Source: Prochlorococcus sp. AG-679-M10
GTDB taxonomy: Bacteria > Cyanobacteriota > Cyanobacteriia > PCC-6307 > Cyanobiaceae
Assembly: GCA_003210655.1 (NCBI GenBank)
Contig: QCUQ01000008.1
Coordinates: 1-53,671, forward strand
Direction: 5' to 3'
Length of the DNA stretch: 53,671 bases
The notes under the pieces were generated by a model. It saw only the letters and a program-made list of their open reading frames with translations, was not told the DNA's origin and made no database searches. A program made the position numbers and the translations under genes. Shown here piece by piece: positions 1 through 53,671 of this stretch; the first letter of the stretch is position 1; each line of letters begins with the position of its first letter.

Positions 1-272
1 CTCATTAAAAGAATTATACGCCAATTTTTTATATAAAATCTCCTAACTATCTCTTCATATTTTTTTTTGTCGGTTTTTTCTAACTCCTCTTTGTTACTTA
101 AATATTTTTTTTCTATCCACTCAAAAATATCTTTAAGTTTTCCGTTTATTTTGCCGTTAGTTATCCATTTTTTTATATAAATTTCATCTCCATCTTCTAA
201 TTCAAAACATTTTTCAGGAGAAGGGAGTGTGTAATTATGAAATCTATCAGTATAATCTTTGATTAGTTTCAT
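1..272 (-). CDS. Hypothetical protein, truncated at left window edge
   Basis: An open frame starts with ATG near 272 (plus or minus one base) and runs off the left edge, giving about 90 visible residues (MKLIKDYTDRFHNYTL at the N-terminus). It is lysine- and glutamate-rich, soluble-looking, with no membrane segment and no motif I recognise. Its start lies a few bases past the stop of the DUF2834-like gene at 277-696, so the two are probably cotranscribed leftward. The stop codon is outside the window, so full length is unknown. Confidence 0.5.
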   Translation of the reverse strand, partial: MKLIKDYTDRFHNYTLPSPEKCFELEDGDEIYIKKWITNGKINGKLKDIFEWIEKKYLSNKEELEKTDKKKYEEIVRRFYIKNWRIILLM

Positions 273-276
273 TCAA

Positions 277-696
277 CTAATCCTCCTTATTAAGTTCTAG
301 TTCTCTCATAAACATAAATGCACCAAATGAAAAAGCAAGTGAGATTAAAAAAGTTAGAAGAAAATAAATGCCCCATAATTTTAATTTTAATCTTTTTCCC
401 TCAGCAACATAAAATATGAATACTGATATGAGAAGAATAGCTGTATCAGCAGATATAAATCCAGAAGTAGGAGTTATCCATGCGTCATCAAAAAATGCAG
501 TTCCTATATCTAGTACAGAACCTTGAATATTTCCATTCCTTACTAATTTAATAAATTGAAGAATAAAATAAAATGGCCAAATTAATCCTGCTATTGAAGT
601 CGCACCATAAATTAAAAGTCTAATTTTTACCCACATAGCTTTTACTTTTGGTTTATTTATAGCTAATTTTGATAAATAATTGATGTATAAAATCAT
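277..696 (-). CDS. DUF2834-like small integral membrane protein
   Basis: A 139-residue protein with about three hydrophobic stretches (roughly residues 25-50, 85-100 and 108-130). The second half reads AFFDDAW, then ADTAILLISVFIFYVAEGKR, then a last helix ending in MRELEL. This spacing of an acidic residue before a helix, an E-G-[KR]-R loop and a terminal R-E-L matches the DUF2834 family of cyanobacterial and plant membrane proteins. The family has no established function. The gene is followed leftward, after a few bases, by the truncated ORF at the window edge. The family assignment is from pattern recall. Confidence 0.65.
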   Translation of the reverse strand: MILYINYLSKLAINKPKVKAMWVKIRLLIYGATSIAGLIWPFYFILQFIKLVRNGNIQGSVLDIGTAFFDDAWITPTSGFISADTAILLISVFIFYVAEGKRLKLKLWGIYFLLTFLISLAFSFGAFMFMRELELNKED

Positions 697-856
697 TCTA
701 ATAAATAGTCTTTTTTAATAATAAGAATTCAAAATATACATAATAATGTTCCTATTCTTTTTATAATTTGTTTTAAATTATCTACATTTAAGTCGAATTA
801 CTCACATCTCAAATTGTGCCTATCAGCTATAAAAGATATATAAACAAAAAATATTT

Positions 857-967
857 ATGACCCAGATCTTCCTTATTGATATTATGCTTGCTGGTTTAGG
901 GGTATTTATTTATTTCTTTGGTCTAAAAAAGTTATTATTTAATCAGCCAAGAATTTCTCAAGACTAA
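857..967 (+). CDS. Tiny single-span membrane peptide (36 aa)
   Basis: ATG at 857 opens a 36-residue frame beginning MTQIFLIDIMLAGLGVFIYF, with one hydrophobic span followed by a basic segment (LKKLLFNQPR). This looks like the single-helix microproteins common in marine picocyanobacteria. No family recognised. The next ORF begins 7 bases after the stop, so the pair may be one transcript. Confidence 0.45.
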   Translation: MTQIFLIDIMLAGLGVFIYFFGLKKLLFNQPRISQD

Positions 968-973
968 TAGTAA

Positions 974-1120
974 ATGGCAAAAAATACTAAGGGAATGCCA
1001 ATTGAGATAGGTATTAAACGTCTTTCTTTATTAAAAAAAAAGGGATTAATAACAGAAGAAATATTTTCTGATGCAGAAGAGCTACTGATTAAAAGTGAAA
1101 TGGATATTTCTTCTAAATAA
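974..1120 (+). CDS. Small hypothetical protein with SHOCT-like C-terminus (48 aa)
   Basis: ATG at 974, 48 residues, containing IKRLSLLKKKGLITEEIFSD. The pattern of a leucine-lysine run, G-L-I-T-x-E-x-F and an acidic helix resembles SHOCT-type short C-terminal oligomerisation modules (L..L...G.IT.EEF...K..LL). The domain resemblance is my inference. It lies 6 bases after the upstream membrane peptide and probably shares its transcript. Confidence 0.5.
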   Translation: MAKNTKGMPIEIGIKRLSLLKKKGLITEEIFSDAEELLIKSEMDISSK

Positions 1121-1215
1121 TTAAATTAATTAAAATTCTTATAAATTAAAATTCAACTTTACTTTTTAGATAAAGAATATCTAATCTGAGTTAACTTAAA
1201 ATAAAAAATAAAAAA

Positions 1216-1839
1216 ATGTTAATCACAAAGAAATTGTGGGCAAATAACTCCGATCTAGCTTTGCTTAGCTTGAAAACTAAATTTGTTCAAGGGATAAGAA
1301 ATGGAAACTTACCAAGAAATATTTTTAAAGATTATATAGCTCAAGATTATTTTTTTTTAGAGAGCTTTGCTAAGGCATATGGATTAGCTATTTCTAAATC
1401 AAAAGATAAAAGTGAAATTAAGTCTTTAAGCCAACTCTTAGAGGGTGTGTCTGATGAATTAATACTTCATGAGACGTATGCAAAGGAATGGGAGATTGAT
1501 TTGTCTACTAACTATATAAAACCTGCTACGAAGAACTACACGGATTTCCTTTATGATGTCTCCATAAAACTAAGTTCAGTCGAAATAATGTTTGCAATGA
1601 CTCCTTGCATGCGTTTATATTCTTGGATAGGAAAGAATTTATCGGATATGATTTTAAATAATCCTTATAAAGAATGGATTCTTACTTACTCTAATGAAAG
1701 TTTTGATAATCTAGCAAAATCTCTTGAAAAAATAATTGATAATTACCAAGAACCGTTTGACATTAATCAGGCAAATAACTTATATAAAAAAGCCATGGAA
1801 CTGGAATTAGATTTTTTTAATACTTATTCAAATTTCTAA
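1216..1839 (+). CDS. tenA: TenA-family aminopyrimidine aminohydrolase (thiaminase II)
   Basis: A 207-residue, all-helical protein of normal TenA length. Asp44 (in AQDYFFLE) and Cys131 (in AMTPCMRLYSWIG) fit the substrate-binding Asp and nucleophilic Cys of TenA_C enzymes, and a Glu near the C-terminus (about residue 197, ELDFF) fits the catalytic acid. TenA hydrolyses aminopyrimidine breakdown products of thiamine to HMP. The thiD gene follows 35 bases downstream, which makes pyrimidine salvage into thiamine phosphate the likely role of the pair. I see no TPP riboswitch upstream. Confidence 0.9.
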   Translation: MLITKKLWANNSDLALLSLKTKFVQGIRNGNLPRNIFKDYIAQDYFFLESFAKAYGLAISKSKDKSEIKSLSQLLEGVSDELILHETYAKEWEIDLSTNYIKPATKNYTDFLYDVSIKLSSVEIMFAMTPCMRLYSWIGKNLSDMILNNPYKEWILTYSNESFDNLAKSLEKIIDNYQEPFDINQANNLYKKAMELELDFFNTYSNF

Positions 1840-1874
1840 TAAATCTAAGAAAGTTTTTTAATTTTACAAAAATT

Positions 1875-2663
1875 ATGTACTCTAATATTGCTCTTTCAAT
1901 AGGTGGTAGTGACTCAGGAGGAGGGGCAGGTATTCAAGCCGATTTAAGAACTTTTATGGCACTTAAAGTCCATGGATGTTCTGTGATTACATGCATTACT
2001 GCTCAAAATAGTGTAGAAGTAAAATGTGTAGAAGCTGTAAATAAGGATACTTTGACAAGCCAGATTGATACTTTATTTTCAGATTTTGATATCAAATCTT
2101 TAAAAACTGGAATGTTGCTAAACGATAGGATTATTAATGCAACAGCTTTAAAACTGAAATCTTTTTCTATTAGAAAGATTATTGACCCGGTAATGGTGAG
2201 TAGAACTGGTTCTAAATTACTTGAGGATTCTGCAATCAATGCTTATAAAAAATTACTTTTACCAATTGCTGATTTAGTAACTCCAAATATTTTTGAAGCT
2301 AATCTTCTTTCAAATTTGGATATTAAGAATGAGGAAGATGTAGAGCAATCTGCAAAAAGTATTATTAAACTCGGCGCTAAAGCAGTTCTTATCAAAGGTG
2401 GTGGATTGAAGGATATGAAGGGAAGGGACTTTTATCTTGATGTCAATGGAGGGAAAAAGTGGTTTATAAATAAATTTATTAATACTCAAAACACCCATGG
2501 TAGTGGATGTACTTTAAGTGCTGCAATTTGTGGGTATCAAGCATTAGGATTTGACCTTATAGAGTCAATTAAAAAATCAAAATTATTTATTGAAAGAGCC
2601 TTGAAGAATTCTTATCAAATCGGATCAGGCCCAGGCCCACTTGGCCACTACCAATCACTCTGA
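1875..2663 (+). CDS. thiD: Hydroxymethylpyrimidine / phosphomethylpyrimidine kinase
   Basis: A 262-residue ribokinase-fold protein. The N-terminal GGSDSGGGAGIQAD (about residues 10-23) is the HMP-binding signature, and THGSGC (207-212) is the anion hole with the active-site Cys. ThiD phosphorylates HMP to HMP-P and then HMP-PP for joining to the thiazole by ThiE. It follows tenA closely on the same strand and probably forms an operon with it. Length and motif order are standard for the family. Confidence 0.95.
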   Translation: MYSNIALSIGGSDSGGGAGIQADLRTFMALKVHGCSVITCITAQNSVEVKCVEAVNKDTLTSQIDTLFSDFDIKSLKTGMLLNDRIINATALKLKSFSIRKIIDPVMVSRTGSKLLEDSAINAYKKLLLPIADLVTPNIFEANLLSNLDIKNEEDVEQSAKSIIKLGAKAVLIKGGGLKDMKGRDFYLDVNGGKKWFINKFINTQNTHGSGCTLSAAICGYQALGFDLIESIKKSKLFIERALKNSYQIGSGPGPLGHYQSL

Positions 2664-2730
2664 AATAATTTGCTATATGAAAATTAAAAAAAAAGATTAA
2701 ATTATTAAAATCTTTTATTTTAAAATCTAA

Positions 2731-2916
2731 TTAAAACCACCATTTTTTATTTTGATTTTTTAAAAATAAAATTTCTTCTGTTTCCCACCCACCTTCTAAC
2801 CACTCAAGATGTTCTAGCAATAAAGATTCGCTTTCTCCCTTTGTTAAATGACCTAGTCTATTTGCAATTCCATCAAATCTTACTTTCATTAACTCTTCGA
2901 TTTTGATGTTATTCAC
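2731..2916 (-). CDS. Small conserved hypothetical protein (61 aa)
   Basis: A 61-residue minus-strand ORF (MNNIKIEELMKVRFDGIANR at the N-terminus) with a Leu/Glu-rich middle (ESESLLLEHLEWLEGGWETE) and a Trp-Trp-Phe end. It looks like a small helical cytoplasmic protein; the composition is protein-like and it does not overlap another gene. No family recognised. It converges with thiD. Confidence 0.6.
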   Translation of the reverse strand: MNNIKIEELMKVRFDGIANRLGHLTKGESESLLLEHLEWLEGGWETEEILFLKNQNKKWWF

Positions 2917-3103
2917 AATTAAAACAGATAATTTTTATCTAAATAAACTTGATTGATAATTATTGTCAATGAAATTATTCTTTTTTTATATTTTTAAATA
3001 TGTAATTTGTATTAAATGCAACTATTTTGTAGTGATAGTAATTAAGACTTATTCTCATAGATTGTATTTCTAGGTATTTTAAAAAATAAATCAGAAATTT
3101 TTT

Positions 3104-3247
3104 ATGAAAAACCAAGAAAAAACAACCTCAAAAACAGTTGTTAATGTCGGTTATTGTGAGAGCACTTCTGAGTGGCTTAATAGAATAATGACTGAACTTG
3201 CAGATGAAAGTAAGAATTTTGTGGATCTATCAGTTTTGTGCGCATAA
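3104..3247 (+). CDS. Tiny hypothetical protein (47 aa)
   Basis: ATG at 3104, 47 residues, with the central helix STSEWLNRIMTELADESK. The segment EWLN plus an amphipathic helix resembles the ORF at 9991-10134 (EWLNELINKIEDMKNK), so both may belong to one microprotein family. A clear intrinsic terminator follows at 3274-3307, which supports a real, short, monocistronic transcript. Confidence 0.5.
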   Translation: MKNQEKTTSKTVVNVGYCESTSEWLNRIMTELADESKNFVDLSVLCA

Positions 3248-3273
3248 ATTCAATTATTGAAAGTCAATCGCTT

Positions 3274-3307
3274 AAGGCCTATATAAGCTCTATGAAAGGC
3301 CTTTTTT
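3274..3307 (+). terminator. Intrinsic terminator after the 3104-3247 ORF
   Basis: The arms AAGGCCT (3274-3280) and AGGCCTT (3297-3303) pair perfectly around a 16-nt loop and are followed by a T run. It sits 26 bases after the stop of the upstream 47-residue ORF. Confidence 0.75.
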
Positions 3308-3428
3308 GTATTAGATAAACTTATATAAGTTATTTGAAAGGTATATGGTTATGACTTTTTATTGGTATATCTAGTGACAATAAATATATTTAAAAATAAT
3401 TAATTTAATAAAAGAAATTTTCCCTCTT

Positions 3429-3485
3429 ATGCGGCCTATCTCAGAGAAACTTTATAAGAAATTAGTTAAAGCTTCCAAGAAATGA
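3429..3485 (+). CDS. Possible 18-residue peptide coupled to next ORF
   Basis: The ATG at 3429 encodes MRPISEKLYKKLVKASKK and ends TGA, overlapping the ATG of the next ORF at 3482 (ATGA). The overlap suggests translational coupling, but 18 codons is too short to be sure; the peptide is strongly basic and helical. Confidence 0.3.
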   Translation: MRPISEKLYKKLVKASKK

Positions 3486-3586
3486 ATAAATTACTTCTTT
3501 ACTTTTCAGCTCTATATTTTGGAGCAAATATCGGAAAATCTTTGGCTAGTTATAGTTTCACATATTATTTAATGATTTCTAATTAA
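3482..3586 (+). CDS. Tiny membrane peptide (34 aa)
   Basis: The ORF starts MNKLLLYFSALYFGANIGKS and has one hydrophobic span of about 20 residues. It begins inside the stop codon of the preceding 18-codon ORF. It resembles other single-span microproteins in this window; no family recognised. Confidence 0.4.
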   Translation: MNKLLLYFSALYFGANIGKSLASYSFTYYLMISN

Positions 3587-3665
3587 TCTATTTTTTTCTT
3601 GGATGTTTTTTAAGCTTTACTTTTTGACTCTAAAATATTGAAGTAATCTTAAAAAAACTCTCAAA

Positions 3666-4133
3666 GTGCATTTAAATAAAAGTAGTTCTGAAATCGTAAA
3701 TAAATTTAAATTATCTCCTCATTCTGAAGGAGGATGGTTTAGAGAAATTATACGCAGTAAAAATCATGTGACTAGAAATGATGGTCAAAAAAGAAATACT
3801 ATAACTAGTATTTATTATCTACTTGGTAGAAGTGAAAGAAGTAAATGGCATCGATTAAATTCTTCCGATGAGATATGGATTTATCTTCAAGGGGCTCCCC
3901 TTAATTTATATCTTTTAGATGATAATAATAAAGAATTAAAAAATATAAGATTAGATTCAAATAATCCTATTGAAATGATTCCCTCTGGATATTGGCAGGC
4001 TGCTTGCACTACTGGAGAATTTACACTCACAAGTTGTTGTGTTGGCCCAGGATTTGACTTCAAGGATTTTGAAATGCTAAAAAATATAGATCCTTCTCTA
4101 AGGCCAGCCAAGGCGTTTCCGGAACTTATTTAA
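3666..4133 (+). CDS. Cupin_5 (DUF985) family protein
   Basis: A 155-residue protein matching the cupin_5/DUF985 pattern: L.PH.EGGWF.E near residues 16-26, ITSIYYLL, then S.WHRL.SDEIW..L.GAPL and a late SGYWQAA. The family folds as a double-stranded beta helix, with His and Glu residues suited to binding a metal or sugar; the substrate is unknown. The start is GTG at 3666, chosen because the family N-terminus begins just after it. It is followed 31 bases later by an ORF on the same strand. Confidence 0.85.
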   Translation: MHLNKSSSEIVNKFKLSPHSEGGWFREIIRSKNHVTRNDGQKRNTITSIYYLLGRSERSKWHRLNSSDEIWIYLQGAPLNLYLLDDNNKELKNIRLDSNNPIEMIPSGYWQAACTTGEFTLTSCCVGPGFDFKDFEMLKNIDPSLRPAKAFPELI

Positions 4134-4164
4134 TATTTTAAAGTTATCTTATGATTTGATTTAA

Positions 4165-4542
4165 ATGAATCATGATCTTATTAATACAATCGGCATAAAA
4201 CAGACGGCAAGAGAAGAAGCCGTTCTTTACCAGGTTAGTTCTATTGAAGGATTGATTGAAACTTTTGATAGGGATATTTCGAAATGGTCTGATTTTGACA
4301 GTTGGGAGAATATTCGAGTTCAGCAATGGATTTTTGAAAGAGCTATGGATATTTATAAAGGCAAGAAAATTGATATTAAATGTAATTGTTGTGAATACAA
4401 TTTCATAAGTAAAAGAGATTTAGAAAAAATTTCAAATAAGAAATGCTACGGTATCAAAACTGCTTATATGATCGAAAAGGTTGCCCAAGAAATTGCATTA
4501 GCTAAATCCAGAAGAGAAAGTGATGGTACATATTCAGCGTAA
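4165..4542 (+). CDS. Conserved hypothetical protein with CxCC motif (125 aa)
   Basis: A 125-residue soluble protein. The first half is acidic and Trp-rich (ISKWSDFDSWENIRVQQW); the second half has a short Cys cluster (IKCNCCEYNF, about residues 72-81) and a basic tail. The Cys cluster could bind metal, but only one further Cys follows, so a full zinc site is not evident. I do not recognise the family. It lies downstream of the cupin_5 gene on the same strand and may be cotranscribed. Confidence 0.65.
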   Translation: MNHDLINTIGIKQTAREEAVLYQVSSIEGLIETFDRDISKWSDFDSWENIRVQQWIFERAMDIYKGKKIDIKCNCCEYNFISKRDLEKISNKKCYGIKTAYMIEKVAQEIALAKSRRESDGTYSA

Positions 4543-4607
4543 AGTTGTTAAAAATTACCCTCTCTAAGATGAATAAGTGAAACTAAGCTATTACTTACAT
4601 CGACTAA

Positions 4608-4814
4608 ATGAAGAGTATGGTAAATCTTAATTATGATCTCTCTTCAAAACAAAAAGAATTTGTAGAGTCTTTAGAGAAATTTTCAAGTAAAGATTTATTT
4701 GAACAAAAAGATGAATTTAAAGAGGAAACTCCAGAAGTTTTTCATCTTAATTCGCTTATTAAAAAAAAAATTTACTTTCTTACAAAAGATCCAAACTATA
4801 AATTGTTTGCCTAG
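4608..4814 (+). CDS. Small hypothetical protein (68 aa)
   Basis: A 68-residue, highly charged, helical ORF (SKQKEFVESLEKFSSKDLFE in the N-terminal half), with no membrane span or Cys. An internal Met at position 4 is an alternative start. No family recognised; codon use resembles its neighbours. Confidence 0.5.
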   Translation: MKSMVNLNYDLSSKQKEFVESLEKFSSKDLFEQKDEFKEETPEVFHLNSLIKKKIYFLTKDPNYKLFA

Positions 4815-4817
4815 CTT

Positions 4818-4943
4818 ATGGTTCAGCTATCTATATTTACATTATTTGTTTTGGTGGCAACATTTATGAAAAATAATCTTGTTTCCCATATTAATTCTTT
4901 TAAAATTAAGACTGAGTTATATTTCCTATTTTATTATTTATAA
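4818..4943 (+). CDS. Possible tiny membrane peptide (41 aa)
   Basis: ATG at 4818 opens a 41-residue frame with a hydrophobic N-terminal span (QLSIFTLFVLVATF). It starts 4 bases after the previous stop, which suggests cotranscription, but the sequence is so AT-rich that chance is possible. Confidence 0.3.
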   Translation: MVQLSIFTLFVLVATFMKNNLVSHINSFKIKTELYFLFYYL

Positions 4944-5036
4944 ATTATTTTTTTAAAATTGGTAATATAATCAAATCATTCCACTTATGGATCTATATTT
5001 ACAAGTAGTCTCGTTTAATATTAAAATCAACAAAAT

Positions 5037-5459
5037 ATGTACAGGTATAAAATAGGAATGACACAGGCAAAATTAGAGGGTTTATTAAAGATTGATAACG
5101 AATCATATAACCTTTTACGAGTCCTCACAATGTTCATGAAGTTAGATAATTCTCAGGACGTTCCACTTCAGGCAATGGCAGTATTTTGGTACGTGGCAAC
5201 CTATCAAAATTGTACTAAGAAGGATATAGAAAAATATTTCGATATGAGTAAAGCCAGTGCTTCAAGGATGACGGATTACATAAGCCGATATCATAGGCTA
5301 GGAAAGGCAGGATTAGGGTTGGTTTCTAAAGAACAAGATCCAAAAGATAAAAGAAGAACACTTTTGAAACTTACAAGAAAAGGCAAAGATCTAATTGAAA
5401 GGTCTTTTAATACTCTTTATGAGGATATGAAAAGTTTTGAAGCTGAATTTGAAGAATGA
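5037..5459 (+). CDS. MarR-like winged-helix transcriptional regulator
   Basis: A 140-residue protein with a winged-helix core: a helix-turn-helix around residues 55-85 (TKKDIEKYFDMSKASASRMT) and a basic wing (SKEQDPKDKRRTLLKLTRKG) followed by a C-terminal dimerisation helix. The wing motif D-x-x-D-x-R-x-x-x-x-x-L-T-x-x-G is typical of MarR proteins. A second Met at residue 8 (5058) lies closer to the usual MarR start and may be the true one. Its ligand and targets are unknown; given its position at the border of the accessory region it is a candidate local regulator. Confidence 0.8.
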   Translation: MYRYKIGMTQAKLEGLLKIDNESYNLLRVLTMFMKLDNSQDVPLQAMAVFWYVATYQNCTKKDIEKYFDMSKASASRMTDYISRYHRLGKAGLGLVSKEQDPKDKRRTLLKLTRKGKDLIERSFNTLYEDMKSFEAEFEE

Positions 5460-5647
5460 ATACTCGCAATATTAACTCTATAGCTTTTTGGAAAGTTTCA
5501 AACAAATTTTAATTTACTTCATAATATAAACGCTAACTTAACCTTTTGCCTCAGATAAAAAAATAACAATCTGGCCTGCACTCCATATACTTTCTAAGAA
5601 GTTAGAATCTTAGAATTATATACTTCATTATCATCAGGAGAACAGTA

Positions 5648-5902
5648 ATGGAGGAAGATAGAGAAAAGTTAGAAAAAATATACCAACAATTAAATGAAGA
5701 AGAAGATACTGTTTTAAAAAAATGGCATCAATCACTTATTCCTAAGGCTATATTATTATTCCCTCTAATTGTTTTTGGTTTAACATTTTTAAAAGTGAAT
5801 AAAGAAAAATCAATATTAGATTTACTCTCTTTTGTTGCAGTAGGAGGTTTATTAGTTTTTGGTGGTATTTTTTTGAATTATCTCTTATCGAAAGGAAGAT
5901 AA
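5648..5902 (+). CDS. Small two-span membrane protein (84 aa)
   Basis: An 84-residue ORF with an acidic coiled N-terminus (about residues 1-25), then two hydrophobic spans (about 32-48 and 60-80) and a short basic end. GGAG lies about 9 bases before the ATG, so the start is well supported. No family recognised. Confidence 0.6.
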   Translation: MEEDREKLEKIYQQLNEEEDTVLKKWHQSLIPKAILLFPLIVFGLTFLKVNKEKSILDLLSFVAVGGLLVFGGIFLNYLLSKGR

Positions 5903-5942
5903 TGGAAAAATTTACATTTACTTGATTATATCAACTACTAAT

Positions 5943-6095
5943 CTATCTATCTACTACTTTCCCTCCATAGCTCATGGCTATTGAATCTAAGAGTTGAAGC
6001 ACATCATCATCTTTAACATGCTCCCATTTCTTCCAATATTTAAGAAGATCATTTAATTTTGCCCTTGTTTCTTTTGTAAAATATGAAAGTTCCAT
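5943..6095 (-). CDS. Small hypothetical protein, paralog of 14578-14727
   Basis: A 50-residue minus-strand ORF, MELSYFTKETRAKLNDLLKY at the N-terminus and IAMSYGGKVVDR at the end. The ORF at 14578-14727 has the same length and ends IAREYGGEVVDKN, with a similar central helix (LLRYLSETDLL against LLKYWKKWEHV). The two are clear paralogs, which supports real coding. Function unknown. Confidence 0.6.
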   Translation of the reverse strand: MELSYFTKETRAKLNDLLKYWKKWEHVKDDDVLQLLDSIAMSYGGKVVDR

Positions 6096-6345
6096 AACTA
6101 ATAATTAATTGCCATTACTATTCATCATGCTTTCTTAAGATTTTTCTTGCAATAATTGTAATTTTCTAAAATTTTAATATTACATGCGGCTCAAATAATA
6201 AAGGTTCTTTTTCTTTTATTTCTTATTTATGTTTTTAGTAATTCTTAAGTATAAATAAATGCCTTTTCCAAGTAAGAATACATTTAAGTAGATGTGATAT
6301 GGTGCAAAAATTTGATGCAATAGTTGCATACATTTATCCAAAAAA

Positions 6346-6383
6346 AGAGATTTTTACTCCTCTAATATAGATCGAATGTCAAT
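6346..6383 (-). promoter_or_regulatory. Shared promoter/leader element, copy 1
   Basis: Read on the minus strand: TTGACATTCGATC, then TATATT, then AGAG...CTCT arms and a T run. This matches the nine-copy element of the accessory region. The ORF downstream (ATG near 6332, about 32 codons) is weak, so this copy may be orphaned. An upstream frame resembling FAYLTFKMAKK runs into it. Confidence 0.5.
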
Positions 6384-6865
6384 TTTAAAAGCATCAACTC
6401 TGGATAATAATTCATTATCTTTTTTGCCATTTTAAAAGTTAAATATGCAAAATTAATTAGTAACGCATTATTTACGATAAAATAATATGAATATTATGCA
6501 TTAAAAAATTGATTTAGCTCTATTAAATCTGCGTATTGTTTTCCTTAAAATATGATTTTTTATGGAAAGGTCAGAAATTGCATAAAGAGTTAAAAAGAAA
6601 ACTGCCTTTGCAAAAATTGAAATTTGCATTATAAAAAGATACCTATTTATATAGAACCAAATCACTATAGATAAGCAAGTCCTTGAAGATCTCAAAATCC
6701 TTAAGGATTAATTTAATTAAGAGTCCAATACCAACAATGAGAAAGTTACTTTCCGTCCATAATTTTTTATCTCTAGATTATCTATATTAGAAATTATTAA
6801 CAAAATTATTTTTAGTAATTAATACCCTAGATATTTGATGCCTTTTCCTAGTAATATATAAATAT

Positions 6866-6936
6866 CAGAAACTCCTCACACACTAATTTCTGATGATCAA
6901 ACACCCTTTTCTCTAAATTAGGGTGTTTTTATTTAC
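6866..6936 (+). ncRNA. Yfr1-like small RNA
   Basis: The 11-nt ACTCCTCACAC (6871-6881) is identical to the hallmark unpaired motif of the cyanobacterial sRNA Yfr1. Here it lies mostly in the loop of an 8-bp stem (ATCAGAAA 6864-6871 with TTTCTGAT 6887-6894). A strong intrinsic terminator follows: AAACACCCT (6899-6907) pairs with AGGGTGTTT (6920-6928), then a T run. An AT-rich -10-like TATATA lies at 6855-6860. The size of about 70 nt fits. Canonical Yfr1 keeps the motif between two stem-loops, so this could be a variant rather than the ortholog; the motif identity is seen, the name is inferred. Confidence 0.65.
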
Positions 6937-7029
6937 ATAAAAACTGAAATTCATAACTGATATTTGTGACAATTTATCTACCTGCACATCTCTTTAAGCT
7001 GTAGGAAAATGTATGGAATGTTTAAATGT

Positions 7030-7118
7030 GTGCAGGAGAGGTTTTACTGCAATAGTGGAAACAAGGAAACACTTGGTTTAGTACAACTAGAAGGAGACCT
7101 CAAGTAGAAATATTTTTT
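7030..7118 (+). ncRNA. Yfr2-family small RNA
   Basis: The segment GGAAACAAGGAAAC (7057-7070), held in a loop closed by AGTG/CACT, is the conserved signature of the Yfr2-type sRNAs of marine cyanobacteria. It is preceded by GAGAGGTTTTACTGC and followed by a stem (ACTTG with CAAGT) and a T run at 7113-7118 that can serve as terminator. The family has no settled role. It lies about 100 nt downstream of the Yfr1-like RNA in a 1.2-kb stretch with no supported protein gene. Confidence 0.7.
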
Positions 7119-7155
7119 ATGTTTCAAATTAGGTTGAATAATTGATTATTGTAAA

Positions 7156-7171
7156 TGTGATAGAAATCACA
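7156..7171. promoter_or_regulatory. Perfect CRP-type palindrome upstream of SDR gene
   Basis: TGTGATAGAAATCACA is a perfect TGTGA-N6-TCACA inverted repeat, the consensus for CRP-family regulators, 112 bases before the SDR start. The cyanobacterial NtcA consensus is GTA-N8-TAC, so a different CRP-family protein would be needed. It may regulate the SDR gene at 7284. Confidence 0.4.
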
Positions 7172-7283
7172 AAAATATATCTATTAGTCGAAAAATACGA
7201 AATATAGTATTTGATATTGAGATATTTTTACTTTAAAGTCAAATTAAAAATTAGATTAGTTTTTGATCTGAACTAAAAAATTT

Positions 7284-8048
7284 ATGAATTTACCCATTAA
7301 AAAACAGACTGTTCTAATAACAGGTGCAGGAAGAGGATTGGGTTCCGAAATAGCAAAATCATTTCATCGAGAAGGAGCAAAAGTTGTTATCAATTACAGA
7401 AACTCATTTGAAAGCGCTAAAAAATTATCTGATTCACTGGGAGAAAATGTGATTTTAATAAAAGGTGATGTAAGAGAAAAAGATCAAGTTTCTAGCATGC
7501 AAAAGGAATTAGAAAAACATAATATCAGTGTTGATTCAATAATCCATAATGCAATAAATGATTTTATTTTCAACGGTGATCAAAGAAAAAAAATAGATAC
7601 CATAGAATGGAAAGATTTTCAAAACCAAATCGAAACTACTCAAAAAGGATTGTTGAATCTTCTGAATATTTTCACTCCAAATATGAAAAATAATTCTTTT
7701 GGAAGGGTTATAACTATAGGAACTAATTTATTTCAAAATCCAGTAATTCCTTATCATGATTACACAGCTGCTAAAGGCGGATTATTATCACTGACAAGAA
7801 CAGCAGCTATAGATCTAGGCCAATTTAATATCACAGTGAATATGGTGTCAGGAGGATTATTGAAAATTACTGATGCCAGTAAGGGAACTCCGGAAAGTGT
7901 TTTTGAATATATTTCTAGTATCACACCTTTAAGGAAAGTTACCACAACAAAGGAGTTTTCAGATGCAGTATTATTTTTTGCATCCCCTTGGTCACGAGCA
8001 GTAACTGGTCAAAATTTAATTGTTGATGGTGGATTAGTTTTAAACTAA
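7284..8048 (+). CDS. Short-chain dehydrogenase/reductase, FabG-like
   Basis: A 254-residue classical SDR. The Rossmann motif TGAGRGLG is at residues 13-20, the YxxxK active site is Tyr160-Lys164 (YTAAK), and VDGGLVLN ends the protein. The catalytic Ser position, 13 residues before Tyr, is Thr147, and the usual NNAG segment reads HNAI, so the active site is non-canonical. Probably an NAD(P)H-dependent reductase, annotated 3-oxoacyl-ACP reductase in relatives, but the substrate is not evident. It stands alone, after the sRNA region and a CRP-type palindrome, and converges with the nuclease gene. Confidence 0.85.
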   Translation: MNLPIKKQTVLITGAGRGLGSEIAKSFHREGAKVVINYRNSFESAKKLSDSLGENVILIKGDVREKDQVSSMQKELEKHNISVDSIIHNAINDFIFNGDQRKKIDTIEWKDFQNQIETTQKGLLNLLNIFTPNMKNNSFGRVITIGTNLFQNPVIPYHDYTAAKGGLLSLTRTAAIDLGQFNITVNMVSGGLLKITDASKGTPESVFEYISSITPLRKVTTTKEFSDAVLFFASPWSRAVTGQNLIVDGGLVLN

Positions 8049-8081
8049 CTACCTTCAACAAAAGCTCAGGCAAAAAGTGCA

Positions 8082-8936
8082 CTAAAAAAGATTTCCCTGA
8101 ATCTCTTCAATATCAACCTTTACAGGTTTACAGACTAACTTGGCATATTGCTCAGAATAAGCACAGTTTTTACAAGATGTATTAGGATCTGGTATCTGGT
8201 CATTATTCATTAAAGAAACCATTGCATCTATTTCATCTTCAATCCAATCAACATTCCAATCATAGGGAACTAAATATTCGTCAAAATTCATTCTTTTATT
8301 AAATTCTTCATCATCTCTTTTTGCATTACAGACTAAAAAATAAGATGTTTTATGGACATCAAATCCCATTCCTTTGAGAAGATATGCATAAAAATCCATT
8401 TGAATTTTATATCCTTCATGGTAAGGATCATCTAGATAATCTTGTTTATCAACTTTTCCATATTTTGCCTGAGATTTGTAATCGACAACTATTAATTGCT
8501 TACTAATTTTGTGCTGCCAGATATCATCAACTCCCCCTGTCAAAATAATGTTTGTATCCTTATGACGAAGCATCAATCCTTTATGCAGAGAATTACGCCA
8601 ATCATCCATGTTGGGATGATCAAAAGGAACTAAATGAAGTAAATCATTATCGATAAATAATCTATGAGGAATTTGTCTTTCTCGGCAATAGTCAAATTCT
8701 TTTTTTAATAGTAAATCAGTAGTTTCATTTAAAGTCCATCCAGGTGTTCCTGGTGGATCTAATCCTTTAACTCTATCAAGGTAAAAACATCTTTTACAGG
8801 TTAAAAAATTAGAAAACCTTCCTCTACTAATTTTAAAATCTTGTTTTTGATTAGGAGAATAAGAAGAAGATGCTCGTGTTCTTAATCCAGTAGCTTTTAC
8901 AGGTTCCCTTTTACTATTTCTTTTAAGATCTATCAT
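8082..8936 (-). CDS. PD-(D/E)XK nuclease with Cas4-like cysteines
   Basis: A 284-residue protein. The nuclease core is GGVDD (about 134-138), VVDYKS with Asp152 and Lys154, and QMDFYAYLL (Gln179...Tyr183), the order expected of a PD-(D/E)XK/RecB-like fold. Cys47/Cys50 (TCKRCFYLDR) and Cys255, Cys258 and Cys269 near the C-terminus could ligate an iron-sulfur cluster as in Cas4/AddB nucleases. No cas genes or CRISPR repeats are visible. It converges with the SDR gene and has copy 2 of the shared promoter element 30-60 bases upstream. It probably acts on DNA ends; the process is unknown. Confidence 0.8.
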   Translation of the reverse strand: MIDLKRNSKREPVKATGLRTRASSSYSPNQKQDFKISRGRFSNFLTCKRCFYLDRVKGLDPPGTPGWTLNETTDLLLKKEFDYCRERQIPHRLFIDNDLLHLVPFDHPNMDDWRNSLHKGLMLRHKDTNIILTGGVDDIWQHKISKQLIVVDYKSQAKYGKVDKQDYLDDPYHEGYKIQMDFYAYLLKGMGFDVHKTSYFLVCNAKRDDEEFNKRMNFDEYLVPYDWNVDWIEDEIDAMVSLMNNDQIPDPNTSCKNCAYSEQYAKLVCKPVKVDIEEIQGNLF

Positions 8937-8958
8937 TAGTCAAAAACTTAAAACTATA

Positions 8959-9001
8959 AAAAAGAAGTTTTTATCCCTCTAATTTTAGATCGACTGTCAA
9001 T
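8959..9001 (-). promoter_or_regulatory. Shared promoter/leader element, copy 2
   Basis: On the minus strand: TTGACAGTCGATC, then TAAAAT, then AGAGGGATAAAAACTTCT and a T run. It lies just upstream of the PD-(D/E)XK nuclease start at 8936, and no minus-strand gene lies immediately to its right, so it is unlikely to be a terminator. Confidence 0.6.
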
Positions 9002-9062
9002 GATAGAAGTGTTACTTTAGGCTAAATATCTCCATAAAACAGTTACATAGGGGTTGACGATT

Positions 9063-9197
9063 ATGATTAACTTTCCCTTATTTGTAGAGGGTTTATTATT
9101 TCCTTTATTAGGATTAGGACTTTTTTTTATTTACAAGAGATCAAAAAGAAAAAAGAGAAGATTTCACGCACCACCTACCCACCAGCTACCTAGCTAA
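9063..9197 (+). CDS. Small single-span membrane protein with basic tail (44 aa)
   Basis: ATG at 9063 encodes 44 residues: a hydrophobic N-terminal span (PLFVEGLLFPLLGLGLFFIY) and a strongly basic stretch (KRSKRKKRR) that would face the cytoplasm. The next ORF begins directly after its stop codon, consistent with an operon. No family recognised. Confidence 0.5.
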   Translation: MINFPLFVEGLLFPLLGLGLFFIYKRSKRKKRRFHAPPTHQLPS

Positions 9198-9329
9198 TTG
9201 AAAAATAAAGGTTTTAATGTAACTCAAGGAATGGTTTTACTACTTTTAAAGCCTTTAGATTTGCCTCCAAACTTTGTTTTAAATTTGATTATTCACATAA
9301 CAAACCCTAAAAACAATATTGGTTACTAA
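9198..9329 (+). CDS. Small hydrophobic protein, paralog of 14452-14574
   Basis: The likely TTG start at 9198 abuts the previous stop; 43 residues. The core FNVTQGMVLLLLKPL and end NPKN.IGY are shared almost exactly with the ORF at 14452-14574, which has an ATG start. Such conservation between two copies shows this is a real protein. One amphipathic or membrane helix is likely; function unknown. Confidence 0.6.
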   Translation: MKNKGFNVTQGMVLLLLKPLDLPPNFVLNLIIHITNPKNNIGY

Positions 9330-9483
9330 TGAAAAATAATTAATAAAATTGCAGTACTAATAAAGGCTTAACTCATCGAATTAATATTTATCAAGATATC
9401 TAGTAAATAGTAAATATTTTTATTTAATATATTTTAAATCTTGCTTATTTTAACCATTTTAAAATTTAATTGTTGATCCTCTA

Positions 9484-9564
9484 TCCGTATATTGGAGTAC
9501 CTCAAACCGAACATCTTTATTAATCGCATGACTCGTCTATTTAGTTAGAACGTAAGTGTAGTTG
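9484..9564 (+). promoter_or_regulatory. Shared forward promoter block, copy A
   Basis: Contains CCGTAT, nine bases, CCTCAAACCGAACA, then TTAGTTAGAACGTAAGTG. The block at 18404-18484 has the same order, with exactly 38 bases from AAACCG to TTAGTTAGAAC in both. It lies just before the ORF at 9575. Probably a promoter or operator; the regulator is unknown. Confidence 0.5.
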
Positions 9565-9574
9565 TCATGAAAAA

Positions 9575-9709
9575 ATGTCTACATCAACACAAAAAGAAGT
9601 TTATAACTCTGAGACTAAAAAAAGATCAGAAGAAGAACTTCTAGAGGAAGAAATCAGAAATCAGCAAACTATAGATATTTTTATTGAATCTGATAAAAAC
9701 TGGTGTTGA
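9575..9709 (+). CDS. Small acidic hypothetical protein (44 aa)
   Basis: ATG at 9575; 44 residues, rich in Glu and Lys (KKRSEEELLEEEIRNQQ), probably one helix, ending Trp-Cys. No clear ribosome-binding site. An overlapping frame from 9567 gives a Lys-rich peptide and is less convincing. Its upstream region shares a promoter block with the ORF at 18500. Confidence 0.45.
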   Translation: MSTSTQKEVYNSETKKRSEEELLEEEIRNQQTIDIFIESDKNWC

Positions 9710-9736
9710 TTAAAAATTATTTTAAAGGAGCTATTA

Positions 9737-9922
9737 ATGAACTTAAAAACCTCACCATTCTCAATTTTAAATAAAGAGAGAAGAGAACTGGATTACATCA
9801 AAGGAGTTTATAAGAGAAGAGTTCAAGCTGAAATCGATTCTTATAAAGATTCTGAGGATGAAAGTAAGAGAGATACAATCCAAACCCAAGATGTATTGAT
9901 GATCGACAAGATATCTATCTAA
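9737..9922 (+). CDS. Small hypothetical protein, paralog of 10449-10589
   Basis: A 61-residue ORF with AAGGAG about 7 bases before the ATG. Its N-terminus, TSPFSILNKERRELDYIKG, matches that of the 46-residue ORF at 10449-10589 (NSPFAILDKNMNALDYQKR), so the two are paralogs that diverge after about 25 residues. Soluble, charged, function unknown. Confidence 0.6.
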   Translation: MNLKTSPFSILNKERRELDYIKGVYKRRVQAEIDSYKDSEDESKRDTIQTQDVLMIDKISI

Positions 9923-9990
9923 TCATTTATTTACTTATTGATGTTGATTAATTCACTAATTACATAAAGAATATAGTAAGGAAAAATTTT

Positions 9991-10134
9991 ATGAGCGGAG
10001 ATTTCGAGACACATGAAATAAATCAACCAAAAATTTCATATTTAAAGGAGATATCAGAAAATAATGCAGAATGGTTAAATGAATTAATTAATAAAATTGA
10101 AGATATGAAGAACAAAATAACAGAATCTGCTTAA
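9991..10134 (+). CDS. Small acidic hypothetical protein (47 aa)
   Basis: ATG at 9991; 47 residues. The C-terminal half is an amphipathic helix (EWLNELINKIEDMKNK). It may be distantly related to the 47-residue ORF at 3104-3247. No other family recognised. Confidence 0.5.
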   Translation: MSGDFETHEINQPKISYLKEISENNAEWLNELINKIEDMKNKITESA

Positions 10135-10163
10135 TCTCCGAATATTGAATTTACCTTTATGTA

Positions 10164-10192
10164 TTGACAACTGAGTACAAATACTCTATAAA
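10164..10192 (+). promoter_or_regulatory. Sigma70-type promoter for the glutamine-riboswitch-like leader
   Basis: TTGACA at 10164-10169 and TATAAA 17 bases later form a near-consensus sigma70 promoter, about 30 bases before the aptamer at 10218. It is the best canonical promoter in the accessory region. Confidence 0.6.
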
Positions 10193-10217
10193 TAAAGTGT
10201 AGCTAAAGCTACCAAAT

Positions 10218-10267
10218 CGTCCGATCTACCACTAGATAGACCGCAGTACGACTCAAGCCAAAGGACG
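10218..10267 (+). promoter_or_regulatory. Glutamine-II (downstream-peptide) riboswitch-like aptamer, copy 1
   Basis: CGTCC (10218-10222) pairs with GGACG (10263-10267) as outer stem; inside are a hairpin ATCTA-CCAC-TAGAT, then CGCAGT and CGACTCA. The same order, with different but still paired stem bases, occurs on the minus strand at 48047-48092. Both precede tiny DUF4278-like proteins. This matches my memory of the glutamine-II motif of marine cyanobacteria; ligand binding is inferred. Confidence 0.6.
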
Positions 10268-10296
10268 GGGACTTGAGCAAGCTCAGGAGCTGCATC

Positions 10297-10398
10297 ATGG
10301 TAAACATGTATTTTAATGGCAAATCATTTGTATATTGCAAGAGCCAAGAAGAGAAGACAATAAAGCTTACTTATAGAGGATCTAGTTATTCGAGATAA
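10297..10398 (+). CDS. DUF4278-like tiny protein (33 aa)
   Basis: ATG at 10297 with AGGAG about 7 bases before it. The 33 residues end KLTYRGSSYSR, the L-x-Y-R-G-x-x-Y motif of DUF4278 proteins, as in the gene at 47845-48018. It is the downstream peptide of the riboswitch-like leader at 10218-10267, so expression probably follows glutamine (nitrogen) status. Biochemical role unknown. Confidence 0.65.
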   Translation: MVNMYFNGKSFVYCKSQEEKTIKLTYRGSSYSR

Positions 10399-10448
10399 AA
10401 GATCTCATATCTAATAGATATTTAATAAACAATTATTTTAGGATTACT

Positions 10449-10589
10449 ATGAAATTTACTAATTCTCCTTTTGCCATACTCGACAAGAATATGAACGCAT
10501 TAGATTATCAAAAAAGAAACCTTATATATGAAGATTATTGGAGAAGAGGGGGGTCTATTAGAGACTTCATAAAGAATCTGAATAAGTAG
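10449..10589 (+). CDS. Small hypothetical protein, paralog of 9737-9922
   Basis: A 46-residue ORF from ATG 10449, MKFTNSPFAILDKNMNALDY at the N-terminus, matching the start of the ORF at 9737. The C-terminus is basic and aromatic (YEDYWRRGGSIRDFIKNL). Function unknown; paralogy supports coding. Confidence 0.55.
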   Translation: MKFTNSPFAILDKNMNALDYQKRNLIYEDYWRRGGSIRDFIKNLNK

Positions 10590-10667
10590 TCTAAATATTT
10601 TATTGTTCCTTTCTTGATTCATATACCAATATTCTTGCTATTAATTAAATAGATACTTTTTTATTTA

Positions 10668-10757
10668 ATGCCATTAGATATTTTTCTAATGAATATGTGT
10701 GTTGTAGTTTTAGGTTTACTTGTCAGAAGAGAAATCAAACTTAGGAAAGCCAGATAG
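10668..10757 (+). CDS. Tiny single-span membrane peptide (29 aa)
   Basis: ATG at 10668; 29 residues with a hydrophobic span (IFLMNMCVVVLGLLV) and a basic tail (RREIKLRKAR), a common layout for microproteins of this region. The next ORF starts 4 bases after its stop. No family recognised. Confidence 0.4.
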   Translation: MPLDIFLMNMCVVVLGLLVRREIKLRKAR

Positions 10758-10760
10758 ATT

Positions 10761-10880
10761 ATGAAGACACAAATTTTTAAAGGGCAGTACATTCCAAACG
10801 TCCATGCTATCTCTTTATTACTAATGCTTCTTCTATGTTTATGGCTGCCACTAGGACTAAGATTCTTATTGATCCTTTAG
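10761..10880 (+). CDS. Tiny membrane peptide (39 aa)
   Basis: ATG at 10761; 39 residues with a long hydrophobic C-terminal span (ISLLLMLLLCLWLPLGLRFL). Close spacing to the upstream ORF suggests cotranscription. No family recognised. Confidence 0.4.
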   Translation: MKTQIFKGQYIPNVHAISLLLMLLLCLWLPLGLRFLLIL

Positions 10881-11028
10881 TCAGGCAAATTAGAGATGAA
10901 ATTTAATTCTCAAACTTTAAGCTTGCTGTTAAATATAGCTGTCTGTATTTTTGTATTCGTTATTTAACTTTTCAATTTCCTTTTAATAAATATTGTTCAT
11001 AATTAGTTAACTAATCAATAAAAGCTTT

Positions 11029-11337
11029 ATGCAAACATACATAGTTCAATGGCAGTTCCCAACAATGGAAGCTTCAATGAAAGCAACAAAAACATTTACC
11101 GATTATGTAAAAGAGGGATCTCCATATGACAGTTTCGAAGGATTCAAAGTTTTAAATAGAGTTTTAAATCCTCAGGGAGCTAATGGTTGGGCAATAGTTC
11201 AAGCTTCTGACCATTCAAAAATTTGGCAGTGGTGTCAGCCTTGGAGTGCTGGCTTTGGAAATGAAATAGAAGTCACACCTGTCCTTACTGATGAAGAGTT
11301 CGTTGCAGTTACAGATCAGATAGAAACAGCGGCATAA
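11029..11337 (+). CDS. DUF3303-like protein (102 aa), paralog of 19662-19982
   Basis: A 102-residue, ferredoxin-like-fold protein of the DUF3303 type. The middle YDSFEGFKVLNRVLNPQGAN and late GNEIEVTPVLTDEEF align with MDNFEGFELISRL and LEWNITTVLNDEEV of the protein at 19662-19982. Both are probably small dimeric alpha+beta barrels, related in shape to ABM monooxygenase domains. No catalytic residues can be assigned. The gene converges with the ABM-domain gene. Confidence 0.75.
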   Translation: MQTYIVQWQFPTMEASMKATKTFTDYVKEGSPYDSFEGFKVLNRVLNPQGANGWAIVQASDHSKIWQWCQPWSAGFGNEIEVTPVLTDEEFVAVTDQIETAA

Positions 11338-11362
11338 TAGCTATTTACTTATTTCACTAACC

Positions 11363-11752
11363 TTAAACCCTGCTATAACCGAATTGTGTTTTGAAGACTT
11401 TAAAAGGAACCCCAGTTCCTTTCATAGCTTCAATCACTCTATCTCCCACAGTTCCGTAAAATTCAACAGAAAAATTAGTCCCTAGCTCAGCATGAGCTTC
11501 AAGATATTCTCCTACTGCTGGATTAGCTAAATGAGCAAGTAAAGCATAATCGTTTTTATAAACTTCTGACCTTACAAAACGAAGTGGGTCGTCTGGTTCT
11601 TGATCAAAAGTATGATGAAGCATTCCTGGTTCGTCTGCTTCAACAGCCTTATCTGTCTTATCAGCAATTTCTAAATATTCGGCAACTTTATCTTCCTTAA
11701 TCTTTAATTTAGCAAGAAGCATAAATGGAGTATCTGATCCAAAACTAGACAT
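11363..11752 (-). CDS. ABM-domain (antibiotic biosynthesis monooxygenase-like) protein
   Basis: About 129 residues from Met at 11752 (MSSFGSDTPFMLLAKLKIKE). The open frame extends upstream to 11851, but that part crosses leader structure and is unlikely to be translated. The pattern of a beta strand, helix K-x-x-E-Y-L, then E-x-G-x-L-x-x-x-F-D-Q-E-P-D-D-P-L-R-F and an E-x-Y segment fits the ABM/dimeric alpha-beta barrel family. The enzymatic role is uncertain. An inverted repeat AGACTC/GGGTCT plus a run of seven T directly precedes the ATG, as in some copies of the shared leader element. Confidence 0.75.
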   Translation of the reverse strand: MSSFGSDTPFMLLAKLKIKEDKVAEYLEIADKTDKAVEADEPGMLHHTFDQEPDDPLRFVRSEVYKNDYALLAHLANPAVGEYLEAHAELGTNFSVEFYGTVGDRVIEAMKGTGVPFKVFKTQFGYSRV

Positions 11753-11879
11753 AAAAAAAGACCCTTGCGAGTCTAGGTGATGGGGATTTCTATCATGGCA
11801 AATAAAATAGAAACAAACAACCCCACCTAAAGTAAAAAATATTACAGTCAAACACTATATGTAGTGCTATTATTTTAGA

Positions 11880-11938
11880 AAGGCTGGGTGATGGGGATGA
11901 TCTAGCTTTTAGAAAGGGCGTACTTAACGCCCTTTTTT
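11880..11938 (+). ncRNA. Candidate small RNA with strong terminator
   Basis: A -10-like TATTAT at 11868-11873 precedes about 60 nt containing GGGTGATGGGGATGATC and ends in a perfect terminator: AAAGGGCG (11913-11920), 7-nt loop, CGCCCTTT (11928-11935), T run. No forward gene ends nearby, so the terminator lacks another obvious owner. The G-rich GTGATGGGGAT also occurs at about 11778. The transcript itself is inferred. Confidence 0.4.
11913..11938 (+). terminator. Intrinsic terminator of candidate sRNA
   Basis: An 8-bp perfect stem, AAAGGGCG with CGCCCTTT, and a T run to 11938. The T run is on the plus strand only. Confidence 0.7.
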
Positions 11939-12086
11939 ATGGATATAACTTATTAATAGCTTCTTTTTGTTCTTGTTTTTTTATTTCTTCAGCATCATTA
12001 ACAGGACAAGTATCCTGATTAAGTTATGAGAAAAAAGAACTCTTTTTAAAACGTTTGAATATAGGAGTAAGTAGTAAGCGTTTTAT
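11937..12086 (-). pseudogene. Decayed small secreted protein gene
   Basis: Read on the minus strand from 12086, a single 50-codon frame begins with ATA where ATG is expected (ATA-AAA-CGC-TTA-CTA, against ATG-AAA-CGC-TTA-CTA at 16923), has an in-frame TAA after 20 codons, and continues NQDTCPVNDAEEIKKQEQKE to a normal stop. The start resembles a signal peptide (KRLLLTPIF). It abuts the stop of the cupredoxin gene. Loss of start plus an internal stop in one frame suggests a pseudogene. Confidence 0.45.
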
Positions 12087-12090
12087 TTGT

Positions 12091-12495
12091 TTATTCAACA
12101 ATAATTGTCCCGCCCATTCCAAAAGATGCATGCGGAGAACAAACATAATAGTATTTCCCTACTGATACGCCCGTGGTATTCCATGATAGTTTTCCATTTT
12201 GCGTTCCAGGAACCCCAGAAATTGTCCCTGTGGTTACCTGATCACCACCTCCACGAGAAAATTCAGTCTTTATATAGAACGGATGACGAGATGCCTCAAC
12301 ATCAAAAATAATTGTGTCTCCTTTATTTACTGTAACTGTAGGATCTTCCCCACTTACAGATCCATTCCTATCAGTTCCACTAAGAATATAGTTGCGATAA
12401 CTCTCCGCTGATACGTCTATTTTAAATACTACTGAATCTGCAATAGCTGGTCCTGAGAAACCAAAAAGTAAAGGTAAGAATAAAAGAGATCTCAT
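12091..12495 (-). CDS. Secreted cupredoxin (plastocyanin-like blue copper protein)
   Basis: 134 residues with a signal peptide (about residues 1-19, cleavage after AIA). The type 1 copper ligands are visible: His71 (SRHPFYIK) and Cys119, His122 and Met127 in YVCSPHASFGM. It should act in the periplasm or thylakoid lumen as an electron carrier or copper-binding protein. It is longer than plastocyanin (about 98 residues mature) and has an inserted Gly-rich loop (RGGGDQVTTG), so it is probably not the photosynthetic plastocyanin itself. It lies alone, upstream of a decayed secreted gene. Confidence 0.85.
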   Translation of the reverse strand: MRSLLFLPLLFGFSGPAIADSVVFKIDVSAESYRNYILSGTDRNGSVSGEDPTVTVNKGDTIIFDVEASRHPFYIKTEFSRGGGDQVTTGTISGVPGTQNGKLSWNTTGVSVGKYYYVCSPHASFGMGGTIIVE

Positions 12496-12672
12496 GAATT
12501 TGAATACTTTTTAATTGAATTTTAAGAAAAAAAGAAGCTAAATGCCCTTCAATTCAGATTGAATTTCAATTACCAATAATTAGATTTGCAAGTGGTAAGG
12601 GTTTCAGAAAAAATGCAGCTAAAAAAGATAGATTTTTTTAAGATTAAATAATTGAATTCTAGGGAGAGTTAA

Positions 12673-13050
12673 ATGTCTATCATTACCGACAATACAGTGC
12701 TAGTTCATATTTATAGCGGTTTAGAATCCCAAAATAAAATAACTTTAGGTTTACTTGTTGCACTTACTGCAGAAAAAAACGATCATAAAGTAACTCTTTT
12801 TCTGGCAGGAGACGGAGTAGATATATTAAACTGCAAAAAAGCTGGAGAAATAGTTGGTCAAGGTACTGGAGACTTATACGAACATCTTGAAAATTTAAAG
12901 AATTCAAATGTTACCATATATGTCTCAGGAAAGTCAGCCAAATCAAGAGGTTACGATGAGAAGCTTCTAACTGGATATAAAGCAGAGTTTGCTATGCCTG
13001 ATGTACTAATTGAAGAATCAATTAAAGCTGATAGTGTTCTTTGCTATTAA
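12673..13050 (+). CDS. DsrE/DsrF-like family protein
   Basis: 125 residues: VLVHIYSGLES near the start, then a helix (ALTAEKNDHKVTLFLAGDGV) and an internal IYVSGKSAKSRG, typical of the DsrE/F fold. The conserved sulfur-carrying Cys of DsrE is not obvious; Cys54 and the Cys at the C-terminus (VLCY) are candidates. Such proteins take part in persulfide relay or bind small ligands. GGGAGAG lies about 5 bases before the ATG. Copy 3 of the shared promoter element lies just past its stop, pointing back into the gene. Confidence 0.75.
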   Translation: MSIITDNTVLVHIYSGLESQNKITLGLLVALTAEKNDHKVTLFLAGDGVDILNCKKAGEIVGQGTGDLYEHLENLKNSNVTIYVSGKSAKSRGYDEKLLTGYKAEFAMPDVLIEESIKADSVLCY

Positions 13051-13094
13051 AAAAAGAAGGGTTTTATCACCTTAAGTGTAGATCGACCGGTAAT
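13051..13094 (-). promoter_or_regulatory. Shared promoter/leader element, copy 3 (orphan)
   Basis: On the minus strand: CGGTCGATC, then TACACT, then AAGG...CCTT arms and a T run. It directly abuts the 3' end of the forward DsrE-like gene and faces it, with no minus-strand start codon downstream for several hundred bases. It could drive an antisense RNA. Confidence 0.45.
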
Positions 13095-13168
13095 AAGATA
13101 TTTCCATTTTGATAAGTGAGTTTAATTTATTTAATAAAAATACTTGACGATTTAATTTCCATTGGCTT

Positions 13169-13498
13169 ATGTTAGTAGTACGCATGTATTACTTAGGAAT
13201 GACACTAGGAGGAGCTAATGTTTGGTCTAATTTTTCTTATGGTTATCGTAATGAGTCCCCAAGTGGTTGGCTTCTTAACCCCAATCGCAGCAGACTAATT
13301 TTATTTATAAGAAATAAAAAATCTGCCAGAAATAGTATCAGGATTTTTGCCCATACATATTATTCAAATGATCTTGGTGAACCCACATCAATTAAATCAT
13401 CAAGTCAAATGCATTTGGACGATGCCTGGGATAAATGGCATGACCTTCAATTAGAAGGTTGGACTTTTGAAGAACTTGAATTACCTGAATCAGCATGA
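13169..13498 (+). CDS. DUF1651-type protein (109 aa)
   Basis: Contains GWLLNPNRSRLILFIRNKK in the middle and AWDKWHDLQLEGW near the end, the L-[IL]-N...R-S-R and A...W..L...GW pattern of the picocyanobacterial DUF1651 family. Shorter relatives in this window are at 15676-15912 and 18927-19175. The first ten residues may not be translated: Met6 and Met11 are alternative starts. It overlaps the next ORF by 4 bases, so it heads a three-gene operon. Function unknown. Confidence 0.75.
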   Translation: MLVVRMYYLGMTLGGANVWSNFSYGYRNESPSGWLLNPNRSRLILFIRNKKSARNSIRIFAHTYYSNDLGEPTSIKSSSQMHLDDAWDKWHDLQLEGWTFEELELPESA

Positions 13499-13632
13499 AG
13501 AACCTAAATCTAATTAAAAAGAAACTATCTCAAGAGGATAGGAAGATATCTGTTAAAGACCCATCAGAGTTATTAGCAGAATTTTTTAATGGTGTTGTAA
13601 TTGAGCTAGATAAAGAATACGCATATGACTAA
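13495..13632 (+). CDS. Small hypothetical protein (45 aa)
   Basis: Starts inside the stop of the DUF1651 gene (ATGA) and ends one base into the start of the next gene. 45 residues, MKNLNLIKKKLSQEDRKISV at the N-terminus, ending acidic. Tight overlaps on both sides indicate translational coupling in one operon. No family recognised. Confidence 0.6.
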   Translation: MKNLNLIKKKLSQEDRKISVKDPSELLAEFFNGVVIELDKEYAYD

Positions 13633-13862
13633 TGGAAGATCCACCGTCATGGGCTTACTTCGAGTACCACTCAGAACTGAAACCAAAGAGAACAAAAGTT
13701 TGCGTGTCATGCAGTCACTTCAGGTTCAGCACGACAGATTCTTGTATAATTATTCAGACCTGTCCTCTTCATCAAAGATTAATTCATGGAGATGAGCACT
13801 TAAAGAAGGGATGTAGATTTTGGGAAAAAGATGTGAGGATATTTGCACCTGAAACCGCTTGA
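13632..13862 (+). CDS. Small Cys/His-rich protein (76 aa)
   Basis: Third gene of a coupled operon. The 76 residues carry VCVSCSHF (CxxC), then DSC, TCPLHQRL, HGDEH and KKGCRFW: six Cys and several His, enough for one or two zinc sites. It looks like a zinc-ribbon protein that may bind nucleic acid or protein. I do not recognise the family. Confidence 0.65.
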   Translation: MEDPPSWAYFEYHSELKPKRTKVCVSCSHFRFSTTDSCIIIQTCPLHQRLIHGDEHLKKGCRFWEKDVRIFAPETA

Positions 13863-13875
13863 GAATAATAAATAA

Positions 13876-14061
13876 TTATTCTTCTGAGTTATATCTCAAA
13901 ATAGTTGCAATCGAACTCTTGTCACTTGAGGTGAGTTCTCTGTCTTTATATTTCCATTCAAACCATGTAATACATTCGTTGAGCTTTGGATTTTCTTTGT
14001 AAGTTTTTTTCCAGTTTTGTATCCATTTGGCTAAACCATTTGCTTCATCTGTATTTAACAT
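13876..14061 (-). CDS. Small hypothetical protein (61 aa)
   Basis: 61 residues, Trp-rich (AKWIQNWKKTYKENPKLNE; ITWFEWKYKD), helical and charged. Its ATG overlaps the stop of the ORF at 14061-14186 (TAATG), so the two are coupled and transcribed from copy 4 of the shared promoter element. No family recognised. Confidence 0.55.
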   Translation of the reverse strand: MLNTDEANGLAKWIQNWKKTYKENPKLNECITWFEWKYKDRELTSSDKSSIATILRYNSEE

Positions 14062-14186
14062 TATCCATCCAACCTATCTGCATAATCTCTCAAAACTTCA
14101 GCCATCTTTTGAGGTGGAATTTCATCCTGATATTCTCTACATAAATCAAAAAATTGATTCAAGAAATCTTTCATTGAAGAGGACAT
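14061..14186 (-). CDS. Small hypothetical protein (41 aa)
   Basis: 41 residues, MSSSMKDFLNQFFDLCREYQ at the N-terminus, ending ADRLDG. An acidic helical microprotein directly downstream of promoter element copy 4 and coupled to the following ORF. No family recognised. Confidence 0.6.
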   Translation of the reverse strand: MSSSMKDFLNQFFDLCREYQDEIPPQKMAEVLRDYADRLDG

Positions 14187-14190
14187 AATA

Positions 14191-14230
14191 AAGGAGCTGA
14201 TTGCCCCTTATTTTATATTGACTGTCAATT
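14191..14230 (-). promoter_or_regulatory. Shared promoter/leader element, copy 4
   Basis: On the minus strand: TTGACAGTCAATA, TAAAAT, then AAGGGGC-AATCA-GCTCCTT, a 7-bp inverted repeat with one G-T pair. The TTGAC/GTCAA half-sites form a perfect palindrome in this copy. It lies 5-45 bases upstream of the start at 14186 and shares upstream flank (TTAGTAATTGA) with copy 5. Confidence 0.65.
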
Positions 14231-14254
14231 ACTAACTAATACTTGAAATTTAAA

Positions 14255-14326
14255 TGCCGATAATCGGAATTGAACCGATGACCTACTGTTTACGAGACAG
14301 TTGCTCTACCGCTGAGCTATATCGGC
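14255..14326 (-). tRNA. tRNA-Thr(CGT)
   Basis: A 72-nt cloverleaf on the minus strand. The acceptor GCCGATA pairs with TATCGGC, the anticodon arm is ACTGT-CTCGTAA-ACAGT (anticodon CGT, reading ACG), and the T arm contains GGTTCAATTCC. CCA is not encoded. It stands alone within the accessory region, a typical island landmark. Confidence 0.95.
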
Positions 14327-14451
14327 AACTAACATAACTAATACTTTATTGCACTATGTAATACAAACATAATCTAAATCTATAGTTTTAATAAGAACAG
14401 CTAGATGCAATCTATAGTCTTGGGGATCATACAAATATGACCTAAAAAGGT

Positions 14452-14574
14452 ATGGATTTTAATGTAACTCAGGGAATGGTTTTACTTCTTCTAAAGCCAC
14501 TCAATTTTCCTGCCAATCTAGTTCTTAATCTTATAATTTTCATCACGGATCCAAAAAATAAAATCGGATATTAA
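14452..14574 (+). CDS. Small hydrophobic protein, paralog of 9198-9329
   Basis: 40 residues from ATG 14452, with FNVTQGMVLLLLKPLNFPAN and DPKNKIGY nearly identical to the ORF at 9198-9329. The next gene on the opposite strand is also one of a duplicated pair (14578-14727 with 5943-6095). Function unknown. Confidence 0.65.
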   Translation: MDFNVTQGMVLLLLKPLNFPANLVLNLIIFITDPKNKIGY

Positions 14575-14577
14575 TAT

Positions 14578-14727
14578 TTAGTTTTTATCTACGACTTCTC
14601 CGCCATACTCTCTAGCTATTACATCTAAACACAAAAGAATATCCTTATTTTTTAATAAATCTGTTTCACTCAAATACCTCAGAAGAGTTCTTATTTGATC
14701 AATAGTATTTTCTTGTAATTCCTTCAT
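14578..14727 (-). CDS. Small hypothetical protein, paralog of 5943-6095
   Basis: 49 residues ending IAREYGGEVVDKN; the copy at 5943-6095 ends IAMSYGGKVVDR. Helical, soluble. It ends 3 bases from the convergent FNVTQG gene. Function unknown. Confidence 0.6.
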   Translation of the reverse strand: MKELQENTIDQIRTLLRYLSETDLLKNKDILLCLDVIAREYGGEVVDKN

Positions 14728-14878
14728 TAGTTCTTAATTGCCATCTGACAATAAGGATAGCAACCATAAGATTTTTCTCTAATTAATTTTAATTTTCTAG
14801 AATTAATTTTCATAGAAAAAGCGTTGCAAGTGATAAGGGTTTCAATATTTGCTTTATTATCAAACAACTTTCCTAATA

Positions 14879-14905
14879 AAAAGGGGTTATAAAACCCCTC
14901 TCAGT
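14879..14905 (-). terminator. Intrinsic terminator of 14930-15094
   Basis: On the minus strand AGGGGTTTTATAACCCCT is followed by T residues, 25 bases after the stop of the riboswitch-controlled small ORF. Confidence 0.65.
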
Positions 14906-14929
14906 CGAATGTAAGAATTCAAATTCAAG

Positions 14930-15094
14930 TTAAGAATTTAATTCTTTCATATCTTCACGAGCTTGTTTTTGTCTTAGCTCAAAAACACAAGGATTATAAG
15001 GAGTAATCTCTCCATTTTTTGAGGCAAGAAGTTGGGCTTTGTTTAGCCTTTCCGCTCTTTTGATTTTCTCTCTAATGAGTACGAGGTTATTCAT
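14930..15094 (-). CDS. Small basic protein (54 aa) downstream of riboswitch-like leader
   Basis: 54 residues, MNNLVLIREKIKRAERLNKA at the N-terminus, with YNPCVFELRQKQAREDMK near the end; helical and basic. The leader at 15119-15165 resembles the glutamine-II aptamer and an intrinsic terminator follows the gene, so it looks like a one-gene, nitrogen-responsive unit. No DUF4278 motif; family not recognised. Confidence 0.6.
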   Translation of the reverse strand: MNNLVLIREKIKRAERLNKAQLLASKNGEITPYNPCVFELRQKQAREDMKELNS

Positions 15095-15118
15095 GACTTT
15101 TGCAGTTAATGGAAATCC

Positions 15119-15165
15119 CGTTCCCTATTTCCATGTCATGCGTCCAGATGCTACTAGGATGAACG
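15119..15165 (-). promoter_or_regulatory. Glutamine-riboswitch-like aptamer, variant copy 3
   Basis: On the minus strand CGTTCATCC starts the element, a TCC/GGA-closed hairpin follows, then CGCATGACATGG and GGGAACGGG; CGTTC and GAACG form the outer stem. The order matches the other two copies, but CGCATG replaces CGCAGT. It is 25 bases before the ORF starting at 15094. A -10-like TATTAA lies just upstream. Confidence 0.5.
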
Positions 15166-15306
15166 TAAATTAATACTAACATCAGGTCTTTCTAGCCGTG
15201 AGAGCAAAAAAACCTAAATATCACCACCTCTTCATCGCTGTTTTGTCAGATCAATGGTCAATAAGATATCCCTTTATTAATGAATCAATTATTTAATTAA
15301 TACTAT

Positions 15307-15456
15307 CTACCTTCCTACTTTTACGTATTCAAGATTATAGATATATCTTTCACCATCATCATTACTATCATCGTCATCATCACTAAAAGATGAGATTAAA
15401 ACGTACACTCCAGTAAGTCCTAAAATCATTGAAAGATAGAGAATTGGGTCGTTCAT
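15307..15456 (-). CDS. Small membrane protein with polyaspartate stretch (49 aa)
   Basis: 49 residues: one N-terminal span (ILYLSMILGLTGVYVLISSF), then SDDDDDSNDDGE and a short basic end. The acidic run would sit at the membrane surface and could bind cations. The leader at 15466-15534 shares a hairpin with the leader at 18308-18363. No family recognised. Confidence 0.6.
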   Translation of the reverse strand: MNDPILYLSMILGLTGVYVLISSFSDDDDDSNDDGERYIYNLEYVKVGR

Positions 15457-15465
15457 ATTTATTCT

Positions 15466-15534
15466 TTATATAAGAAGTATGGTTGATTTCTGCAGCTTCC
15501 GCGGCAGTCTCATGACAACCATGCAATTATTCTA
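15466..15534 (-). promoter_or_regulatory. Hairpin leader with tiny ORF, copy C
   Basis: On the minus strand a -10-like TAGAAT (15529-15534) precedes GGTTGTCATGAG, a CTGC/GCAG hairpin and a closing CAACC (15481-15520). A frame through it reads MVVMRLPRKLQKSTILLI. The leader at 18308-18363 has the same layout and the peptide MFVMRQLKGYN. It may be an RNA structure, a leader peptide, or both. Confidence 0.4.
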
Positions 15535-15576
15535 GGAAGTCTTAATTATTCACTAAGTATTTATACGTACCTAATC

Positions 15577-15605
15577 CCGAACCTTGTCGTTCCTTAACCC
15601 GTACA
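15577..15605. promoter_or_regulatory. Partial copy of the CCGTAC / CCTTAAACCGTACA block
   Basis: CCGAAC, nine bases, then CCTTAACCCGTACA, matching the first half of the blocks at 9484 and 18404. The downstream TTAGTTAGAAC part is absent and no clear plus-strand gene follows, so it may serve the divergent minus-strand gene or be a remnant. Confidence 0.4.
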
Positions 15606-15675
15606 AAGTTCAAATCACAAATCTAATAACTTTCATTTTAAGCAACAACTGTTAAAGGAGGTAAATAATTATTTA

Positions 15676-15912
15676 TTACCAAACTACTTTTGTTTTACGC
15701 CAACCTTGAGAAAGTAATCTTTCATAAATTTCTCTAGCTAAATCTATATCTACAGAAACTGTTGTAGTAATTACTGGAGGTTCTTTCCCTAATACTCCAA
15801 CTATTTTTCCAGAGTCAATAAACATATACTCGAATACTTTATCAATACTCTTATTGTTCTTTATGAATCTCTTGACTTCTGATCTATTTGAATTTATCAG
15901 CCAATATTCCAT
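15676..15912 (-). CDS. DUF1651-like small protein (78 aa)
   Basis: 78 residues: YWLINSNRSEVKRF at the start and DIDLAREIYERLLSQGWRKT near the end. The protein at 18927-19175 has LINKDRSRIKVF and IEDARKEYKELLEEGWKKT in the same places, so they are paralogs related to the longer DUF1651 protein at 13169. It is the last of four overlapping or closely spaced genes reading left from promoter element copy 5. Function unknown. Confidence 0.7.
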   Translation of the reverse strand: MEYWLINSNRSEVKRFIKNNKSIDKVFEYMFIDSGKIVGVLGKEPPVITTTVSVDIDLAREIYERLLSQGWRKTKVVW

Positions 15913-16052
15913 TATTTATTTATAAATATATAAGCCGAATATAAATAAACTAAGAAAGCACCAATAGCAAAAAAACTTCCATAGATTAGAAAATTCCAAA
16001 TCCTAAATAATTTAGGTTTTTCGTATTCTGTTTCCTCTTTTTTAGTAATCAT
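15912..16052 (-). CDS. Small single-span membrane protein (46 aa)
   Basis: 46 residues: a charged N-terminus (MITKKEETEYEKPKLFRIW) then one hydrophobic span to the end. The start overlaps the upstream stop (ATGA) and the stop overlaps the downstream start (TAATG), so it is coupled on both sides. No family recognised. Confidence 0.6.
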   Translation of the reverse strand: MITKKEETEYEKPKLFRIWNFLIYGSFFAIGAFLVYLYSAYIFINK

Positions 16053-16165
16053 TTACTTTCTCGCTCTTTTCTTGCTGCGTTACCTTTAGCTCTTAGTACC
16101 AGAGTTACAGTTAATGCAGTACTTAGTATTCCAACATCAATTAATAAGTGAGGAGAAATATTCAT
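16049..16165 (-). CDS. Small single-span membrane protein (38 aa)
   Basis: 38 residues: one span (LLIDVGILSTALTVTLVL) and a basic tail (RAKGNAARKERESK). It begins 12 bases after the ABM-like gene and overlaps the next ORF, forming an operon. No family recognised. Confidence 0.55.
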   Translation of the reverse strand: MNISPHLLIDVGILSTALTVTLVLRAKGNAARKERESK

Positions 16166-16176
16166 ATAAAGATTTA

Positions 16177-16467
16177 TTAGGCAACAATATTTCCAGAAAC
16201 AGGATCAGTTACTCCTAATTCTGGTGAAAGCTCTTCCATGAATCCTCTAACTACATCAAGATGAGCAATCATTTTAGATCTTTGGGCTGCTATAGCTTCT
16301 GGACTTTCCCAGATACCAACAAAACAGTAATCATAATCTCCAGTTTTCGCAATATATCTTTGTGTCATTCCTTCGAACTCCGTTTTATTAATTACTTCAA
16401 AATACTTTTCTACACAATCCTGTTTCAATTTAAATCGAACAACATTCATAAAATTTGAGGAAGACAT
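16177..16467 (-). CDS. ABM-like dimeric alpha-beta barrel protein (96 aa)
   Basis: 96 residues with FMNVVRFKLKQDCVEKYFEV at the N-terminus, a central YDYCFVGIWES and the final helix VVRGFMEELSPELG: the ABM/dimeric alpha-beta barrel pattern. No catalytic residue can be assigned with confidence. It is the first gene after promoter element copy 5 and leads an operon of four small genes. Confidence 0.65.
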   Translation of the reverse strand: MSSSNFMNVVRFKLKQDCVEKYFEVINKTEFEGMTQRYIAKTGDYDYCFVGIWESPEAIAAQRSKMIAHLDVVRGFMEELSPELGVTDPVSGNIVA

Positions 16468-16478
16468 ACAAAAGATAA

Positions 16479-16514
16479 AGGTGTTATTCCATCAATTGTA
16501 GATCGACTTTCAAT
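16479..16514 (-). promoter_or_regulatory. Shared promoter/leader element, copy 5
   Basis: On the minus strand: TTGAAAGTCGATC, TACAAT, TGATGGAATAACACC. It lies 12-47 bases upstream of the ABM-like start at 16467. The inverted repeat is weak in this copy. Confidence 0.6.
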
Positions 16515-16551
16515 TACTAACTATTGGAGATGAGAGAAATAATCGTTTCAT

Positions 16552-16923
16552 TTAAAATTTAAGTTTTGTTTTTACTCTATTTTTATTCTCAGAATTAAAT
16601 TTAAAAAGTCCCGAGTCAGTAAATATAGTCAATTCATCGCCATATGATTCCTGGATAGATAAACCTTCATCAGACTCTAAATTTTTAACAAATACATTTC
16701 CAACTAGTTTTAAAGTTCTCGTATCTTTGTCGTAAGTAAGCTTATTTGAGGATGCTTCAAAATTATTCTTATTACTTTTGATAACTACATTTCCAATAGC
16801 TTCAAAACTACCTTTAACATTTTGTATCTGAGAATCAGAAGTGACCGTATAATTCAGTTTCTCTTTTGAAAATGAAATTTCAGTATGAATAAACAGTACC
16901 GCTGCAAATAGTAAGCGTTTCAT
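16552..16923 (-). CDS. Secreted LptA/OstA-like protein (123 aa)
   Basis: A signal peptide (about residues 1-19, MKRLLFAAVLFIHTEISFS) is followed by repeating beta strands with IGNVVIKSNKNNFEASSNKL and LVGNVFVKN, the G-N-V-x-[IV] strand pattern of LptA/OstA beta-jellyroll domains that shuttle lipopolysaccharide. It is shorter than full LptA, so it may be a partial or specialised paralog. Its ATG directly abuts the stop of the gene at 16924-17187, so the two form an operon from promoter copy 6. Confidence 0.65.
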   Translation of the reverse strand: MKRLLFAAVLFIHTEISFSKEKLNYTVTSDSQIQNVKGSFEAIGNVVIKSNKNNFEASSNKLTYDKDTRTLKLVGNVFVKNLESDEGLSIQESYGDELTIFTDSGLFKFNSENKNRVKTKLKF

Positions 16924-17187
16924 TTACCCAACAAGTTCAATTGCATAGACAGTATCCTTACAATTATTTTTTTTATCCCATTCCTTTGCAAAAGGCGATT
17001 CCATCTCTGAACCTAATTTTTCTAAGTCAGTACAGTTGATTAATAAATGAGATTTATGGTCATTGACTTTTACAAACTCATAATCAGTGACAAATTCTTT
17101 GCACATTTCTTCAAGAAATAAATTAGTAACATCATTTCTAAATTCCTCAAATGTACAGCTAAAAGTTGAGATGATAAGTGTGTTCAT
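16924..17187 (-). CDS. Small hypothetical protein with possible signal peptide (87 aa)
   Basis: I place the start at ATG 17187 (MNTLIISTFSCTFEEFRNDV). The frame is open to 17232, but the extra 15 codons cover promoter element copy 6. The short hydrophobic N-terminus may be a signal peptide, and several Cys (SCTF, EEMC, INCTD, KNNC) suggest an exported, disulfide-bearing protein. It abuts the OstA-like gene. No family recognised. Confidence 0.6.
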   Translation of the reverse strand: MNTLIISTFSCTFEEFRNDVTNLFLEEMCKEFVTDYEFVKVNDHKSHLLINCTDLEKLGSEMESPFAKEWDKKNNCKDTVYAIELVG

Positions 17188-17204
17188 AAAAATAAAATAG
17201 CTAA

Positions 17205-17234
17205 TAACATAGTATTTTATATCGACTATCAATT
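17205..17234 (-). promoter_or_regulatory. Shared promoter/leader element, copy 6
   Basis: On the minus strand: TTGATAGTCGATA, TAAAAT, ACTATG. It lies 18-47 bases upstream of the start at 17187 and inside the open but probably untranslated upstream frame. It is the copy with the least clear inverted repeat. Confidence 0.55.
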
Positions 17235-17250
17235 AAAAATATTGGGATTT

Positions 17251-17679
17251 TCACTTATTAATAGTTGTAGGGAGTCCCACAGCAGATGCCGCCACTACAT
17301 AAAGAACTGCTGGTTCATTACCTATATTTTCAACGAAATGTTCATCGCCATTATTACTCTCGATTAATGATTGCTTTGATGAAAAGTAATTAACAACATC
17401 TCCTCTCATATGCTTCAATTCTCCTTGAGCAAGATAAACAACCATAGGCGCTGGATGAGTGTGAATTGGAGTCTTTAATCCAACAGGAATAATAACCTTG
17501 AAGAATCTAAGCTCGGCTTGCTTCCCTCTAGGGTAAGAAATCTTCTTACCTCCTAGACCCTTTGTACTTTGAATAAGAGGCATTACTTCAATCTTTTCTT
17601 GAGCTTTAGTAATGTCCAAAGTTAGGAGAACTGATGAAATTGTTATTGCTGAGATTAATAGATTTCTAAATTTTTGCAT
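17251..17679 (-). CDS. Secreted cupin-domain protein (142 aa)
   Basis: A signal peptide (about residues 1-26, ending TKA) is followed by one cupin domain. The metal-binding cupin motif 1 is visible as PIHTHPAPMVVYLAQGELKH (His73, His75, Glu87 region), with a shorter second motif near HFVENIGNEPAVLY. It is probably a periplasmic metal-binding protein; substrate unknown. It has its own promoter element (copy 7) and ends 17 bases from copy 6. Confidence 0.8.
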   Translation of the reverse strand: MQKFRNLLISAITISSVLLTLDITKAQEKIEVMPLIQSTKGLGGKKISYPRGKQAELRFFKVIIPVGLKTPIHTHPAPMVVYLAQGELKHMRGDVVNYFSSKQSLIESNNGDEHFVENIGNEPAVLYVVAASAVGLPTTINK

Positions 17680-17689
17680 TAATAAAGTA

Positions 17690-17723
17690 TCTAATTGCTC
17701 CTTATTTTATATTGACTGTCAAC
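17690..17723 (-). promoter_or_regulatory. Shared promoter/leader element, copy 7
   Basis: On the minus strand: TTGACAGTCAATA, TAAAAT, AAGGAGCAATTAG. It has the same TTGAC/GTCAA palindrome as copy 4 and lies about 11-44 bases upstream of the secreted cupin start. Confidence 0.65.
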
Positions 17724-17808
17724 AATTACACCTTTAATAAAGGTATCGCTAGTTGCAGATTATGAAAAGAATAAGAGCTAAGAGTTAATCACTAACTTGA
17801 AAGGTTTA

Positions 17809-17898
17809 ATGGCAAAAGATAGGATGGGTTTATTTCGGATAGCAGTTGCATTAAACGTGCTTATGTTACTGGTAATAATAGTTCTAGTCTTAACTTAA
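17809..17898 (+). CDS. Tiny single-span membrane peptide (29 aa)
   Basis: ATG at 17809; 29 residues, MAKDRMGLFRIAVALNVLML and a hydrophobic end. A short basic N-terminus plus one span resembles small photosystem or stress peptides, but no family is recognised. Confidence 0.45.
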   Translation: MAKDRMGLFRIAVALNVLMLLVIIVLVLT

Positions 17899-17919
17899 TT
17901 GCTATTAACAGGTGTTTAA

Positions 17920-17952
17920 TTAATGCCTTGTTAGAAGTAGTAAGCATTTCAT
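17920..17952 (-). pseudogene. Possible remnant of a signal-peptide gene start
   Basis: The 10-codon frame MKCLLLLTRH begins in the stop codon of the gene at 17952-18206. Its DNA (AAATGCTTACTACTT) resembles the starts of the OstA-like gene (16923) and the decayed gene at 12086, which also directly follow a minus-strand stop. Perhaps a truncated copy of the same secreted family. Confidence 0.25.
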
Positions 17953-18206
17953 TATAAGCAATTCTTATAACCTTCTATTTTTGCTAATTCCTTAATACTT
18001 AAACCAGTTTCTTTTAAAAGTGCTTCTCCGATATTATCCCCATTGAATTTGTTTAAAGCGGCTTTTTCGGAGAGCCTTATGCATGTATTCTTATATTTTG
18101 CTTCTTTAATTACCGGCGATACATACAAACCTAATAAAATTAAAAAGCCTCCAAAAGTTACTACTCTTCTATGGGTTTTCCACCATTGATAAAATTTATT
18201 AGTCAT
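17952..18206 (-). CDS. Small single-span membrane protein (84 aa)
   Basis: 84 residues: a basic N-terminus (KFYQWWKTHRRV), one span (VTFGGFLILLGLYVSPVI), then a soluble part with two Cys (NTCIRL and YKNCL). The forward ORF at 18682-18924 has a similar layout (span, then a Cys-containing LCIKYLKH segment and a final Cys), so they may be related. It is read from promoter element copy 8. Confidence 0.6.
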   Translation of the reverse strand: MTNKFYQWWKTHRRVVTFGGFLILLGLYVSPVIKEAKYKNTCIRLSEKAALNKFNGDNIGEALLKETGLSIKELAKIEGYKNCL

Positions 18207-18210
18207 TAAA

Positions 18211-18250
18211 AATAGAAGATTTTATCCTTCTAATATAGATGACTGTCAAT
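18211..18250 (-). promoter_or_regulatory. Shared promoter/leader element, copy 8
   Basis: On the minus strand: TTGACAGTCATC (one base shorter), TATATT, AGAAGGATAAAATCTTCT and T residues; the AGAAG/CTTCT arms pair. It directly precedes the start at 18206. No minus-strand gene ends to its right. Confidence 0.65.
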
Positions 18251-18307
18251 CATCTGTTTACTTTAATGAGTGTGTTTAATAACCTGACTTTATCTCAAAT
18301 GATTTAT

Positions 18308-18363
18308 GGTTGGCTTCAGTTGTATCCCTTCAACTGCCTCATGACAAACATATATTAATTCTA
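18308..18363 (-). promoter_or_regulatory. Hairpin leader with tiny ORF, copy B
   Basis: On the minus strand a -10-like TAGAAT (18358-18363) precedes GTTTGTCATGAGG, a perfect CAGTTG/CAACTG hairpin and CCAACC. Compared with copy C (15466-15534) the hairpin bases differ but still pair. The frame through it reads MFVMRQLKGYN. Confidence 0.45.
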
Positions 18364-18403
18364 GGACTGCCATTTAAATATCTTTATCAAAATTTAGTCC
18401 TCT

Positions 18404-18484
18404 TACCGTACTTTTTTCTTCCTTAAACCGTACAGGTTGATACTCATAAATAATACGAATCATTAGTTAGAACATAGATATAGT
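18404..18484 (+). promoter_or_regulatory. Shared forward promoter block, copy B
   Basis: CCGTAC, nine bases, CCTTAAACCGTACA, then TTAGTTAGAACATAG and a -10-like TATAGT. The spacing from AAACCG to TTAGTTAGAAC is 38 bases, as at 9484-9564. It drives the ORF at 18500. Confidence 0.55.
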
Positions 18485-18499
18485 AAGTAGGAGAAAATC

Positions 18500-18640
18500 A
18501 TGAATAAAAGACTTCCTTATGCAATCATTCCTAAATACTTCAAGACTTTTAACGATATAGATAATGGAGCAAATATAAAAGTTATTTATTGGAAACTGAA
18601 GTGTGAAGAGAACCCTTCATATCGCGGCTGCGAAATTTAG
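18500..18640 (+). CDS. Small hypothetical protein (46 aa)
   Basis: ATG at 18500 with AGGAG about 8 bases upstream, a good start. 46 residues, basic with two Cys (LKCEEN and RGCEI). Preceded by the shared promoter block also found before the ORF at 9575. No family recognised. Confidence 0.6.
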   Translation: MNKRLPYAIIPKYFKTFNDIDNGANIKVIYWKLKCEENPSYRGCEI

Positions 18641-18681
18641 AATATTGATATGACATTAGATCAAAATAAATAATATGAATA

Positions 18682-18924
18682 ATGAAAAATAAAGTTATTC
18701 CATTTGTCAAAAAATACCCAATGAGCATTTTGTTAGCGATTATTGCTATTAATTTATTCTCTATTGCTGGCAGTTTAAGAACAGAAGCGTACTTAAATAG
18801 GGAAAAGAATCTTTGTATTAAATATTTAAAACATCAAATAGATCGAGATATACTTATCAAAAGACTAAAAATAGTTAAACAGGCAAATCCTTCAACCCTT
18901 TGTGATTCTATTCTTAATAGTTAA
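18682..18924 (+). CDS. Small single-span membrane protein (80 aa)
   Basis: 80 residues: one span (PMSILLAIIAINLFSIAG) after a basic start, then a soluble tail with two Cys (KNLCIKYL and TLCDSI). The DUF1651-like gene starts 2 bases after its stop. Function unknown; possibly related to 17952-18206. Confidence 0.6.
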   Translation: MKNKVIPFVKKYPMSILLAIIAINLFSIAGSLRTEAYLNREKNLCIKYLKHQIDRDILIKRLKIVKQANPSTLCDSILNS

Positions 18925-18926
18925 AA

Positions 18927-19175
18927 ATGGATAAGTTTACTTTGATAAATAAGGATAGGTCGAGGATAAAAGTATTTGAACCATTTGAAGACATAACAAA
19001 AGCATCTCCAAGTCTTGACGTAATGATGATTAGTTATGGATGTGTGTATAAGAGAAGTAGTAAACCAGTTATGAAAGGAAGTAGAGTGGAATCTATCGAA
19101 GATGCAAGAAAGGAATATAAGGAATTGTTAGAAGAAGGTTGGAAAAAAACAAATATCTTTAAAAGTTATTTGTAG
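18927..19175 (+). CDS. DUF1651-like small protein (82 aa), paralog of 15676-15912
   Basis: 82 residues with LINKDRSRIKVF near the start and IEDARKEYKELLEEGWKKT near the end, matching the protein at 15676-15912. It sits in an operon with the membrane protein 18682-18924, as the other copy sits with membrane microproteins. Function unknown. Confidence 0.7.
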   Translation: MDKFTLINKDRSRIKVFEPFEDITKASPSLDVMMISYGCVYKRSSKPVMKGSRVESIEDARKEYKELLEEGWKKTNIFKSYL

Positions 19176-19280
19176 AAACAAAAAAAATCAAATTAACCTA
19201 TGAGAAACCCTTCCAGAAATTCCCACTACTGAAAGGGTTATTAAATTGAAAACACTACTATACGTAATCAATTTATGTCT

Positions 19281-19305
19281 CTTTGAGGTTTGGCCTCATT
19301 TTATT
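19281..19305 (+). terminator. Weak intrinsic terminator after the DUF1651-like gene
   Basis: TGAGG-TTTGG-CCTCA followed by TTTTATTT. A short 5-bp stem; a longer CCCTT/AAGGG inverted repeat also lies at about 19210-19242 without a T run. Confidence 0.4.
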
Positions 19306-19408
19306 TATAGCAAATTAATTAGAAACAAGCTTATTTAAACTTCCCAATCAATATCATAAACATCATAATCTCTCTCTTATTTACTTAACTCTTTCTTATT
19401 TTTATTAG

Positions 19409-19498
19409 TTATTTCTTAGTCATCCTAAAAGTTAAATACGCAAAGCCACCAAGTAGTAACAAACTAACGGCACCATAAGTAATTGCTATCGCATACAT
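19409..19498 (-). CDS. Tiny single-span membrane peptide (29 aa)
   Basis: 29 residues, MYAIAITYGAVSLLLLGGFA, then YLTFRMTKK. A degenerate copy of the end (FAYLTFKMAKK) is readable on the minus strand near 6420-6470, so this is a duplicated microprotein family. It is downstream of the coiled-coil ORF 19504-19608. Confidence 0.5.
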   Translation of the reverse strand: MYAIAITYGAVSLLLLGGFAYLTFRMTKK

Positions 19499-19503
19499 AT
19501 GCG

Positions 19504-19608
19504 TCACTTCTTTTTACTTCTCATTTGATACTGCAAAACAGCTTTTAGGTGTTGTACTTCTTTTTCTAAAATTTCAATTCTTTTTTCTAATTCTTCGTTT
19601 GTAGCCAT
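19504..19608 (-). CDS. Tiny coiled-coil protein (34 aa)
   Basis: 34 residues, MATNEELEKRIEILEKEVQH, then a basic end; a strong heptad pattern (L, I, L, V, L) predicts a coiled coil. Its ATG follows immediately on the T run of promoter element copy 9. It precedes a membrane microprotein and could be an oligomeric partner. Confidence 0.55.
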   Translation of the reverse strand: MATNEELEKRIEILEKEVQHLKAVLQYQMRSKKK

Positions 19609-19609
19609 A

Positions 19610-19653
19610 AAAAAAAGAGGGTTTTATCCCTCTAATATAGATCGACTGTCAAT
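19610..19653 (-). promoter_or_regulatory. Shared promoter/leader element, copy 9 (best example)
   Basis: On the minus strand: TTGACAGTCGATC, TATATT, then the perfect inverted repeat AGAGGG-ATAAAA-CCCTCT and eight T residues ending at the ATG of 19504-19608. It could also end transcripts from the DUF3303-like gene, whose stop is 9 bases to the right. Confidence 0.7.
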
Positions 19654-19661
19654 CAATTAAA

Positions 19662-19982
19662 TTATCCCATCGCAGCAACTGCATCCGCAACCTGCTTATT
19701 TCTTTGAATGACTTCTTCATCATTTAAAACAGTAGTTATATTCCATTCGAGGCCGAATTTTGCTCTCCATACTCCGAAATGTTCAGATATTGCCAGATGA
19801 TTATCAGCTTTGAAAGTGACAAAAACCTTTCCGGTTTCTGGAGCATGAAGTCTACTTATCAATTCAAATCCTTCAAAGTTATCCATAGGTGCCCCGGAAG
19901 CAATATATTGCTCAAACATTTTGTAACCTTCAGCCTGAGAGATTCCATTAGGAATTAATCCATGAACGTGATAGTGAGCCAT
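19662..19982 (-). CDS. DUF3303-like protein (106 aa), paralog of 11029-11337
   Basis: 106 residues, MAHYHVHGLIPNG at the start, MDNFEGFELISRLHAPETG in the middle and a hydrophobic Ala-rich end. Aligned with 11029-11337 through the FEGF and TDEE/NDEE segments. His-rich start (HYHVH) could bind metal. Probably a small dimeric alpha+beta protein. Function unknown. Confidence 0.75.
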   Translation of the reverse strand: MAHYHVHGLIPNGISQAEGYKMFEQYIASGAPMDNFEGFELISRLHAPETGKVFVTFKADNHLAISEHFGVWRAKFGLEWNITTVLNDEEVIQRNKQVADAVAAMG

Positions 19983-20143
19983 ATAAAAAAATAATTATGT
20001 AATCACTTATTTAAAACTGATAATTCAGGAAGCCTTTAATTTGTCTTTGAATTTAGATTTTTCAATGTTTATTTCTAGAAATTAATCTTTGATTTTGTAT
20101 TGCATGTACCGTTTACATATTTTTTGGTAGCTATTAATTAAAT

Positions 20144-20326
20144 ATGACATATTTTGCTGAACCCAATAATATTGAATACGATGAATGGTTTGATGAGAAT
20201 ATTGAACCTCTGGACTTGATGAATTATTCAAATGAAAAGGAATTTAGTGATTCAGTACATGAGAAGTTCTATAAGATTTCAAATCAGAATTTAACCATTG
20301 GGTCCTCTGATAATTTTAACCATTAG
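20144..20326 (+). CDS. Small acidic hypothetical protein (60 aa)
   Basis: 60 residues, very acidic (NNIEYDEWFDENIEPLDLMN). The frame is clean, but composition alone gives modest support. No family recognised. Confidence 0.45.
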   Translation: MTYFAEPNNIEYDEWFDENIEPLDLMNYSNEKEFSDSVHEKFYKISNQNLTIGSSDNFNH

Positions 20327-20412
20327 AATAATTAAATTTTGTCCTACTTAAATATTCAATAGTTTGAATATTATTTGTTTATGATCATTATAAGATTTTT
20401 AGTTCTTACAAA

Positions 20413-20583
20413 ATGTATAGGATTTATCTTGCTGAAACTATAGTCTATGGTCTTGGTTCTGAAGATCCTTAAAAGTTGGTTTATTACAACAAAAATAAAA
20501 AAGAAATGGATGATATTAAATAAGGACTCAGTAAAAAAGGGATACCCCTTAAATGGAATGTCCTAGAGGGAATAGATCAATGA
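20413..20583 (+). pseudogene. Decayed small gene with two in-frame stops
   Basis: One 57-codon frame reads MYRIYLAETIVYGLGSEDP, stop, KLVYYNKNKKEMDDIK, stop, GLSKKGIPLKWNVLEG and a final stop. The three segments look like one protein of normal composition broken by two TAA codons. The stretch 20327-20679 holds nothing else that I can support. Confidence 0.35.
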
Positions 20584-20679
20584 GTTTGAATATTTTCTTA
20601 TGAATAGATGGGAGTCTTATGCTTATTGGATTACCTTTACTGATGATCCTCCAAGGCAAAAGAAGATCGCCTTAAATTA

Positions 20680-21462
20680 TCACTTAACAGCGAAAGTTAC
20701 TCCCATTACGGCTGTAATATCTTTCTTGATAGTAGAAGTGTCATAAGATCCCCAGCTGCTCACCCTCGTGGAATTTGGAACTGTTATCTGAAAGACTCCA
20801 GTATTTACTGTCTTTAAGCCACCAACTTCTGAACCTGCCTGCAAAGCAATTGCCTCAGCTCTTACTCTTGCATCTTTCGCCGCCTTAGCGAGCATATCAA
20901 CTCTTTTATCAGCAAGCTTTGAATAGGTAAATTGAGGGCGACTTGGTTTTACTCTTACTCCTTTGCCAAGTAATTCTGTTATCTGACTATGAGTCTTCTG
21001 GATGTTATAAACATCCCTACTTTCAATTTCAATATTCTGATAAGTGATCCATTCAGTTCTAATGATTTCATTAGTCTTTGGATGCTTAGTTTTATATTCG
21101 CTAATACTTGCAGGCCCAAGATAAACGTCTTGCTTCACGCTGTCCTCAATTCCTTTAGCGTTTAGAAATTCCATTGTCTTATTTATAGACTGTTTATGTT
21201 TGGTAAATGAGTCAATCTGAGTTTTACCTGAAGTCTTTACCTGGACTGACCATTTTGCTATATCACTTTCAAAGCTCTCTGTACTTGCACCAGTAACAGT
21301 GATCGTATTCTCCACAGTCCCGAAGCCTCTAACAAGAACTGTTGATGCGCCTATAAAACCCCCAAGAGACAAAACTGCCATTGCAAATACGAGTGGCGGG
21401 GTACGGCGAATAATACTCAGAGAATCGCCTGGAAGCGAACTGAGATATTTAATGATTTTCAT
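20680..21462 (-). CDS. SIMPL-domain (DUF541) protein
   Basis: 260 residues with an N-terminal membrane anchor or signal (about residues 22-44, PPLVFAMAVLSLGGFIGAS). The rest fits the SIMPL/DUF541 family: ITVTGASTESFESDIAKWSV early, the conserved ARVRAEAIALQAGSEVGGLK late, and a final strand MGVTFAVK. Family members are extracytoplasmic and form oligomers; their function is poorly known. It is the last clear protein gene before the tRNA cluster. Confidence 0.85.
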   Translation of the reverse strand: MKIIKYLSSLPGDSLSIIRRTPPLVFAMAVLSLGGFIGASTVLVRGFGTVENTITVTGASTESFESDIAKWSVQVKTSGKTQIDSFTKHKQSINKTMEFLNAKGIEDSVKQDVYLGPASISEYKTKHPKTNEIIRTEWITYQNIEIESRDVYNIQKTHSQITELLGKGVRVKPSRPQFTYSKLADKRVDMLAKAAKDARVRAEAIALQAGSEVGGLKTVNTGVFQITVPNSTRVSSWGSYDTSTIKKDITAVMGVTFAVK

Positions 21463-21759
21463 TTTTTTTTAGTATGTGTGTAGGAACTTTTTAACAGCTG
21501 AACCGAAAGAAAAATATTAAATCCCCTGATCTCAAATCCTTCAGTTCTATTTAGCCATTAAGGGAAACATCTTAAGTTGATGTGCCAATTTTGGAGTCGG
21601 TTACTAATATTGCCAAATGAAATAATTATTAGCAAGAAGTAAGTTTGTATTATTCGTTAGCCTGAAGATAGGTTATTGAAATTCGATTATAAAGATATCG
21701 TTTGATAAAGATATTTCTACGATTATCTTTAATGCTTCTTTTAGACAGGGTTCGAGGTA

Positions 21760-21806
21760 TACCCTCGTCGAGACTTGAACCCGAGACTTTTCTCTTGCCA
21801 AAGGAA
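21760..21806 (-). pseudogene. 3' fragment of a tRNA-Thr(GGT)-like gene
   Basis: The minus-strand sequence from the anticodon arm to the 3' end (GGCAAGAG ... GGGTTCAAGTCTCGACGAGG) resembles the 3' half of the intact tRNA-Thr(GGT) 130 bases away, with scattered changes; the 5' half is missing. Such fragments are left when elements integrate at a tRNA 3' end. The interval 21463-21933 holds nothing else I can support. Confidence 0.6.
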
Positions 21807-21933
21807 GAAAGTTATTTTAATAAAAAAAATAATGTTCTAAATATCTGCTTTAATTCGTTTATATTTAGCGGTCTTAAAGTTGTTACCCTCTCTAAATTAT
21901 TTTTAAGCCATGCGGTAGTTGGCTTTAGGGCTA

Positions 21934-22005
21934 TGCCCTCGTCGAGAATTGAACTCGAGGCCTCTCCCTTACCAAGGGAGTGCTCTACCGCTGAGCTACA
22001 AGGGC
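21934..22005 (-). tRNA. tRNA-Thr(GGT)
   Basis: 72 nt on the minus strand. Acceptor GCCCTTG pairs with CGAGGGC (one G-T pair), the anticodon arm is CTCCC-TTGGTAA-GGGAG (anticodon GGT), T arm GAGTTCAATTC. CCA is not encoded. Followed rightward by tRNA-Tyr with a 9-base gap. Confidence 0.95.
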
Positions 22006-22014
22006 TGAAATAAG

Positions 22015-22096
22015 TGGGCCGGGTTGGATTTGAACCAACGTAGGCAGAGCCAGCGGATTTACAGTCCGCCCCCTTTAACCACTCGGGCACCGACCC
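22015..22096 (-). tRNA. tRNA-Tyr(GTA)
   Basis: 82 nt on the minus strand, with the long variable arm of bacterial tRNA-Tyr. Acceptor GGGTCGG pairs with CCGGCCC, anticodon arm GCGGA-CTGTAAA-TCCGC (anticodon GTA), T arm GGTTCAAATCC. It marks the start of the conserved core region. Confidence 0.95.
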
Positions 22097-22196
22097 CCAC
22101 TATTTGAACTTATCAGTTAATGGTCACTTTGTGTGAAAATGTTTTGGTTTTTTTGTTTCTTTCTAGATAGCATTTAAAAAAAAGACTTAATTGCTG

Positions 22197-22637
22197 ATGA
22201 ATATTTTATTGATAAATGGGCCAAACCTTAATCTACTTGGTATTAGAGAACCTGATATATATGGAAATAAAACCTTAAATGATATTGAAAAAGATTTAAC
22301 CAAATTTGCCAAAGAAAAAAGTATTAATCTTGAATGCTTTCAAAGTAACCATGAAGGCGAAATTGTTGATAAAATCCAAAACTCGGTTAAAACTATCCAC
22401 GGAATACTTATAAATGCTGGAGCTTTCACTCATACTTCAATTTCTATAAGAGATGCTTTAATTGGATCAAAAATTCCATTTGTAGAACTACATATCTCAA
22501 ATATTTTTAGCAGGGAAGAATTTCGAAAAGAGTCTTTTCTAACAGACAAAGCAATAGGAATAATTAGTGGATTTGGTATTACAAGTTATTTTCTTGCTCT
22601 TGAGGGAATAATTGAATTCTTAAGTAGCGATAAGTAA
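22197..22637 (+). CDS. aroQ: 3-dehydroquinate dehydratase, type II
   Basis: About 146 residues starting at ATG 22197 ([15 protein letters not shown]); two upstream in-frame codons (TTG, CTG) are less likely starts. The catalytic N-terminal loop NGPNLNLLG, the Tyr in [13 protein letters not shown] and ELHISN...REEFR are all present. It catalyses the third step of the shikimate pathway. The stop abuts the ATG of the miaE-like gene, so the genes rightward form a run. Confidence 0.95.
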
Positions 22638-23246
22638 ATGATAGTAGATTTTAAAAGGCCATCTTCTAATATTAAATATTTATCCTCATTATCCTCAAAA
22701 GATTGGCTAGAGCAAGCTTTATCTAATCCAATAGAGATACTTATTGATCATGCTCATTGTGAAAGAAAAGCTGCTGGAGTTGCAATTCAATTAATGTTTA
22801 GATATCCATCTGAACCAGATCTGGCAGAATTCTTGAGTCCTATAGCAAGGGAAGAGTTAGAACATTTTGAAAAAATATTATTTTTATTAAAGGATCTTGG
22901 TCACTCGCTTAAAACTCTAAAGCCTCCCCCATATGGAGCCGAATTAGGTAAATGTGTTAGAAAGGAGGAACCTTATAGAATGTTAGACAGTTTCTTAATA
23001 GCAGGACTTATTGAAGCAAGAAGTCATGAAAGATTGAGTTTACTAGCATTGAATTCTGAGCACAAATCTTTCAAATTACTTTATGAGTCTTTGCTTGAAA
23101 GTGAAGCGAGACATTTTGGAATTTATTGGAAACTAGCACAGACTAAATTCTCTAAAAATGAAACTAACAAAAGATTAAAGGAATTATCCAATATTGAATC
23201 GGAGATTTTGTCCCAAACTTTTGCTTTGCCAAGAATTCATAGTTAA
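22638..23246 (+). CDS. miaE: MiaE-type tRNA (ms2io6A37) hydroxylase
   Basis: 202 residues of a ferritin-like di-iron protein. Ligand motifs are visible: HAHCERKAAG (about 39-48), REELEHFE (about 75-82), EARSHERL and ESEARHFGIY. MiaE hydroxylates the isopentenyl side chain of ms2i6A37 in tRNA. Adjacent to aroQ with no gap. Confidence 0.9.
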   Translation: MIVDFKRPSSNIKYLSSLSSKDWLEQALSNPIEILIDHAHCERKAAGVAIQLMFRYPSEPDLAEFLSPIAREELEHFEKILFLLKDLGHSLKTLKPPPYGAELGKCVRKEEPYRMLDSFLIAGLIEARSHERLSLLALNSEHKSFKLLYESLLESEARHFGIYWKLAQTKFSKNETNKRLKELSNIESEILSQTFALPRIHS

Positions 23247-23266
23247 ATGAATTTTATTATTAATTT

Positions 23267-24022
23267 ATGGTAATTAAAAAAACTCTAAAAAATGTGCTTG
23301 GTTTTAAAAGTGATCTTGCATCATTAACAGTAGTTGGTGTTGGTCCTGGAGATAGTTCTTTACTAACTATTGCTGCAGTCCAAGCAATTAAAAAAGCAAA
23401 ACTTATAGTTTTCCCAATTTCGAGTGATGATAGAAAGAGTTCATCTGCGGAAATAGTCAAAAAATATATCAAATTCAAGAGAAAAATACCCATCATTTTT
23501 CCAATGGCAAGGCAAGATTATGATCCAGATCAAATCTGGTCTAGTGCTGTGGATATAATTGTTAAATCGATTAGAAATAACGAATCTGTTGCTTTACTTT
23601 GTCTTGGAGATCCTTCACTGTATGCAAGCTCCTCAAATATTCTGAGAATAATAAATAATAATTATCCTAAAATAATCACAAGGACTATACCAGGGATATC
23701 ATCTATCTCAGCAGCAGCAGCTTTAAGTAATTTTGATTTAGTGAAGAAAGGCGAGACTTTGATAATAAAAGAATGTCCCTCTTCTAAATCAGAATTAACA
23801 GCTCTTATTATTCAGACTAAAGTAAATAAAACAGTTTTAGCAGTAATGAAAGTTGGGAAGAGATGGAGTTCAGTTAAAGCAATTCTTGAAAAAGAGAAAA
23901 TAATTAATAAAGCTTTAATCGCTTTAAATGTAGGGATGCCTGATCAAATTATCCAATATGCTTCAAAATATAATATGGAAACAATGCCTTATTTTTCTTT
24001 GATTTTGATAAGAGCTAATTAA
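23267..24022 (+). CDS. cobI: Precorrin-2 C20-methyltransferase
   Basis: 251 residues of the SAM-dependent tetrapyrrole methylase family: VVGVGPGDSSLLT (about residues 21-33), the GDPSLYASSS loop, PGISSISAAAA and a C-terminal strand. The first motif and length match CobI/CbiL, which methylates precorrin-2 at C20 in cobalamin (pseudo-B12) synthesis. Stop and next start overlap (TAATG). Confidence 0.9.
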   Translation: MVIKKTLKNVLGFKSDLASLTVVGVGPGDSSLLTIAAVQAIKKAKLIVFPISSDDRKSSSAEIVKKYIKFKRKIPIIFPMARQDYDPDQIWSSAVDIIVKSIRNNESVALLCLGDPSLYASSSNILRIINNNYPKIITRTIPGISSISAAAALSNFDLVKKGETLIIKECPSSKSELTALIIQTKVNKTVLAVMKVGKRWSSVKAILEKEKIINKALIALNVGMPDQIIQYASKYNMETMPYFSLILIRAN

Positions 24023-24504
24023 TGAATAAGGACGATTTTCTAAAAAATGAATTTAAATGGCCGATAAGTAGGAAAATATTGTTTCTAATACTTGAAGATA
24101 AATTAAGTGATATTTTTGTATGTGAATTGGTTTGGGAAAGACTATTTTATATTAATCAACCTTCTATGGATACATGGATATCAAGTTCCTTAACTCCCTC
24201 ATATTGGTCAGAAAAATTTATAAAAGCTCCTCAAATTATTTCAGAACGATCAGCTTCAGTTCACTTGACACGATCTATACCGAAAGATTACAAACAAAAT
24301 TTAAAAAAAATTCTTAATTTTAAAGGCTATAAAATTAACGAACTCTATCCTAGAAGAACAAGAAGAGCAACTGCTGTGAATTGGTTGATCTATTGGTCTA
24401 TTGACTCGAGTTCTTCTTTAGATGATTGTTCTAAGTTACCTAAATTATCTCCCTCATCTCCTAATCCGGCAAAAGGTCATTATGGAGATCCTGAAATCAA
24501 ATAA
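24022..24504 (+). CDS. DUF1823 conserved cyanobacterial protein
   Basis: 160 residues. The segments VHLTRSIPKDYKQNLKKIL, FKGYKINELYPRRTRRATAV and NWLIYW fit the DUF1823 family, restricted to cyanobacteria and plastids. The C-terminal tail (Ser/Pro-rich, ending GDPEIK) is longer than I recall. Function unknown; it overlaps the cobI stop by one base and precedes der. Confidence 0.85.
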   Translation: MNKDDFLKNEFKWPISRKILFLILEDKLSDIFVCELVWERLFYINQPSMDTWISSSLTPSYWSEKFIKAPQIISERSASVHLTRSIPKDYKQNLKKILNFKGYKINELYPRRTRRATAVNWLIYWSIDSSSSLDDCSKLPKLSPSSPNPAKGHYGDPEIK

Positions 24505-24576
24505 ATATTTTTGTCTAGAGTAAAAGATCGTATTGAGGGTATAGTTGTAATAGATCTAATTTTCTTAGGGGAATAA

Positions 24577-25953
24577 TTGACTCTTCCATCAATAGCAATA
24601 ATCGGGAGACCTAATGTTGGGAAGTCTACTTTGGTTAATAGGTTATGCCAAAGTAATGATGCAATTGTATTTGATAAACCTGGAGTTACAAGAGATAGAA
24701 CTTATCAAAATGCTTCTTGGGCAGGGAGGGAATTCCAAGTTGTTGATACAGGAGGATTAGTTTTTGATGATGATAGTGAATTCCTTCCTGAGATTCGTAC
24801 TCAAGTATTTTTAGCATTAGAAGAGGCTTCCCTTGCTTTATTTGTAGTTGATGGAAATCAAGGGGTAACTGACGGAGATTTATCAATAGCAAAATGGCTG
24901 AGGAATTCAGCTTGTAAGACAATTGTTGCAGTAAATAAATGTGAATCTACATCTTTAGGCATTTCTTTAGCCTCTGAATTCTGGAAATTGGGTTTAGGTG
25001 AACCATATCCTGTCTCTGCTATTCATGGCTCTGGAACGGGGGATCTGTTAGACCTTGTTATTGATGGATTTCCTGAAGATTTAAATGTTAAAGATAAAGA
25101 AGATAACATAATGATGTCAATTATTGGAAGACCAAATGTCGGTAAATCTAGTTTGTTAAATGCTATTTGCGGAGAAAAAAGAGCAATAGTTAGTGATATA
25201 AGTGGGACTACAACTGATTCAATAGATACTCTTATTAAAAAAGATTCCCATCTATGGAAAATAGTCGATACAGCAGGAATAAGAAGAAAAAAAAATGTAA
25301 AATATGGGACTGAATTTTTTGGTATTAATAGAGCTTTTAAATCTATTGATAGAAGTGATGTTTGTATTTTAGTTATAGATGCTATAGATGGAGTGACTGA
25401 TCAAGATCAGAAATTAGCAGGGCGAATAGAAGAGCAAGGTAGAGCATGTGTAATTGTAGTGAATAAATGGGATCTTGTAGAGAAAAATAATTCCACAATC
25501 TATCAAGTAGAAAAAGAACTCAGATCAAAATTATATTTTTTGCATTGGTCAAAAATGATTTTTATTTCAGCTTTGACAGGTCAAAGAGTTGAAAATATTT
25601 TTGAGCATGCTCTTAGTGCTGTAAACCAACATAGAAGGAGAGTTACAACTTCAGTCTTTAATGAAGTTCTTAAGGAGGCTCTTGGATGGAAAAGTCCACC
25701 AACAAAGAGAAGCGGAAAACAAGGAAGACTTTATTATGGTACACAAGTGAAAAATCAGCCCCCCACGTTTACTCTTTTTGTAAATGACCCCAAATTATTT
25801 GGAATTACATATAGAAGATATATTGAAAAACAAATTAGATTAAATCTTGGGTTTGAAGGCTCTCCAATAATTTTACTTTGGAGAGGAAAACAGCAAAGAG
25901 ACTTAGAAAAGGAGACATCAAAAAAGAATATTAATATTATTCAAAAAAATTAA
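24577..25953 (+). CDS. der: Ribosome biogenesis GTPase Der (EngA)
   Basis: 458 residues with two tandem GTPase domains: the first P-loop GRPNVGKS at 9-16 and the second about residue 186, with DTAG and NKWD motifs, then a C-terminal KH-like domain ([14 protein letters not shown]). Start is TTG at 24577, preceded by AGGGGAA. Der is needed for maturation of the 50S subunit. Its stop overlaps the start of the EcfT-like gene (TAATG). Confidence 0.97.
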
Positions 25954-26867
25954 TGAATATTCTTACTAAATTTCCTCTTGGACAATATGTTGATGGTAAT
26001 AGTAGTTGGTTAAGAATTGTCGACAGTAGATTAAAAATAATTGCAGTATTGATTTTTCTTATTACTCCAATCTGGGCAGGCCCATTGTGGAGACTAAGTT
26101 TAGTTATTTGTTTGATATTTATTACTTTTATAAGTTTGATACCCCCTAGAGTTTGGTGGCGATCAATCCTCTTTCTTTTAGGATTATCATTATTAGTTGG
26201 ATTATTATCTTTAATAGCATCTTCTGATATTCAATCTCTTGATAGCTCTTTAAGAGATCCGAATGAATTAAATTTGATGTTAGAAAGTCAGGAAAATTGG
26301 AACATTTTAGAGATTCCATTAAAGAAAATAGGATTCATAACTCTTGGGCCTTATAACTTATCTAGGAAAGCTTTTGAGTTAGGAATAAAAACTTCAACTT
26401 TAATATTTACTGTTATTCATAGTGTGAATTTGATGCTACTAACAACATTACAAGAGGATATAGTCTGGGCCCTAAGTTGGTTTATGAAACCTTTGAGAAA
26501 AGTTGGGTTACCTATTGATAAATGGCTTTTTCAATTACTGTTAGCTTTGCGCTTTATTCCTTTAGTTCAGGAAGAATTACAAAACATTATCAAATCAATA
26601 TCAGTAAGATCAATTAATCTTAGAAGTTTAGGTTTAAAGAAATCTTTTAATATTCTAATAACAATGGTTGAAAGACTTTTTTTGAATATATTCTTAAGAA
26701 TCGATCAAGGGGCAGATTCATTACTTTCTAAAAAAGAAATATCTATAAAAACCGATAGGTATAGAACTTTTGATAAAAAAAATTCTCTCACTTTTATTTT
26801 AAATTCATTATCGATATGTTTTATATGCATAGCAATTTTTCTTAGAAAACAGTATGGTGCATTATAA
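25953..26867 (+). CDS. EcfT/CbiQ-type transmembrane protein
   Basis: 304 residues with several hydrophobic spans and the coupling-helix region ALRFIPLVQEELQNIIKSIS ahead of SVRSINL, as in the EcfT/CbiQ component of energy-coupling factor vitamin and metal transporters. The ATP-binding and substrate (S) subunits are not encoded here. It is translationally coupled to der and lies before pipX. Confidence 0.85.
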   Translation: MNILTKFPLGQYVDGNSSWLRIVDSRLKIIAVLIFLITPIWAGPLWRLSLVICLIFITFISLIPPRVWWRSILFLLGLSLLVGLLSLIASSDIQSLDSSLRDPNELNLMLESQENWNILEIPLKKIGFITLGPYNLSRKAFELGIKTSTLIFTVIHSVNLMLLTTLQEDIVWALSWFMKPLRKVGLPIDKWLFQLLLALRFIPLVQEELQNIIKSISVRSINLRSLGLKKSFNILITMVERLFLNIFLRIDQGADSLLSKKEISIKTDRYRTFDKKNSLTFILNSLSICFICIAIFLRKQYGAL

Positions 26868-26884
26868 ATAAATAAAATTTTAGT

Positions 26885-27151
26885 TTGAGTTCGGAGCGTT
26901 ATTTAAATCATCCAACATTTGGAATGTTGTATCAAGTTTCTCTAGGTGTTGAGGGAAAGGATATTTATGCGACTTTGTATGCACAAAAAATGTTTTTCTT
27001 AGTCGAAGTTAAACAACGAGAAGTTTTTTTTGAAGTTATACCCTACTTAGATGCTAGAAATCAGTCTGAATTGAACTTGCAAAGAGCAAGAAGAAAAGGA
27101 TCAGAAGATTTCCCAAAATGGGAGAATTTATTTAGACAAACTTTTTTATAA
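26885..27151 (+). CDS. pipX: PII-interacting protein PipX
   Basis: 88 residues. ERYLNHPTFGMLYQ, ATLYAQKMFFLV and the C-terminal FRQTFL match PipX, the Tudor-like coactivator that shuttles between PII (GlnB) and NtcA depending on ADP and 2-oxoglutarate. Start is TTG at 26885. It is followed 3 bases later by pipY, the usual cyanobacterial order. Confidence 0.95.
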   Translation: MSSERYLNHPTFGMLYQVSLGVEGKDIYATLYAQKMFFLVEVKQREVFFEVIPYLDARNQSELNLQRARRKGSEDFPKWENLFRQTFL

Positions 27152-27154
27152 AAT

Positions 27155-27793
27155 TTGGAAATTTCAAATTACTTGCAAATTAAAAAACAATTACCTCTTA
27201 ATGTAAATTTACTTGCTGTGAGCAAGGGGTTTAGCAGTAAAGAAATCAAAGTTATGAATAATCTAGGACAAAACGATTTTGGGGAAAGTAGATTTCAAGA
27301 AGCTATTGAGAAAAAACTCTTATTAAATGATTTTAAAAATATTAGATGGCATTTCATTGGAAGAGTTCAGACTAATAAAATTAGAAAAATAGTTCAAAAT
27401 TTTGAATATATACATTCTGTAGACTCATTTGAAAAATTATTAAAAATTTCTAATGTTTCATTTGAAGAGAAGAGAAATCCAATGGTAATGTTGCAAGTCA
27501 AATTAAGTGAAGATCCAAATAAAGGAGGTTTTAATCCTGAAGGATTGTTAGAAAAATGGGACCAAATTAAGGAACTTAAAAGTATCAAAATTAAAGGCTT
27601 AATGACTATCAACCCAAAAGGTTTAAGTTCAACAGAGAATATTAAACTATTTAAAAAATGTCGATACCTTGCAGATTCACTCAAGCTTCAGGATTGTTCA
27701 ATGGGAATGTCAGGAGACTGGGAGGAGGCTGTTGAAGCAGGCTCTACTTGGTTAAGGTTAGGATCAATTATCTTTGGGAATAGAAAATATTAG
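27155..27793 (+). CDS. pipY: PLP homeostasis protein PipY (YggS/PLPBP family)
   Basis: 212 residues of the YggS/PROSC family, with Lys24 in LLAVSK as the PLP Schiff-base lysine and WHFIGRVQTNKIRKI and GMSGDWEEAVEAGSTWLRLG as family hallmarks. Start is TTG at 27155. It holds PLP and controls vitamin B6 and amino-acid balance; the link to PipX is genetic and conserved. Confidence 0.95.
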   Translation: MEISNYLQIKKQLPLNVNLLAVSKGFSSKEIKVMNNLGQNDFGESRFQEAIEKKLLLNDFKNIRWHFIGRVQTNKIRKIVQNFEYIHSVDSFEKLLKISNVSFEEKRNPMVMLQVKLSEDPNKGGFNPEGLLEKWDQIKELKSIKIKGLMTINPKGLSSTENIKLFKKCRYLADSLKLQDCSMGMSGDWEEAVEAGSTWLRLGSIIFGNRKY

Positions 27794-27951
27794 TCAGTAA
27801 TTAATTATATTTTATAAAAATCTTGTTTTTAAACTTGCAGTAAACTATAAGTAACGTTATTTAAGTATAGGTAGTTTATTCATTCATAAAAGATGGATAT
27901 CTTACTAAAGGTTTTTTAGCCTTTGTTATTAATTTCAAGAGGATTTAAAAG

Positions 27952-28527
27952 GTGTCACTTATTTCTCGATTAAAGGCAGTTGTTGCAGGAGATGATTATC
28001 TGGATGATGATTTTGATGAGTTGGAATATGGAACAGAGGATGAATTTAATGATATTAATGAATTAAAACAAAATCAAAAAAACTCGAATGCTCTTTCAAA
28101 TTCAAATCCATTTGAATTTATGAATAATAATAGGTCATCAAATGTGGTCGGAATGCCTGGCATCGCTAATTCATCTTCAGAAGTAAGCTTGATGGAGCCT
28201 AGAAGTTTTGATGAAATGCCTCAAGCAATACAGGCATTAAGAGAGAGAAAGACTGTAATTCTAAATTTGACTATGATGGATCCTGATCAAGCACAAAGAG
28301 CTGTTGATTTTGTCGCAGGAGGTACATATGCAATAGATGGTCATCAAGAAAGAGTTGGCGAAAGTATTTTTCTTTTTGCTCCTAGTTGTGTAAACGTAAC
28401 GAGTTCTTTCCCAGAGGAGGCTTCTCCCTCTAATGCTTCAAGCAAAAAGACATCTCAATATAATTTTGAAACTAATACAACTCCAGAACCAGCTTGGGGA
28501 GAATCTAAACTATCGGCTTACTCTTAA
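27952..28527 (+). CDS. sepF: Cell division protein SepF
   Basis: 191 residues: an N-terminal membrane-binding helix ([10 protein letters not shown]), an acidic, Asn/Ser-rich linker, then the conserved core [34 protein letters not shown] and FLFAPSCV. SepF (Cdv2) tethers FtsZ to the membrane. Start is GTG at 27952 with AGAGGA upstream. It precedes proC by 7 bases. Confidence 0.95.
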
Positions 28528-28534
28528 TTAATCT

Positions 28535-29347
28535 GTGACTAGTAAAATCGCAGTCATTGGGTTTGGGAATATTGCAAAAGCTATAATAACTCCGCTATTT
28601 GATAAAAACTTACTAAATCCAAAGGATGTTTATTGTTTAGTAAATACAAAAAAAAGTTTAGAAAATATTAGAAAAAACTATAAATATGATATTAATATTT
28701 TTCAGGCAAAATCCAAAGGTTCCGAAATTATATGGGATTGCAAGGTTAAACTCCTCTCTGTAAAACCTCAGCAACTTAAAAATATAATTGAATTAGAAAA
28801 TAAAAACAACAAGAATAATTTATTGATATCTATTTTAGCAGGTGTTTCTTTAGGAAAACTTATCAAAATATTCCCAAATCATAAATGCGTTAGGGTCGTG
28901 ACTAATATTCCGATAACAATTGGCAAAGGTTTAACTGGAATTTCTTGGGGAGATGAAATAATTGAGGATCAGAAGCAGTTTATAAGAGGATTATTTGAAA
29001 ATTCTAGTAAAATTTACGAATTTCCTGAAGATTTACTCGATATTTTTTTATCAATAACATCTTCAGGACCAGCTTTAATCGCTTTAATTATTGAAGCTTT
29101 AAGTGATGGAGGTTTAAGCGGAGGATTGCAAAAAAAACTTTCTGAAGAACTTGTTATAGAGATGATTCTAGGGACAGTTAGTTTAATTAAAGAAACTAAT
29201 TTAACAACGGCTGAGCTTAAGAATATGGTGACCTCACCTGGGGGCACCACAATAGCAGCACTAAGGGTTTTAGAGAATAGGAGTTTAAGATCTGCTTTAA
29301 TTGAAGCAGTAGTTTCTGCAACTAATCGCAGTAAGGAATTTTGTTAA
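28535..29347 (+). CDS. proC: Pyrroline-5-carboxylate reductase
   Basis: 270 residues with an N-terminal NAD(P) site (IAVIGFGNIAKAI), SVKPQQL and the dimer/substrate helices SSGPALIALIIEAL and TSPGGTTIAALRVLE. It makes proline from pyrroline-5-carboxylate. Start is GTG at 28535. Its 3' end overlaps the convergent glycosyltransferase gene by 4 bases. Confidence 0.96.
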   Translation: MTSKIAVIGFGNIAKAIITPLFDKNLLNPKDVYCLVNTKKSLENIRKNYKYDINIFQAKSKGSEIIWDCKVKLLSVKPQQLKNIIELENKNNKNNLLISILAGVSLGKLIKIFPNHKCVRVVTNIPITIGKGLTGISWGDEIIEDQKQFIRGLFENSSKIYEFPEDLLDIFLSITSSGPALIALIIEALSDGGLSGGLQKKLSEELVIEMILGTVSLIKETNLTTAELKNMVTSPGGTTIAALRVLENRSLRSALIEAVVSATNRSKEFC

Positions 29348-30510
29348 GGGTTAGATATTTTTATAGTTTCTAAGTAAAGTTTTTCTAGTGCTTCAATATT
29401 TTTTTTAATTGTGTATCTTTCAATGACCCTTTCACGTCCTTTCCCCCCCAAAGCCTTTGTGAATGAGGGATGATCTACCAAAATTGGAATTATAGTTCTT
29501 AATTGAGTTACAACATTATCAGTAGAGATCACAATGCCTGCTCCATTATCTAAAACTTCACCATCAGCTCCAGCATCAGTTGCGACACATGCCGTACCAG
29601 TTGACATTGCCTCTAAAAGTGATAAAGATAGTCCCTCTATTAAACTTGGTAAAAAAAATACCTCTGCGATTTGCATAATTGCTACTCTGGTTTCTAAATC
29701 AGTTTCTGATCCCCACCAAAGTAATTTATCTTTTCCTAGGTTAGAAAAACTATTTTCCAGTGTAGGCTTCATTGGTCCGTCCCCAACAATTACTAGTTTG
29801 CAATTATTAGTTTTTGTTTGACGCCAGGATTTTAAAAGAGCCTCAATATTTTTTTCGTTTGCAATCCTACCCATATATATAAAGATTCTTCCTTCTCCTA
29901 ATTTACTTTTAACTAAACTATATTTTTTACTTTTCACTTTCATAGGTTGCCAAATATTTTCATCAACTCCATTTGGTATAATAATCTGCTTTTCTTTACT
30001 AACTCCTAGGTTTTCTAAAAGTGTTTTTTGAGGTTCTGAAAAAATAATTATTTTATGAAATTTAGCGAGAGAGGGCGCATAGAGTTGATAAGTTAGTTGT
30101 TGAGTACTTGCAGTTAAGTTCCTATTATTTTTATCAAATGCGGGATGAAACGTTCCTACAAGTGGAAGGTTTATTTGTTTGCAAAGTTCAGGCAATCTAA
30201 AGTCGAGAGGAGATAAAGTTAGACTTGCATGAACTATATCTGGCTTTAATCTCTCTAATGAACGTCTTAATTCTTTTTCTGCTCTTGGAGAAGGGATCGT
30301 GTAAACTTGTGATTTAATTAAGTAAGGAAGACTTACCTCAGGATTGTTTGCTAAAAATAAAGGTTTTGAATCGTTTGCATTAGAGGGATTATCAAAATGA
30401 ATAAAACTTACTTTATGACCTCTCACTTTTAATTGTTCGGTAGTTAAATTTCCATAACTTACATTTCCACAAAAGGGAGATTTTTTACCTAACCAGGCAA
30501 CATGAACCAC
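29344..30510 (-). CDS. Glycosyltransferase family 4-like (GT-B)
   Basis: 388 residues with a GT-B fold: C-terminal nucleotide-sugar domain containing IYMGRIANEKNIEALL, VGDGPMK, and the acid motif EGLSLSLLEAMSTGTACVAT (E-x7-E). The N-terminal acceptor domain has an HPAFDKNN segment. Retaining family 4 (former group 1). Acceptor unknown; it could make a glycolipid or cell-surface sugar. Confidence 0.88.
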   Translation of the reverse strand: MVHVAWLGKKSPFCGNVSYGNLTTEQLKVRGHKVSFIHFDNPSNANDSKPLFLANNPEVSLPYLIKSQVYTIPSPRAEKELRRSLERLKPDIVHASLTLSPLDFRLPELCKQINLPLVGTFHPAFDKNNRNLTASTQQLTYQLYAPSLAKFHKIIIFSEPQKTLLENLGVSKEKQIIIPNGVDENIWQPMKVKSKKYSLVKSKLGEGRIFIYMGRIANEKNIEALLKSWRQTKTNNCKLVIVGDGPMKPTLENSFSNLGKDKLLWWGSETDLETRVAIMQIAEVFFLPSLIEGLSLSLLEAMSTGTACVATDAGADGEVLDNGAGIVISTDNVVTQLRTIIPILVDHPSFTKALGGKGRERVIERYTIKKNIEALEKLYLETIKISNP

Positions 30511-30595
30511 GTCAAATTAATTAACTATTTATAAAGTTAACAGTCAAAGTTACAATCATCGAGATCTTTTAATTTAGTAACAATTTTAACCCTAA

Positions 30596-31375
30596 TTATC
30601 TATAAAATTCTTTTAACATTTTTAATGATGATAATTCTCTTTCTAATTGAGCAGAGATCCAACTTTCAACTATTGATAATATTTTAAGCCAAACTTTTTT
30701 AGGCCCTAATAATTCCCCATTTGATTTAATTGGTAATTCTGCGAAAAGAAGTCTTTGCAAAAGTGCAATTTCAGAAGCATTCACTTTTAAATTACTCTCT
30801 ATATCTTCTACAGTAGAAAATCCCTCATTCGGAAAATAGGAACATTGCCAATCCCAGTTACCTAATGGTGGAATGATAGGCTCTCCCGTTTTACAGCAAA
30901 AATTCACAGGAATATTTATCCCTCCTATTGCTAATAAATGAATTAAAGATTGAATACTCATTGAAAGCATTTTGAAGTCCTCTTCACTTTCAATGTTATA
31001 TTCATAAATTCGATCTAAATGAATAAGTACGCTAGACAAGTAATCTTTTTGCTTATCGTTGTTTCCAACTAATAAAAAAGTTAATTCAGTTATTGCTTGG
31101 GCTGCAGCAAGACATTCAATATTTTTCCCCAACCCGTTGTAGCTTTTGAGTATTTTAATCTGACGAACAGACTTAAGACTTCTTTTTCCAAAGATCTGAA
31201 AACTTAAATATGTTAAGGGAGTAGCTGCCGCAAGACTACTTTTCGGACGCCTGGCGCCTGGAGCTGCAAGTCTAATAATACCTTGTTCCTCTGTTAAAAC
31301 AGTTATTAATCTTCCACTCTCACCTAGAGGACTAGCTTTAATACAGAGGCCCTTTATTCTACTTTCGCCTGACAT
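30596..31375 (-). CDS. recO: DNA repair protein RecO
   Basis: 259 residues with an N-terminal OB fold (KGLCIKASPLGESGRLITVL; GARRPKSSLAAATPLTYLSF) and a C-terminal helical domain whose Cys pair (FCCKTGEPI) is in the usual zinc-site area. RecO anneals single strands and loads RecA with RecR. It starts one base after the stop of the deoC-like gene, so the three minus-strand genes form a run (hpf, deoC-like, recO). Confidence 0.95.
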   Translation of the reverse strand: MSGESRIKGLCIKASPLGESGRLITVLTEEQGIIRLAAPGARRPKSSLAAATPLTYLSFQIFGKRSLKSVRQIKILKSYNGLGKNIECLAAAQAITELTFLLVGNNDKQKDYLSSVLIHLDRIYEYNIESEEDFKMLSMSIQSLIHLLAIGGINIPVNFCCKTGEPIIPPLGNWDWQCSYFPNEGFSTVEDIESNLKVNASEIALLQRLLFAELPIKSNGELLGPKKVWLKILSIVESWISAQLERELSSLKMLKEFYR

Positions 31376-32035
31376 TTAAATAAATCTAATTTCTTTAAAA
31401 ATCTCATTAAAATTTGAAGTTCCAATACAATCTATACCTGAATCAAATAAATCAACAACTTGTGATAGTGTTTTTATGCTTCCTACCACTTTTATAGAAT
31501 TCTGGTTACCAATAAATTTTAATATTTCAACTATATCAACTTTAGAAATAGCAGGTCCAAAACCATCTCCAAATTGAAAATTTGTTATTCCTAATTCAAG
31601 AGAAATTTCTATAGCTTTTTCAAAAAGTTCTTTATCTAATTTTGTTTTGTTTACGATTATGGTTACTGGTAATTCTGAGGCATTAATACTTTCAATTTCA
31701 CTGGCAAAACTATTTAAATCATTTTTAGATAGTTTTAGAAAATTAGGCGTGTATTCTATTCCTCTCGCACCATTATCTTTCGCATAGCAAACAAATTCAT
31801 CAATAAAATCAACTGGTAAATCAGCAAATGGGTAAGAAATTAGAGTATTTATATTTACTTTATGATTGTTTAATGCTTCTTTTATAGGACTTAAAAAGTT
31901 AAGAGATGTAGAAACATTTCTAATATTATATTTTTGAATTAAATCGCAGTTCGCATTTAATTCTTCCAAAGATAAATAAGGATTAATTATTATTGCATGT
32001 ATCTTTTCATTTAATTCATATTCGATATTTAACAT
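31376..32035 (-). CDS. DeoC-like protein lacking the Schiff-base lysine
   Basis: 219 residues of a DeoC-like TIM barrel. The E. coli enzyme forms its Schiff base with Lys in FIKTSTG; here the equivalent is NFQFGDG (Gln154). The helper Asp (EIDMVIN) is Glu94 (GIEYTPN). The second Lys (KPAGG region) is kept as Lys182 (IKVVGSIKT). It is unlikely to cleave deoxyribose 5-phosphate by the normal mechanism. Located between hpf and recO, as in related cyanobacteria. Probable moonlighting or altered function. Confidence 0.8.
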   Translation of the reverse strand: MLNIEYELNEKIHAIIINPYLSLEELNANCDLIQKYNIRNVSTSLNFLSPIKEALNNHKVNINTLISYPFADLPVDFIDEFVCYAKDNGARGIEYTPNFLKLSKNDLNSFASEIESINASELPVTIIVNKTKLDKELFEKAIEISLELGITNFQFGDGFGPAISKVDIVEILKFIGNQNSIKVVGSIKTLSQVVDLFDSGIDCIGTSNFNEIFKEIRFI

Positions 32036-32043
32036 TTTTAATA

Positions 32044-32628
32044 TTATTTAGACTGGATTAATCCATAACCACCATGATTCCTTTTATAAATAACTTGTAG
32101 TTCATTATTTACTTTATTTCTAAATACATAAAAATCATGATCAATAAAATCCAATTGTTTTCTAGCCTCTATCAAAGAGATAGGAATCATTTCAAAATAT
32201 TTATTTTTAATAGATGGTTCAGGTAATCTTGCCGCTCTTCCCTCATTGAATATATCTTTATCTATAGAATCTGATTCTTCAATTGCATTGGAATAAGAAT
32301 TTTTATTCTTTACAAGATTATTATGTAATTTTTTATTATGCCTCTCTTTATATTTCCGTAGTTTTCTACAAAGTTTATTTGAAACCAAATCAATACTTGA
32401 ATATAGATTCTCTGTTTTTTCTTCAGCTCTGATAATAGTTCCATTAGCAAAAATTGTAACTTCAGCTGTTTGGAATGAAACTCTTGGATTCTTTTCGATT
32501 GAAAGGTGTATATCTACTTCTTTAACGATATCCTTATAGTGATGCGTTGCTTTTTCTATTTTTGCCTCAGTATATTTCTTTAATGCCCCTGTAAGTTCGA
32601 GATTCTTTCCATGGATTAAAATTTTCAT
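32044..32628 (-). CDS. hpf: Ribosome hibernation promoting factor, long form (LrtA)
   Basis: 194 residues: an N-terminal double-stranded RNA-binding-like domain (KILIHGKNLELTGALKKYTE), a variable linker, and a C-terminal domain (IVEARKQLDF-like region; IYKRNHGGYGLIQ) that dimerises 70S ribosomes. Cyanobacterial members are known as light-repressed LrtA. First gene of a three-gene minus-strand run and divergent from lipB, so their promoters share about 45 bases. Confidence 0.93.
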   Translation of the reverse strand: MKILIHGKNLELTGALKKYTEAKIEKATHHYKDIVKEVDIHLSIEKNPRVSFQTAEVTIFANGTIIRAEEKTENLYSSIDLVSNKLCRKLRKYKERHNKKLHNNLVKNKNSYSNAIEESDSIDKDIFNEGRAARLPEPSIKNKYFEMIPISLIEARKQLDFIDHDFYVFRNKVNNELQVIYKRNHGGYGLIQSK

Positions 32629-32672
32629 AATAAATCTAAAAATATTTTCATACTTCCTAAATCTACATAACT

Positions 32673-33311
32673 ATGGTTAATAGAACATCAATAATTAAAG
32701 AACCTGATAAAATTTCATTTTTTGATGATGTATATAAATTACAAAAAAAATATCAAGACTCATTAATATCAGGTAAATCAAATATGAATTTCGTTTGGTT
32801 AGGAGAGCATCAACTTTGTTATACATTGGGAAGAGGTTCGAATATGGGTAACTTGCTTTTCTCAGCAGATGAACAAGATGTATTTAAAATTGATAGAGGT
32901 GGTGAGGTTACATGCCATATGCCAGGACAGTTAGTTACTTATTTAGTTTTAGATCTGAGTAACTTTAATAAAGATTTAAATTGGTATTTAAGAAAAATTG
33001 AAAAAATAATTCTTAAAACTCTTAGAAGTTTTAATATTGACTGCTCTACTAAAGATGGATTTACAGGTGTGTGGATAGGAGAAAAAAAAATTGCGTCAAT
33101 CGGTATTGGATGTAAAAGGTGGGTAACAATCCACGGCTTCTCAATAAACGTTGACTGCAAATTAGAAAATTTTAATAAGATTGTTCCTTGCGGTATTGAG
33201 GGTTGCCAAATGGTAAATATGTCTGATTACAATAAAAATGTAGATATCAATGAAGTTAAGAAAATTGTTAAAAACATCATTCATAAGGAGTTTAAGTTTA
33301 ATTTTGTATAA
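32673..33311 (+). CDS. lipB: Octanoyl-ACP:protein N-octanoyltransferase (LipB)
   Basis: 212 residues. The signature [19 protein letters not shown] (about 74-92), Lys in GEKKIASIG and the acyl-thioester Cys in IVPCGIEG are all present. LipB moves octanoate from ACP to lipoyl domains. The E2 gene 2.6 kb downstream on the same strand carries such a domain. Confidence 0.95.
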
Positions 33312-33347
33312 GAATATATACTAAAAAGATTTGGAAAATTAATAAAT

Positions 33348-35273
33348 ATGAAAGAGTTAGCATATTGGCCCGCAGTAAAATCTCTTACAAAAAATGAAAA
33401 ATTTATAAGTAAAAGAAAAGATATAAACAACTTTGATCATGTTGATCAAATTTGGGAATACTTGAAATTAAAATGTGGAGATACTATAGCTATTAATGAT
33501 TTGAGAGGAAAAAATAAAGAAAAATTTTCCTATTCTGAGTTAGCTAATTTAATCTCTAAAGTCTCTAAATCTTTTAAAAATTATGGATTAGTTAAGGGTG
33601 ATGTTGTCACATTTATCTCTGAAAACTCCCCAAGATGGTTAATAGCTGATCAAGGATTGATGCGATTAGGAGCTATTAATGCTGTAAGAGGAATTAATTC
33701 ACCTTCAGTAGAATTAGAATACATAATAGAACACTCTAATTCTGTTGGTCTAATTGTTCAATCTAAGGAAGTTTGGTTAAAGTTAAATAAAAAAAATGAA
33801 TTAAAAAAAAGATTTAAATTTATAATTAATTTGGAAGATGAACAATTTGAAGATTTAATAAATTGGCCTAAATTTATTAAAGCAGGAGAAAAAGACATTT
33901 TAAAAAATAATATTTTTGAAAAAGATAATCATAAAATTAATGATATTGCCAGCATTCTCTATACATCAGGGACAACAGGCAAACCAAAAGGAGTTCCCTT
34001 AACACATGCAAACTTTTTACATCAAATTATAAATCTGGCCTACATCGCTGATCCAGAACCTGGAACTTCTGTCTTGAGTGTATTACCTATCTGGCATTCG
34101 TATGAAAGAAGTGCAGAATATTTCTTTTTTTCATGCGGGTGTACTCAATATTATACAAATCCAAAATTTCTGAAAGATGATATTAAACAAGTTAAGCCAG
34201 TTGTTATGGCAACTGTTCCTAGGCTATGGGAAGCCATTCATGATGGCTTTTTCTTGGCTTTAAAAAAAATGCCTTCTAAAAAACAGAAAATCATAAAGAT
34301 TTTGATAAAAAATAGTTCTATTTTTAAAAGAAATTTTAGGAAGATCAGAAATTTAGAAATTAATCAAGTGAGTTCCTTAAAAAAAATATCTTTGACAATA
34401 TCTGTATTAGGAAGATTTTTTATACATAAGCTATCTTCTACTTTTTTATGGCCAGGTATTTTGAAACAATTATGTGGAGAAAAACTTAAATTCCCAATCA
34501 ATGGTGGAGGTGCTTTACCAGAGCACGTAGATTTGTTTTTTGAATCTTTAGGTATAGATGTTCTCGTTGGTTATGGATTAACAGAAACCAGTCCAGTACT
34601 AACTTGTAGAAGAAGGGAACTTAATGTAAGGGGATCTTCTGGACAGCCATTGGCATTTACTGAAATTAAAATAACGAATGAAGAAAAAGATAAGATTTTA
34701 AAATTTAGAGAGATAGGGAAGATTCTAGTTAAAGGACCTCAAGTTATGAAAGGTTATTTGAATAATATTTCAGCTACTAAAGATGTTTTATCAAAAGAGG
34801 GTTGGTTTGATACTGGAGATTTAGGTTTTCTTATTCCAAATGGATCTTTGGTTATAACAGGGAGAGCAAAGGATACGATAGTTCTTTCTAGTGGAGAGAA
34901 TATAGAGCCAAATCCCTTAGAAATAGAAATTCTTAGTTCTGAATTTATTTATCAAGTTCAATTAGTTGGTCAAGATAAAAAATGTTTAACAGCACTTGTC
35001 GCTCCAAACATAGAATTAGTAGAAAATAAATTCTTTGAAAATAATATTTCTAAATTAAATTCAAATAAAAAAATTGGTTTATTTTTTAAGTCGCAGATAA
35101 ATTATTTGCTAAAAAATAGATTAGGAGCAAGATTTGAGGAACAGGTATTAGATTGCTATTTTGTGGATGCTTTTACTTTAGAAAATGGTTTGTTGACTCA
35201 AACTCTCAAGCAGAAAAGAAGAGAAATAGTTGATTTGTATTCATCACAAATAGAAGAAATGTATAAAAAATAA
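33348..35273 (+). CDS. AMP-dependent acyl-CoA/acyl-ACP synthetase
   Basis: 641 residues of the adenylate-forming family: the P-loop-like ILYTSGTTGKPKGVPLTHAN (about 202-221), GYGLTETSP, DTGDLG and the C-terminal swivel GRAKDTIVLSSGENIEP. Cyanobacterial proteins of this size recycle free fatty acids to acyl-ACP. Whether CoA or ACP is the acceptor cannot be told from the sequence. Start is ATG 33348, 37 bases after lipB. Confidence 0.9.
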   Translation: MKELAYWPAVKSLTKNEKFISKRKDINNFDHVDQIWEYLKLKCGDTIAINDLRGKNKEKFSYSELANLISKVSKSFKNYGLVKGDVVTFISENSPRWLIADQGLMRLGAINAVRGINSPSVELEYIIEHSNSVGLIVQSKEVWLKLNKKNELKKRFKFIINLEDEQFEDLINWPKFIKAGEKDILKNNIFEKDNHKINDIASILYTSGTTGKPKGVPLTHANFLHQIINLAYIADPEPGTSVLSVLPIWHSYERSAEYFFFSCGCTQYYTNPKFLKDDIKQVKPVVMATVPRLWEAIHDGFFLALKKMPSKKQKIIKILIKNSSIFKRNFRKIRNLEINQVSSLKKISLTISVLGRFFIHKLSSTFLWPGILKQLCGEKLKFPINGGGALPEHVDLFFESLGIDVLVGYGLTETSPVLTCRRRELNVRGSSGQPLAFTEIKITNEEKDKILKFREIGKILVKGPQVMKGYLNNISATKDVLSKEGWFDTGDLGFLIPNGSLVITGRAKDTIVLSSGENIEPNPLEIEILSSEFIYQVQLVGQDKKCLTALVAPNIELVENKFFENNISKLNSNKKIGLFFKSQINYLLKNRLGARFEEQVLDCYFVDAFTLENGLLTQTLKQKRREIVDLYSSQIEEMYKK

Positions 35274-35330
35274 ATTAAAAAAGAAAATTCTCTTTGAGAT
35301 CTCTATATTGAAAGTGTAACTTAATTTTTT

Positions 35331-35777
35331 ATGGAAACAAAAAACTCTATATCTATCAAACGTTCAATAGCAATAAAAGCTATTGTTACCCCTACTTGGA
35401 AAGAAGACGCTGAGAAGGAATTAAGTAATGCGATTTCCGCAGTTGACCAACAATTATCGCAACTTGAACAAGAAGGTCAACAAATAGTTAGCAATATAAG
35501 ATCCCAGTCAGTAAACCCATTAGATCCTAGAGTTCAAGAGCAAGTTGGCCAAGTTCAGCAACAGGTTGGTGCAAAAAGGAACGAACTAGAAGAGCAAAAA
35601 AGAAATTTATTGCAACAACAAAGTCAAGTTCGTGATTTAAAAATGGATGAAATTGTTGATCAAGGACAAGTTGATAGTTTTTGTGATGTTTCTGTTGGAG
35701 ATAATCTTATTAAGAAGATGCAAGTTTCAATAACAGTTAAAGATGGGATAATTCAATCGATCAACAATAACGAATAA
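35331..35777 (+). CDS. YlqD-like coiled-coil protein
   Basis: 148 residues: an N-terminal strand (IKRSIAIKAIVTPTWKEDAE), a long Gln/Glu-rich coiled coil (about 40-110) and a C-terminal strand segment (KKMQVSITVKDGIIQSI). The layout fits the YlqD family of cyanobacteria and Bacillus; its function is not established. It lies between the acyl synthetase and the E2 gene. Confidence 0.75.
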   Translation: METKNSISIKRSIAIKAIVTPTWKEDAEKELSNAISAVDQQLSQLEQEGQQIVSNIRSQSVNPLDPRVQEQVGQVQQQVGAKRNELEEQKRNLLQQQSQVRDLKMDEIVDQGQVDSFCDVSVGDNLIKKMQVSITVKDGIIQSINNNE

Positions 35778-35912
35778 ATTTAAAAGTTTAAATTCCTTTT
35801 TGAATGTAAATCATAGTTTCTTTGGGGCTATTTTTTTGTAAAATATAAACATAACGATCTTTAGGAGTTTTGTAAGTTCTTAAAGCTAGTAAAATTTTAA
35901 AAAATCTATCTG

Positions 35913-37280
35913 ATGTCTCACGAAATATTTATGCCAGCTCTTAGTTCTACTATGACTGAAGGCAAAATTGTTGAATGGTTAAAGAATCCTGGAGATAAAG
36001 TTGAAAGAGGAGAATCTGTTTTAGTTGTTGAATCAGATAAAGCTGATATGGATGTTGAATCTTTTCAAGATGGATATCTTGCGGCAGTGCTAATGCCAGC
36101 TGGTAGCACTGCTCCAGTAGGTGAAACCATCGGACTTATTGTAGAGAATCAGGATGAGATAGCTTCTATACAAGAACAAAATAAAGGCAAACAGATTGAA
36201 GTAACCAGTGATGCCCAACTCGAATTGCCAAATAAACAATCTGAAATAAAAGAAGAGAAGCAAAAAGAGGTGCCTCAAATTAATAAGCAGGAAGTCGAGA
36301 TCAAAAGGGAAAAAGTGCTAACGACCTCTAATGAGATTCAATTTAATGCCTCTACAAGTAATAACTCTTCAAGAGTAATAGCATCTCCAAGGGCAAAAAA
36401 ACTTGCTTCTACAATGGGAGTTGAATTGGCAAAAGTGCATGGATCAGGCCCTCATGGAAGGATTCAGGCTGATGATGTACTAAAGGCAAATGGACAACCT
36501 GTTTCTATTCCATGGATAGGAGAAGGAAGTTCTCCAGCGACTATTGGCAGTTCCTATGTTCAAGCTGAAAGCAAGTCAGAAACATTAGGTAGTAGTTTTG
36601 GTAAACCTGGAGAAACTGTTCAATTTAATACTCTTCAAAAAGCTGTAAATAAGAATATGGAATCCAGTTTAAATGTTCCATGTTTTAGAGTTGGTTATTC
36701 AATTAATACTGATAAATTGGATAATTTTTATAAGAAAGTGAAGCAAAATGGAGTTACTATGACTGCGTTATTAGTTAAGGCAGTTGCAAAGACACTTAAA
36801 AAACATCCCCAAGTTAATTCAAGCTTTTCAGAAAACGGAATTTCTTATCCAGAAAATATAAACATTGCGGTAGCTGTTGCTATGGAAGATGGAGGGTTGA
36901 TAACTCCAGTATTAAAAGAACCTTGTAATACTGATTTATTTGAATTATCTAGAGAGTGGAAAGATCTTGTGAAAAGATCTAGAGCAAAACAATTAGAACC
37001 GGATGAATATTCAACCGGAACATTTACTTTGTCTAATTTAGGAATGTTTGGTGTTGACAGATTTGATGCAATACTTCCACCAGGTACAGGAGCTATTTTA
37101 GCCATTGCATCATCTAAGCCAACAGTTGTTGCTAATAATGATGGCTCAATATCTGTAAAAAAAATAATGCAAGTAAATTTAACTGCTGATCATAGAGTGA
37201 TTTATGGTGCTGATGGTGCATCATTCTTAAAAGACCTATCTTCGTTGATTGAAAACGAGCCAGAAACACTTGTAGCCTAA
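35913..37280 (+). CDS. pdhC: Dihydrolipoamide acetyltransferase, E2 of pyruvate dehydrogenase
   Basis: 455 residues: one lipoyl domain with the modified Lys in VVESDKADMDVES (about 43-55), a long charged linker, a peripheral-subunit-binding domain (IASPRAKKLASTMGVELAKV, about 151-170) and a catalytic domain with DHRVIYGADGASF. The lipoyl Lys is the target of LipB/LipA. It probably serves plastid-like pyruvate dehydrogenase. It precedes queA by 6 bases. Confidence 0.95.
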   Translation: MSHEIFMPALSSTMTEGKIVEWLKNPGDKVERGESVLVVESDKADMDVESFQDGYLAAVLMPAGSTAPVGETIGLIVENQDEIASIQEQNKGKQIEVTSDAQLELPNKQSEIKEEKQKEVPQINKQEVEIKREKVLTTSNEIQFNASTSNNSSRVIASPRAKKLASTMGVELAKVHGSGPHGRIQADDVLKANGQPVSIPWIGEGSSPATIGSSYVQAESKSETLGSSFGKPGETVQFNTLQKAVNKNMESSLNVPCFRVGYSINTDKLDNFYKKVKQNGVTMTALLVKAVAKTLKKHPQVNSSFSENGISYPENINIAVAVAMEDGGLITPVLKEPCNTDLFELSREWKDLVKRSRAKQLEPDEYSTGTFTLSNLGMFGVDRFDAILPPGTGAILAIASSKPTVVANNDGSISVKKIMQVNLTADHRVIYGADGASFLKDLSSLIENEPETLVA

Positions 37281-37286
37281 TTTTAA

Positions 37287-38411
37287 TTGAATTTTGAAAT
37301 TCATAATGCAGAAATAGATCATAAGCTAGAAGCTTATGATTATATTCTTGATGAAACATTAATTGCTAATAAACCTTCTAAAGTAAGGCATGAATCTAGA
37401 TTAATGATAGTTAGAGATAGTTCATTAGAAGAAGACTTTACAACAAATAAATATACAAAAAATCTCTTGGACGAACTTAGAAAGGGTGATTTGGTAGTTG
37501 TAAATGATACGAAGGTGATGAAAGCAAGATTAAAGGTTGAATTAGAAAATGGGAGATTAGTCGAATTATTAGTTTTGGAGAAAGCAGATGAATCTACTTG
37601 GCTATGTTTAGCAAGGCCTGCTAAAAAGTTAAAAATAAATAGTCAATTAAATTTAAAATCATCCTTAGCAAAAGATATAAAATTGCATATTTCTGGGATT
37701 GATATAGAAACTGGAGGAAGATTTATCAAGTTTCCAGAAAATATAGATGATCTAATTTCAATGAATAATCTCCTTGATATATATGGAGAAATCCCCCTCC
37801 CTCCATATATAAAAAGCGCTGAAGAAGAATCTTTTCATGAAAATAGTTATCAAACTGAGTATGCAAGTAATCCTGGAGCAGTTGCTGCGCCAACAGCAGG
37901 CTTACATTTAAGTAAAAACCTTATTTCAAATTTAAAAAACAAAGGTATATTGGTTATGCCAATTACTTTGCATGTAGGTTATGGAACATTTAAGCCAATT
38001 GATCAAGAAGATTTATCTAATTTAAAACTTCATAAAGAGTGGGTCAGTGTTAGTAGGAAAGTGATAGAAGAAATAAAAAGGGTTAAAAAAACTGACAGAA
38101 GAGTAATAGCTATTGGAACTACTAGCGTAAGAGCTCTTGAAAGTTGCTATTCATATGAAATGGAAGACCTAATTCCTATAGATAAGTATGTTGATTTAGT
38201 AATTAAGCCAGGATACAAATTCAAAGCAGTTGATGGATTATTAACTAATTTTCATCTTCCAAAGAGTTCATTATTACTCCTAGTAAGCGCAATGATTGGT
38301 AGAGAAAGATTACTAAATCTTTATAAAAAAGCCATAAAAGAAAAATTTAGATTCTTCTCTTATGGCGATGCTATGTACATTTCACCAGATTCATATCTGG
38401 TGAAAAAATAA
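37287..38411 (+). CDS. queA: tRNA preQ1(34) ribosyltransferase-isomerase
   Basis: 374 residues, with the family order YDYILDETLIANKPSKVRHESRL, VVNDTKV, ARPAKKLK, TAGLHLS, GTFKPI and GTTSVRALES. Start is TTG at 37287; no in-frame ATG fits the conserved N-terminus. QueA makes epoxyqueuosine from preQ1 and SAM in tRNA. Ends 2 bases before the convergent cysK gene. Confidence 0.95.
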   Translation: MNFEIHNAEIDHKLEAYDYILDETLIANKPSKVRHESRLMIVRDSSLEEDFTTNKYTKNLLDELRKGDLVVVNDTKVMKARLKVELENGRLVELLVLEKADESTWLCLARPAKKLKINSQLNLKSSLAKDIKLHISGIDIETGGRFIKFPENIDDLISMNNLLDIYGEIPLPPYIKSAEEESFHENSYQTEYASNPGAVAAPTAGLHLSKNLISNLKNKGILVMPITLHVGYGTFKPIDQEDLSNLKLHKEWVSVSRKVIEEIKRVKKTDRRVIAIGTTSVRALESCYSYEMEDLIPIDKYVDLVIKPGYKFKAVDGLLTNFHLPKSSLLLLVSAMIGRERLLNLYKKAIKEKFRFFSYGDAMYISPDSYLVKK

Positions 38412-38413
38412 AT

Positions 38414-39400
38414 TTAAGCTATAACTGGCTCCTCAATTATTCCACTTGGAACTTCAGTAAACATAATTGATGATAAATACCTCTCAGCTAAATCTGGTAA
38501 AACAACCACTATAGTTTTTCCTGCATATTCATCTTGCTCAGCTAATCTAACAGCAGCAGCAGCAGCAGCTCCACAAGATATTCCGACGAGAAGCCCTTCT
38601 TCTTTTGCCAATCTAAGAGCCATCTCGATTGATTCATCATTCGTAACCTGTTCAACTTTATCAACAATTGATAAATCAAGGTTTTTAGGAATAAATCCTG
38701 CGCCTATGCCTTGTATTTTGTGTGGTCCAGATTTAACTTCTTCGCCATTCATTGTCTGTGTAATAACAGGGCTATGTGATGGTTCTACTGCTACAGAAAC
38801 AATATTCTTGCCCTTCTCCTGTTTGATGTATCTTGAGACTCCTGTAATTGTTCCACCTGTTCCAACCCCTGCAACAAAAACATCAATCTCACCATCGCAA
38901 TCATCCCAAATTTCAGGCCCAGTTGTTTTGAAATGAATTTCTGGGTTTGCTGGATTATCAAACTGACCTGGCATGAAGTATTGAGAGGGATTACTTTCTG
39001 CGATCTCTTTAGCTTTAGCTATTGCTCCGGGCATACCTTTGGAAGCCTCTGTTAAAACAATTTCGGCACCCAATACTGCCATCACTCTTCTCCTTTCAAT
39101 AGACATAGATTCTGGCATTGTAAGGATTAATTTGTAACCTCTTGCTGAAGCTGTAAAAGCTAAGGCAATTCCAGTATTTCCAGATGTAGGTTCAACAATA
39201 GTTTTGTCTTTTGTAAGTTTTCCGCTTTTCTCCGCGTCCCAAATCATGTTTGCACCAATCCTGCATTTAACACTATAGGCAGGATTTCTACCTTCAATTT
39301 TTGCTAATACAGTAGCTTTAGCGTTTTTAGTAACTGATTTTAATTTTACTAATGGAGTGTTTCCAATAGCAAAACTGTTGTCCTCATAAATTTTTGCCAT
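38414..39400 (-). CDS. cysK: Cysteine synthase A (O-acetylserine sulfhydrylase)
   Basis: 328 residues. PLP Lys in [14 protein letters not shown] (about residue 45), the phosphate loop [12 protein letters not shown], and [14 protein letters not shown] are present. It makes cysteine from O-acetylserine and sulfide. The two downstream-transcribed cystathionine gamma-synthase family genes (same strand, upstream in this orientation) form a sulfur amino-acid cluster with it. Confidence 0.97.
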
Positions 39401-39485
39401 TTATATGTTGAGAAAATATATATTAATACTAACTATTATTTAATAAAAAGAGTACATAGGTTTTTATACGGTAAATACTAGGAAT

Positions 39486-40955
39486 TTAAAAATTATTTAA
39501 TGCTTCAGAAAAGGTTCTCCATAAATGATCGTTATCTTCTAGTCCAACGGATACTCTAAGAAGGTGCGAAGGAATGCCAAAACTTTCAGCCCAATCTAGT
39601 TCGTCATAATGAGCTAATAAAACATAAGGACATACAAGAGTAAATTTTGTACCTAAACTAGGTCCTTTTGATATTTGAAGATAATCATAAAATTTTTTTG
39701 CTTTCTCTAGACCTCCTTTTAATTCAAACGATAATAAGCAACCATATCCCCCATCAGAAGTAAGTATGGAATTAAAATTAGGACAATCTTCGGGATGGAA
39801 AATATTTTTGATCTCTTTATGGGTTTCTAATCTTTTTTTTAATTCCAAACATGCTTTATTTTGCTCAAAAACTCTTTGTTTTACATCTCTACTAACTTTT
39901 TCTAGAGAAACTATATCGCTATCTGAAAGCTTTGGAAGGTTTATTTCCTTTAAAGTATTTCTAAACTGATCAATCCATCTGCTTTTTGGATTTAGTATTA
40001 GTGAGCCAGCAAGAATATCACCGCTACCGGAAAAGATTTTTGTTAGTGAAGTGAAAACGATATCTGCATGCTCTAGAGAATTTATATTTATATTTGAACC
40101 AATAGTATCGTCAACTATCACTGGTATTTTTAATTTATTTGCTATTTCTGAAATTTTTTTTATGTTCACGCATTTAAGCATTGGGTTACTTGGTAATTCA
40201 ATAATCAAGGCTGCTGGATTTATTTTTATTATTTCTAATTCAATATCCTTGCAATTTTCTTCTGTTACTAACTTTGCTCCATGGAAGATATGCATTGGTA
40301 ATTTAAGTACATCTACATATGGGAAACCAATTTGAAGTGTAGGTCTATCTGGAAACAATTTATATATTATTTCTAATGATGTGTATAGTGCTGACATGCC
40401 AGATGAAGTTAAGTGGACATCATTGGAGCTTGATTTTGTAAACTTGGAAATTCTATCTTTTATTCTTTGATAACTTTCATTGACTAAAGATTTTGAAGGG
40501 CAATCCTCAAGGCCTAATTCAATTGCAGCCGCTCTTGAAGATAATCCAAGACCCGTATGTTGCCAAAAAGATTTTGCATATATGCTCGCTGATTCTCTAG
40601 TAATTAAAAAGAATAAATTATGTCTTCTTTCGATATATGAACATCCTTTAGAAGTCTTTTTATCACAGTATTTTTTTGCTTTTAAAGCTATTCTTTCATC
40701 GGGATAGGGCCAGATACTTTGATCATTTAAGTGACTTTCTTTTTTTTTCTTTTCACATAATCTTTTTACTAAAGGGTTGAGTCCAAAACGAGGATAGATT
40801 GACTTTAATAATTCTATGCATTTTGGATTTTTCTCCTCATAATTAATTACATCATTCCAAGTTGGTAATGCTACAGAAACTGCATGTTCATTATCAGGAA
40901 TCGAATACCCCATTTCTATATTTCTCCATATTGGATTTTTAAGTAAATTTCTCAA
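39486..40955 (-). CDS. Cystathionine gamma-synthase family protein with N-terminal extension
   Basis: 489 residues, about 100 more than usual for the family. The PLP domain has VIVDDTIGS, the Schiff-base Lys in FTSLTKIFSGSGDIL and the C-terminal LLRVSVGLEDND. The N-terminal extension (Trp- and Cys-rich, IERRHNLFFLIT) has no motif I know. Start is TTG at 40955, overlapping the TGA of the next gene, with an in-frame ATG at 40913 as alternative. Substrate pair unknown: cystathionine synthesis or cleavage, or sulfhydrylation. Confidence 0.85.
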   Translation of the reverse strand: MRNLLKNPIWRNIEMGYSIPDNEHAVSVALPTWNDVINYEEKNPKCIELLKSIYPRFGLNPLVKRLCEKKKKESHLNDQSIWPYPDERIALKAKKYCDKKTSKGCSYIERRHNLFFLITRESASIYAKSFWQHTGLGLSSRAAAIELGLEDCPSKSLVNESYQRIKDRISKFTKSSSNDVHLTSSGMSALYTSLEIIYKLFPDRPTLQIGFPYVDVLKLPMHIFHGAKLVTEENCKDIELEIIKINPAALIIELPSNPMLKCVNIKKISEIANKLKIPVIVDDTIGSNININSLEHADIVFTSLTKIFSGSGDILAGSLILNPKSRWIDQFRNTLKEINLPKLSDSDIVSLEKVSRDVKQRVFEQNKACLELKKRLETHKEIKNIFHPEDCPNFNSILTSDGGYGCLLSFELKGGLEKAKKFYDYLQISKGPSLGTKFTLVCPYVLLAHYDELDWAESFGIPSHLLRVSVGLEDNDHLWRTFSEALNNF

Positions 40956-42121
40956 TTTTTGAATTTATTAAAGGCAAATAAGATATCTGAAATCAGATCA
41001 TTTGTATCTTCACAACCTACCGACAATCTTATAAGAGAATCATCAATACCTAGGAAATTTTTTGTTTTATCATCAACAGATGCATGAGTCATTGTTGCAG
41101 GGTGGCAAATTAAACTTTCAACTCCTCCAAGACTCTCTGCTAATGAGAAATATCTAAGAGATTTACAAAATTTAAAAGTGTCAGCTTTATTTAAATTTAA
41201 TTTTAGGGTGATCATTGAACCACCAGATTTCATTTGTGATTTTGCTAAATCAAATTGTGGATGTTTTTGATTAAAGGGGTAAAAAACTTTATCAACGATT
41301 CTGTGATTTTCAATTTCCTTAGAAATTGTCTCTGCACTTTTTGTTTGTTGTTCGATTCTTAGAGGTAGAGTTTTTACTCCTCTTGTAATTAACCATGAAT
41401 CAAAAGGAGAGGGTTGAAGTCCTAAAGCTTTTTGAGAGAAAAGCATCTTACTATTCCATTCCTCATTATTTGTTAGGACTGCTCCACCAAGTGCATCACT
41501 ATGGCCATTTATAAATTTTGTTGTACTTATAAGAGATAGTGTTGCGCCAAGTTCTAGAGGTTTTTGAATGAGAGCTGTAGAAAAGGTGTTATCTAGAACT
41601 ACAGGTATTTTGTATTTATTAGCTTCTTCACAAATAAGTTTAATATCAAGTACTTTTAAAAGAGGATTTGTTGGACTTTCGAGCCATATTAAAGTTGGCT
41701 GAAAGTCTTTAATTTCTTTAAAATTTTCTTTATTTGTAAAATCTTTATATAAAACTTCTATTCCAAATTTTTTGAAAATCTTATCGAACATTCTTACTGT
41801 ACAACCATATAGATTTGACTCGCAGAGTATTTTATCTCCTGATTTTAATGAAGATGTAATTGCAGTTACTGCACTTATGCCAGATCCAAAAATTGTACAA
41901 TATTTCGATTCTTCTATGGATTTAAGTATATTTTCGAGAATTTTAAAGTTTGGATTACCTGATCTGGTGTAATCGAAATTGCCTTTATTGCCATGTTTAA
42001 ATGTTGAGGTAGAAAAAATTGGTGGCATGACACATCCAGTCTCTTCAGAAAATGTTTCTCCATGATGAATTGATAAGGTTTTAACACCTGGCTTTTTGAT
42101 AATATTTTTCTTATTTCCCAT
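40952..42121 (-). CDS. Cystathionine gamma-synthase / PLP-dependent Cys-Met metabolism enzyme
   Basis: 389 residues of standard family length: HHGETFSEETGCVMPPIF, TRSGNPN, WLESPTNP, VLDNTFST, the Schiff-base Lys in ISTTKFINGHSD and LIRLSVGCEDTNDL. It overlaps the 489-residue paralog by 4 bases, so both are probably translated as a pair. The two may divide gamma-synthase and beta-lyase duties, or form a hetero-oligomer; this cannot be decided by eye. Upstream lies rpsD. Confidence 0.92.
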   Translation of the reverse strand: MGNKKNIIKKPGVKTLSIHHGETFSEETGCVMPPIFSTSTFKHGNKGNFDYTRSGNPNFKILENILKSIEESKYCTIFGSGISAVTAITSSLKSGDKILCESNLYGCTVRMFDKIFKKFGIEVLYKDFTNKENFKEIKDFQPTLIWLESPTNPLLKVLDIKLICEEANKYKIPVVLDNTFSTALIQKPLELGATLSLISTTKFINGHSDALGGAVLTNNEEWNSKMLFSQKALGLQPSPFDSWLITRGVKTLPLRIEQQTKSAETISKEIENHRIVDKVFYPFNQKHPQFDLAKSQMKSGGSMITLKLNLNKADTFKFCKSLRYFSLAESLGGVESLICHPATMTHASVDDKTKNFLGIDDSLIRLSVGCEDTNDLISDILFAFNKFKN

Positions 42122-42196
42122 TGTTTTCTAAAATAAGAATTAATTAAACCTCTCACCAATAAGGTGAGTGATTTAATAATTTCAAGAGAAGGATTT

Positions 42197-42805
42197 TTAT
42201 ACTTTTCTTGAATAGTATTCAACAACTAATAACTCGTTTATTTCAAGCGCGACCCATTCTCTATCACACTTTCCGTTGATTTTGCCTGTTAACTTAGGTT
42301 TATCTAACTCTATATGAGGTGGAACATTAGCTAAACCAGGAAATTCAATATTACCTTCTACTAGTTTTTTACTCGCTTTGTTTTCTTTAATGCTAATTAC
42401 ATCTCCTGGTTTACATTGGTAACCTGCAATATCAAGCACTTTTCCGTTAATGGTTACATGCCCATGATTTACTAATTGTCTTGAACCTGGGATTGTTCCA
42501 CCAAAGCCTAATCTAAAACAAACATTATCTAATCTGTTTTCTAAAAGTCTAAGGAGATTGGTTCCTGTAGAGCCTTCTTGAGCCCTAGCTTTTTTAACGT
42601 AACGAACTAGTTGTCTTTCAGAAACTCCATAGTTGAATCTAAGTTTCTGCTTTTCTTCTAGACGAATTGCGTATTCTGATCGCTTGCGACGGGCTTGGCC
42701 GTGCTGACCTGGAGGATTAGACTTCTTTGAAGCTTTCCTAGTGAGACCTGGTAGTTCTCCCAAGCGACGCGTAACCCTTAATCTTGGGCCGCGGTATCTT
42801 GACAT
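42197..42805 (-). CDS. rpsD: 30S ribosomal protein S4
   Basis: 202 residues, [20 protein letters not shown] at the start and an S4 RNA-binding domain ([37 protein letters not shown]). S4 nucleates 16S rRNA assembly. It lacks the four N-terminal Cys of zinc-type S4. Transcribed leftward ahead of the two PLP enzymes. Confidence 0.98.
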
Positions 42806-42900
42806 AAGTTTAAATTAAAATTGAGATTTGCAATAAATTGGATAATTGATTAAATTCAACTAAACTAATTACTACTGGATTATTATTTTACATCATTAAA

Positions 42901-43137
42901 GTGATTAAAAGCGTCAACAAATTACTTACATCTCTACTTCTTTTGATGATTTCCTTCTATCAAAAGTGGTTTTCGCCTTTTTTTGGACCAAGATGCAGAT
43001 TTATACCAAGTTGTAGTTCTTATGGATACGAGGCTATTACAAGGCACGGTCCTTGGAGAGGTGGATGGTTGACCCTAAGAAGATTAAGTAAATGTCATCC
43101 GTTAACTCCCTGCGGTTGTGATCCTGTTCCTGATTAA
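42901..43137 (+). CDS. yidD: Membrane protein insertion efficiency factor YidD
   Basis: 78 residues. SPFFGPRCRFIPSCSSYGYE, ITRHGPWRGGWLTLRRLSKC and HPLTPCGCDPVP are the YidD signature. It is a small amphipathic protein aiding YidC/Sec insertion. Start is GTG at 42901. Next gene begins 4 bases after the stop. Confidence 0.95.
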   Translation: MIKSVNKLLTSLLLLMISFYQKWFSPFFGPRCRFIPSCSSYGYEAITRHGPWRGGWLTLRRLSKCHPLTPCGCDPVPD

Positions 43138-43141
43138 GTGA

Positions 43142-43444
43142 ATGAAAATATTCATTTTTGTTAGGAAAGGTTGTTGCCTTTGCGAGACATTAAAAAATAA
43201 AATAACAAAAATAAATCTTGAAGAAATAAAACCTAAATTAGAAATCAATGAAATTGATATAGATAGGTTTGATTTGTACCAAGATAAATATAAAAAATTT
43301 GATAATGAAGTTCCTGTGGTAGCTATTAAAGAAGGTAAGTCTCAAAAAGTTGTTGAATTACCTAGGATCTCTCCAAGATTGAAAGATGACCAACTAAAAA
43401 AATGGCTAGAAAAAAATATAAATATTGCTTTGAATAAGAATTGA
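43142..43444 (+). CDS. Glutaredoxin-like protein (DUF836 type)
   Basis: 100 residues: a thioredoxin fold start (MKIFIFVRKGCCLCETLKNK) with the redox CxxC at Cys11-Cys14, and the cis-Pro segment NEVPVVAI. It resembles the glutaredoxin-like DUF836 group. Probably a cytoplasmic thiol-redox protein. Its stop is 7 bases before murE. Confidence 0.88.
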   Translation: MKIFIFVRKGCCLCETLKNKITKINLEEIKPKLEINEIDIDRFDLYQDKYKKFDNEVPVVAIKEGKSQKVVELPRISPRLKDDQLKKWLEKNINIALNKN

Positions 43445-43451
43445 TTGAAAG

Positions 43452-44990
43452 ATGAGATCAATAAAATTACATAAACTTCTGTCTCTAGTAGAAATTGTTC
43501 CAACATCTGGCTTGATAAATCCAGAAATAACTAATATATCTTTTAATTCCAAAGAAGTTGAAAAAGGAACTTTGTTTTTGGGATTACCAGGATTAAATGT
43601 CGATGGAGGTAAATATTGGGGAGAGGCTATCGAAAATGGTGCAGAGGCAGCCATTATTGGTTTAAAAGCCAAAGAATTAAATGAAACTATTGATTATAAA
43701 AGAGTTCTTGTTATCGACGAGCCTTTAGGGGATCTTTTTTGTGGTCAAATAGTATCTGAGTTTTGGAATAGACCTTCAAGTAAACTTAAACTAATTGGTG
43801 TTACAGGTACTAATGGGAAAACAACAATAACTTTTTTATTAGAATATCTACTTAATAAATTAGGAAAAAAGACAGCTTTATTTGGAACATTATTTAATAG
43901 GTGGCCAGGATATTCAGAGGTCTCTTCACATACAACTGATTTTGCAGATAAACTTCAAAAGAAATTAAATGCTGCAGTTGAAGCTGACTCTGAGTTTGCA
44001 ATATTAGAAGTAAGTTCCCATGCTATTGCTCAAAATAGAATATCAGGTTGTGAATTTAATGCAGCTATTTTTACAAATTTAACTCAAGATCATCTTGATT
44101 ATCACTCCGATATGGAATCGTATTTTCAGACAAAACGAAGATTATTTTTCCAGCCTTACTTATCAGAAAAAAATGGTACAGCTGTTTTAAATTGCGATGA
44201 CCTTTGGATCTCAAAATTGCCAACTCATCTTAAAAAAAGATCGTCTTTAGTTTCTACAAAAAAGATTAAGAGCGCATTTAAAAATGAAGAATTATTTTAT
44301 GTAACAGATAAAAATTTTACTAGAAATGGCTCCTCATGCATCTTTCATACCCCTGAAGAAAAAATAAACCTTTTTGTTCCACTAGTTGGAGAGTTTAATT
44401 TAATGAATGCTATTCAAGCAATAACAATTTTGTATAAACTTAATTTCTCTTTAAAAGATTTATCAAGATCAATAAAATCTTTTCCAGGTACTCCTGGGAG
44501 AATGGAGAAAATTGATATTGATAATAATGATGTTTCAGCATTAATACCAACTGTAATTGTTGATTATGCGCATACACCTGATGGGTTAAAGAAAGTTTTG
44601 AAATCAATTAAAAAACTTTGTGAAGGAAAACTTATAACTGTTTTTGGATGTGGTGGAGATCGAGATTCTAGTAAAAGGCCTTTAATGGGATCAATAGCTG
44701 AAGAGTTTTCTGATTACGTTTTCGTAACATCAGATAATCCAAGATCAGAAGATCCTGAAAAAATAGTAGGTGAGATTTTAAAGGGTATTGAAAAAAGAAA
44801 TCAAATAAAAATTGAAATTGACAGATCTATAGCAATAAAGGAATCTATTGAATTTGCAAAAAAAGAAGATATTGTTTTAATCGCAGGCAAAGGACATGAG
44901 GATTATCAAATTCTTAATGATAAGATAATTGATTTTGATGATAGAAAAATTGCTTATAAATTTTTAGAAGAAAAAAGTAAATCCAAATAA
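43452..44990 (+). CDS. murE: UDP-MurNAc-tripeptide ligase MurE
   Basis: 512 residues of normal length: P-loop GVTGTNGKTTITFLLE (about 115-130), the central HxxxxNxxxDH region (FTNLTQDHLDYH), and SDNPRSEDP, the DNPR motif of meso-diaminopimelate-adding enzymes. It adds meso-DAP to UDP-MurNAc-L-Ala-D-Glu in cell-wall synthesis. Confidence 0.97.
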   Translation: MRSIKLHKLLSLVEIVPTSGLINPEITNISFNSKEVEKGTLFLGLPGLNVDGGKYWGEAIENGAEAAIIGLKAKELNETIDYKRVLVIDEPLGDLFCGQIVSEFWNRPSSKLKLIGVTGTNGKTTITFLLEYLLNKLGKKTALFGTLFNRWPGYSEVSSHTTDFADKLQKKLNAAVEADSEFAILEVSSHAIAQNRISGCEFNAAIFTNLTQDHLDYHSDMESYFQTKRRLFFQPYLSEKNGTAVLNCDDLWISKLPTHLKKRSSLVSTKKIKSAFKNEELFYVTDKNFTRNGSSCIFHTPEEKINLFVPLVGEFNLMNAIQAITILYKLNFSLKDLSRSIKSFPGTPGRMEKIDIDNNDVSALIPTVIVDYAHTPDGLKKVLKSIKKLCEGKLITVFGCGGDRDSSKRPLMGSIAEEFSDYVFVTSDNPRSEDPEKIVGEILKGIEKRNQIKIEIDRSIAIKESIEFAKKEDIVLIAGKGHEDYQILNDKIIDFDDRKIAYKFLEEKSKSK

Positions 44991-45072
44991 AATATCTTAA
45001 GCAAATAAGAGAGATATTTGCACAAATCACAAGAAAAGTTTCTTAGAATTAAAAAAATATTATTCTTCAAAA

Positions 45073-45777
45073 ATGAAAGGTTTAGCCTTAGTTGTAGGCT
45101 CTGGTGGAATTGGTACCCAACTAGCTACAGATCTGAGCAAAAGTGAAAAAGAATTGGATGTTGTTTTGTGTGGAAGAAAAAGTCAATTTGATTCTTTTTG
45201 GGAATTAGACATAGAGGATTCTCAATCACTTTTGCAGTTTAAAAGTAAAATTTCGAATCATTCTTCGAAATTAAGATTAGTAGTTAACGCTACTGGAAGA
45301 CTACATAGTGAAACTCTTAAGCCAGAAAAAAGATTACAACATCTTGATAAAAAAAATATGATGGAAAGTTTTTCAATAAATGCCTTTTCTCCTATTTTAT
45401 TAGCTAAAGCTATTGAAGAATTTATACCAAAAGATAGTGACTTTAATTTTGCTAGTATAAGTGCAAGAGTTGGAAGTATTGGAGATAATCAAACTGGAGG
45501 TTGGTATTCATATAGAGCTGCAAAATCTGCGCAGAATCAGTTTTTTAAATCTTTAAGTATTGAGTGGGCTAGACGTTTCCCAAAAGCTACTATTACATTG
45601 CTTCATCCAGGTACAGTAGATACTAATTTATCTAGACCTTTTCATAAATTTGTTCCAGAACATAAATTATTTAGTACAGAAAAATCATCTAAATTCTTGA
45701 TCAATATTATTAAAAATCAATCACCAGAATCAACCGGAAAATTTATTGCATGGGATAGCTCAGAAATTTCTTGGTAA
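45073..45777 (+). CDS. SDR family NAD(P)-dependent oxidoreductase
   Basis: 234 residues with LVVGSGGIGTQLATDL at the N-terminus (G-x-G-G-I-G nucleotide site), NATG in place of NNAG, a Ser (FASISARVGS) and YxxxK (YRAAK). This fits the cyanobacterial C-factor-like SDR group. Substrate unknown. Its 3' end overlaps the read-through part of the convergent aminotransferase gene. Confidence 0.88.
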   Translation: MKGLALVVGSGGIGTQLATDLSKSEKELDVVLCGRKSQFDSFWELDIEDSQSLLQFKSKISNHSSKLRLVVNATGRLHSETLKPEKRLQHLDKKNMMESFSINAFSPILLAKAIEEFIPKDSDFNFASISARVGSIGDNQTGGWYSYRAAKSAQNQFFKSLSIEWARRFPKATITLLHPGTVDTNLSRPFHKFVPEHKLFSTEKSSKFLINIIKNQSPESTGKFIAWDSSEISW

Positions 45778-46942
45778 TTTTTTTTATTTCTTCAGAAAGT
45801 AAATCAATTTCATCTTCTGTTGTCATCTGATGCACGCATGCTCTAAACCATTTTGGGTCTTCTAAAACTCAAATCCAAATTTTCTTTTCTCCAAGTTTCT
45901 TCACAAATTTCTCCTTATCTTCAATATTTTCGATATTAAAACTAACTATCCCATTCAAGTATTTTTTTTCTAAAACTAATTCAATTTCGTTAAATTGATT
46001 TAAATTATCCCAAAGTTTTTCACTTAATTTTTTGATATTTTTTCTTTTTTCTTTTTCAGGGCAATCTTTATCCAAAAGATCTAAAGAAGTTCGAAGACCT
46101 GCAAGTAAAGGAATACAAGAAGTAGCTACTTCAAACTTCCTTGCATCTTCATGAAAAAGATTATCTGACGGCTCATAAATTCCTTGTTCTTTTTTTAATG
46201 ATTTCCAACCAATTATTGTTGGATCTGTTTTATGAATAAATCTATCTGAGACATAAATAGCTCCAAGTCCTTCAGGTCCACATGCCCATTTATGAGAAGT
46301 TATGGAATATAAATCAGAATAAAAAACTTCTTCTTCAATTTTTATATGACCAAAGGTTTGAGCACCATCAACAAGTAGATAAGAATTTTCTCGATTATTT
46401 TTTAATTCGATAGAAATTTGTTTTAAAGGAATTTTATATCCAAAGTTCCACAAAATATGAGAAATAATTAGGATCCTAGTTTTACTATTTAGATTTTTTG
46501 AAATCTCTAAAATTATATTTTCGTCGTTTAGATTTTTAATTTTTTGGATTGGTAAAATTTTGAATATTAATTTATTTCTTCTGCAAAATTCTCTACTTGC
46601 AGCTACTACTCCAGGATGTTCACAATCACTTATTAACAATTCTTCTCCCTCTTCTACTTTTATACCCCAAAAAGGCAAAATCATTCCAGAAGAGATATTC
46701 TCAGTTAAAGCTATATTTTTTGAATTAACACCTAAATTTTGCGCAATAATTCTTTTTGTGGTCAATATTTCTTTATAAATAAAAGGCCAAATATTATTTG
46801 TAAATGGTCCTAAATCTTGAATGATTTCCCAGGTTTTAACTATTGCTTCGAGAGAAGAGTTTGGTAATGGTCCTTGACCTCCATAATTGAAGTAATATTT
46901 GTTTTTTAATGCGGGTATTTGATCTCTTAAATTAATTGTCAT
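45743..46942 (-). pseudogene. Class V aminotransferase interrupted by in-frame TGA
   Basis: Residues 1-357 run from 46942 to a TGA at 45869-45871. They contain the PLP site of fold-type I class V enzymes (VDGAQTFGH and the Lys in ITSHKWACGPEGLG, Lys218), typical of NifS-like/cysteine-lyase or isopenicillin-N-epimerase-type proteins. Beyond the TGA the same frame continues VLEDPKWFRACVHQMTTEDE and a stop at 45743, the usual family C-terminus. One CGA (Arg) to TGA change explains it. The enzyme is therefore truncated by about 42 residues, inactive, or this is a sequence error. Confidence 0.75.
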
Positions 46943-46974
46943 TCAAATTTTTAAATTAAATTTCTTTAGAAGGG

Positions 46975-47769
46975 CTAAATATTCCCTACTAAAGTAACTG
47001 TTCTAAATTCAATATCTTCAATAACTTTCCAAGGTTCATTACTTCTCTCCGCAAATTCTAAGTTTTTGAAACCTAGATCTTTAAAATCATTTAGGAATTC
47101 CGGCTCATACCATGCTCCACTAATACATCCTGTCCATAGATCATGATCATTTTGCAATCTTAAAGGAACTTTTTTACTTGAGACAATATCGCTAATGGCT
47201 ATTCTTCCGTTACCTCTTAGAACTCTTTTTATATTTATTAAAAGATTATTTCTAGATTCAGGATTTACTAAATTTAAAACACAATTACTTAAAATAATAT
47301 CAATTGATTTGTCTGCGATTAATGGATTTAAATCTTTATTTAATTCATCGAGATTTTCAATTGACCCTGCAATAAATTCGGTATTGTCGAAACCTATCTT
47401 TTCTGAAAATTTTTTGGAAGCAGATAATGATAATTTAAGCATATCAGGATTTTGATCAACCCCAATTACTTTCCCCTCTTCTCCAACAATTTGAGAACAA
47501 ATAAAGGCATTTTTGCCGCTCCCACTACCAAGATCTAAAACAATATCATTCTTCTGTACATATTTTGTTGGATCACCACATCCATAATCTCTTTCTAAAA
47601 CTTCTTCAGGAATTGCTTCAAGTAAAATAGGATTAAAACCAACAGGTGTACAAAGACAACTCTCTTTTTCTAATGCAGCAGAACCATACCTTTCTTGAAT
47701 AGCATCTTTATGATCAAGACCTTTTAAATTTTTATTTGACTCATCAGTATTGCAGCAATCGCTAGACAT
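46975..47769 (-). CDS. arsM: Arsenite methyltransferase-like (ArsM-like) SAM enzyme
   Basis: About 264 residues from Met at 47769 (MSSDCCNTDESN); the frame is open for 16 more codons upstream, but those lie on the terminator at 47807. The SAM motif VLDLGSGSGKNAFI is present. Cys residues in DYGCGDPT, SNCVLNLV and TGCISGAW correspond to the three arsenite-binding Cys of ArsM, and CLCTPVGF precedes them. Cyanobacterial ArsM converts As(III) to methylarsenicals. Neighbouring genes give no arsenic operon. Confidence 0.85.
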   Translation of the reverse strand: MSSDCCNTDESNKNLKGLDHKDAIQERYGSAALEKESCLCTPVGFNPILLEAIPEEVLERDYGCGDPTKYVQKNDIVLDLGSGSGKNAFICSQIVGEEGKVIGVDQNPDMLKLSLSASKKFSEKIGFDNTEFIAGSIENLDELNKDLNPLIADKSIDIILSNCVLNLVNPESRNNLLINIKRVLRGNGRIAISDIVSSKKVPLRLQNDHDLWTGCISGAWYEPEFLNDFKDLGFKNLEFAERSNEPWKVIEDIEFRTVTLVGNI

Positions 47770-47806
47770 AGAGGTAATCCTAATTCTTAATAAATATAAC
47801 CAAAAA

Positions 47807-47834
47807 AAAACCCCCAAGAAGGGGTTTTTTCTTT
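47807..47834 (-). terminator. Intrinsic terminator of the DUF4278 gene
   Basis: On the minus strand AAAAAACCCC-TTCT-TGGGGGTTTTTT forms a strong hairpin with T runs on both strands (near 47804-47831), 15 bases after the stop at 47845. Confidence 0.8.
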
Positions 47835-47844
47835 TGGAATTAAA

Positions 47845-48018
47845 TTATTTAGTGTAGTTAGCACCTCTGTAATTTAATTCTGCCTTTTCATTACTTGAAG
47901 AAGCGTCATCCATTCTGTTGGTGTATACGTTTCTTCTGTAGGTAAGTTCAACAGGTTGCTTATTAGCAACCTTTTTGTTTTGAACGTAGTTTTTACCTCT
48001 GTAAGTTAAAGTAGTCAT
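47845..48018 (-). CDS. DUF4278-like protein (57 aa) under riboswitch-like leader
   Basis: I start at ATG 48018 (MTTLTYRGKNYVQNKKV); an in-frame ATG at 48042 sits inside the leader. Three repeats of L-T/N-Y-R-x-x-x-Y (LTYRGKNY, LTYRRNVY, LNYRGANY) fit DUF4278. The same motif ends the 33-residue peptide at 10297. A riboswitch-like aptamer lies upstream, and a terminator downstream, giving a single-gene unit. Confidence 0.75.
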   Translation of the reverse strand: MTTLTYRGKNYVQNKKVANKQPVELTYRRNVYTNRMDDASSSNEKAELNYRGANYTK

Positions 48019-48046
48019 GTTTCGATGTGACAAAACGGCCATCCCC

Positions 48047-48092
48047 CGTTCCCTGGTATGACTCGAACTGCGCCTTCTAATGAAGGTGAACG
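48047..48092 (-). promoter_or_regulatory. Glutamine-II (downstream-peptide) riboswitch-like aptamer, copy 2
   Basis: On the minus strand: CGTTC pairs with GAACG as outer stem, CCTTC-ATTA-GAAGG forms the inner hairpin, then CGCAGT and CGAGTCA, followed by GGGGG near the ORF. Same layout as copy 1 (10218-10267) with compensating stem changes. Confidence 0.65.
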
Positions 48093-48274
48093 AAATGTAG
48101 CCATAGCTACTCTTTAAGTATAAACCTATTTTTGTGTTACTGTCCAGATATTACAGATAGAAATTATTTTTTAATTTTTTTTTAATTATTATCTTAAGTA
48201 AATTTTGGTGTGATTTATATCTAAAAGGGATTAGGTTTATATTTAATTTCCGCTTTACTAATTAATTTAAATTT

Positions 48275-48535
48275 ATGACAGGGTTTTTATATTTTTTGGG
48301 AAATACTTTGAGATGGCCCGCTTTAAAACCAAAAGAATTTTTTTCTTTACATGCATACTTTACTATTATTTATTTGATAACTTTTACATTAAGTAAAAAT
48401 GAAGTTAATCAGTCAAATTTAGTATTTACATTAGGAATTCTAGCTCCTCTTTTAATAGCTATAGGTCAAGGTCTTCCTGTAAATTGCTTAGATTTTAAAT
48501 CATCATTGACTAAGGAATTAAGCAAAGAGTCGTAA
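48275..48535 (+). CDS. Small membrane protein (86 aa)
   Basis: 86 residues with about two spans (LHAYFTIIYLITFTL and LVFTLGILAPLLIAIG). No family recognised. Start ATG 48275. It converges with nfu. Confidence 0.6.
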   Translation: MTGFLYFLGNTLRWPALKPKEFFSLHAYFTIIYLITFTLSKNEVNQSNLVFTLGILAPLLIAIGQGLPVNCLDFKSSLTKELSKES

Positions 48536-48556
48536 AAAAGATTTTTAAAAAATAGC

Positions 48557-48802
48557 TCACAAAACTTGGACTACTTCACTGATTTCAGGAATCATTTCTT
48601 TAAGCTTTCTTTCTATTCCCATTTTTAATGTCATGGTACTGCTTGGGCAGCTTCCACATGCTCCTTGAAGTCTTACTTTAACAATGGGTCCATCAATTTC
48701 TGCTATCTCTACATTACCTCCATCTGATATTAAGAAAGGTCTTAGTTCATCTAAAACTGTTTCTACATTTTCATTTGTAAGTGGTAATGTTTCAGTACTC
48801 AT
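48557..48802 (-). CDS. nfu: NifU-like iron-sulfur scaffold (Nfu domain)
   Basis: 81 residues: [20 protein letters not shown] and the cluster-binding CGSCPSS. A single Nfu domain that transfers iron-sulfur clusters in cyanobacteria (NfuA type). Divergent from mqo. Confidence 0.95.
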
Positions 48803-48873
48803 AATTTTGAATTAACTTTATAATAAGCCTAGAAAGAAATGCGATTAATTGCAAAAAAAAATAATTATCTGTT

Positions 48874-50367
48874 GTGACTTCTAAAAACATCTTAGATAAA
48901 AATAATAGTTATGATGCGATATTGGTAGGGGCAGGAATAATGAGCGGAACACTTTCGTTATTAATTACAGAGATTTTACCTGCAATAAAAATATTAATTA
49001 TAGAAAAGTTAAATAAACCAGGTAGTGAAAGTACTGGTGCATTTAATAATGCAGGAACTGGTCATGCTGCAAATTGCGAATTAAATTACACCCCCGTAGA
49101 TGAAAATGGAGATTTACAAATAGATAAAGCCCTTTCTATAAATCGTTCTTTTGAAAATTCAATGTCTTTATGGGCCTCATTGTATGCGAACGGGAAGATA
49201 GATATTAAAAATTTTTTAAAATTTATTCCTCATATAAGCTTTGTCACAGGTACTGAAAATATTTCTTTTTTAAAAAAAAGATTTAAAGCAATGTCTGAAT
49301 ATCCAGAGTTTGCAGACATGGAATTTTCATCATCTTTTAATCAAATAAAATCATGGGCACCACTTATTACTACTAGTAGAGATCCATTAGATAAAGTTGC
49401 AGCTACTCGAATAAAAAGAGGAACAGATATCAATTTTGAAGCTTTAACAAGAGAATATCTAGCTTATATTTCTAAGAATAAAAATGTTGAAATTAGCTAT
49501 AACACAGAATTAATAGATTTAAAGAAAACAGGTAAAAAACAATGGAAATTAAAAGTTCGTTCACTAGGTAGAATCGTTTCCCTGAACACTTCATACGTTT
49601 TCCTTGGAGCTGGTGGCAAAACAATAAACTTTCTGCAAAAATCTAAAATTCCAGAAGCTAAAATATATGGTGGTTTTCCTGTTAGTGGAAAATGGCTTAT
49701 TTGTGAGGAAAAGTCTTTAACGGAAAAACATAATGCAAAAGTTTATGGGAAAGCAGATATAGGATCACCTCCAATGTCAGTGCCGCATTTAGATACAAGA
49801 TGGATTGAAGGCAAGAAATTTCTTCTCTATGGCCCTTTTGCTGGGTTCACGACTAAATTCTTAAAAAAAGGCTCTTATTTTGATTTATTCAGTTCAATTA
49901 AAAAAAGTAATTTATTTTCTATGCTTGATGTTGGGATTAAGAATAACGAATTAATTAATTATCTTTTTTCACAATCTCTTAAGAGTCATAATTCTAGAGT
50001 TGAAAACTTAAAGAATATGATGCCATCAGCTGAGCCTTCGAATTGGTATTTAGAGAATGCTGGGCAAAGAGTTCAAATAATCAAAAAAACTAAAGAAGGA
50101 GGTTCTTTGCAATTTGGCACGGAAATTGTCAACTCGCAAGATGGCTCACTTTCTGCTTTATTAGGTGCTTCTCCTGGAGCTAGTACAGCAGTTTCAATAA
50201 TGATTGAGGTTTTAAAAAAATCTTGCCTTCTTAATGGTGATAAATTTGATCTTGAGAAGAAATTAAGTAATCTTCTTTATGGATCTGAATTAATAAATGA
50301 AAGTGATAATAATTTTTTAGAAATTATTAAAAAAAGAAATAATTCTATTTTAGGTTTCCATCCATAA
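48874..50367 (+). CDS. mqo: Malate:quinone oxidoreductase
   Basis: 497 residues: FAD site [16 protein letters not shown] near the N-terminus, [15 protein letters not shown], and a C-terminal [16 protein letters not shown]. It oxidises malate with quinone as acceptor at the membrane and is the usual malate enzyme in Prochlorococcus. Start is GTG at 48874. Confidence 0.95.
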
Positions 50368-50424
50368 TCTTAATTAGCTATTATTAATTAAGAGAAAAAA
50401 TATTGGAATCGTTCTTTAATTTAT

Positions 50425-52233
50425 ATGACTGATATATCTGTTTCAAAAATAAGAAATTTTTGTATAATAGCTCATATAGATCATGGTAAATCTACTCTCG
50501 CGGATAGATTGCTTCAAGATACTGGTACTGTGAAGCAAAGGGATATGCAAGATCAGTTTTTGGATAGTATGGATCTTGAAAGAGAAAGGGGTATAACAAT
50601 CAAATTACAGGCTGCAAGAATGAAATATAAAGCAGAAGACTCGCAAGACTATATTTTAAATTTAATTGACACACCAGGACATGTTGATTTTTCTTATGAA
50701 GTAAGTAGATCTTTGCAGGCTTGTGAAGGTGCTTTATTAGTTGTTGATGCAAGTCAAGGTGTAGAAGCTCAAACTTTAGCCAATGTTTATCTTGCCCTTG
50801 AAAATAATTTAGAAATAATTCCTGTCTTAAATAAAGTTGATTTGCCTGGTGCTGATGCTGAAAAAATAAAGCAAGAAATTGAAGAGATTATTGGATTAGA
50901 CACTTCTAATGCAATAAATTGTTCTGCTAAAACTGGAGAAGGTATAGAAGATATATTAGAAGCAGTTGTGAGTAGAATTCCTCATCCTAAAGATGAAGTG
51001 AAATCTCCTACTAAGGCGCTTATTTTTGACTCTTATTATGATCCATATAGAGGTGTAATTGTTTACTTCAGAGTAATAGCTGGGTCAATCAATAAAAAGG
51101 ACAAGATCTTACTTATGGCAAGTAAGAAAAACTATGATTTAGATGAAATTGGAATAATGGCTCCTGATGAAAAGCAAGTTAATGAACTTCATGCGGGAGA
51201 AGTTGGTTATCTGGCTGCATCTATTAAGTCAGTTGCTGATGCAAGAGTGGGAGATACAATTACACTAATTAATTCTCCGGCTAAAGATCCTCTTCCTGGA
51301 TATAAAACAGCTAATCCTATGGTGTTTTGCGGATTGTTTCCAACTGATGCTGATCAATATCCAGATTTAAGAGAGTCTTTAGAGAAACTGCAATTATCTG
51401 ATGCAGCTCTTAAATATGAACCTGAGACAAGTAGTGCTATGGGATTCGGCTTTAGATGTGGATTTTTAGGACTTCTTCATATGGAAATTGTTCAGGAAAG
51501 ATTGGAGAGGGAATATGATTTGGATTTGATAGTAACAGCGCCTTCAGTAATATATAAAGTTAATTTGAACGATCAGGAAAATATATTAATTGATAATCCT
51601 TCTACAATCCCAGATCCTCAATCAAGAGAATCAATAGAAGAACCCTATGTAAAAATGGAAATTTATTCTCCCAATGAATTTAACGGTACACTAATGGGTT
51701 TATGCCAAGAAAGACGAGGTGTTTTTATTGATATGAAATATATCACTACAGATAGAGTGACTTTGATTTACGAAATACCATTAGCAGAAGTCGTTACTGA
51801 CTTTTTTGATCAAATGAAAAGTAGAACTCAAGGATATGCATCAATGGAATACCATTTGATTGGATATAGAAAAAATGATCTCGTTAGGTTAGATGTTCTT
51901 ATAAATTCTGAAAGAGCTGATCCTTTAACTTCTATTGTTCATAAAGATAAGGCCTATGGAATTGGTAGGGGCTTAGTAGAGAAATTAAAGGAGTTAATAC
52001 CAAAACAACAATTTAAAATACCAATTCAGGCTTCAATAGGTAGCCGTATTATTGCAAGCGAAAGTATTAGTGCATTAAGAAAAGATGTCCTCTCTAAGTG
52101 CTACGGGGGAGATATTTCTAGAAAAAAGAAACTTTTGAAGAAGCAAGCTAAAGGGAAAAAGAGGATGAAGGCCATGGGTAAAGTTGATGTACCTCAAGAA
52201 GCTTTTATGGCAGTTCTGAAATTAAATCAGTAA
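50425..52233 (+). CDS. lepA: Elongation factor 4 (LepA)
   Basis: 602 residues, normal LepA length. G1 [15 protein letters not shown] (about 15-29), [16 protein letters not shown], domain II and V, and the LepA-specific C-terminal domain ([20 protein letters not shown]). A back-translocating GTPase acting on the ribosome. Start ATG 50425. Confidence 0.98.
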
Positions 52234-52315
52234 TTAATTTCAATTTAAAAACTAAAAGCTTTTTAATCTTTGAAACAATAGGTATATTTTAATTGATTCG
52301 AATAATCATAAATTT

Positions 52316-53149
52316 GTGTATTCAAACTCATCAAATCAAGTTGCTCAGAACATAAGAAGGACTGGATTTTTAATTGTACTTTCATATCTTTTAATAGTAT
52401 TAATTATGAAAGTATTAGAGGCTAATAACTTTTTTGGTTATTCTTTATCATCATTTAGTAATGACATTTTTGCACCACCTTCCTTAGAACATTTATGTGG
52501 TACGGATAGATTAGGAAGGGATGTTTGTTTAAGAACTTTACAAGGGTCATCTATAGCTATTGAAGTTGTATTCCTTGCAATTTTCTTTGCTTTAATTTTA
52601 GGCCTTCCATTAGGGTTATTGAGTGGATATTTTGGAGGGATCATTGATAAATGCTTATCACTTGTAATGGATACTATTTTTTCAATTCCTGTTATTTTGC
52701 TCTCAGTAGTAGTAGCTTTTGTACTTGGTAAAGGGATTATTAATGCCTCTATAGCCCTATGTATAGTTTATTCTCCTCAATATTTTAGATTAATAAGAAA
52801 TCAAACAATGTTAATAAAATCAGAGACATATGTTGAAGCTGCAAGGGTTTCGGGGGCTGATGTTAAAACAATAATTTTTAAATATATACTTCCAAATGTA
52901 ATAACTCCTTTACCTATTCTTCTTACTTTAAATGCTGCGGATGCTGTTTTGGTATTAGGAAGTTTGGGCTTTTTAGGGTTAGGAGTTCCTGCAAATATTC
53001 CAGAATGGGGAAGTGATCTTAATCTTGCGCTTGCGGCTATACCAACTGGGATTTGGTGGACTGCATTATTCCCTGGATTAGCAATGTTTTTTTTAGTCTT
53101 AGGTCTTTCTTTTATAGGAGAAGAACTAGAAAATATTTTTGAGAATTGA
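52316..53149 (+). CDS. Peptide/nickel-type ABC transporter permease (DppC-like)
   Basis: 277 residues with about six spans and the EAA loop EAARVSGADVKTIIFKYILP (about 181-200), typical of the DppC/OppC half of binding-protein-dependent transporters. Start is GTG at 52316. Partner subunits (DppB, substrate-binding protein, ATPases) are not in this window to the right. Likely substrate: peptides, but not provable here. Confidence 0.9.
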   Translation: MYSNSSNQVAQNIRRTGFLIVLSYLLIVLIMKVLEANNFFGYSLSSFSNDIFAPPSLEHLCGTDRLGRDVCLRTLQGSSIAIEVVFLAIFFALILGLPLGLLSGYFGGIIDKCLSLVMDTIFSIPVILLSVVVAFVLGKGIINASIALCIVYSPQYFRLIRNQTMLIKSETYVEAARVSGADVKTIIFKYILPNVITPLPILLTLNAADAVLVLGSLGFLGLGVPANIPEWGSDLNLALAAIPTGIWWTALFPGLAMFFLVLGLSFIGEELENIFEN

Positions 53150-53168
53150 AAGTTAATTTTAATGTTTT

Positions 53169-53671
53169 TTAGTTATTAAGAACTTTATTAATTTCTCCAT
53201 ACTGATTTATCTTTGGATATTTATTTCCAGACTTTCTGTATATAGAAGCTAACTCAGGATAACTCCATTCAAATAATGTCTTTTCATATTCTTCTGCACT
53301 TAAACCTTCTCCATTAAGAGGAAGTAAACTCTTAATTTCTCTTTGTCGAATAGCTTCAAAAAGTAAAATAGAAGCTGCTACTGAAACATTCAAAGATTGG
53401 ACCATTCCTGACATTGGAATGAAGATTGATTTATCAACTTTTGAAATTAGTTGATCACTTAACCCCCATTTTTCTGCTCCTAAAACAAAACAAGTATTTT
53501 CTGAATAGTCAAAATTCCTGTAATCAGTTGATCTCTCATTTAGTGTTGTTCCATATAATTTAAAACCTTTCTTTTTTAGTTCAGATACTGCAGAAATTGT
53601 TGACTCATGATTATTTAATTTGACCCATTTTTGACTCCCTTGAGCTGTACTGTTAAAAGTTTTAACTTTGT
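53169..53671 (-). CDS. trmH: tRNA (guanosine-2'-O-)-methyltransferase TrmH, 5' part missing
   Basis: The frame runs leftward from beyond the right edge to the stop at 53169; about 166 residues are visible. SpoU motifs are present: NSTAQGSQKW, CFVLGAEKWGLSD (motif 2) and IPMSGMVQSLNVSVAASILL (motif 3, the SAM knot). The C-terminal extension fits TrmH, which methylates G18 in the tRNA D loop. It converges with the permease gene. Confidence 0.92.
   Translation of the reverse strand, partial: KVKTFNSTAQGSQKWVKLNNHESTISAVSELKKKGFKLYGTTLNERSTDYRNFDYSENTCFVLGAEKWGLSDQLISKVDKSIFIPMSGMVQSLNVSVAASILLFEAIRQREIKSLLPLNGEGLSAEEYEKTLFEWSYPELASIYRKSGNKYPKINQYGEINKVLNN

Follow-up and report, generated by a model that had tools for sequence, protein, structure and literature searches.

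The window analysed here is a 53,671-nt stretch from a Prochlorococcus genome (AG-679-M10) that is 62% complete. It carries two copies of a predicted leader RNA on the minus strand, each with a -10 box and a two-box operator upstream and an ORF downstream, and a third operator that faces the opposite side (Table 1). The first-pass annotation of this DNA had described the two leader regions as twin divergent regions built from the same minus-strand elements. These elements are present in both copies, namely the TAGAAT box, TTGTCATGAG (15509-15518 and 18338-18347), the hairpin and CAACC, and in a repeat search 15509-15537 and 18338-18366 match at 83%. The plus-strand block reported beside them exists as TTCCTTAAACCGTACA at 18419-18434 and, with one base different, as TTCCTTAACCCGTACA at 15590-15605, but it is only part of the longer operator. 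The divergent arrangement holds at 18.3 kb, where a TTAGAAC motif and a plus-strand ORF lie on the other side of the operator, and not at 15.5 kb. Rather than twins, the regions are members of one multicopy family, with two further copies found by blastn in this partial genome (C1:111327 and C1:112439; four in all).

Table 1. Leader copies, operators, promoter motifs and neighboring ORFs in the window.
Feature	Position	Strand	Evidence and remarks
Leader RNA copy 1 (class I)	15478..15522	minus	Covariance model match 15478-15523, E 1.9e-12 (own genome); alignment. Outer stem AUGGUUG/CAACCAU, UCAUGAG unpaired, GGAA tetraloop in the inner hairpin; +1 predicted at 15522
-10 box TAGAAT, copy 1	15529..15534	minus	Sequence; 6 nt ahead of predicted start, spacing conserved across classes
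Two-box operator, copy 1	15563..15606	minus	Operator model match, E 2.0e-12; 22-bp repeat; NtcA-like GTAN8TAC overlaps its proximal end
Small ORF behind leader 1	15307..15456	minus	MNDPILYLSMILGL..., 49 aa; matches no family
Leader RNA copy 2 (class III)	18305..18351	minus	Covariance model match 18305-18352, E 8.1e-12; predicted +1 at 18351; one mismatch in outer stem
-10 box TAGAAT, copy 2	18358..18363	minus	Sequence
Two-box operator, copy 2	18392..18434	minus	Operator model match, E 1.6e-10; between two putative divergent promoters
ORF, 84 aa (MTNKFYQWW...)	17952..18206	minus	First long ORF downstream of leader 2; presumably linked to the leader transcript
TTAGAAC, -10-like motif	18467..18473	plus	Putative opposite-direction promoter of operator 2
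Small ORF, 46 aa	18500..18640	plus	MNKRLPYAIIPKYF...YWKLKCEENPSYRGCEI; behind the opposite-direction promoter of operator 2
Third operator	9478..9513	minus	Faces plus strand only; model match weak by itself (E 0.16)
TTAGAAC, -10-like motif	9545..9551	plus	Behind operator 3
Small ORF, 44 aa	9575..9709	plus	MSTSTQKEVYNSETKKRSEEELLEEEIRNQQTIDIFIESDKNWC; behind operator 3

Of 350 family genomes, 21 have the core pattern; these all belong to the genus of the window (Prochlorococcus), and controls gave zero matches. The repeat is thus far beyond chance. A covariance model built from 52 distinct cores located leader copies in 153 of 266 genus genomes, and in 57/87 good genomes, although these counts overstate the number of independent events because many copies come from close relatives. 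The genome taken as MED4 has four leader copies, and those taken as MIT9301, MIT9312 and AS9601 gave no leader copy at E 0.05. Within the named genome collection, copies with an operator came from records labelled Prochlorococcus and a few Synechococcaceae. Pattern matches in unrelated bacteria had no operator beside them and look like chance. A phage, viral or plasmid source was also considered and rejected: the single match from blastn against phages was 26 nt long and was put down to chance, the ten viral matches to the core pattern all lacked the operator, operator patterns gave no viral match, and there was no plasmid match. No Rfam covariance model matched at the leader copies.

The predicted leader RNA of 45-47 nt has an outer stem and an inner hairpin whose helix covaries; UCAUGAG is conserved and unpaired. 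In nearly all copies, 6 nt separate the -10 box from ATGG, which places the likely transcription start at the A of ATGGTTG or at adjacent bases; the starts proposed in the first-pass annotation (15,522 and 18,351) are those that this spacing predicts. In the alignment, the inner helix has 24 cells with both sides changed, a value reached by 0 of 500 shuffles, and structures slid along the alignment score far lower. Because the search pattern had fixed part of the outer stem and of UCAUGAG in this first set, a second set was selected by the model; it contains 49 inner-helix cells with both sides changed, in an alignment that leans towards the model. Compensatory changes thus conserve the secondary structure of the inner helix, and the outer stem shows only wobble-compatible changes (mainly GC-to-GU and UA-to-UG), a weaker form of support. 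Loss of pairing in other copies had been named beforehand as a refuting test; in the copies examined, pairing is kept. The stability of single folded sequences is not much above that of shuffles and is unremarkable alone. Class I loops are mostly of the GNRA type. A CsrA-bound leader was rejected, as class II loops lack GGA and PF02599 was absent from 12 genomes (found in 3 control genomes).

Upstream of the leader, from about -83 to -46, lies an operator of two boxes with consensus about TGTACGGTTTRAGGAAC and GGTACGGRAAGAGGTA, each about 17 bp and set exactly 22 bp (two helical turns) apart. Identity between operator positions peaks at lag 22 (z 4.95, 0/300 permutations), so the period is 22, and an 11-bp unit repeat was not significant. 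The operator stands 46 nt from the leader in 101 of 114 copies, and the -10 hexamer fits TANNNT in nearly all of these. On a weight matrix the operators score about 15 to 60, with a maximum of 7.6 for reversed-sequence controls. A sequence model of the operator alone had matches in every high-light genome tested, leaderless strains included; in five genomes of other genera the match was weak (E 0.1-0.3) or absent. We know of no cyanobacterial motif that matches the box sequence.

The leaderless operators face the opposite side, where TTAGAAC lies 31-32 nt away and is followed by other small orphan genes. A TTAGAAC-type motif stands at this opposite-side position in 91 of 147 operators, and many class II and III operators therefore appear to lie between divergent promoters. 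The third operator of the window is conserved in MED4, both in position and in the gene that it precedes; in the window, TTGTCATGAA occurs near it on the plus strand at 9562-9571. A MED4 copy is flanked by a gene similar to the 46-aa ORF behind operator 2. In MIT9515 at 383340, a gene that elsewhere follows the leader is still preceded by the operator and -10 box but not by a leader, which would fit a promoter serving this gene. Response regulators and CRP-like activators use divergent operators with two sites two helical turns apart and promoters on both sides, and the operator described here is alike in site spacing and in its two-sided promoters.

NtcA-activated promoters have GTAN8TAC centred near -41.5 and a -10 box of the form TAN3T. 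At that position GTAN8TAC was found in 15/20 class I and 4/5 class IV operators, and in 0/38 of class II and 0/26 of class III; where present, it shares bases with the second operator box. This distribution suggests that nitrogen may be one input at class I and IV copies. Unlike in NtcA-activated promoters, the feature common to all classes is the two-box operator further upstream.

The genes behind the leader differ between classes. Class I copies precede a 49-aa ORF (MTDPILYLS), class II copies a 60-aa ORF (MTYYSCFDQ) and then MTQRT, and class IV copies MTQRT alone. In these three classes the distance from the predicted transcription start to the ORF is 64 to 73 nt, and the leader-to-ORF distance is near-constant in three unrelated gene families. 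Class III ORFs are varied and further away; in MED4 one encodes a DUF3764 protein, and a plastocyanin-like protein occurs elsewhere. A link to hli genes was rejected, as few copies have one within 3 kb.

We consider it probable that these elements form a promoter with a structured leader, that is, a high-light Prochlorococcus regulon on one operator, often bidirectional, whose leader-side mRNAs would share a 5'-terminal structured leader. A dimeric transcription factor would probably bind the two boxes on one face of the DNA, and one operator could serve a promoter on each of its flanks. The leader-side RNA would start at AUGGUUG, driven by the TANNNT -10 box, and its first 45-47 nt would fold into the 5'-terminal stem, the unpaired UCAUGAG and the inner hairpin, heading the mRNAs of several unrelated small proteins. 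The sequence comparison demonstrates the features on which we build here (copy number, the operator repeat, fixed spacings, inner-helix pairing and a micro-ORF free of coding constraint). Inner-helix covariation, the fixed promoter spacing and the near-constant distance to the following ORF in three unrelated gene families support the structured regulatory leader that the first-pass annotation had offered as one reading. For the leader itself, the role that we favor is an action in cis on mRNA stability or translation that involves no leader peptide, to which we give slightly less than an even chance. The regulon has not, to our knowledge, been described previously; an earlier mention among the small RNAs of Voigt et al. 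2014 is possible.

Alternatively, though we regard this as rather unlikely, the leader transcripts, most of all those of class III, could form a separate family of small RNAs that act in trans, with the downstream genes having promoters of their own. Class III copies are alike for about 85 nt after the start and then run into unrelated sequence, and their distant ORFs, which differ between copies, fit a small RNA equally well. A second conserved motif, TTGACAGTC..TAAAAT, stands before several downstream ORFs and could be a separate promoter, and the MED4 islands are rich in small RNAs (PMC2518516). The Yfr small RNAs (PMC2518516; PMC7368042) of high-light Prochlorococcus are likewise short, structured and often encoded in islands. 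However, in classes I, II and IV an ORF lies 64-73 nt from the start, and the sequences read show no terminator behind the hairpin. The four MED4 leader copies also lie at other coordinates than the published Yfr8-Yfr21, and ten of those Yfr regions gave no leader-model match. The comparison with the published coordinates recovered a known relationship, since Yfr11 and Yfr16 of MED4 are expected to be alike in sequence (PMC2518516) and the sequences at their coordinates were alike. The motif of GUCAUGAG plus an AGGGAU loop, present in leader classes III and IV, is repeated in the terminator region of Yfr20.

A two-state RNA switch would assign the leader a different role, in which its GUCAU would base-pair with the start region (AUGAC) of the gene behind it and close translation upon opening of the leader stem. 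The ORFs of the three unrelated families behind the leader begin with AUGAC in almost all copies, and for class I pairing at the start and the closed leader are equally stable (-13.8 and -13.6 kcal/mol, respectively). In class II, however, the closed leader is better by about 4 kcal/mol, and the leader changes GUUAU, GUCGU and GUAAU occur without matching changes at the start codon. Leaderless class I relatives also start MTDP, and the start sequence is therefore independent of the leader. We judge the switch improbable.

It is very improbable that the family is a dispersed, MITE-like repeat that carries a promoter by chance and was spread by recombination without a selected function. It is multicopy, patchy among strains and adjoins small variable genes, and the own-genome copy C1:112439 has decayed together with its ORF, all as such a repeat might behave. 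Against this, the operator, -10 and ORF spacings are exact across unrelated genes, the changes in the hairpin preserve its pairs, and the ends of the unit lack inverted repeats in the sequences read.

The two short reading frames of the first-pass annotation both exist, and nearly all copies have a frame starting at the predicted +1, but the micro-ORF is not conserved across copies. Frame lengths over 95 copies range from 5 to 71 codons, so that the stop position varies. Among 60 class II copies, most distinct frame changes alter a residue or create a stop, and nonsense changes recur. Three copies (L268, L269 and L316) carry GUCGUGAG, in which the second AUG is lost, with GTG instead of ATG. 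The micro-ORF is thus without coding constraint and lacks the conserved frame of a leader-peptide attenuator. In the sequences read, AAATCAACCATA or a similar sequence comes after the hairpin, and no U-tract is present. Leader-peptide attenuators resemble the leader in having a short frame over a hairpin near the 5' end, but no peptide is conserved, and the sequences read contain neither a terminator nor a run of control codons; the attenuation by MVVMR-type micro-ORFs proposed in the first-pass annotation is hardly credible.

Returning to the promoter with a structured leader, a broader scheme can be outlined, in which we place little confidence. One regulator, as yet undescribed, would drive the variable small-protein genes through the bidirectional two-box operator, and the GUCAUGAG leader element would add a second, post-transcriptional layer, acting through start-codon pairing or through an RNA-binding partner shared with the Yfr20 terminator motif. 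High-light Prochlorococcus encode a small number of regulatory proteins and a large number of orphan small proteins, the latter borne on islands. A common operator and RNA leader would join many of these proteins into one testable regulon, and the MED4 coordinates and motif models offer a handle on what switches their genes on.

In a text search of the literature, one short motif string occurs in a Prochlorococcus paper. The Glutamine-II (downstream-peptide) motif, RF01704, is a further short conserved RNA before small ORFs and a cyanobacterial structured 5' leader; the leader described here differs from it in fold and sequence, and no ligand is suggested for the leader. Three Glutamine-II matches lie inside the window.

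The motif formed by GUCAUGAG, a stem and a (U)AGGGAU loop is present in the 3' terminator of the sRNA Yfr20, and the same motif is carried by leader classes III and IV. It is also found in the 3' terminator of a small gene close to the hli cluster. In a pattern search, GUCAUGAG with the (U)AGGGAU loop had matches in all genus genomes tested, and the reversed control in none of them.

Leader copies of different classes often lie 0.8-3 kb apart in identical orientation (loci L062, L142, L115 and L116, outside the window). The two copies in the window, of different classes, close together and in one orientation, show the same arrangement, and the cluster between them includes a gene for an LptC/LptA-like small protein. 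Several small genes in the window also have in common a second motif resembling a promoter, which lies ahead of them and reads TTGACAGTCRATMTAAAATA or similar; in MED4, this type was found downstream of class III leaders. Yfr13 is located upstream of leader copy 2 on the same strand. Three Glutamine-II riboswitch aptamers were detected within this single 54-kb window.

Coordinates of motifs, small RNAs, aptamers and the small protein gene
Feature	Location	Strand
GUCAUGAG + stem + (U)AGGGAU loop, Yfr20	L232 (MED4 Yfr20 region), from about 293	+
Same motif, further loci	L221 and L015	-
TTGACAGTCRATMTAAAATA-type promoter-like motif	window 17232-17191, 17722-17681, 18248-18230	-
LptC/LptA-like small protein	window 16552-16923	-
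Yfr10 small RNA	window 6864-6941	+
Cyano-1 small RNA	window 7024-7093	+
Yfr13 small RNA	window 19220-19297	-
Glutamine-II riboswitch aptamer	window 10215-10277	+
Glutamine-II riboswitch aptamer	window 15109-15168	-
Glutamine-II riboswitch aptamer	window 48038-48095	-
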